Shown: positions 1 to 32,993 of the stretch, one piece after another | Position numbering within the stretch: the stretch's first letter is position 1 | Layout of the letters: each line of letters begins with the position of its first letter | Assembly: GCA_030429365.1 (NCBI GenBank) | Contig: JAUIEW010000023.1 | Coordinates: forward strand, 1-32,993 | Reading direction: 5' to 3' | DNA from: Phycisphaerae bacterium | Lineage (GTDB): Bacteria; Planctomycetota; Phycisphaerae; UBA1845 | DNA length: 32,993 nucleotides | Notes under the pieces: model-generated | The model's database searches: none | The model's input: the letters and a program-made list of their open reading frames with translations, nothing else | What the model was told of the DNA's origin: nothing | Position numbers and translations under genes: made by a program

Positions 1-279
1 ATTTTCTTTAACAACTGCTTCAACAACGGCATGCTTCCCATCATCCTGCCCGATAACCAGGTGAACGAATTGTTCAAATTGGTGCGGGAAAATGATGGTT
101 GTCAGCTTACCGTGGACCTTGAAGCGCAGACCATCACGCTCCCCGATGGCAACGCGATTCCTTTTGACGTCGATGCCAACAAGCGACGCTGCCTGCTTGC
201 CGGACTTGATCCTATCGGACTGACGCTGACGCACGAAGATAAGATCGTCGCGTTTGAGCGGGCACGAAGCACCGCATAA
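1..279 (+). CDS. leuD: 3-isopropylmalate dehydratase small subunit, C-terminal part (5' end outside window)
   Basis: Frame 1 is open from base 1: IFFNNCFNNGMLPIILPDNQVNELF...DVDLEAQTITL...DANKRRCLLAGLDPIGLTLTHEDKIVAFE, which matches the LeuD C-terminus (IFFNNCFNN, GLDxIGLTLxH). Confidence 0.95.
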   Translation: MFFNNCFNNGMLPIILPDNQVNELFKLVRENDGCQLTVDLEAQTITLPDGNAIPFDVDANKRRCLLAGLDPIGLTLTHEDKIVAFERARSTA

Positions 280-480
280 ACATTGATACGATTTTTCGGA
301 CGTTCCCCCAGCACATTTATATCTCTCCCCAAAGTTGTTTGAGCCGCCGATCGCTGCCTAGCATTGATCGTACGGCGGAGGATTATCCGCAGGTTTCTGC
401 GCGATTCATCGCCGTGGACATCATGAGCCAAGAGGAGGCGCATCCTGGAAGGAACCGGGTTGCAACATGAGAGAGATTCG

Positions 481-1965
481 ATGAAAACGCAATTCACGCA
501 TTCAGACAAGGCACACCTGCGAGCATTCAGCTGGCGTCGACGGGCCTGTGCGCTGACCGCTCTACTGTTGAGCGCGCTATTTGCCGGTTGCCAAGGTGGA
601 GCGCCCCACGTCGCCGAAGGCGGTGGCGCGTTTGAAACGCTCAGTAACTGCACCAACACATGCGAGTTCGCCAACGATGGCGTTTGCGATGACGGCGGTC
701 CGAATTCGTTTTCGCGATCCTGCGAACTTGGAACCGACTGCGGCGATTGCGGAATTCGCGCGGAGAGCAGCCGACCAGATGATGACGACCTGACGGGCGA
801 TCTGAGCGACGATGATTTCGCATCGGACGCGGATGATCCAGACGCTCCGGACGCTGGCAACGGTGACGTGTCGAGCGATGATCCGGACGACAGTGCAAAC
901 GGCGGCAGCGATCTTGGTTCGGACATTGGCGGCGATACCGATCCCATTGACGACCCAGCCGATGGCGACCCAGAAGTGCCCGCAGGCGGCGGGGGCATTG
1001 GTGGTGGTGGATTTGGCGGTGGAGGCGGAGGTGGCGGTTTGCCGCCAGGCGATGATCCCGTCGTGGAAACTCCAACCGAAGAACCCGTTGTCACACCTGA
1101 GAATGGCAACTACTCGGCGAAGTACGTTGTGTTGCATGATACGTCCGAAGCGGAACTCATGGTGCGCGTCGGCGATATCGACAACCTGAACAATGGATTT
1201 GAAGAGCACTTTGATCCGTTTTCCGGAAACATCACGCCACCGCATGATTTTCCATGGGCGCTCGATCCGGATGACCCGGAAGGCACCGACCGTATCATGG
1301 TCGTGACGAGCTACGTCGGAAGGTCTGAGGAAGAAGCCGACGGGTACACGCGAGACACCTCGCGTCCGGAGAACAGCGTTCGGCCCATCACGCTCGAATA
1401 CAGCCTTGAAGGACGGGCGCTTGCGGGTGCGATTATCCAGATTTTCATCGACGATTTGCAGGCGCCGCGTTGGGGGGCGGATTACAAGATTACGCTCAAC
1501 GGGCTACGTGCGCGATTCATGGAGTCGCGACTCAACGTGCTCGACCAGGATGGACCGGTGGGGCAACTCATCAGCATTGACGTGCCCGACGAGTTCATCT
1601 CCGAAGTTTCGTCGGGGCGACTCGAAATCAAGATCGACGACCTGACCACTGGCGCAGGCGATGGTTATGCCGTGGACTTTGTGAAACTGCTGATCAACCC
1701 GCATATCGTTTTGCAGACCGGCCAGCTTGTCGGACAGGTTGTCGACGCCCAAAGTGGTGATCCCATTGAAGGAGCCACTGTTGTCGCCGGCGGAGGTGCG
1801 GCTGACATCACCGATGCCAATGGCGAATATGTCCTAAACGATGTGCCCGCAGGCTTGGCGATCGTGGAAGTGACCGGCAATGGTTACAACGCGCTCACGC
1901 AGTCGGTGACCCTGATCGAAGACGAAGTCGCGCAGCTTGATTTTGAACTGGCGGCATCGCCCTAG
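481..1965 (+). CDS. Secreted lipoprotein with Cys-rich LNR-like motif, acidic low-complexity and poly-Gly linker, and C-terminal carboxypeptidase-regulatory-like domain
   Basis: The ORF track starts at 460; ATG 481 gives MKTQ...RRRACALTALLLSALFAGC (lipobox). It continues CTNTCEFANDGVCDDGGPNSFSRSCELGTDCGDCG, then a D-rich stretch, GGGGIGGGGFGGGGGGGG, and a C-terminal GQVVDAQSGDPIEGATVVAGGGAADITDANGEYVLNDVPAG. Confidence 0.8.
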   Translation: MKTQFTHSDKAHLRAFSWRRRACALTALLLSALFAGCQGGAPHVAEGGGAFETLSNCTNTCEFANDGVCDDGGPNSFSRSCELGTDCGDCGIRAESSRPDDDDLTGDLSDDDFASDADDPDAPDAGNGDVSSDDPDDSANGGSDLGSDIGGDTDPIDDPADGDPEVPAGGGGIGGGGFGGGGGGGGLPPGDDPVVETPTEEPVVTPENGNYSAKYVVLHDTSEAELMVRVGDIDNLNNGFEEHFDPFSGNITPPHDFPWALDPDDPEGTDRIMVVTSYVGRSEEEADGYTRDTSRPENSVRPITLEYSLEGRALAGAIIQIFIDDLQAPRWGADYKITLNGLRARFMESRLNVLDQDGPVGQLISIDVPDEFISEVSSGRLEIKIDDLTTGAGDGYAVDFVKLLINPHIVLQTGQLVGQVVDAQSGDPIEGATVVAGGGAADITDANGEYVLNDVPAGLAIVEVTGNGYNALTQSVTLIEDEVAQLDFELAASP

Positions 1966-2067
1966 AGCAAACTCAATCGTAGCGGGTGAATTGCTGCATC
2001 CCATGTGCAAAACATGCCAATGGGCGCCGCGGTTGGATCGCAACCGCTGTAATTGCGATTGACAGCG

Positions 2068-3399
2068 CTATTCCTCGACATGCTCGCCATTGCGATTGAC
2101 GTGCAGGCGGAGTCGTTTGATGCGGCGCGGCTCGGCGTGAATGATGCGGATGTCGACGTTTTCGTGTTGGCAGGAATCGCCCGTTTCGGGGATGCGCCCC
2201 ATGGTGCTGAAGACGAATCCGCCGATCGTGTCGTAGCTCTCTGATTCGGGAAGCTCGATGTCGAGTTCTTCGTTGATCTCATCGATGCGCACGCGGGCGT
2301 CGATCTCCAACGTGTCGTCATCAATCCGCGTGACGGGTTCCGGCTCTTCCTGGTCGTACTCGTCCACGATCTCGCCGACGAGTTCCTCGAGAATATCCTC
2401 AATCGTCACCAAGCCAGCCGTTCCGCCATACTCGTCCAGCACGATAGCCATGTGAACCTTCTGCGTTTGGAATTCGTGCAGCAACTCGCGAACGTTTTTG
2501 GTTTCAGGAATAAATGGGGCTGGCCGCATGACGTCTTCCAGCACCCACTTGGCGTCCGGATGGATTTGCAGAAGATCCTTCGCGTAGATGATCCCAAGAA
2601 CACTATCAATGGTTTCTTCATAAACGGGGATGCGCGAATGACCGATCGTTTTGATCAGTTCCTTGATCTCGGCGAACGTCACGCTCTTTTCGACCGCGGA
2701 GATTTCAGTCCTCGGCGTCATGATGGACGCAACGCTCGCGTCGCTCAGGTCGATGACCGATTCGATCATCTCCTTTTCTTCTTCGTCCACCGCGCCGAGT
2801 TTCTCACCTTCGCTCACCGCATCGAGAAGTTCGCGTTCGTGTCGGGCGGACTCTTCCTCGAAACTGTCGGCTGGTACGCCTGCGAGTCGCCTGACCAAGC
2901 CGTCAATGACGCGAAGGGCGGAGACGATTGGGAAGAAGATGTGGCGAAGCGCGAGCAGCAATGGAAGCAATACAGCCAACATCGATTCGCCCGCATATTT
3001 CGACCAGGCGGAAGGGATGGCCACGCCGAAGATAATGACCAGAGCAAACGCGCTGATAAACGCGAGGCCGTATTGCCAATAGGTTTGCTCAATGCTTGAC
3101 GTCCTGAAGAAACGAAGCATCACCAGCGCGAGCGCAAGTGTGCATGCTGTCCGAACCGCAGCCACCGAATGGGCCAACTCTAAACGCAACTCGACCAGAC
3201 GATCCATCAGGTGACCCTTGCCCCGGCGTTCGAGCGATTCGCGCATGCGAACGCGCGACGATAGTCTCAAGGCAAGGCTGAGCGTCGCCGTGAACATCAA
3301 GAGCAGCGTCAAAATAATGGCGACCAGGATGGCGATGGCGTGATTACTCAATGACTTCGTTGGCCTCCCATTCATCGGGCGTGTTGCACGGGGCGACAT
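2068..3399 (-). CDS. CNNM transmembrane domain / CBS-pair / CorC_HlyC family protein (hemolysin-like, possible Mg2+/Co2+ export)
   Basis: N-terminal TM helices, then EEEKEMIESVIDLSDASVASIMTPRTEISAV, GHSRIPVYEETIDSVLGIIYAKDLL, VLDEYGGTAGLVTIEDILEELVGEIVDEYD and a C-terminal CorC_HlyC-type domain. The start is uncertain (ATG 3375 or TTG 3351 would reduce overlap with the upstream gene). Confidence 0.9.
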   Translation of the reverse strand: MSPRATRPMNGRPTKSLSNHAIAILVAIILTLLLMFTATLSLALRLSSRVRMRESLERRGKGHLMDRLVELRLELAHSVAAVRTACTLALALVMLRFFRTSSIEQTYWQYGLAFISAFALVIIFGVAIPSAWSKYAGESMLAVLLPLLLALRHIFFPIVSALRVIDGLVRRLAGVPADSFEEESARHERELLDAVSEGEKLGAVDEEEKEMIESVIDLSDASVASIMTPRTEISAVEKSVTFAEIKELIKTIGHSRIPVYEETIDSVLGIIYAKDLLQIHPDAKWVLEDVMRPAPFIPETKNVRELLHEFQTQKVHMAIVLDEYGGTAGLVTIEDILEELVGEIVDEYDQEEPEPVTRIDDDTLEIDARVRIDEINEELDIELPESESYDTIGGFVFSTMGRIPETGDSCQHENVDIRIIHAEPRRIKRLRLHVNRNGEHVEE

Positions 3400-4066
3400 C
3401 GACCGTCACAAATGCGGACGACGCCTGCCCAACTGGCGTTTCCGCGATCACCTTGCCGTCGCGATCCGCGACAAAACTCTGCGCCTCGTCGTCGGATTCA
3501 TCGAGAATGCATCCCGCGAACACCGCATACGCATTGTGTTTGCGGGCGAAAGATTCGATCGCGCACCGACTTGGGTTGATCGCCGGAATAATGATCAAGT
3601 CCGGCGCCCGATTCGCTTCGATGGGGGGGCAAGTCTCCATGGTTGGACCGTTCCACGAGCAAAGCGCGATTCGACCGACTGGAGAATTGCGCACGACCCA
3701 CGCATTCTCGGCGCGTTCGGGTTCTTCACAAGGGTCATTGGCCCGAATAAACGGATCGCCATCGGGGTCAAACAACGTGGCGATTTCGCTCAGGCCACCC
3801 TGTGCAAATGCCGAGTGACCAACCGCGATCCAAATTCCCCACTCGCGTGCCCACCATGCAAAGGCCTCGGCAAACCCCTGGCACATGGCGAGGGTGACCT
3901 GCATTTGCGGCGCGGTGACTTGCGTGGCGACGCAACAGTCGGGTAGTACGATGAGATCCGGCGCCGGCGTGCGCTTGGCTTCCTGCCGAATCAACTTGCC
4001 AAGTTCCGACAGATTGTTGGCACGTTTGGCGATGCTAAGCTTTGGTTGGATGACGCAGATATTCAA
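3344..4066 (-). CDS. Carbon-nitrogen hydrolase (nitrilase) fold protein, possibly atypical catalytic residues
   Basis: MNICVIQPKLSIAKRANNLSELGKLIRQEA...PDLIVLPDCC... and VGRIALCSWNGPTMETCPP..RAPDLIIIPAINPS resemble nitrilase-superfamily blocks. Confidence 0.7.
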   Translation of the reverse strand: MNICVIQPKLSIAKRANNLSELGKLIRQEAKRTPAPDLIVLPDCCVATQVTAPQMQVTLAMCQGFAEAFAWWAREWGIWIAVGHSAFAQGGLSEIATLFDPDGDPFIRANDPCEEPERAENAWVVRNSPVGRIALCSWNGPTMETCPPIEANRAPDLIIIPAINPSRCAIESFARKHNAYAVFAGCILDESDDEAQSFVADRDGKVIAETPVGQASSAFVTVDVAPCNTPDEWEANEVIE

Positions 4067-4599
4067 GATGCAGGCCTCCCATAAACCGCACCGATCCCCA
4101 GTTCCTCCAGGATGGCGTCTTCTTCAGCGTGCATGCGGACGGCGTCAACCTCATCCAGGTCATCGAAACCAAGCAAGTGCAGCGTGGCATGGATGGCGTA
4201 GAGCATGACCTCGTGGACCAATTCGTGCCCGCGGTTTTCTGCTTCACGGGCGGCTGTGTCAATCGAAATGACAATATCACCTTCGACCCGGTCAGCATCG
4301 CCAAGTGTATCGCGTGAATGCTCGTCGGAAAGATCGAATGTCAGGACATCCGTGGGCCCTGAGATGTTCATGGTGCGTTCGTGGAGTTCTGCGATGGTGT
4401 CGTCACTGACGATGCGAATTGAAATGGCGGCTGCGGCGCGGGCGTGGCGCACAAGCGTGCATCGAACGGCGTTCAAAATACTGTCGAGTGCGGTTTTTTG
4501 GAGACGCAGCTCAACCGACTCCGGATTGTCTTCGGCTTCATCAACAAAAACGGATAACTCGTAGGGTGAATCGTCGTCAGAACTGTGACATGCGTCCAT
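4063..4599 (-). CDS. ybeY: Endoribonuclease YbeY (16S rRNA maturation factor)
   Basis: ISGPTDVLTFDLSDEH...EGDIVISIDTAAREAENRGHELVHEVMLYAIHATLHLLGFDDLDEVDAVRMHAEEDAILEELG contains the YbeY H-x3-H-x5-H metal site (HATLHLLGFDD). The track ORF extends to 4896, but the extension overlaps the 7TM-HD gene; ATG at 4599 (MDACHSSDDD) is the likely start. Confidence 0.93.
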   Translation of the reverse strand: MDACHSSDDDSPYELSVFVDEAEDNPESVELRLQKTALDSILNAVRCTLVRHARAAAAISIRIVSDDTIAELHERTMNISGPTDVLTFDLSDEHSRDTLGDADRVEGDIVISIDTAAREAENRGHELVHEVMLYAIHATLHLLGFDDLDEVDAVRMHAEEDAILEELGIGAVYGRPAS

Positions 4600-4627
4600 C
4601 GTCGAAACCTTGTGCTTCTTGCCTCGC

Positions 4628-7006
4628 CTAGCCCACCAGCTTCGACTGGTCGTCTTTCTGTTCCGTGCGCTCTGCTTTCGAGGCATCGTCTTTTGGATAG
4701 GCGACGCGCCCATGATAAAAGCGACAGAGACTCTTGACCAGTGATTCTTCGACCAGATGCAATTCACGCAAGGTGATATCACAGTTATTAAACTGGCCGT
4801 CCTTGAGGCGGGCTTGCAGGACCTGGCTGACGATTCCCTCGATGCGACCGGGCGTCGGTTCGGGAAGGGCTCGCACAGCGCCTTCAACACCGTCACAGAG
4901 CATCAGGACAGCTGTTTCTTTCGAAGTCGGCTTCGGACCCGGATATCGGAATTCAGCTTCATCGACCTGGCGATCGTGCTTTCCGCTGGCGATTTTCGGC
5001 TGTTTTTCGCTGGCACGGTGGTGGAAGAACTTGACGACCGTGGTTCCGTGGTGCTCGGCGATGAACGGATAGAGGACGCGGGGGATCGCGTATTCCTTGG
5101 CCAACTCCAGTCCATCTTTCACGTGTCCCAGAATGATGAGCAGGCTCATCGACGGAGCCAGCTTGTCGTGGCGGTTGATCGACGCTTCCTGATTCTCCGC
5201 AAAATATTCGGCTTTGGGAATCTTGCCAATGTCGTGATACAGGGCGCCGACGTGGGCCAACAAGCCGTCCGCGCCGATCGCATTGCACGCGGTCTCGGCG
5301 ATGTTGCCGATGACGAGCGAGTGGTTGAACGTGCCCGGCGCCTCATGGGCGAGTCGGCGCAGTAGCGGACGATTGGCGTCGCGGTATTCAAGCAACGTCA
5401 GCGATGTCGCCACCCTGAAGAGCTTTTCAATAAACGGCAGCGTCCCCTGGATGATGAGCGCCGAAAGAATAGCGCTTCCCGCGCCGATGACCGCCCGCCT
5501 GAACGCGAATCCGACTTCTTGATGATCGATCAATCCAAAGGCGAAAGACGTCATCATGACGAGCACGCCAGCCACCATGCCGACCGACAACACTTTGGTT
5601 CGCGTGCGAATGTCGTTGAGCATGATCGCCGCGACATATCCACCGGTGAGCATGGTCACGAACTCACCAAGGTTCGCACGGATCATCAAGGCAACGATGG
5701 CGATGTAGATCACCGTCACCCCGGCTGCAAACCGCGGCGGATACGCAATGGTTAAAATCGCGGCAACCAACAGCACCGGCGTCAGGGCAAACTCCGCATG
5801 CGGAAGTCGGGCCACGATAACCCGGATCGCAAACAGGGCGATCAGCAGCAACCCCGCAAAAGCAACGGAACGCGTTTGCACTTCGAAAACGCGCGGTTGA
5901 TATAGCCCGACATAGCTGAACAATGAGATCGATAAGACCAGCAGGATCGCTCCGATACCGAGGCGCTCCAACAACCGTTGCTTGCGGGCATGGACGGCTG
6001 CGGGATCATCGCTTGCAATGAAATCCTGGAATGCCTTGTGTTCAGCGTGCAACAGCGCCAACTCGGCGTGGGTAATACCCGTGTCCAACCCCTCGTTCTC
6101 GTCAAACTGCGGAAGCGTGTGGGGGAATACGAAGGGCTTACCGCCCTCAAAGAGGCGTCTACCGCGAGGTGCATTTCGCTCCGCCTCACCCATCACGTTC
6201 TGGGTCCTTTCCCGATCGTAGACCAGGATGGGTTCCTTACTGAGCATCTCGAGCAGAAACTCCCGAATTGCGGGACGCAATTGTTGGGAAAAATGCTGGG
6301 CGAGAATCGACACCCGGCCTTCCAGCGCGGTTGTGCTTGAGATACGAATGAGTTGGACTGTGGCAAGGCGGCGGTCGGTTGGCGGATTGCTGTCAACACC
6401 GGGCATCTGAATCACGACTTCTGAGGAAGTCGAAGGCGGTTCGCGATCGAGTTGGCCGGACGGGAGCGCCGTTGGCTCCAGAAATAGGTCTTTCTTCAAA
6501 TCATCTAGCGATTGAGAGAATCTGTCTCGCGTGGTTTCGTTGGCATTGTTCAGCAGGTGGTAGACGTACTCGTGGGCCTTCCAGGCGTGTTCCTTGGCTT
6601 TGGCTTGGAATTCCTCGAAGGTCGGCGCCTGGGCGGCTTCAAACATCGCCGACAATTCACGTTCACCGACAATCCGGTCAATAAACTCCGTGTTGACGCG
6701 GTAGAAGTTAGGGACCGATTCGCGGGCCGATTGCTTGTTACGCCGGTCGAGTCCGTCGTCGTTAACTTCAAAACTCACACGCGCAAGAATGGGTTGGTCG
6801 ATTCGCTGGTTGAGCGCGTACGGAATTCCAGGATCACCGGTCAGGCTGATGACGAGGGCCACGAGGAAAAACGCCACCGTGACCACGGCGGGCCAGATTC
6901 CAATCCGCTTAACCAATGCGCGCACCGGCGACTCAGCCGTTTCAGCCTTGAACTGCCGCGCCCGTTCGCGTCTGACCTTTTTCTTTTTGGTGAATCCAAA
7001 CATCAT
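4628..7006 (-). CDS. 7TM receptor / HDIG-domain membrane phosphohydrolase (PgpH/YqfF type, cyclic-di-AMP phosphodiesterase family)
   Basis: N-terminal TM plus extracellular 7TMR-HDED-like region, multiple TM helices, then PLLRRLAHEAPGTFNHSLVIGNIAETACNAIGADGLLAHVGALYHDIGKIPKAEYFAENQ...AEHHGTTVVKFF (HD domain). Confidence 0.92.
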   Translation of the reverse strand: MMFGFTKKKKVRRERARQFKAETAESPVRALVKRIGIWPAVVTVAFFLVALVISLTGDPGIPYALNQRIDQPILARVSFEVNDDGLDRRNKQSARESVPNFYRVNTEFIDRIVGERELSAMFEAAQAPTFEEFQAKAKEHAWKAHEYVYHLLNNANETTRDRFSQSLDDLKKDLFLEPTALPSGQLDREPPSTSSEVVIQMPGVDSNPPTDRRLATVQLIRISSTTALEGRVSILAQHFSQQLRPAIREFLLEMLSKEPILVYDRERTQNVMGEAERNAPRGRRLFEGGKPFVFPHTLPQFDENEGLDTGITHAELALLHAEHKAFQDFIASDDPAAVHARKQRLLERLGIGAILLVLSISLFSYVGLYQPRVFEVQTRSVAFAGLLLIALFAIRVIVARLPHAEFALTPVLLVAAILTIAYPPRFAAGVTVIYIAIVALMIRANLGEFVTMLTGGYVAAIMLNDIRTRTKVLSVGMVAGVLVMMTSFAFGLIDHQEVGFAFRRAVIGAGSAILSALIIQGTLPFIEKLFRVATSLTLLEYRDANRPLLRRLAHEAPGTFNHSLVIGNIAETACNAIGADGLLAHVGALYHDIGKIPKAEYFAENQEASINRHDKLAPSMSLLIILGHVKDGLELAKEYAIPRVLYPFIAEHHGTTVVKFFHHRASEKQPKIASGKHDRQVDEAEFRYPGPKPTSKETAVLMLCDGVEGAVRALPEPTPGRIEGIVSQVLQARLKDGQFNNCDITLRELHLVEESLVKSLCRFYHGRVAYPKDDASKAERTEQKDDQSKLVG

Positions 7007-7283
7007 TCAAGCTCGAAACTGCGTGGTCCTGCATATCCCCGCGCCTGGGGGAGATCGTTCTGCGCTTCGCGTATTGATCGACGCATTCGGTGGCGCATCT
7101 TGCCAAGCGCGAAGGATTCCAAATCAGATCGATCCAAAAATCGTGTTTTCAGTGTTGTCTGCGAGTTCAACCAGTCTGGTCAACTGTCGCAATTTTCGCG
7201 GTCGCTGCATCCTTGTACGGATTCATCGCTGTTCAGTTTCATATGACCTGCCGCATTTGGGGCAGTTTTTCTCGACGTACCGA

Positions 7284-8213
7284 TCATTTCGATTCGTACG
7301 CCTTCACAATGTTTTGAACCAAACGGTGACGCACGATGTCAGTCTTCTCAAGTTCAACAATCCCGATATTCTTGACGCCCTTAAGCCGTCGCACCGCATC
7401 GACCACACCGTTGGCTTGTCCGCTCGGCAGGTCGGTCTGCGACGCGTCACCGGTGACGATCATCTTGCTGCTTTGCCCCAACCGCGTCAGGAACATCAAC
7501 ATCTGCGACGGCGTGGCGTTTTGCGCTTCATCCAGAATCACAGCCGAGTGATTCAACGTCCGTCCACGCATGAATGCGAGCGGTACCACTTCGATGACGT
7601 CGTTCTCCATGAAGCGCTTGATCTGCTCAAAACTCATCATGTCATGCATCGCGTCGAAGAGGGGACGCAGGTAGGGGTTCACCTTGGCCTGCATGTCGCC
7701 CGGCAGATAGCCCAACTTCTCACCAGCTTCGACAGCGGGGCGCACCAACACCAACCGCCGGATGCGCCGTTCCTTCAACAACGCCACGCACATTGCCACC
7801 GCGAGATACGTCTTGCCGCTACCGGCCGGTCCGAGGCAGAACGTCAGGTCGTATTTCTCGATGGCATCGATGTAACGGGCCTGTCCGTCAGTCTTGGCGA
7901 TGATCGACGTGTTGGAGTGGTAGACCGCGATTCGTTTGCCCAAGGCCGGATTGTCTTCCTGGTCTAGGGCAGCCAGCGCCGCGTTGACGTCTTCTTCGCC
8001 GACGCTTTGACCTTTGCGCAGGCGGGCCTGCAGAGAATCCAAAACGCTTGCAGCCTTTCGAATTGAATCGTTCGGGCCGCTCAGTTTGATCGTGGATTCA
8101 CGGGCGGTAATCTTGACGTCCAGCGCACTGCGGATCAACCGAAGGTGGCTGTCTGCCGGTCCAAACAACAGCGTGCGTTTGGCCGTGTTGTCGATTGCGA
8201 GGGTTAGTTCCAA
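7284..8213 (-). CDS. phoH: PhoH family ATPase (KH-like N-terminus, P-loop)
   Basis: YDLTFCLGPAGSGKTYLAVAMCVALLKERRIRRLVLVRPAVEAGEKLGYLPGDMQAKVNPYLRPLFDAMHDM...NHSAVILDEAQNATPSQMLMFLTRLGQSSKMIVTGDASQTDLP. The codon at 8213 is TTG, so the start is uncertain. Confidence 0.95.
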   Translation of the reverse strand: MELTLAIDNTAKRTLLFGPADSHLRLIRSALDVKITARESTIKLSGPNDSIRKAASVLDSLQARLRKGQSVGEEDVNAALAALDQEDNPALGKRIAVYHSNTSIIAKTDGQARYIDAIEKYDLTFCLGPAGSGKTYLAVAMCVALLKERRIRRLVLVRPAVEAGEKLGYLPGDMQAKVNPYLRPLFDAMHDMMSFEQIKRFMENDVIEVVPLAFMRGRTLNHSAVILDEAQNATPSQMLMFLTRLGQSSKMIVTGDASQTDLPSGQANGVVDAVRRLKGVKNIGIVELEKTDIVRHRLVQNIVKAYESK

Positions 8214-8423
8214 GAGGTACAGATCATTCCTGAAGGCTCAATCCGCATTCGGTGCTGCGACCTGCCGCAGCGGCAACCGGTCGGCTGCCACGCCAATACC
8301 GCCCGCGCGTTGAGCTATCACTTTATAGCGTTGCCATTCCAAGTGGTGCGTCAAGGTTTGCCAACCCATCAAGGGTAAGCAGCCACTCATTCGCATCACC
8401 TGAAACGACCGTGCCCTTGGATT

Positions 8424-9410
8424 CTACAACACCTGCCACCATCGTGTTAGTAGAAACCAGGCAATTGGGGCGATGGCAAACGGACTATCCACCATATCCA
8501 GTACACCCCCGAAACCGGGCACCAAATGTGCTGAATCTTTGACTTTTGCAGAGCGTTTAAACACCGATTCCAGCAGGTCGCCAAGTTGCCCCACGACTGA
8601 CATAACCACCCCGAAAATAAGGGCTTGGGTCCCCGACATCCGTCCGTAAAGGCTTGTGATTTGATGGATGTGATAGAGCTGTTTTTCGGCAAGAGACGCG
8701 TTCACCGACACGCCCGTGTATGACAAAGTTTCACTGTGAATTTTGAAGAGGGCGAATGAAACCAATGCACTGATCAAGATTCCGCCCAGTGTGCCTTCGA
8801 CAGATTTTTTCGGACTGACGTGCGGTATGAGCGGGGTTCGACCGAAAAACGATCCGGTGAAATACGCGCCGATGTCGGAAACTTTGCAGACGATGATGAT
8901 GCACAACACCGACCATGCCCCGATCGGACCGGGTAGCGCGGAGTCGCATCGCATCACCACCAGAAAACTTGGCAGCACGCCACCGTAGATAATCAGCAGC
9001 CAAGTCGAAGCGACATCGGATAGTCCGGTGGTGACATCTTTACTGCGTAAGGCGACGAACCCGCCTCCTAGAAAAACGGCACCCGTCAGGAAGTACTGGA
9101 GGTGAATCGCTTCGAGATTCGTGGGCCCGTCGCCCAGAATCCCTGCCGCACTGAACCAGGGGGCGAGGATCAAAAGAACGCAACTCACCGACGCCCAATT
9201 TTGGCTTGGATGCGATCCGATCGCGCGGCACATGTTCGCCAACTCGGCGACGGCCATGATGGCCACCAGCGCCAGTGCAACCGGCAGAAAACTCCCACGA
9301 TCCAGCAGTGTTCCTGCGAAACCCGGCAACGAGGAAAGGTGGGCGTCGGCACTGAACAAGCCGAACACGATGGATATGGCTATCGCACCAAAGAATATCC
9401 GTTGGGCCAT
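8424..9410 (-). CDS. cdsA: Phosphatidate cytidylyltransferase
   Basis: Hydrophobic multi-TM protein ending in VVGQLGDLLESVFKRSAKVKDSAHLVPGFGGVLDMVDS (CdsA signature). ATG 9410 (MAQRIFFGAIAISI) is preferred to the track start at 9560. Confidence 0.92.
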   Translation of the reverse strand: MAQRIFFGAIAISIVFGLFSADAHLSSLPGFAGTLLDRGSFLPVALALVAIMAVAELANMCRAIGSHPSQNWASVSCVLLILAPWFSAAGILGDGPTNLEAIHLQYFLTGAVFLGGGFVALRSKDVTTGLSDVASTWLLIIYGGVLPSFLVVMRCDSALPGPIGAWSVLCIIIVCKVSDIGAYFTGSFFGRTPLIPHVSPKKSVEGTLGGILISALVSFALFKIHSETLSYTGVSVNASLAEKQLYHIHQITSLYGRMSGTQALIFGVVMSVVGQLGDLLESVFKRSAKVKDSAHLVPGFGGVLDMVDSPFAIAPIAWFLLTRWWQVL

Positions 9411-9711
9411 CAATGGAATCCGCGAAAATGAGATTCTGAAGATGCTCTCAAACCCCGTGGGTTGGAACAAACCCACACGATGCGACCTGTTGGTCGATGT
9501 TGCGACACACGATACGCGCTTCGGGCAGACGTGTCTAACCGCGACTTTGGCGCCCTGCAAATGCAGTGCATGCTATCGCACTGGCGTGTAACTATCGCGA
9601 ATCTATCGGATTCGATATGATTGGTTGGGTCTCATCGGTGTGTCCGCCTGAATTGCGGAGACATTTCTCAGTCCATCTTGCCCATTTCCAAAGTCGCGGA
9701 GGAGTTTGATC

Positions 9712-10749
9712 ATGACGCCAGGCATTCGGTTTCTTTCAGTACGGTTCGTGGCGGCCATGCTGCTCCTCACGATGATCGCGGGCCTGCCAGCTTCGGCGCA
9801 ACAGATGAACACGCGGGGGATGCGTTTGAATCACTACTCCATCAAGAGTGACGAGGCGTATGCAAAAGAGGATTGGGACAAGGCCATTTTCTATCGCGAA
9901 CTGATCGCCAAGATGTCGCCGCTGGACCACGGCAACTATTACAACCTCGCCTGCTGCTATGCGCTCAATGGCGACACCGACAAGGCGTTTGACGCGCTGG
10001 ACAACTCGATTCGATACGGCTGGTGCGATGGCGATCACATCAAGAGCGATACCGACCTGGATTCGTTGCGTGAAGACGATCGATACCCATCCATGCTCGA
10101 TGCCGTCGAGGCGTGCCGAAAAGAAGCACAGTTTGTCTACGAGCCCGCATCGCCAAAGGGGGAAGGTCCCGTTGAACTGCTCGTCGCCCTTTGTGGATAT
10201 GGCAGCAACCCTCGCGAATTCGGCAACGAGTGGATTGCCGTTTCTGACCAGTTGGGCATTCCGGTGATTGCTCTTAAAGGTAACGGTGCGACCAGATCGA
10301 CGTGCGTTTACGGTTGGCACAAGGGGCAGGATCCCAACGACCTGGATGTTGAAGGGACATCCAACCTGATTGACGAAGCAATTAAGGAACGGGGCGTCAA
10401 ACCTGAAAACGTGGTGGTTGTGGGGTTTTCGCAAGGTGGTGCAGTGGCCCTAGAGTTGCTGGGTGACTATCCGGGAAAGTACCGCGGTGTGCTGGCAATT
10501 GCTGGCGGCTATTCGCTGGATGTCTATAGAAAGTGGATCGCCAACGCCAAGGAGGCCAAGTTGCGCGTGGTCATGGTGGCTGGCGAACTTGAAAAGAGGC
10601 GACCGCACAGCCCGCAGACTTTGGAGCAGATCGTCGATGCCGGCGTCAAATTCAAGCTTGAGATATTGCCCATGGAGGGGCACGAGATGCCGAAGGATGG
10701 TGCTGGCATTTTGGTCGATGCGATTCAATTCCTGGCTGAAGATGACTAA
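9712..10749 (+). CDS. Secreted protein with TPR-like N-terminal region fused to an alpha/beta-hydrolase (phospholipase/carboxylesterase-like) domain
   Basis: Signal peptide MTPGIRFLSVRFVAAMLLLTMIAGLPASAQQ; AKEDWDKAIFYRELIAK..YYNLACCYALNGDTDKAFDALDNSI; then VVVVGFSQGGAVALELLGDYPGKYRGVLAIAGG and GHEMPKDG. A GGAG-type RBS lies at about 9701. Confidence 0.8.
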   Translation: MTPGIRFLSVRFVAAMLLLTMIAGLPASAQQMNTRGMRLNHYSIKSDEAYAKEDWDKAIFYRELIAKMSPLDHGNYYNLACCYALNGDTDKAFDALDNSIRYGWCDGDHIKSDTDLDSLREDDRYPSMLDAVEACRKEAQFVYEPASPKGEGPVELLVALCGYGSNPREFGNEWIAVSDQLGIPVIALKGNGATRSTCVYGWHKGQDPNDLDVEGTSNLIDEAIKERGVKPENVVVVGFSQGGAVALELLGDYPGKYRGVLAIAGGYSLDVYRKWIANAKEAKLRVVMVAGELEKRRPHSPQTLEQIVDAGVKFKLEILPMEGHEMPKDGAGILVDAIQFLAEDD

Positions 10750-11609
10750 CCGTTCGCGTGGTTCGTTCGACGCGACGACAGAACACGCTTCATTAGAATG
10801 GTCGCCAAATACGCCCCGGCACAGATCGCGATGGTCGTCGCACCCGGTGGCAACTGGGGGCTGTAACTTAATGCGAGCCCGGCGACGGTCGACAGCATGC
10901 TGATGGCGATCGCGACAACCATCACCTGCCACAAACGCGACATGAAGTGACTCGCAATGGCCGCCGGCAGCGTCAGCAGCGCGATCACCAGCACCAACCC
11001 AACCACCGTCACCAGCACCACAACCGTCAGCGCCACCAGCGACAATAGAAGCAGGTAGTAGAATTCAACGTTCACACCGCGCAATCGCGCGAACTCCGCA
11101 TCGTAGCACACCGCTAGAAACCGATTGTAGAAGATCAGCCCCAACGCCAGCACCACCACATCGAGTGCGGCAACGAGGTATAGGTCGCCGGTTGAAACCA
11201 GCAGAATGTTGCCAAACAGGTAGCTCATCAGGTCTTCGCCGTAACCGGGCGTCCGCGCGATGAACAAAATGCCGATCGCCATGCCGCTGGCCCAAAGCGC
11301 GCTGATGACAGTGTCTTCACGCTGCCTTGCGCGGAGGCTGACGTACCCGATGATGATCGCCGCGATGACCGCAGCCAACACAGCGCCGTGCAGCGGTTGC
11401 AACCACGTCCACCCGACCACGCGGTTGAGATAACGGGCGATGCCCATTCCGCCGAGGGTGCAGTGCGCAATTCCGCCCGCGATGTAGCTGATCCGTCGCG
11501 CGACGACGTAGCTGCCCATCACGCCGCACGCCACGCTAGCGATGACGCCGACGAGCAGGGCGTTTTGGAGAAGTGCGTTTTGCCCGATCGCTTCGACGAA
11601 CTCAATCAC
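10746..11609 (-). CDS. znuB: Metal (zinc/manganese) ABC transporter permease, ZnuB-like
   Basis: ALLQNALLVGVIASVACGVMGSYVVARRISYIAGGIAHCTLGGMGIARYL plus multiple TM helices (ABC-3 family), in an operon with the ATPase and a His-rich SBP. Confidence 0.88.
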   Translation of the reverse strand: MIEFVEAIGQNALLQNALLVGVIASVACGVMGSYVVARRISYIAGGIAHCTLGGMGIARYLNRVVGWTWLQPLHGAVLAAVIAAIIIGYVSLRARQREDTVISALWASGMAIGILFIARTPGYGEDLMSYLFGNILLVSTGDLYLVAALDVVVLALGLIFYNRFLAVCYDAEFARLRGVNVEFYYLLLLSLVALTVVVLVTVVGLVLVIALLTLPAAIASHFMSRLWQVMVVAIAISMLSTVAGLALSYSPQLPPGATTIAICAGAYLATILMKRVLSSRRTNHANG

Positions 11610-12360
11610 AGCACTTCCCCGTTTCCAAGTTGTCCCGGTGAATCAATCGCACTTCGCGCCCGTACATGTCGGTAACCTGCTGATTGGTGAGGTCGCGGGT
11701 GGAATGCGTGTGGACCTTGCGGCTGACGCAGATCGCGGTCTTGAAGTAAAGCGAAACGAAACCGACGTCGTGCGAGACGATGACCACGGTGATGGTTTTG
11801 TTCAACTCGCGAAGTTGATCGTAGAGATCGTCCTGGACGGCTGGGTCGAGGTTGGCCGTCGGTTCGTCGAGGATCAGCAGTTCCGGTTCACCCGCCAGCG
11901 CCCGCGCGATCAACACCCGCTGTCGCTGTCCGCCGGAAAGCGCCCGCAACGGTCGATGGGCCAGGTCCGCCAACCCGACTTCATCGAGCGCGTGCATCGC
12001 GGCTTGTCGATCGGTGGGTTTGTAAGGACCAGCGGCCGACGTGATTCCCAATCGCCCCATGAGCACCACATCGAGCGCGCTGACGGGAAACTCCGGGTCG
12101 AGATGCGAATTCTGAGGCATGTATCCAATGCGCCGGCACGCGCGGTGGGGGGTGTGGCCCAAAACTTCGATCGTTCCCTTTTGCGGTTTGAGAACGCCAA
12201 GCATGAGTTTGACGAGCGTGGATTTACCGCCGCCATTCGGACCGATGACGCCCACAAAGTCGCGGTGGGCAATGGAAAAGCTCGCGTTGTCCACGACCGT
12301 CTCGCGATCGTAGGCAAAACTGACCCCGTCGAACTTGATGGCCAAGTCGGAATCAGTCAT
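11602..12360 (-). CDS. znuC: Metal ABC transporter ATP-binding protein, ZnuC-like
   Basis: GVIGPNGGGKSTLVKLMLGVLKPQKG (Walker A), ALSGGQRQRVLIARALAGEPELLILDEPTANLDP (signature, Walker B). ATG 12360 (MTDSDLAIKFDGVSFAYD) is preferred to the track start at 12507. Confidence 0.92.
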   Translation of the reverse strand: MTDSDLAIKFDGVSFAYDRETVVDNASFSIAHRDFVGVIGPNGGGKSTLVKLMLGVLKPQKGTIEVLGHTPHRACRRIGYMPQNSHLDPEFPVSALDVVLMGRLGITSAAGPYKPTDRQAAMHALDEVGLADLAHRPLRALSGGQRQRVLIARALAGEPELLILDEPTANLDPAVQDDLYDQLRELNKTITVVIVSHDVGFVSLYFKTAICVSRKVHTHSTRDLTNQQVTDMYGREVRLIHRDNLETGKCCD

Positions 12361-13348
12361 TTGAATTTCCGCTGGTGTCAGATGGTGGCACTTGCGACGG
12401 TCCGCCCAGGGCGTCTTTGATCTGCGTTGCGATTTTGCGAAGGTTCTCGACGTAATCTTCGGAAAGGGGGTCGAGGGCAACAATATCTCCATCGATCTGC
12501 GCCGCAACCGAACGAGCCGCCCGTTGCGAGAATTGCGGCTGAACGAAGATCAACTTGATATGCTCACTGCGAGCGCGTTTGACCAATGCGTCCAGGTCCT
12601 TCGCCGTCGGTTCCTTTCCGCCTTGTTCGATGGCGTTTTGCTTGAGTCCATAGGCATTCGCAAAGTAACCCAACGACGGGTGGTAAACGTAAATCGAGCG
12701 CGACTTGAGCGGGGCCAACATCTCGCGAATCTCGGCGTCGACGTCCTCAAGCGATTGAATCAACGCCTTGAGGTTCGCATCGAACACCGGCGCGTCGGCT
12801 GGGCTCAATCGCGACAGTTCCGCGTGAATCGATTTGGCAATCACGATCATAAGCCGCGGGTTCATCCACACGTGCGGGTCGATCTCGTTGCCTTGTTCGT
12901 GATCGTGGTTGTGCGCATCGCCACCTCCATGATCATGGTCGCACGCAAACTCAGCCGGCAATCGTTCCAGGTCGGCTGACACATCCACGACCGGCAAATC
13001 CGGCATCGATGAAGAAACGGTGGAAACGACCTGTTTCTCAAACGGCACACCAACCGCGAACAAACACTTTGAATTGGAAAGCTCGACCATCTGTTTCGAC
13101 GTCGGTTCGTAGGTGGCTGGCGATTGACCGGGCACGAGCAACGTCGAGACAGCCACCCGATCACCACCGACACGCTTCACCGCGAAGGCGACAGGCGGAA
13201 TCGATGCGCACACCTTCAGCGGTGCAGGAGCGTTTGGCGCATCAACCGATGTCGCATCAGCCGACTCGCGCGAAGCATCAGGGCAGCCCGCCGCTGCAAA
13301 TGTGAGCAGAGCGATGGCGATGGCATCACGCAATGACCTTGTGTTCAC
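12353..13348 (-). CDS. znuA: Metal ABC transporter substrate-binding lipoprotein, ZnuA-like with His-rich loop
   Basis: GTG 13348: VNTRSLRDAIAIALLTFAAAGC (lipobox), KVCASIPPVAFAVKRVGGDRVAVSTLLVPGQSPATYEPT, His-rich loop CDHDHGGGDAHNHDHEQ, IDPHVWMNPRLM. Confidence 0.9.
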   Translation of the reverse strand: MNTRSLRDAIAIALLTFAAAGCPDASRESADATSVDAPNAPAPLKVCASIPPVAFAVKRVGGDRVAVSTLLVPGQSPATYEPTSKQMVELSNSKCLFAVGVPFEKQVVSTVSSSMPDLPVVDVSADLERLPAEFACDHDHGGGDAHNHDHEQGNEIDPHVWMNPRLMIVIAKSIHAELSRLSPADAPVFDANLKALIQSLEDVDAEIREMLAPLKSRSIYVYHPSLGYFANAYGLKQNAIEQGGKEPTAKDLDALVKRARSEHIKLIFVQPQFSQRAARSVAAQIDGDIVALDPLSEDYVENLRKIATQIKDALGGPSQVPPSDTSGNSND

Positions 13349-13358
13349 GGTTTGTCCT

Positions 13359-13679
13359 TTACGATCGACGCTCGGTGTCGGAAGCGGACTTGGCATCATG
13401 GACGTGCGACTCGCCGTGGTCTGACTCAAGTGCACAGGTCAGGTGCCATTCGTGGCAGTCACCGCATTCAGCCACCGTATGGTCGACGGCGAAGGCCTCC
13501 CAGTGCGCTTTCTGCTCCGGCGTCAGAATCCCCGCGCCGCTGCAAAGCGGGCAAGTGTTCTCCAGCGCCGAAAGTACTGCTGCCCGAATGAACGCCGACC
13601 GGTTATGCACGCCCCGAAGGGCTTCAACCAGCGAAGGCTCAGCCTTGAACGAAACGATTGCCTGTTTGCCGTTGGGCAT
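13359..13679 (-). CDS. Ribbon-helix-helix (CopG/MetJ-Arc-like) protein with Cys/His-rich C-terminal putative metal-sensing region
   Basis: MPNGKQAIVSFKAEPSLVEALRGVHNRSAFIRAAVLSALENTCPLCSGAGILTPEQKAHWEAFAVDHTVAECGDCHEWHLTCALESDHGESHVHD. RHH-like N-terminus followed by CxxC, CxxC, C and a His tail. It ends 10 nt upstream of the znuA GTG. Confidence 0.75.
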   Translation of the reverse strand: MPNGKQAIVSFKAEPSLVEALRGVHNRSAFIRAAVLSALENTCPLCSGAGILTPEQKAHWEAFAVDHTVAECGDCHEWHLTCALESDHGESHVHDAKSASDTERRS

Positions 13680-13731
13680 CTCAGAAACTCCCAAACAACC
13701 ATAAAACCCGCCCAGCCAGATGCTTGCGGGC

Positions 13732-13750
13732 GGTACTAATATGTATTACC
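13732..13750. promoter_or_regulatory. Imperfect palindrome, candidate operator for the RHH/znu operon
   Basis: GGTACTAATATGTATTACC: outer GGTA/TACC and inner TA/TA pairs are symmetric (GGTAnTA-N5-TAnTACC), about 50 nt upstream of the RHH gene start. Confidence 0.5.
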
Positions 13751-13798
13751 AATCGGCCGATTTGGCAAGGGGCTTTGAAATCAATCGATTTGGCAACG

Positions 13799-13828
13799 TC
13801 TTCATTCCCACGAAAGTGGGAATCCAGG
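13799..13828 (+). repeat. Dispersed palindromic repeat (ATTCCCRCGAAAGYGGGAAT family, dRS3-like)
   Basis: CTTCATTCCCACGAAAGTGGGAATCCAGG: perfect 8-bp stem ATTCCCAC/GTGGGAAT with GAAA loop. A related copy lies at 16761-16790 in inverted orientation. Confidence 0.7.
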
Positions 13829-14414
13829 GGATAGCAGAAGTCAACAAAGGCAAGAAAAGACCCCGGTACCGCGAAGGGCCAAGAAGGAAGTCGCCATAAC
13901 CTCAGAATATGCCAGAAAAGCGAGCCAAACCGTCAACGCCTGAAGCTGCGGGAGGTCGAAAAAGTGCATAAGTAAATGCTGGCCGGTGCGCCGAAGGAGG
14001 ATGATCTTCCGGAATGCGTGGCTCTCACTCGATAGCGCATTAAACACACCGACCAGCCATGACTCGCGGCTATTTTACTGCGAAAACACCACCCATCGAA
14101 GCAAATACCATCGACATATAGCGGACGAACCCAAGACGAAAGCGACCAATCTTTCGCAACAGAATCGAGGCAAACGGCATTTAAAAGAAGCCGACCCTTC
14201 GGTCGCGGAGCCGTCCGGTTGCGACTTTGGCTCGAATGGATACATTCGCCTTTCAGAAGCCCCGTCGCACCCATGGACCCGTCGCACCATTGGACGCCGT
14301 CCATTTTCTCAATTCCATGCATCAGTGGAGAGGTTGACGATCGGAGCTTCGGATTGTTGCGCTTTCAATCAACTTTCACCCACTCTAGTTGGCTTCGCGC
14401 CAGGAGGGACTTTC

Positions 14415-15779
14415 ATGGCCACCATCGGTCGTCGTATTGCGAAATGGGTTCACGAACTTTCTTACGACCAGCTACCCGACAAGACCGTCCATGAGGTCAA
14501 GCGGCGTATTCTTGATTCCATCGGGACGTGCTTGGGTGCGTATCACAGCCGGCCGGCGAAGGTGGCTCGGGCGACGGCGATGGCGGTCTGCGATTCGCGG
14601 GCGGGCATCGTCTGGGGGACGACCCATTCATCAATGCCGAGCCTGGCTGCGTTCGCCAACGGGACGATGGTGCGCTACCTCGATTACAACGACACCTACC
14701 TCAGCCTCGAACCTGCTCACCCGTCGGACAACATTTCGGCGGCAGTCGCGGTGGCGCAGGCCGAAGGGTTGACCGGGCGCGATGCGATTCTTGCGACGGT
14801 GATCGGTTACGAGATTCAGTGTCGGTTGTGCGATGCGGCATCGCTTCGTGCGGGCGGCTGGGATCACGTGACATATGGTGCTCTGAGTACGGCGCTGCTT
14901 TCGGGCAAGCTCTGGGGGCTCGACGAAGATCAGCTTGAACACGTGCTGGGTCTTTCGGGCGTGTGCAACATCACGACGCGTCAGACGCGCACCGGTCAGA
15001 TTTCCGACTGGAAGGCGTGTGCGTTTGCGAATGCGGCGCGCAACGGCGTGTTTGCGGCGAATCTTGCACGTCGCGGTTTGACCGGTCCGCACGAAATCTT
15101 TGAAGGCCCAAAAGGCTTGATGCATCAGCTTAACCTTGGCGGGATCAAGGATGGGCTTGTGCTGGGAGAGAACGGCGACTTCATGATCGACAAGACGTAC
15201 ATCAAATTCTGGCCGGCAGAGTATCACTCGCAGTCGGCGATCGATGCGTGTCTGCAACTTCGCCCGCAAATTGAGGGTAAAACGATTGAGTCGATCCACA
15301 TCGGAAGTTTCGAAGCCGCGGTGAGCATCATCGGATCGGAACCGGAAAAACTCCGCCCAACGTCACGCGAGACGGCCGACCATTCGATGTTCTATTGCTG
15401 TGCGGCGGCTTTGACGGAAGGCGACGTGACGCTGGCGACGTTTGACGATGAGCGTTTGACCGACAAAACGCTGCTCGATCTGATCGACCGGACGAAGATC
15501 GTCGAGGATGCGGAGCTGAACAAGGGGTATCCGAAGGGCATCCCGAACGACATCACGATCACCTGCACCGATGGCACGAAGGTCAACAAGCGGGTGGACT
15601 TCCCACGCGGCCACGCTGAAAATCCGATGACCGACGACGAAGTCTTCGCGAAGTTCTATCGATTGGCCGACGGTGTGATCGCGAAAGACACCGCCGATCA
15701 TCTTGTCGAACAGGTGATGAAGTTCGACACGCTCGACACCGAGGGAATCACCGAGTTGTTCAAGTTCAAGGTGCTGTAG
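14415..15779 (+). CDS. prpD: MmgE/PrpD family protein (2-methylcitrate dehydratase-like)
   Basis: MATIGRRIAKWVHELSYDQLPDKTVHEVKRRILDSIGTCLGAYHSRPAKVARA..., NGTMVRYLDYNDTYLS...HPSDNISAAVAVAQAEGLTGRDAILATVIGYEIQCRLCDAASL. RBS AGGAGGGA precedes ATG 14415; the upstream extension in the track (13986) looks non-coding. Confidence 0.9.
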   Translation: MATIGRRIAKWVHELSYDQLPDKTVHEVKRRILDSIGTCLGAYHSRPAKVARATAMAVCDSRAGIVWGTTHSSMPSLAAFANGTMVRYLDYNDTYLSLEPAHPSDNISAAVAVAQAEGLTGRDAILATVIGYEIQCRLCDAASLRAGGWDHVTYGALSTALLSGKLWGLDEDQLEHVLGLSGVCNITTRQTRTGQISDWKACAFANAARNGVFAANLARRGLTGPHEIFEGPKGLMHQLNLGGIKDGLVLGENGDFMIDKTYIKFWPAEYHSQSAIDACLQLRPQIEGKTIESIHIGSFEAAVSIIGSEPEKLRPTSRETADHSMFYCCAAALTEGDVTLATFDDERLTDKTLLDLIDRTKIVEDAELNKGYPKGIPNDITITCTDGTKVNKRVDFPRGHAENPMTDDEVFAKFYRLADGVIAKDTADHLVEQVMKFDTLDTEGITELFKFKVL

Positions 15780-15782
15780 CTT

Positions 15783-15807
15783 GTAGGGTGGGCACGGCCC
15801 ACCCTAC
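15783..15807. repeat. GTAG-headed palindromic REP-like element
   Basis: GTAGGGTGGGC-ACG-GCCCACCCTAC: perfect 11-bp stem with 3-nt loop, just after the prpD-like stop codon. Confidence 0.7.
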
Positions 15808-15838
15808 GGATTGTTTTTCGTCCTTGAGGGGCAATTGA

Positions 15839-16693
15839 ATGATTGAACATGCCGCACGGTCGAAGCGGTTGCGGACGCTGATTGATGAAGGCGTCGTGAT
15901 GATGCCGGGGGCGTTTAACGCGTTGTCGGCTCGGATGATTGAACGGGCGCAGTTTGACGCCCTTTATCTGTCCGGTGCGGTGTTGGCGAATTCGGTGGGT
16001 GGTTTGCCGGATGTTGGCGTGATGACGCTGACGGAAGCCCGCGATCATGCCGACCGGGTGGCGCGTTCGTGTTCATTGCCGATTCTGATGGATGCGGACA
16101 CCGGTTATGGCGGTGCGGACAACGCGGCCCACTGCGTGCGGATTCTCGAATCGGTGGGCGTGAGCGGGATTCACCTGGAGGATCAGGAGTTTCCCAAGCG
16201 CTGCGGTCATCTCGACGGCAAGCGACTGGTGCCGGCTGACGAATTCTGCGTGAAGATCGAGTCAGCGGCGAAGGCCAAGACGAACAAGGATTTTCTGATC
16301 CTCGCCCGCACCGATGCGCGAAGTGTTTCGGGATATGACGAAGCCGTCAAACGCGCCCACATGTATCTCGAAGCAGGGGCGGATGGCATTTTCCCGGAAG
16401 CGCTGCAGGATCTCGACGAGTTCGCCCGTTTCGCCCGCGATGTGGACACGGTGCTGCTCGCGAACTGCACCGAGTTCGGCAAGAGCCCGCTGCCACCCGC
16501 CAAGGAACTGGGCGACATGGGTTACAACATCGTGATCTACCCGGTGACACTTCAGCGGTTGGTCATGCATACGGTCAAAGAATCGCTGGCCGTCATCAAA
16601 CAGACCGGCACGCAGGCGAGTCTGGTGGAGAACATGCAGACGCGTCAGGAGCTATACGACGTGCTCGGTTACGATCCAAACACATCGAAGTAG
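15839..16693 (+). CDS. prpB: Isocitrate lyase/PEP mutase family protein, methylisocitrate lyase-like
   Basis: MMPGAFNALSARMIERAQFDALYLSGAVLANSVGGLPDVGVMTLTEA, PILMDADTGYGGADN, GIHLEDQEFPKRCGHLDGKRLVP (KRCGH), ARTDARSVSGYDEAVKRAHMYLEAGADGIFPEA, NCTEFGKSPL. Confidence 0.88.
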   Translation: MIEHAARSKRLRTLIDEGVVMMPGAFNALSARMIERAQFDALYLSGAVLANSVGGLPDVGVMTLTEARDHADRVARSCSLPILMDADTGYGGADNAAHCVRILESVGVSGIHLEDQEFPKRCGHLDGKRLVPADEFCVKIESAAKAKTNKDFLILARTDARSVSGYDEAVKRAHMYLEAGADGIFPEALQDLDEFARFARDVDTVLLANCTEFGKSPLPPAKELGDMGYNIVIYPVTLQRLVMHTVKESLAVIKQTGTQASLVENMQTRQELYDVLGYDPNTSK

Positions 16694-16758
16694 GGTCCGC
16701 TGTGCGGACCAAATCGCGACAATATCAAACACAAATTGGTCCGCACAGCGGACCCTAC
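16690..16758. repeat. Inverted pair of GTAG-headed REP-like units (BIME-like)
   Basis: Left arm GTAGGGTCCGCTGTGCGGACCAA (16690-16712) and right arm TTGGTCCGCACAGCGGACCCTAC (16736-16758) are exact reverse complements separated by 23 nt. Each arm also folds on itself (GGTCCGC-TGT-GCGGACC). Confidence 0.8.
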
Positions 16759-16760
16759 GT

Positions 16761-16790
16761 TCTGGATTCTCGCTTTCGCAGGAATGACGG
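16761..16790 (-). repeat. Dispersed palindromic repeat, second copy of the 13799-13828 family
   Basis: The reverse complement reads CCGTCATTCCTGCGAAAGCGAGAATCCAGA, matching the family (TCATTCCyrCGAAAGyGrGAATCCAG). It encodes the familiar spurious peptide SFLRKRESR in the minus-strand ORF. Confidence 0.65.
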
Positions 16791-16806
16791 CTGGGCGGAA
16801 GTCTCC

Positions 16807-18072
16807 TCACGGCGCGCCGATAAATGCGCGCAGGCGGCGCAAATCGGTGATGGTGAGTGAGCCTCGGCGTGCTCGGCTAGTGCCGTCGGGCCGAACGGCG
16901 ACGAACGCGGGTGCGTGGGTGACGCCGTAGAGTCGCATCGTGCTGGCGGCTGACTGATCGGCTTCATTGAGTCGGCAGTTCACCGTGTCGCTCAGGATGG
17001 TTCGAGCGGCAGACGAATCGAGCAGATTGCCCATCCGCATCGACGTTTCGTCGATTGCTTTTTCGTAAAACACAAAAAGCCCGCGTCCCTCGCGCTGTGC
17101 TCGGATGCGGGCTTGATCGTGAATCGTCAGCCATTTGATTCGTGGCGGTCTGTTGGACCGGGTTGTCGCGGCAGGCTGATTCGGTGCTCGCGTTGGTCCA
17201 CGCGAAACGGGTGGCTGCGAGCGGGTTGATGGTGGTCGAGACGCCTGTGGGGGGCGTGTTTGAGGCCGGGGCGGTCTGGCCCCCGGACGCTGCCCACCTT
17301 GAGACGACAGCGCGGTCGAAAGAAACGATGCGATTTCCTGAACGTTGCCGAGACCTTCGCGTTTTTGAAACGAGCCATCCTGGTGGACGACGATGATCGT
17401 CGGGAATTTCGTCACGCCGTACTTCGCGACGTGCTTGCGGTTGGGCGTGAAATCCCAATCGAGCACGCAGTTGATCGTTTCCGTGCAGCGCGACGCGATT
17501 TCGGGCCGACTCATGCGGGTGATCAGTTCGTTCGAATCGGCATCGAGCCACCACTTGTAGAGGATCATCATCTTGCGGTTCTGACGCTGGGCAAGATCGA
17601 CGGCTGTCTCGTACGTGCCTTCCGCGCGAATCAGAAAATCGGTCGGTCGGGGGATGGCCTGGTCGATGCTGGGCTTGAGTCCCGGCGGTTTGGCACTGGA
17701 AATAAACGCCCGAATCTTCACCGCGTCGTCCACATCCTGGAGGGCGTGGTACGTTCCGTCGGGATGAATCACGATGAGCGCCGGTGGTGCGAGCACGCCA
17801 TACTGCGCGACGTAGCGGCGGTTCGGATCGTATGCAGAGATCAACGAGCACGGAACGTAGCCTTCGATCAGCCGCATGGTTTCGGGTTGTTCGAGTGCTT
17901 CGTTGATGCGTGCGGAGCGAACGTCGAGATGATCGCGATAGAACAGAAGGATGGGCTGCTCTTTGGGGCGGGCGATGCGCTCGGCTTCGTTAAAGGTGTA
18001 AACCCAAGCGGGTCCACATCCAACCGACGACATCGCCACCAGCAAGCAGGCGGTGATCCAGCCCGTCCGCAT
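16807..18072 (-). CDS. Lipoprotein with three thioredoxin-fold-like repeats lacking CxxC and a Pro/Arg/Gln-rich linker
   Basis: ATG 18072: MRTGWITACLLVAMSSVGC (lipobox). Repeat hallmarks: VAQYGVLAPPALIVIHPDGTYH / VAKYGVTKFPTIIVVHQDGSFQ / MRLYGVTHAPAFVAVRPDGTSR. Linker GGQRPGARPPRPQTRPPQASRPPSTRSQPPVSRG. Confidence 0.75.
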   Translation of the reverse strand: MRTGWITACLLVAMSSVGCGPAWVYTFNEAERIARPKEQPILLFYRDHLDVRSARINEALEQPETMRLIEGYVPCSLISAYDPNRRYVAQYGVLAPPALIVIHPDGTYHALQDVDDAVKIRAFISSAKPPGLKPSIDQAIPRPTDFLIRAEGTYETAVDLAQRQNRKMMILYKWWLDADSNELITRMSRPEIASRCTETINCVLDWDFTPNRKHVAKYGVTKFPTIIVVHQDGSFQKREGLGNVQEIASFLSTALSSQGGQRPGARPPRPQTRPPQASRPPSTRSQPPVSRGPTRAPNQPAATTRSNRPPRIKWLTIHDQARIRAQREGRGLFVFYEKAIDETSMRMGNLLDSSAARTILSDTVNCRLNEADQSAASTMRLYGVTHAPAFVAVRPDGTSRARRGSLTITDLRRLRAFIGAP

Positions 18073-18274
18073 GAATCGCACCGCTGACTTAGCTTTCAAT
18101 CGAAAGTTCCTGACCAAGAGAAATATCAAACCTTCGTGGTTGGAATGCTTGCGGATGAACGTCCGTGTCCATCGGTCAGATGGCATCCTGAAAATTGCGC
18201 CTCAAGGCTCGAAGTCTAGTCTTGCGACTCGGGCGATGCAACCATTTTGATCGCTGGAAGGACAATCGACAAAA

Positions 18275-18308
18275 GGGCAGCCGTCCCAATCCCTGGGAGC
18301 GACTGCCC
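18275..18308 (-). terminator. Probable rho-independent terminator
   Basis: Minus-strand GGGCAGTCGCTCCCA-GGGAT-TGGGACGGCTGCCCTTTTG: long near-perfect stem followed by TTTT, downstream of the redoxin gene. Confidence 0.55.
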
Positions 18309-18427
18309 ATGACTAGCCGATTTGTTGCAATCGGCGATGGCAGCGGACTCGAGTCGTTCAAGCCCATGATGCTGCCAAATCCCCGGTCGCTTGGTTACGA
18401 CAGACGACTGAATTCACACTGTTCGAA

Positions 18428-19069
18428 TTAGCCAGCGTACTTCACGCCACAGCCGTATGGCTTGGTCGAGGCAACTTCAACTTCTGAACCCGCGAGCGAT
18501 GCTTCGACCGCTTTCACCACGTAGTTGGTGGCTTCCTTCTTATCACCGTGGGGATTGTCGTCGATGGCGCCCGAGTAGACGAGTTTGCCTTCTTTATCGA
18601 TCACGTACATGTGCGGAGTGGTCTTGGCGCCATACGCATGGCCGACTTTGCCATCGGCGTCGCGAAGGACTGCGTAGGGAAGTTTTACGTCGTCGCTGTT
18701 CTTCCAATCCTTGATCATGTCGTCGGTGTATCCGCCGGCGTGCTCGGGCTTGGTACTGTCGATTGCCAGCCAGACGACGTCCTTACCCTTGAAATTTTCA
18801 AAGGTGTGCTGCATGGTTTTTTCTTTCTTCTGGTGCCGCACGACAACGGGGCACTTGCAGCAGGTCCATTCCAGGACAACGACTTTGCCTTTGTAGTCGG
18901 ACAGCTTGTGTTCCTTGCCGTCTGTGTCTTTGAGCGCAAATTCCGGTGCGGCTTTGCCGAGTTCCGCATGGGCATGGTCATGATCGTGGTGCTTGTCCTC
19001 GGCGCGTGCGAACGTTGCGAATGCAGCGACAGCGAAAATCGAAAGGCAGAGTGTGGTTGCTTTTTTCAT
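18428..19069 (-). CDS. Secreted redoxin / thioredoxin-family protein with His-rich N-terminus
   Basis: MKKATTLCLSIFAVAAFATFARAEDKHHDHDHAHAELGKAAPEFALKDTDGKEHKLSDYKGKVVVLEWTCCKCPVVVRHQ...LPYAVLRDADGKVGHAYGAKTTPHMYVIDKEGKLVYSGAIDDN...KPYGCGVKY. ATG at 19069 is preferred. Confidence 0.88.
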   Translation of the reverse strand: MKKATTLCLSIFAVAAFATFARAEDKHHDHDHAHAELGKAAPEFALKDTDGKEHKLSDYKGKVVVLEWTCCKCPVVVRHQKKEKTMQHTFENFKGKDVVWLAIDSTKPEHAGGYTDDMIKDWKNSDDVKLPYAVLRDADGKVGHAYGAKTTPHMYVIDKEGKLVYSGAIDDNPHGDKKEATNYVVKAVEASLAGSEVEVASTKPYGCGVKYAG

Positions 19070-19629
19070 CTTTGATTCTCCATGGGTACAACTAGAAAGC
19101 TTCGCGGGCGGACGTTGCCCGCACACAAACCAGATCTAGCTTGCGACACAGCGACGGCTGTGCCATTCATTCAAACACGCTAGCCGCGCTTTGGCCGCGA
19201 GGCAATTGGGGTAGATGAATCGGGCAGTGGCGGTTGGGCATCAAAATCGGCGTTGTGAAAACATTATTCTCAGTCAGGGTGCACTCGGCGAGGTTTGGTG
19301 GCATAGACAGGGGCGAATCGCGACGGTAAGGTGTCGCGCCGTAACGGATTTGTAACCTGGACTTGTTGCGAGGTTGGGGCAAAAAAAGGACGCCGCAACT
19401 TTACCGATTGCCCAGTCACTCACCGATTACTCGGTCAAGCGCATCTGAAGTAATATGCCATTCGTATTGTTGGCACGTGCAGGACGTGATGTATTTATCG
19501 TCGCCGATTGAAGGGTTGACCGCGAACAGGAAGCTGCTTGATCCGCTCGATCGGTTCATAGGCTGGCGATCTATTACTAACTGTCGAACGATCAGAAAAA
19601 GAACATGCCTAAGAAAGGATGAACTGTAC

Positions 19630-20346
19630 ATGTTGGGAAAAAAGCGAACGCTCGTTGCCGCCCTGGTTGTGTTGGTTGCAGTACCTTGTTTTGCGGCCAC
19701 CATCGAGGAGGTCGAGAAAGAACTGACGGCCGCGACTAAGAAAATTAAGTCCGCGAAAGGCACGGTCAAGATGGACATGAGTGGCTCGTTTCAGGGCATC
19801 GAAGTGAGCAGTATCTCTGAATCCACGATCGAGTTGCTGCGCGACGGTGAGACGTTTATGTCACGAAACGAAGGGACCGTTAAGTCGGTGCAGAAGATGG
19901 CGGGCAACGAGGTCAAACACGACGCCAAGTTTCTGACGATTTGTGACGGCAAATTCACTTATTCGCTTTCCGAGTCTGAAGGCCAAAAGAACGCGACGAA
20001 ATCCAAGGCCACCAATCCCATGGACTTGCCGTGGTCGAATTACAAGAACAACCCTGAACTTAAGGTTCTTCCCGATGAAAAAGTCGCTGGTGCAGAGTGT
20101 TTCGTTGTTGAAATGAAGGTGGATCAGGGAATGCCCGGTATGAGCATGGACAAAATGGTATTCTATTGCCGCAAAGATTGCGGCATGATGGTTAAGAATA
20201 TCGGCTATTTGCCGGATGGCAAAGTCTTGATGACTTCCGAGTTGACGAACTTCGAATTGAACGCGTCGGTTCCCGCGAGCCGCTTCGTGTTTGAAGCGCC
20301 GGAAGGCGTGAATGTTGTCGACATGAGCGCAACGCCAACGCCGTAA
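19630..20346 (+). CDS. Periplasmic LolA-like outer-membrane lipoprotein carrier family protein
   Basis: Signal peptide MLGKKRTLVAALVVLVAVPCFA, then TIEEVEKELTAATKKIKSAKGTVKMDMSG..., DGKFTYSLSESEGQK..., LPDGKVLMTSELTNFELNASVPASRFVFEAPEGVNVVDM (LolA-like pattern). An AAGAAAGGA RBS lies upstream of ATG 19630. Confidence 0.65.
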   Translation: MLGKKRTLVAALVVLVAVPCFAATIEEVEKELTAATKKIKSAKGTVKMDMSGSFQGIEVSSISESTIELLRDGETFMSRNEGTVKSVQKMAGNEVKHDAKFLTICDGKFTYSLSESEGQKNATKSKATNPMDLPWSNYKNNPELKVLPDEKVAGAECFVVEMKVDQGMPGMSMDKMVFYCRKDCGMMVKNIGYLPDGKVLMTSELTNFELNASVPASRFVFEAPEGVNVVDMSATPTP

Positions 20347-20373
20347 GGCGTGGATGTCTGCGAACACCGATTG

Positions 20374-21084
20374 TTACCGTCTGTGGGTGAACTTGTAGCT
20401 GGCGAGCCGACCAACGTGGCGCACGTACAACCACTGCTGTTTCAACGTTAATTTGCTACTGCCGCAACGTCGTTGGGCGAAGTGTATCGGCACTTCCTTC
20501 ACGTTGCGGCAGTTGCACTTGACGATCAGTTCCAAGCCGATCTTGTAGCCCAAGGGGTTTAACCGATCGCGCTCTTGATAACGATCGCGCCTCAGCGCAA
20601 AGAAACCGGACATGGGGTCGCGGGCCCCCGTAAAGGGGCGTGCCAGCCACGTTGCGATTCGGCTGTTGAACTGGCGAAAAAGGCCCCAATCATCATCCGT
20701 GCCGGCGCCGTCGACGTATCGGCTGCCAATGACGAAATCGACTTTCGGTTCGTTCAGCGCTTCGAGTAGTGCTGGGATTGCTTCCGGTGGGTGACTTAGG
20801 TCCGCGTCCATGCACACCAGCGTTTCGCCCGTTGCCTCGTCCATTCCACGGATGACTGCAGAACTCAAACCGCGTTCTTTCTTGCGAACGATCAATCGAA
20901 GTGGATGGCCCGCAGCGCGCATCGTTTCAACGACTTGTTCCGTACCGTCCTGGCTGTCATCGTCGACGATCAACACTTCATATGCGCCGTCCAACTTGGA
21001 CATGCTTTGCCCGATTCGAATGGCAAGTGTCTCAAGATTGCCGGCTTCGCGAAACGTCGGAATGATGATGGATGCTTTGATCAT
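20374..21084 (-). CDS. Glycosyltransferase family 2, polyprenol/dolichol-phosphate mannosyltransferase-like
   Basis: MIKASIIIPTFREAGNLETLAIRI...YEVLIVDDDSQDGTEQVVETM...ERGLSSAVIRGMDEATGETLVCMDADLSHPPEAIPALLEAL...FVIGSRYVDGAGTDDDWGLFRQFNSRIATWLARP. Confidence 0.93.
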   Translation of the reverse strand: MIKASIIIPTFREAGNLETLAIRIGQSMSKLDGAYEVLIVDDDSQDGTEQVVETMRAAGHPLRLIVRKKERGLSSAVIRGMDEATGETLVCMDADLSHPPEAIPALLEALNEPKVDFVIGSRYVDGAGTDDDWGLFRQFNSRIATWLARPFTGARDPMSGFFALRRDRYQERDRLNPLGYKIGLELIVKCNCRNVKEVPIHFAQRRCGSSKLTLKQQWLYVRHVGRLASYKFTHRR

Positions 21085-21415
21085 GATGTTCTCAAGCTAT
21101 AGCGCAAAGCGAAATTTCGCGACGAACCGCCTCCGATAATCCACCGCTCACTCGCCTATTCACTTCGAAAAATCCCCAAGCAAGGTTTGCACATTCTAAC
21201 AGGATTGCCCGGCTTGCTGGTGGTTTAGGGTGAATCAATTCGAGGCAGGTCTGAACCAGATGATCTTGGCGACAATCGAGTTGACATTCTTCGAGCCGGA
21301 TGTCCAGAATCGAGCCCGCACTTGCCCTGCGTTCGGTCTAACCGCTCTCGGGGCGCTGTTTCATCTTTCCCAATGTATGTGAGTTCTTAAACCCTTTTTT
21401 ATGGAGAAGAAGATT

Positions 21416-21553
21416 ATGTTCGAAGAAATGGTTGCCAGTGGATTCATCGCCGCAGACTACGTGCTCAATGGTCCGCTTGAGGATCTTTATGATCTCTTTG
21501 TCGCATGGGTCGAGAGTGGGATCAGATGGGAAATCATCGGATCAGAAGGTTGA
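21416..21553 (+). CDS. Small acidic ORF, 45 aa, unknown
   Basis: ATG preceded by GGAGAAG: MFEEMVASGFIAADYVLNGPLEDLYDLFVAWVESGIRWEIIGSEG*. Below the length cut-off of the supplied ORF track. Confidence 0.5.
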   Translation: MFEEMVASGFIAADYVLNGPLEDLYDLFVAWVESGIRWEIIGSEG

Positions 21554-21567
21554 AAGGGGTGACGACA

Positions 21568-21687
21568 ATGATTCATTATCCACTCAGTCATAACGAGCAG
21601 CGGATTGTTGATTGGTTTGGTCGTGCGGTCATGCTGACGGCAGCCGCCATGACGTTCCTATTGGGTGCAATCTCCTGGGTCGCGTAG
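21568..21687 (+). CDS. Small single-TM protein, 39 aa, unknown
   Basis: ATG 21568 with purine-rich GAAAGGGG upstream: MIHYPLSHNEQRIVDWFGRAVMLTAAAMTFLLGAISWVA*, with one hydrophobic helix. The track lists the longer form starting at 21505. Confidence 0.55.
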   Translation: MIHYPLSHNEQRIVDWFGRAVMLTAAAMTFLLGAISWVA

Positions 21688-21773
21688 CAAACGCAAGGAC
21701 TCGCAATGTTTGAGTCCGAGGTGTTACGTGACAAACAGGTGAATCGAGCGGCGCCCAGCTGAGCTTGACCTTG

Positions 21774-24209
21774 TCAAAGCGAATCGGTCGAAGTGTTCGG
21801 GCTGCGGGGAAACCGATATTGGTTCCGCACATATTCGACCCAAAGCGCCAAGATGACAGTCGAGCCGGCTGCCGCGCCGCCGATTGCCCAATCGGTGAAT
21901 TCACGGGCGCTCGAATCAAATACGAAAGCGGTGCAAACAATCGTAAATGCCGTGAACATTGCGACGGTCGTCAGTTGCCCCCGCATCGTTCGGCAGACGC
22001 CGCGCCGGGCAATGAGGTTGGCCAGCAGACACCCAACGATCGCCATGCCGATAATCAGCGAATATGCCTCGAACGGTAACCAGTAACGGCGATTGACCGA
22101 ATGGCTGCTGACTATTCCTTCGATCGCGTTGGCCATCATGTATCCGCCGGGCACGTTGTGAACAATGCCCGTTGGGTATCTGACGGAATGAAGGTCGCGA
22201 TCTTGCCAAGGCCAAAATCCCGGTGATCGCACGTCGATAAAAATGACGATCTTTCCGCTTACCCATTCCCGCGTTTGTTCATCCGACGCATTGAGCAAGT
22301 CTTCGTACAGGATGGTTCGTGCCTTTTGTTTTTCCAGCGGAATGAGGTCGAACACTTTGGTGGCGGGCCTGTCGCCGACTTCGGTCTTCATCCGCCGATC
22401 GTTGACGGGCGGAAGCGTGATGACCTGGATCTGGTCGATGTCTCGAATGTAATCTTCGGTTCCCCGAATACGATGTTGAATGGTCAACGTATCGGTGCGC
22501 GGCACCCAGGAAACATCACTTTGAAGGTGCGGGTAGAAGAGTCCGCCCAATGTCGCCAGTGCGAGCGACGGAATCGTGCGGTCTCCGCGTTGAAGCGCGA
22601 CGATGAACTCGCCGGGGCGGTCCACCATGTTGCGCGCGTAGATAAGTCCGTGATGGATGACTTCGCGCAGCGGTTCATAGATTGTCGACGCAATTCTGGG
22701 TTTGCCTTCCGAGTCGTACTCAAACGCGCCCAACGCAACTGGGACGCCCGCATCGTCCAATCGTCTGATGCCTTGAACGAACTCACCATCACCAGGTTGT
22801 TCCGACTGAAAGTAAAAGTCCCAGACCACTGCCCGCGGTTTGTGGTAGGCCAATCGCGACATCAGATGCCCGTGGACCGGGCGCCACGACTTTAAGTCAT
22901 TCACAACGTTCTTGATTCCGTTGCTCTGGGCAAACGAGACGACGGGCTCAGACGTGGCATCGCCGATACCGATGATTGCAAAATCGATTGGCCCATCCGT
23001 CATTCTTCGCTTGATCATCTGCTTCTGCGCGCCCGTGCTGTGGGCATCGGTGATGTTTCCAAAATCAATACCATACTTCAGTGTCCCCGCGTAAATCGTC
23101 ACGAGGACGACGGCAATGATAAACATCCAAACCGCCGTGCGCGAGCGCAACATGAGACCAATCGCGATGCGTTGAAACCGATAGCGGAACGGAAGCGGAC
23201 GCGTCTCGATCACATCGCTTTTGTAGAGGCTGGCGATATCTTTGGTCAACTGTCGTGCGGACTTGATGCGTTGGCGCGGTTCGGCTGCGAGACATCGCGA
23301 GATCAACGTTGTCAGACCGGCGGCATATCGCGAATCGGTGATGCGCGGTTTGCGCGGCACTTCATGTTGAATTCGATGCAGGAGAGAGTCGCTGGCACTC
23401 TTGCCTTCGATGGTCTCCAAGCTGTACGGATAGTCGCCATCAGTCGCAATTTCAAAGAGCATGATGCCCAATGCCCAAATGTCGCAACCGTGGTCGATGG
23501 GCATCATGCCGCCCCAGGTTTGCTCGGGGGACATGTATTTGACCGTTCCCATGATGCGGCCAAGCTGTGTCTGGGTCTTGCGGATGTGGGTGGCCCATTC
23601 TTCCGACTGAACCGCCGACAAGCCGAAATCGACCAGCCTTGGTTGGCCCTTCGAGTCGACGAGCAGATGCCGAGGGGTCAGATCCCGGTGAACGACACCT
23701 TGTTCGTGAACGTCTGCAATGACACTGCAGACACGTTCAAAAACCCGAAGCCGGTCCTCGATGGTCAGTGAGGGGTCCTGCATATATTCGTCGAGTGGAA
23801 TTCCCTCGACGAGTTGCATCGCCAAATAGTGCGAACCGGCATAATGTCCTGAATCGAGATAGCGAGAGATGTTTGGACACTCAAGCGCTTTGAGTATTTC
23901 GATTTCGCGCTCGATGAATCGGACGGTGTCCTGATCGGTCACATGGCGCAAGACCTTGAGTGCCACCCACTCGGGGGGATTGCCAAAGCGCAGGGCTTTG
24001 AACACAACGCCGGAACTGCCGTGGCCAAGGCGTTTGCAGCACAGGTAATTCGCAATGATCGGATGTTCCGTGTTTGGCCAAACTTCGCGCAACCGTTCAA
24101 GAGCGTCGGGTTCGTTTGCCAAATCGCTCGCAAGGCGAAGGATTTCATCATCGTGCGCGCGATCAGAAAACAACGCAGACACAAAATTCTGGACCTTGGC
24201 ATCGATCAT
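21774..24209 (-). CDS. Ser/Thr protein kinase - TM - CHASE2 - 3 TM sensor kinase
   Basis: LGHGSSGVVFKALRFGNPPEWVALKVL, VVHRDLTPRHLLVDSKGQPRLVDFGLS, GTVKYMSPEQ; then a TM segment, CHASE2-like IDFAIIGIGDATSEP...LMSRLAYHKPRAVVWDFYFQSEQPGDGEFVQGIRRL, GKIVIFIDVRSPG...GIVHNVPGGYMMANAIEGIV, and three C-terminal TM helices. Start uncertain (track 24305; ATG 24209 plausible). Confidence 0.88.
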   Translation of the reverse strand: MIDAKVQNFVSALFSDRAHDDEILRLASDLANEPDALERLREVWPNTEHPIIANYLCCKRLGHGSSGVVFKALRFGNPPEWVALKVLRHVTDQDTVRFIEREIEILKALECPNISRYLDSGHYAGSHYLAMQLVEGIPLDEYMQDPSLTIEDRLRVFERVCSVIADVHEQGVVHRDLTPRHLLVDSKGQPRLVDFGLSAVQSEEWATHIRKTQTQLGRIMGTVKYMSPEQTWGGMMPIDHGCDIWALGIMLFEIATDGDYPYSLETIEGKSASDSLLHRIQHEVPRKPRITDSRYAAGLTTLISRCLAAEPRQRIKSARQLTKDIASLYKSDVIETRPLPFRYRFQRIAIGLMLRSRTAVWMFIIAVVLVTIYAGTLKYGIDFGNITDAHSTGAQKQMIKRRMTDGPIDFAIIGIGDATSEPVVSFAQSNGIKNVVNDLKSWRPVHGHLMSRLAYHKPRAVVWDFYFQSEQPGDGEFVQGIRRLDDAGVPVALGAFEYDSEGKPRIASTIYEPLREVIHHGLIYARNMVDRPGEFIVALQRGDRTIPSLALATLGGLFYPHLQSDVSWVPRTDTLTIQHRIRGTEDYIRDIDQIQVITLPPVNDRRMKTEVGDRPATKVFDLIPLEKQKARTILYEDLLNASDEQTREWVSGKIVIFIDVRSPGFWPWQDRDLHSVRYPTGIVHNVPGGYMMANAIEGIVSSHSVNRRYWLPFEAYSLIIGMAIVGCLLANLIARRGVCRTMRGQLTTVAMFTAFTIVCTAFVFDSSAREFTDWAIGGAAAGSTVILALWVEYVRNQYRFPRSPNTSTDSL

Positions 24210-24377
24210 GACTAAGGTATCAACGTCTTTTGCAATCTCGGTGACGGTTGCAGCCCACGGTTGTGCCTTATGTTTCTTGCATTGGAACCAACCCGTTGGA
24301 ATCAACCCGGTTGTCAGCCCGCCGATCGAGAGTCCGCCCCAAGATGCGCATGCAGATAGATTACAACATCACGCATG

Positions 24378-24404
24378 TGCGCCATAGAATCGTGCGGTGG
24401 CGCA
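24378..24404. promoter_or_regulatory. Inverted repeat in divergent intergenic region, candidate operator or hairpin
   Basis: TGCGCCA-N13-TGGCGCA between the kinase and the sigma-factor gene. Confidence 0.3.
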
Positions 24405-24502
24405 TTCTCAATGACTTCTTTCAAACGAGCCACACAGGCTCACAAATGGGCCAAGCAGGGTAGTTGAATCACGCGAAATCCAGTGTGAATCACGGATGAC
24501 CA

Positions 24503-25144
24503 ATGTCAAGCCAACCATGGTGGACTGTAATCTCATCGCGCGAATTATTCCAACTGCGGACGCGCTTGCTCCGCTCGTTGGAGAAGGAGTTTACGGGCAT
24601 CGTCGCCAGTGATCGTGAAGATCTCGTCCAAGAGGCTCTGCTGATACTGATACGCAACAAAGAGCAAGTGTTACCGGACGATGATGGGCTCTTCCGTTAC
24701 GCCCGGCGGGTCGCCAAGAATGCCGCGCTGGACCTGGTGAAATCTGCTTCGCGCCGAATGGCGACCGCCCTGAAAAAAGTCGGCGCCCAAAGTGGCGCGG
24801 GCCAAGTTCATACAGCACGAATTCCAGAGTCCAGTCGTTCCCTCAAGGGCTCGCGAACCCCTGCATCCGCGTCTGCCAGCGACCTCCTCGCCAACGCTGC
24901 AGAATTCCTCCATTCATCGTCTACGGTGCCCTCCGCCCGTGCCCAATCGGAAAAAAACGAAGAAATCTTCCAAATTCGAAAAATTTTCTGCGAACTTGAG
25001 GATCTCAATCGTTTGGTATTGTGGAGCTATGTTGTTGATGGCCAATCGATCAATGCCATTGCCAAGCAACTGAACATCGGCTGGCATCGTGTGGCTTACA
25101 TGATCGAGCATTCGCTGAATCGCTTTCGGCAACATCTCTCCTGA
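24503..25144 (+). CDS. ECF-type RNA polymerase sigma factor with long Ser/Ala-rich inter-domain linker
   Basis: Region 2: DREDLVQEALLILIRNKEQVLPDDDGLFRYARRVAKNAALDLVKSASRR. Region 4: LEDLNRLVLWSYVVDGQSINAIAKQLNIGWHRVAYMIEHSLNRFRQHL. Confidence 0.82.
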   Translation: MSSQPWWTVISSRELFQLRTRLLRSLEKEFTGIVASDREDLVQEALLILIRNKEQVLPDDDGLFRYARRVAKNAALDLVKSASRRMATALKKVGAQSGAGQVHTARIPESSRSLKGSRTPASASASDLLANAAEFLHSSSTVPSARAQSEKNEEIFQIRKIFCELEDLNRLVLWSYVVDGQSINAIAKQLNIGWHRVAYMIEHSLNRFRQHLS

Positions 25145-25182
25145 TCGTTCCTTATCGCTTTGCAACAAAGGATGGTCCCAGT

Positions 25183-26037
25183 ATGTCCATGCGCGACAAG
25201 CAGTCATCTTCAAGTGGTCGTTCCAGCGATCGGTCGTCATCTGCAAATCAGCCGCCAAAGCAGGCAATTGATGACCCAGAGCAGACAGCTGATAACGCAG
25301 AGCAGGCAATTGATGACGCCGCCTATCTCAGAAAGCTTCTCGAAACCTTGAGTGCCGAGGATCCCGCCGTGTTCAACGAATTGATGATGTCGAATTCACT
25401 GTTGGCGGATGAATACCACCGCGCCAACCCACAGATCGATCGGATTCGCGATGCACTGGTTCATGATGCGATGCCGGTTCATGCATCAGAAGATTCAGGC
25501 GCGAACAGCGCCGCACCCTTGGACGAAACTGCGGGCGTCGAACTGGAATTCGCCAAAGTCGTGGCGCAGATCAAAGAGCGGCTTTCCCGTGGTGAAGAAG
25601 CGATGCGTCCTCTTATCGGTGCATCGTTCGAGTCCCCGCAAGATGCTGGCATCCTCACGAATGTCACCAGGCAGTTGTCAGCGGAACAGGCCCGGCAGTT
25701 ATTCGAAAAGCTCGCACCAATGCTCGTGTATACAACGCTCAAACACATGAACTGCAATTGCTCATTTGATGAGGTTGACCGAATCGCCGGGCGCCTTTGT
25801 GGGCATGACGCACAGACAAAACTGCGACAAGCGGAGCACACCCGCGACGCGCTCGTGGACGAATTATTGCTCGCCATGGTTGAGCAGGGAGTCGGGAGTT
25901 CTGAAGCGAAAATAAATGGGGTTGGAAGTTCGTTGGATCGTGCTGAGATGACCAGGCTGCTCGAAGAGAGCGGCGCGATGGCCGACTTGGTCGCGATGTC
26001 CAATTGTATCCTGCTGGCCAAAACGCAAGCAGGCTGA
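25183..26037 (+). CDS. Hypothetical soluble helical protein with N-terminal heptad repeats and Cys/His motif
   Basis: Continuous 284-aa ORF directly downstream of the sigma factor. No TM segment recognised; N-terminal QAIDDPE-QTADNAE-QAIDDAA repeats; HMNCNCSFDEVDRIAGRLCGHD motif. Confidence 0.75.
   Translation: MSMRDKQSSSSGRSSDRSSSANQPPKQAIDDPEQTADNAEQAIDDAAYLRKLLETLSAEDPAVFNELMMSNSLLADEYHRANPQIDRIRDALVHDAMPVHASEDSGANSAAPLDETAGVELEFAKVVAQIKERLSRGEEAMRPLIGASFESPQDAGILTNVTRQLSAEQARQLFEKLAPMLVYTTLKHMNCNCSFDEVDRIAGRLCGHDAQTKLRQAEHTRDALVDELLLAMVEQGVGSSEAKINGVGSSLDRAEMTRLLEESGAMADLVAMSNCILLAKTQAG
25261..25323 (+). repeat. Three 21-bp tandem repeats (in-frame heptapeptide)
   Basis: CAGGCAATTGATGACCCAGAG / CAGACAGCTGATAACGCAGAG / CAGGCAATTGATGACGCCGCC. 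Confidence 0.8.
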
Positions 26038-26276
26038 TACTCGGTCGGGACTGGACGCTAGTAGCATCGAATTCCAAAGGAATCGAACTCGAGCAAACCA
26101 AAATTCAGGCCGAATTGGCACCCGGGCACGTTCGACTGCGCTTGGGATCAAAGGTTTTGTGGTACGCATGTGTGCGCCGCAGAGTCGTGCATGGTGTGGC
26201 TGTCCGCAGGATTGCCCGCGCCGTTGTCGGCTGACGTGCATCCATTGCAGTTTGACTCATTGGAAGGATTGAAATC

Positions 26277-27515
26277 GTGGGCGCATCACTCCGAATGCAT
26301 CGATTTCTTCAGGGAAGTACAGCCGCCTTTCGCCGCGCTCGTCGACGACTTCGGGAATTGGCATCAGCGAGGTGGCGCGATGAGCAACAATCCGTACGAA
26401 TCACGGAAAGTGTCTTGGGCATTGAGAGCCCCATTGGTTTGCCCCACGTCCACGTCATCCAAACGTCATCGGGCTTGCACAATTCGCCAGTGACCAAGGA
26501 TGTGTTGACAGACTGCCCGTATACGAAGGTTGATGTGGGCGCTGCCAATGGCACACAACGTTCATTGAATTTTCCCGGCAATGGAAAGGGATCCCAGCCG
26601 CAGTGTGAGGCTTCAATGGACCGGTACGATTCTGCAAATGAAAGAGACAGACGTACCCATGAATCAGACCGGTCCGCCCACCAAACAAATCGGCCGACTC
26701 AAGAGAGAGTGTGGGCGTCCAATGGTGCACAAGAGAGTGCCACTGACCCAGTTATCAACGTCGAACAGTTTGTGCATGACCTGGACAATCTCCTGATGGT
26801 GATTGCCAACCGCGCCGACCTCGCCCAAGCCGATCTTGCGTCGGACCGAAAGTGTGCCGAATCAATTCGCGCGATCCAGATTGCGACCCAAAGGGCCCTT
26901 CGGCTATCCGAGTTATTGCGCCGGGCTGAATCGGATGCCGAAGTACCGCTCGACAAAGTGAATCTGGCCCATGTCATTCAGGCCACGGTGGATAGCGCGA
27001 AGGCTTGGACCCCCAAGAATGTGGCGATCGTCGAAGACCTTCCAGTGGACACGTCCCCGATTGTGCTCGGCAACTTCACACAGTTGGGGCGGGTCGTTGG
27101 GAATCTTCTTTCAAACGCAATCGATTCATTGCGCCCGGGCGGGCATGTGTGCGTCTCGCTTGAATTGACGGACAAGTGTGCCGCCCGGCCTCACTCTGCT
27201 TCTCCAAACGCCGATGGCCCATTTGACAAAGGCCGACGCGATCAACGCCAGCAGTCGCTTAGACGAATGGCTGTCTTGCGCGTGTGCGACAATGGCGTTG
27301 GGATGGATGCCACCGTCTTGAATCGTATTTTCGAACCGGGGTTCTCGCAGAAGCGACGTGGGACAGGAAACGGCTTGGGGATGACCATCGTCGCCGACAT
27401 CGTACGGGACCATGGCGGCGACCTTGCGATTGATTCGACTCCCGGTGAGGGGACCGAGGTGAGTATTCGTTTACCGATCGCCGGCTTTGATGAGAGAAAT
27501 GCAGGTCATGTTTAA
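26277..27515 (+). CDS. Soluble sensor histidine kinase (HisKA-like plus HATPase_c)
   Basis: FVHDLDNLLMVIANRADLA (HDxxNLL-type phospho-acceptor), QLGRVVGNLLSNAIDSLRPGGHVCVSLEL (N box), LRVCDNGVGMDATVLNRIFEPGFSQKRRGTGNGLGMTIVADIVRDHGGDLAIDSTPGEGTEVSIRLP. GTG 26277 is preceded by GGAAGGA; the N-terminal region (to about 26760) has no recognised domain. Confidence 0.85.
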   Translation: MGASLRMHRFLQGSTAAFRRARRRLRELASARWRDEQQSVRITESVLGIESPIGLPHVHVIQTSSGLHNSPVTKDVLTDCPYTKVDVGAANGTQRSLNFPGNGKGSQPQCEASMDRYDSANERDRRTHESDRSAHQTNRPTQERVWASNGAQESATDPVINVEQFVHDLDNLLMVIANRADLAQADLASDRKCAESIRAIQIATQRALRLSELLRRAESDAEVPLDKVNLAHVIQATVDSAKAWTPKNVAIVEDLPVDTSPIVLGNFTQLGRVVGNLLSNAIDSLRPGGHVCVSLELTDKCAARPHSASPNADGPFDKGRRDQRQQSLRRMAVLRVCDNGVGMDATVLNRIFEPGFSQKRRGTGNGLGMTIVADIVRDHGGDLAIDSTPGEGTEVSIRLPIAGFDERNAGHV

Positions 27516-28167
27516 GTGTGCTGCTCGCATCATGCTTGTCGATGACCACGAATTGGTGCGTTCGACGTTTCGAGATGTTCTCAATCGAATGCCGGAATTC
27601 GACGTGGTGGCAACAGTCGGCAATCGGAAGGACGCGTTGAAATTCGCGTCGCAGGAATGCTGCGACCTGGCATTGATCGATATCAATCTCCAGGGCGAGT
27701 TGGGCACAAACCTTGCCCTCGAAATCAAGCGATTGCAACCCGGTATCAAGACCGTACTAATCAGCGCCACGATATACGATCGCTACGTGGATCAAGCGAT
27801 CGCAATGAACGTCGATGGCTTCATCTCAAAGCGAGACGACCTCGTCAATTTCATCAAAGGCATTCAAACCGTCTTGAGGGGGAATCCCTTTTATTCCAAA
27901 GATGTCCTCGAACGGTTGGCGAAGTGCTCCAAAACGGGCAAGCCCCTTAAGCCTCTGCAGACCCGAAGAACCGTGATCACACCTCGGCAAATTGAGATTC
28001 TTAAACACATTGCCAAAGGGCGATCCAAGAAAGAAATTGCTCAGGCGCTGGAAGTGGCGGTGAAGACCATCGATTGCCATTGCGACAACATGATGAAACG
28101 TCTCGACCTTCACGATCGTGTCGCCCTCACACGGTATGCGGTGCGCGAGGGTTTCGTCGATCCCTAA
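27490..28167 (+). CDS. NarL/FixJ-family response regulator (REC + LuxR-type HTH)
   Basis: IMLVDDHELVRSTFRDVLNRMPEFDVVATVGN...CDLALIDINLQGELG...VITPRQIEILKHIAKGRSKKEIAQALEVAVKTIDCHCDNMMKRLDLHDRVALTRYAVREGFV. The start overlaps the histidine kinase 3' end. Confidence 0.94.
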   Translation: MREMQVMFKCAARIMLVDDHELVRSTFRDVLNRMPEFDVVATVGNRKDALKFASQECCDLALIDINLQGELGTNLALEIKRLQPGIKTVLISATIYDRYVDQAIAMNVDGFISKRDDLVNFIKGIQTVLRGNPFYSKDVLERLAKCSKTGKPLKPLQTRRTVITPRQIEILKHIAKGRSKKEIAQALEVAVKTIDCHCDNMMKRLDLHDRVALTRYAVREGFVDP

Positions 28168-28328
28168 ACGAGCCGGCTGTCCCTTGCTAATTGGCATGGC
28201 CGCCTTCCCAACCCCAATCAATCCGCGTCGCCTAACCGCGAATCATCCATCCATTCATATTCCCGATTCTTGATTCTCGTCACCGAACGGCTATACCAGC
28301 ACGTCGATCAAACCGTGATGGGGAAAAG

Positions 28329-29069
28329 ATGGCCGCTCGCACAAAGCAATCTCAGTTGGCGCGAATCACCACCGACATGGTCAAGGACCTCAAGTCGCTG
28401 ACCTTCAAGCCTCCAGTCGAATACGTTTACAATCCGCTGGAGTACGCCCGCGCATCGTTTGACGCCTACATCGCCTGCTGCGACTTGGACAATGTTGAGG
28501 TCCTCTTGTTGGGCATGAACCCCGGGCCCTGGGGAATGGCGCAGACCGGCGTGCCATTTGGCGAAGTGGGGGCTGTTCGCGATTGGCTCAAGATCGACGC
28601 CGCCATCAAAGCGCCGGCCAACGAGCATCCCAAGCGACCGATTCTCGGGCTCGACTGCCATCGCAGCGAAGTCAGCGGTGCCCGGTTGTGGGGGTGGGCC
28701 AGGGATACGTTCAAGACGCCCAAGCGATTCCTGAAGCGATTTTTTCTGTGCAACTATTGTCCGTTGATCTTCCTGGAGGATTCCGGGCGCAACCGCACCC
28801 CGGACAAACTTCCGGTGATCGAGCGCACACCGCTTCTTGAGATTTGCGATCGCGCGTTGCGACGGACCGTTGATCTCATTGCGCCGAAGACAGTCATCGG
28901 CGTCGGAGCGTTTGCACAGAAACGCGCCGAAACAGTATTGGAAGATATGACAATTCCGGTCGGTGGCATCCTTCATCCGAGTCCGGCCAGCCCCATCGCC
29001 AATCGCGGATGGGCTGCCCAAGCCAACAAGCAATTCGCACAGCAGGGAATACGCATACCGAAAAGCTAG
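28329..29069 (+). CDS. SMUG1-family (family 3) uracil-DNA glycosylase
   Basis: YNPLEYARASFDAYI, VLLLGMNPGPWGMAQTGVPFGEVGAVRDWL, HPKRPILGLDCHRSEVSGARLWGW, NYCPLIFLEDSGRNRTPDKLP, GGILHPSPASPIANRGW closely follow animal SMUG1 motifs (GMNPGPFGMAQTGVPFGE, HPSPRNPQANKGW). Confidence 0.95.
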   Translation: MAARTKQSQLARITTDMVKDLKSLTFKPPVEYVYNPLEYARASFDAYIACCDLDNVEVLLLGMNPGPWGMAQTGVPFGEVGAVRDWLKIDAAIKAPANEHPKRPILGLDCHRSEVSGARLWGWARDTFKTPKRFLKRFFLCNYCPLIFLEDSGRNRTPDKLPVIERTPLLEICDRALRRTVDLIAPKTVIGVGAFAQKRAETVLEDMTIPVGGILHPSPASPIANRGWAAQANKQFAQQGIRIPKS

Positions 29070-29135
29070 GCATGCCCGAATTTTGATCGCGGTCACAGTT
29101 CGGGTCTTCCGGCGGATTTGTGATAGACTTTCATT

Positions 29136-29927
29136 ATGCCCAAAGCAACGATCAACAATCAAAACATCGCGTATGAATCGAAAGGTTCTGGAAAGCCCGT
29201 CTTGCTCGTTCATGGATTCCCGTTGAATCGCCAGATGTGGCGGGAGCAGTTGGATGCGTTGGCAACGTCGCATCAAGTCATCGCCCCCGATCTTCGTGGA
29301 TTTGGCGAAAGTGACCCGCCAGTTGGCGACGTCTCGATGGCGGACCATGCCGACGACCTGGCCGCCTTGCTTGATCATCTCGCGATTGATCAGCCGGTCG
29401 CGATCGCTGGGTTTTCGATGGGCGGGTATATTGTTTTTGAGTTTTGGCGGCGGCATAGGAATCGCGTCAGCAGCATGATGCTCGTCGACACGCGAGCTGG
29501 CGCCGATTCGGCAGAAAAAGCGGCTGGTCGTCGGGAGTCGGCTGAGCGCGTGGCAACAGAAGGCCCGAATTTTATTTTCGACGGGATGATTCCGAGTCTC
29601 GTTTCCGATCAGACCTTCAACGGCCAACCGGATCTGGTCAAAGCCATCCATACAATGATGGCCAAGTCATCACTTGCGGGTGTCGTTGCGGCGCTGCATG
29701 CGATGGCCAACCGCTCGGACTCGTGTGACCTGTTGCGCGAAATCAACGTGCCAGTCACTGTCATCGTCGGAGCGGAGGACGCGATTTCACCGCCGGCAGA
29801 GATGGAAGACATCGCAAAGTCACTGCAGAACGCCGAGTACTGTGTGATTCCCGATGCCGGTCACATGACCACCATGGAGAACGCGGCTGCAGTGTCGGCT
29901 GCCATGCAAAAACACCTCTCGGCATGA
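29136..29927 (+). CDS. Alpha/beta hydrolase fold protein
   Basis: VLLVHGFPLNRQMWREQLDALATSHQVIAPDLRGFGESDPP, IAGFSMGGYIVFEFWRR, DAGHMTTMENAAAVSAAM. Confidence 0.92.
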   Translation: MPKATINNQNIAYESKGSGKPVLLVHGFPLNRQMWREQLDALATSHQVIAPDLRGFGESDPPVGDVSMADHADDLAALLDHLAIDQPVAIAGFSMGGYIVFEFWRRHRNRVSSMMLVDTRAGADSAEKAAGRRESAERVATEGPNFIFDGMIPSLVSDQTFNGQPDLVKAIHTMMAKSSLAGVVAALHAMANRSDSCDLLREINVPVTVIVGAEDAISPPAEMEDIAKSLQNAEYCVIPDAGHMTTMENAAAVSAAMQKHLSA

Positions 29928-29954
29928 CCGGGGCAATCCCGTATCCTTGTTGGC

Positions 29955-32870
29955 ATGACACAACTACACGTACTCAACGAGAGCACCGCAGAGACGACAT
30001 CGGCTCACCGCGCACTTCAGGAAATCGCCGCAGCGATCGAAGGTGAAGTCCGGTCCGATCGACTGTCGCGGGCGCTTTATTCGACCGACGCAAGCATTTA
30101 TGAAATCACTCCCGATGGCGTTGTGCTTCCGAAAACTGTCAAGGACGTTCAGACGGCTGTCAGGATTTGCCACGCGCACGGCGTACCCATCACTGCCCGA
30201 GGGGCTGGCACGGGGTTGGCGGGCGGCGCGGTCAACGTCGGCATTCAACTCGATTGTTCGCGATACCTCGACCGCATCATTGAGATCGATCCTAAGAATC
30301 GCACGGTGCGGGTGGAGCCCGGCGTTGTGCTTGATGAACTTAATGCGGCGCTCAAAGCGCATGGACTGCAGTTTGCCCCGGATGTCGCCACGTCAAGCCG
30401 CGCCAATCTCGGCGGGATGATTGCGAACAACTCGTGCGGTGCGCATTCGGTTTCATCCGGGCGAACCTGCGATCACATCAAGTCGCTTGACGTGGTATTG
30501 TCGGACGGATCATTGATGCGCTGGGGCTCACAAGCCGAGCCGCTGGACAATCCGCTTGCTGCGGCGTGCGAAGACGTGCTCCGCAAGGTATTGCAAGAGG
30601 ACGCCGACGAGATCAAGGCGCGGTTCCCGAAAGTCTTTCGTCGAAATGGCGGTTACGCGCTGGATCGACTCGCGGAGAACGACGGGAAGATCAATGCCGA
30701 CACGATCATTTGCGGAAGTGAAGGCACGCTGGGGATAATCATTGAGGCGACCCTGAATCTTGTCGAGGCGCCGAAGCACAAGGGGTTGGTTGTCGCGCAC
30801 TTTGACAACTTGCTCACATCGTTGAGTGCGACACCTTTTGTTCTTGAACACAATCCGGCTGCCGTTGAGTTGATTGATCGATTGATCGTTAGCGCGGCGA
30901 TGACCAATCCTGGAATGTCCACGCGGCGCAAATGGATCAAAGGCGATCCGGCGGCAGTCCTGATTTGCGAACTCTATGACGACGACGAACGCCAACTCGA
31001 AGAGCGCTTGGTCGTGCTTTCCGAAGATCTGGCGAATCGAACGGATGGTTATGCCTTCCCGGTGATCAGCCCATCGGATGAGCAAGCCAACGTTTGGGAA
31101 GTTCGGAAAGCCGGACTCGGGTTGTTGATGTCCAAACCTGGTGACGATCAATCGTATGCATTTGTCGAAGATTCCGCCGTCGATCCCGGGCGGCTGCGGG
31201 ACTACATCGAGCGGTTCGCCGCGATTCTCAAAGAAGAAGGTGTTGAGCAAGCCGGTTACTACGCTCACGCGAGCGTCGGGTGCCTGCATGTTCGTCCGGT
31301 GCTCAATCTCAAAAAGGACCGCGACGTCCAACGAATGCATCGCATTGCCGACCGCGTCAGCAGCCTCGCGTTGGAATTCGGCGGGACCATGACAGGCGAG
31401 CACGGTGACGGCATTGTGCGCTCATGCTGGCTAGAAAAAATGTACGGGCCGCGCATCATCGCAGCGATGAAGCGCATCAAGCAGGTGTTCGATCCGAAAG
31501 GAATTCTGAATCCCGGTAAGATCGTTGATCCATTGCCAATGACGGCAAACCTGCGCTACGGAGGCGATTTCAAGTCGCAGGAATTCAAAACCACGCTCGA
31601 TTTCTCCCAGCACGGTGGGATGGCCGGTCTCGCCGGCATGTGCAGCGGTGTGGGGCAGTGTCGCCAGCGACTGGTCGGGGCAATGTGCCCCTCGTACATG
31701 GCCACCGGTGACGAAATGCACACGACCCGCGCGCGAGCCAACGCGCTTCGCATCGCGCTTTCCAATCGCGAGATCCTCGACGGTTTGGCGGACCCTGCCC
31801 TTGATGAGGTCTTTGATCTTTGCCTCAGTTGCAAGGCCTGCAAGACCGAGTGTCCGACCGGAACCGACATCGCCAAGTTGAAGGCGGAATGGACGGCTGC
31901 CAAACACCGTCGCGAAGGTGTTCCGCGTCGCTCGCGTTTGATTGCAGACTCGGTGGGTCTGGCGAAGTGGGGGAGTCGCTTTGCCCCGATGAGCAACTGG
32001 GTGATGCGCAATCCGCTTGTGCGACTCATGCTGGAGAAACGCTACGGTCTCGACCGGCGCATTCCGCCTCCGAAGTTTGTGCGACGGACCTTTCGCAACT
32101 GGTTTGATCAACATCGTAATGGTGCTGAAGGTACGTCGAAGACCGGGAAGCAGAGCATTGTCCTGTTCGTCGACACCTGGACCAATCACCACACGCCGCA
32201 AGTGGGAATCGCTGCGGTCAAGGTTCTTGAATCGCTGGGATACAACGTGCTGTGTCCGGAGACGTCATGCTGCGGGCGACCGATGATCAGCAAAGGACTG
32301 TTGGCGGAGGCCCAACTGCTCGCGTCCCAGAATGTCGATGCGCTGGCCAACTTTGCGCATCAGGGCATACCGATTGTCGGGCTGGAACCGTCGTGCGTTT
32401 CGGCGCTGACCGATGAACTTCCGCAGTTCGTTCGCAACAAGGCGGCTGACCGCATCGCAGCCAACACCATGATGCTTGAGTCGTTTGTCGGCAGGTTGAT
32501 TGAGGAGGATCCGGAGCGCGTGCGATTCCGCGAAAGTGCGTTTGATGCGATTCGCTATCACGGGCATTGCCATCAAAAAGCGCTGTATGGAACCAGCGAT
32601 GCGATGACGGCGCTGCGTGCGGTTTGTGATGATGCCTCAGAGATCAACAGCGGTTGCTGCGGGATGGCCGGCGCGTTCGGGCACGAAATTGAGCACTATG
32701 ACGTGGCGAAAGCGGTGGGTGAGCAGCGGTTGTTCCCAGCCGTCCGCGAGCGCGATAACGCGGCGATTGCGGTATCGGGTTTTAGTTGCCGCTGTCAGAT
32801 CGAGCATCATACCGGGGTCCATCCGAAACACGTCATTGAATTCCTTGCAGATGCCATTGTTGAAGAGTAA
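29955..32870 (+). CDS. Fused FAD-linked oxidase (GlcD-like) and Fe-S/CCG-domain (GlcF-like) oxidoreductase; D-lactate/2-hydroxyacid dehydrogenase-type
   Basis: FAD-binding: GVPITARGAGTGLAGGAVNVGIQLDCSRYLDRIIEID, NLGGMIANNSCGAHSVSSG; GTMTGEHGDGIVRSCWLEKMYG; Fe-S: CLSCKACKTECPTGTDIAKLKAEW; CCG: ETSCCGRPMISKG, SGCCGMAGAFGHE. Confidence 0.94.
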   Translation: MTQLHVLNESTAETTSAHRALQEIAAAIEGEVRSDRLSRALYSTDASIYEITPDGVVLPKTVKDVQTAVRICHAHGVPITARGAGTGLAGGAVNVGIQLDCSRYLDRIIEIDPKNRTVRVEPGVVLDELNAALKAHGLQFAPDVATSSRANLGGMIANNSCGAHSVSSGRTCDHIKSLDVVLSDGSLMRWGSQAEPLDNPLAAACEDVLRKVLQEDADEIKARFPKVFRRNGGYALDRLAENDGKINADTIICGSEGTLGIIIEATLNLVEAPKHKGLVVAHFDNLLTSLSATPFVLEHNPAAVELIDRLIVSAAMTNPGMSTRRKWIKGDPAAVLICELYDDDERQLEERLVVLSEDLANRTDGYAFPVISPSDEQANVWEVRKAGLGLLMSKPGDDQSYAFVEDSAVDPGRLRDYIERFAAILKEEGVEQAGYYAHASVGCLHVRPVLNLKKDRDVQRMHRIADRVSSLALEFGGTMTGEHGDGIVRSCWLEKMYGPRIIAAMKRIKQVFDPKGILNPGKIVDPLPMTANLRYGGDFKSQEFKTTLDFSQHGGMAGLAGMCSGVGQCRQRLVGAMCPSYMATGDEMHTTRARANALRIALSNREILDGLADPALDEVFDLCLSCKACKTECPTGTDIAKLKAEWTAAKHRREGVPRRSRLIADSVGLAKWGSRFAPMSNWVMRNPLVRLMLEKRYGLDRRIPPPKFVRRTFRNWFDQHRNGAEGTSKTGKQSIVLFVDTWTNHHTPQVGIAAVKVLESLGYNVLCPETSCCGRPMISKGLLAEAQLLASQNVDALANFAHQGIPIVGLEPSCVSALTDELPQFVRNKAADRIAANTMMLESFVGRLIEEDPERVRFRESAFDAIRYHGHCHQKALYGTSDAMTALRAVCDDASEINSGCCGMAGAFGHEIEHYDVAKAVGEQRLFPAVRERDNAAIAVSGFSCRCQIEHHTGVHPKHVIEFLADAIVEE

Positions 32871-32993
32871 TTCGTCAAAAGTGCGTTGGGTTCTTCAGAT
32901 GTCGAATGCTTGAATCATCGCCGCTGCGAAACTAGCATCCGCGTCGGACCGAACATGATCATGTACATCAAGTAAGGGGCATCGCAATGAACT

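Follow-up and report, generated by a model that had tools for sequence, protein, structure and literature searches.

A conserved planctomycete gene module uniting a CHASE2 receptor Ser/Thr kinase, an ECF-like sigma factor, a protein with an undescribed helical domain and a two-component pair

ECF sigma factors of group ECF43 are encoded beside a transmembrane (TM) Ser/Thr kinase (STK) of the Hanks type, with no membrane anti-sigma factor (EcfP/PknT of Vibrio; EcfK/PknS of Xanthomonas). They have no acidic motif in region 2.2 and are inactive until phosphorylation of a threonine there restores the charge (PMC8999054); in EcfK, the segment joining regions 2 and 4 is a further target of phosphorylation, its T106 being important in vivo (PMC13147305). 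Other STK-linked ECF groups keep the acidic motif, and their mechanism may differ from that of EcfP (PMC8999054). A different arrangement is found in the EcfG/NepR/PhyR system of Alphaproteobacteria, where an ECF sigma factor, a small soluble partner, a response regulator (RR) and a histidine kinase (HK) form one regulatory unit. CHASE2, in turn, has been noted as a kinase-tethered domain in cyanobacteria (PMC2877116).

The locus described here has traits of each of these systems. It lies in the window, that is, the whole stretch of 32,993 nucleotides of a Phycisphaerae genome that was analyzed, and all five open reading frames listed in a preliminary description were recovered there with coordinates and strands as reported. 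A gene on the minus strand (21774..24209) encodes an STK with a CHASE2 sensor (STK-CHASE2, 811 aa), as judged from Pfam (Pkinase, E=1.2e-37; CHASE2, PF05226, E=2.5e-6, 27.7 bits versus a cut-off of 26.3), the starts of homologues and the fold predicted by AlphaFold2 (AF2). Homologues favor ATG at 24209 as the start, and the TTG at 24305 chosen before is probably too early. Divergent from it, and all on the plus strand, follow the genes for an ECF-like sigma factor (213 aa; 24503..25144), a soluble helical protein of 284 aa (25183..26037), for which neither Pfam nor NCBIfam gave a match and which is called UNK in the following, a soluble HK with a HATPase_c domain and no TM sensor (26277..27515), and an RR of the NarL/LuxR type with Pfam matches to Response_reg and GerE (REC-GerE; 27508..28167). 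Homologues place the start of the RR gene at ATG 27508, so that the overlap with the HK gene, which had been claimed before, amounts to 8 nt. The intergenic region between the divergent genes (24210..24502) putatively carries the promoters of both the kinase gene and the sigma operon. By hydropathy, only the kinase contains TM segments; sigma, UNK, HK and RR contain none, and the earlier observation that a TM anti-sigma factor is missing therefore holds. Besides UNK, the locus offers no anti-sigma candidate, and besides the kinase no TM protein.

The 213-aa protein was recognized as a sigma factor through Sigma70_r2 (PF04542, E=2.2e-6) and TIGR02937 (sigma70-ECF, 49.1 bits versus a cut-off of 42.9). 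Pfam gave no match for region 4; the TIGR02937 alignment extends to residue 209, and a conserved C-terminal block resembles a region-4 HTH. Region 2.2 contains the acidic motif DRED(L) in the window and D-x-[ED]-D throughout the family, with D40 being invariant and residue 39 either Glu or Asp. Across the family alignment, region 2.2 contains no conserved Ser or Thr, and the only invariant residue of this kind is S182. Owing to its acidic motif, the sigma factor is proposed to be intrinsically competent for RNA polymerase. Unlike ECF43 sigma factors, it also has no Thr at the switch position, and the EcfP/PknT precedent put forward in the preliminary description is consequently not supported as the mechanism; activation of the EcfP type was discarded as the main model because of the retained acidic motif. 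It is still conceivable, though unlikely, that the kinase phosphorylates and activates sigma directly, as in EcfP/PknT and EcfK/PknS, with UNK being an accessory. The divergent kinase/sigma pair is conserved in nine genomes, and control by phosphorylation has been predicted for planctomycete STK-linked groups with DAED-like motifs (PMC8999054). Furthermore, the linker that connects regions 2 and 4 is long and, like the phosphorylated linker of EcfK (PMC13147305), a possible site of phosphorylation, being rich in Ser and Thr. Against direct phosphorylation of sigma speak not only the acidic motif and the lack of a conserved Ser/Thr in region 2.2, but also the linker itself, which cannot be aligned and varies greatly in length, and the fact that the constant partner of the kinase lineage is UNK, not sigma (see below).

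A protein search covering 100 relatives located true orthologues of the sigma factor in the window's genome, in four congeners, in three other genera of the same family (G022, G029 and G046) and in another family of the order (G056). In these nine genomes (five from one genus, most of them metagenome-assembled, and all from one Phycisphaerae order), STK-CHASE2 is divergent from sigma, UNK, HK and RR in the same order and orientation. The module is intact on a single contig in eight of them; in G046 it is split over two contigs, with a break after sigma, and UNK, an HK-like protein and the RR follow on the second contig. The nine genomes with sigma are also the only ones with the type of UNK encoded beside it. 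The relatives carrying the locus are Phycisphaerae metagenome genomes, for example Phycisphaerales bacterium UBA1845. One of them, a public metagenome-assembled genome with locus L046 (JANQQE010000030.1), is labeled Alphaproteobacteria; its sigma factor is 57% identical and its synteny fully planctomycete, which is why the label is probably wrong.

Outside the module, the flanking genes are conserved within the genus. G022, G029, G046 and G056 share no flanks with two representative loci of the genus or with each other, which argues for the five genes moving as a module. In the trees of the kinase and of sigma, G056 forms a group with G022 and G046 that excludes G029 (support 0.90 and 0.89, respectively; weak, 0.31, for UNK), and this placement of a genome from a different family again suggests movement as a unit. 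The module is real and conserved, and has apparently moved as one unit within one order. For the preliminary description to be refuted it had been required, among other things, that no relative keep the gene order; eight further genomes clearly keep it, four of them without common flanks. That the five genes are merely neighbors without functional connection, for which one could cite the wealth of kinases in the window's genome (45 Pkinase stretches), is hardly credible given the same order in nine genomes, the unrelated flanks in four of them and the broadly congruent gene trees. So far as gene order can tell, this reading is already refuted.

UNK had been described as a heptad protein. However, AF2 predicts a helical bundle and no coiled coil. 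Its C-terminal domain (25648..26034, plus strand; GILTxVTRQL...), delimited by profile searches and AF2, is modeled as an all-helical bundle with a pLDDT of about 90, and the confidence for the N-terminal part (25183..25647, plus strand) is only moderate. A fold search of the model in the PDB gave no usable match (best E 1.1), nor did a profile search of PDB sequences. Among 114 genomes of the order, the UNK profile detected 13 copies in 12 genomes. The domain was not found outside the order, either in 397 genomes of the class (including order members) or in 392 genomes of the phylum, the latter being searched with an earlier profile only. On the strength of these profiles and models, the C-terminal 119 aa are an undescribed helical domain.

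In all 13 loci, the UNK domain adjoins a gene for an STK-CHASE2 (in G046 on separate contigs with fitting ends). Four of the copies, none of them at a locus with a sigma factor of the module family, stem from another family: two from G092 and one each from G113 and G089. In these proteins, a receiver (REC) domain, or two in the case of G089, comes before the 117 to 119 residues of the C-terminal domain, and this architecture (REC-UNK) makes the UNK domain the output domain of an RR. The adjoining gene encodes, in four of four cases, an STK with a match to CHASE2 (in G113 with 26.0 bits just below the cut-off of 26.3), and in G113 HK, REC-UNK and STK form one apparent operon. The second REC-UNK copy of G092 (L055:976-3492 and 4700-5470) has a partner kinase from a different lineage of STK-CHASE2, which suggests two independent UNK-kinase pairings. 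When the sigma type and the REC type of UNK were compared by hhalign, the C-terminal domains proved homologous (Prob 99.9, E 2.8e-37) and the N-terminal parts did not (Prob 0.3). The N-terminal part of UNK is therefore specific for sigma loci and takes the place that REC has in loci without sigma; that it might be a degenerate REC domain was dismissed, given the hhalign result and its all-helical AF2 model. The constant association with STK-CHASE2, together with an N-terminus that is REC where sigma is absent and helical where sigma is present, suggests an adaptor whose C-terminal domain faces the kinase and whose N-terminal part is exchangeable.

The invariant residues of the C-terminal domain are T159, H219, R221, E227 and C275. 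T159, located at the start of the domain, is the only Thr shared by every aligned copy. This makes it the most likely phosphosite, but its role may be structural. The position of UNK directly downstream of sigma, its strict co-occurrence with sigma and its lack of TM segments would also suit an anti-sigma factor of the ordinary soluble kind, whose hold on sigma is relieved either by sensing of its own or by the RR, with a separate role for the kinase; the conserved Cys206, His219 and Cys275 could then form a redox or metal site. The probability of this alternative is rated low, as the domain is found without sigma but never without an STK-CHASE2 neighbor, and as both the ZAS motif and an anti-sigma match in Pfam are absent. 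More specifically, no UNK homologue contains the zinc motif HxxxCxxC, for which reason UNK was rejected as a ZAS or class I anti-sigma factor, and its N-terminal part matched none of the known anti-sigma domains.

The predicted kinase fold of the window protein is closest to PknB. Its protein kinase domain (23247..24035, minus strand; Pfam) shares with the other sigma-linked kinases an invariant P-loop, the Lys of the VAIK motif (VALK in the window), the C-helix Glu, HRD and DFG; SPE and the F-helix Asp are likewise invariant in all nine, over a range of 38 to 85% identity. The exception is the metal-binding Asn of the catalytic loop (HRDxxxxN), which kinase alignments show to be His in nine of nine sigma-linked kinases (HRDLTPRH in the window; 23667..23690, minus strand), with an additional Lys-to-Thr change at the level of the genus. 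The Asn is kept in 31 of 31 readable kinases of the family without UNK, in the four REC-UNK partners and in every other kinase of the window's own genome with a readable loop. The sigma-linked kinases form one clade in the kinase tree (support 1.0), which includes one partial kinase at a contig edge from G010, and the sister of this clade comprises three REC-UNK kinases (support 0.98). As the former all have His and their readable relatives all have Asn, the change coincides with the gain of sigma. Kinase activity, and hence phosphorylation by these kinases, cannot be assumed; without the Asn, they may be weak or inactive.

Carried further, this would mean that the sigma-linked kinase has degenerated into a (pseudo)kinase that acts through its conformation as a membrane receptor and scaffold, and that the output of sigma is governed mainly by HK and RR acting on transcription. 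Apart from the substitution itself (His in all nine, the further change within the genus, and Asn in all readable relatives), this notion is favored by EphA10, a pseudokinase in which His occupies the corresponding position (PMC7586955). Yet EphA10 has also lost the Asp residues of HRD and DFG (PMC7586955), both of which are kept here, and the invariance of all other catalytic elements, from P-loop to F-helix Asp, is unusual for a dead kinase; moreover, His is able to bind metal. The notion is therefore considered improbable.

The CHASE2 region of the kinase (22029..23018, minus strand) is predicted from Pfam (PF05226), hydropathy and AF2 secondary structure to be an extracytoplasmic sensor between TM segments. 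Its score, which is only just above the cut-off in the window, reaches up to 55.7 bits in relatives, and 57 of 100 relatives have a kinase of this type, as detected with a profile of the region. A direct CHASE2 search of the window's genome matched a second CHASE2 protein (G000:C107:5408-7288, L001; an open frame of 1024 aa) and missed the window kinase. Next to the 34 STK-CHASE2 kinases without UNK, no neighbor matched the module profiles for sigma, UNK or HK; the neighbor profile could miss a more divergent sigma factor, and none was recognized among the neighbors listed for 14 of the loci. One of the 34 has an unrelated single REC ORF ~2 kb away. An N-terminal HxxxCxxC motif (ZAS/zf-HC2-like) ahead of the kinase domain is encoded at L054:8048-10588, at L056:6672-9116 and at many of these orphan loci (L132-L145). 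The motif is present in three of the four REC-UNK partner kinases and in none of the sigma-linked kinases, whose clade, to judge from this distribution, has lost it.

In the HK, HATPase_c (E=7e-22, Pfam) is accompanied by the phospho-acceptor H167 within an HD[LV]xNLL motif and by conserved N- and G-boxes; in the RR, D59 of REC (A4 numbering) and K109 are conserved. A phospho-acceptor His with an ATPase domain and a REC Asp were thus found throughout, with the exception of the G046 HK (L058:817-1767), which consists of HisKA and a C-terminal REC without HATPase domain and is therefore not expected to autophosphorylate in the usual way. The G022 HK (L025:10198-11382) has an apparent REC-like stretch at its C-terminus, without confirmation by Pfam. 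As the N-terminus of the HK is poorly conserved among module copies and G046 deviates, the two-component pair may not have the same role in every copy. The target of the RR could be a direct repeat, TGAATCACG-N12-TGAATCACG, located just upstream of sigma (24465..24494, plus strand), which would suit an output dominated by HK and RR, that is, the pseudokinase notion. The repeat is, however, only partly conserved within the genus, its spacing differs between species, and the four copies of TGAATCACG in the window are not unusual for a random sequence (7 of 100 shuffles); being noticed post hoc, it was given no weight. Scanning the window locus for sigma-70 promoters yielded none. Upstream of sigma in four loci from outside the genus (L025, L026, L027 and L028), TTGACA or TTGACT is followed by a 17-nt spacer and an AT-rich hexamer; these promoter-like elements are of the housekeeping rather than the ECF type.

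The genes, their domains and order, the linkage of UNK to the kinase, the REC fusion, the N-terminal swap and the catalytic-loop change were established directly; from this genome context, we infer the contacts, any phosphorylation, the direction of control and the nature of the signal. Tentatively, but with a probability not far from even, the locus is read as a self-contained module whose membrane receptor kinase and sigma factor are connected by UNK, an adaptor made of two parts. As the receptor, STK-CHASE2 would read an extracytoplasmic signal via CHASE2 and alter the state of the UNK C-terminal domain, either through phosphorylation, with T159 as the best candidate, or through binding. 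The N-terminal part of UNK, present only where there is a sigma factor, would hold or release the latter, which would already be competent for RNA polymerase by virtue of its acidic region-2.2 motif; UNK would thus be a soluble anti-sigma factor or sigma adaptor. The soluble HK and the LuxR-type RR might provide another input or a feedback, the most likely targets being UNK or the transcription of the operon, and in the relatives without sigma the two-component input would be built into UNK as its REC domain. The earlier proposal that the kinase controls sigma, possibly via the 284-aa protein, gains from the context that ties UNK to the kinase (13 of 13 loci), and the EcfP-type route is not supported; the proposed cross-connection to the two-component pair is in part borne out by the fusion of the UNK domain to REC in loci without sigma.

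Compared with ECF43 and its Hanks kinases, the module adds an adaptor and an HK/RR pair, and its kinase has CHASE2 and an altered catalytic loop. It is akin to the planctomycete groups ECF59, ECF61, ECF62 and ECF217 (PMC8999054) in phylum, STK linkage and a DAED-like motif (reported for the non-ECF43 groups), a comparison made by description; a conserved UNK, HK or RR is not described for them in that report. Fusion of REC to the partner domain in relatives of the module is reminiscent of PhyR. Unlike in EcfG/NepR/PhyR, the RR of the module is REC-GerE without a sigma-like domain, REC-UNK of G113 has no sigma-70 match in Pfam, a membrane STK is part of the unit, and UNK is unrelated to NepR by Pfam. 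With other CHASE2 Ser/Thr kinases, the module clade shares the combination of kinase domain and CHASE2 sensor in one membrane protein, but it is without HxxxCxxC and the catalytic-loop Asn, and it is tied to sigma and UNK. The module is best read as a variant of STK-linked ECF control, one that includes an adaptor domain not described before and a two-component input.

A bolder version, which we regard as possible but doubtful, holds that the UNK C-terminal domain is a new dedicated partner of receptor Ser/Thr kinases with a swapped N-terminus (REC or sigma-binding), so that a single adaptor would wire one membrane kinase and a two-component pair to an ECF sigma factor. If true, this would be a mode of sigma control distinct from anti-sigma release, from EcfP-type phosphorylation and from the PhyR partner switch. 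As an adaptor, UNK would be compact and soluble, with a domain that has no counterpart in Pfam, NCBIfam or solved structures, and from the natural swap of its N-terminus one can predict which half contacts the kinase and which one contacts sigma. The kinases, for their part, constitute a natural series in which the catalytic-loop Asn was replaced by His in one lineage. For STK-linked ECF sigma factors with an acidic motif, the mechanism of control may differ from that of EcfP (PMC8999054), and the module is a candidate for the missing link.
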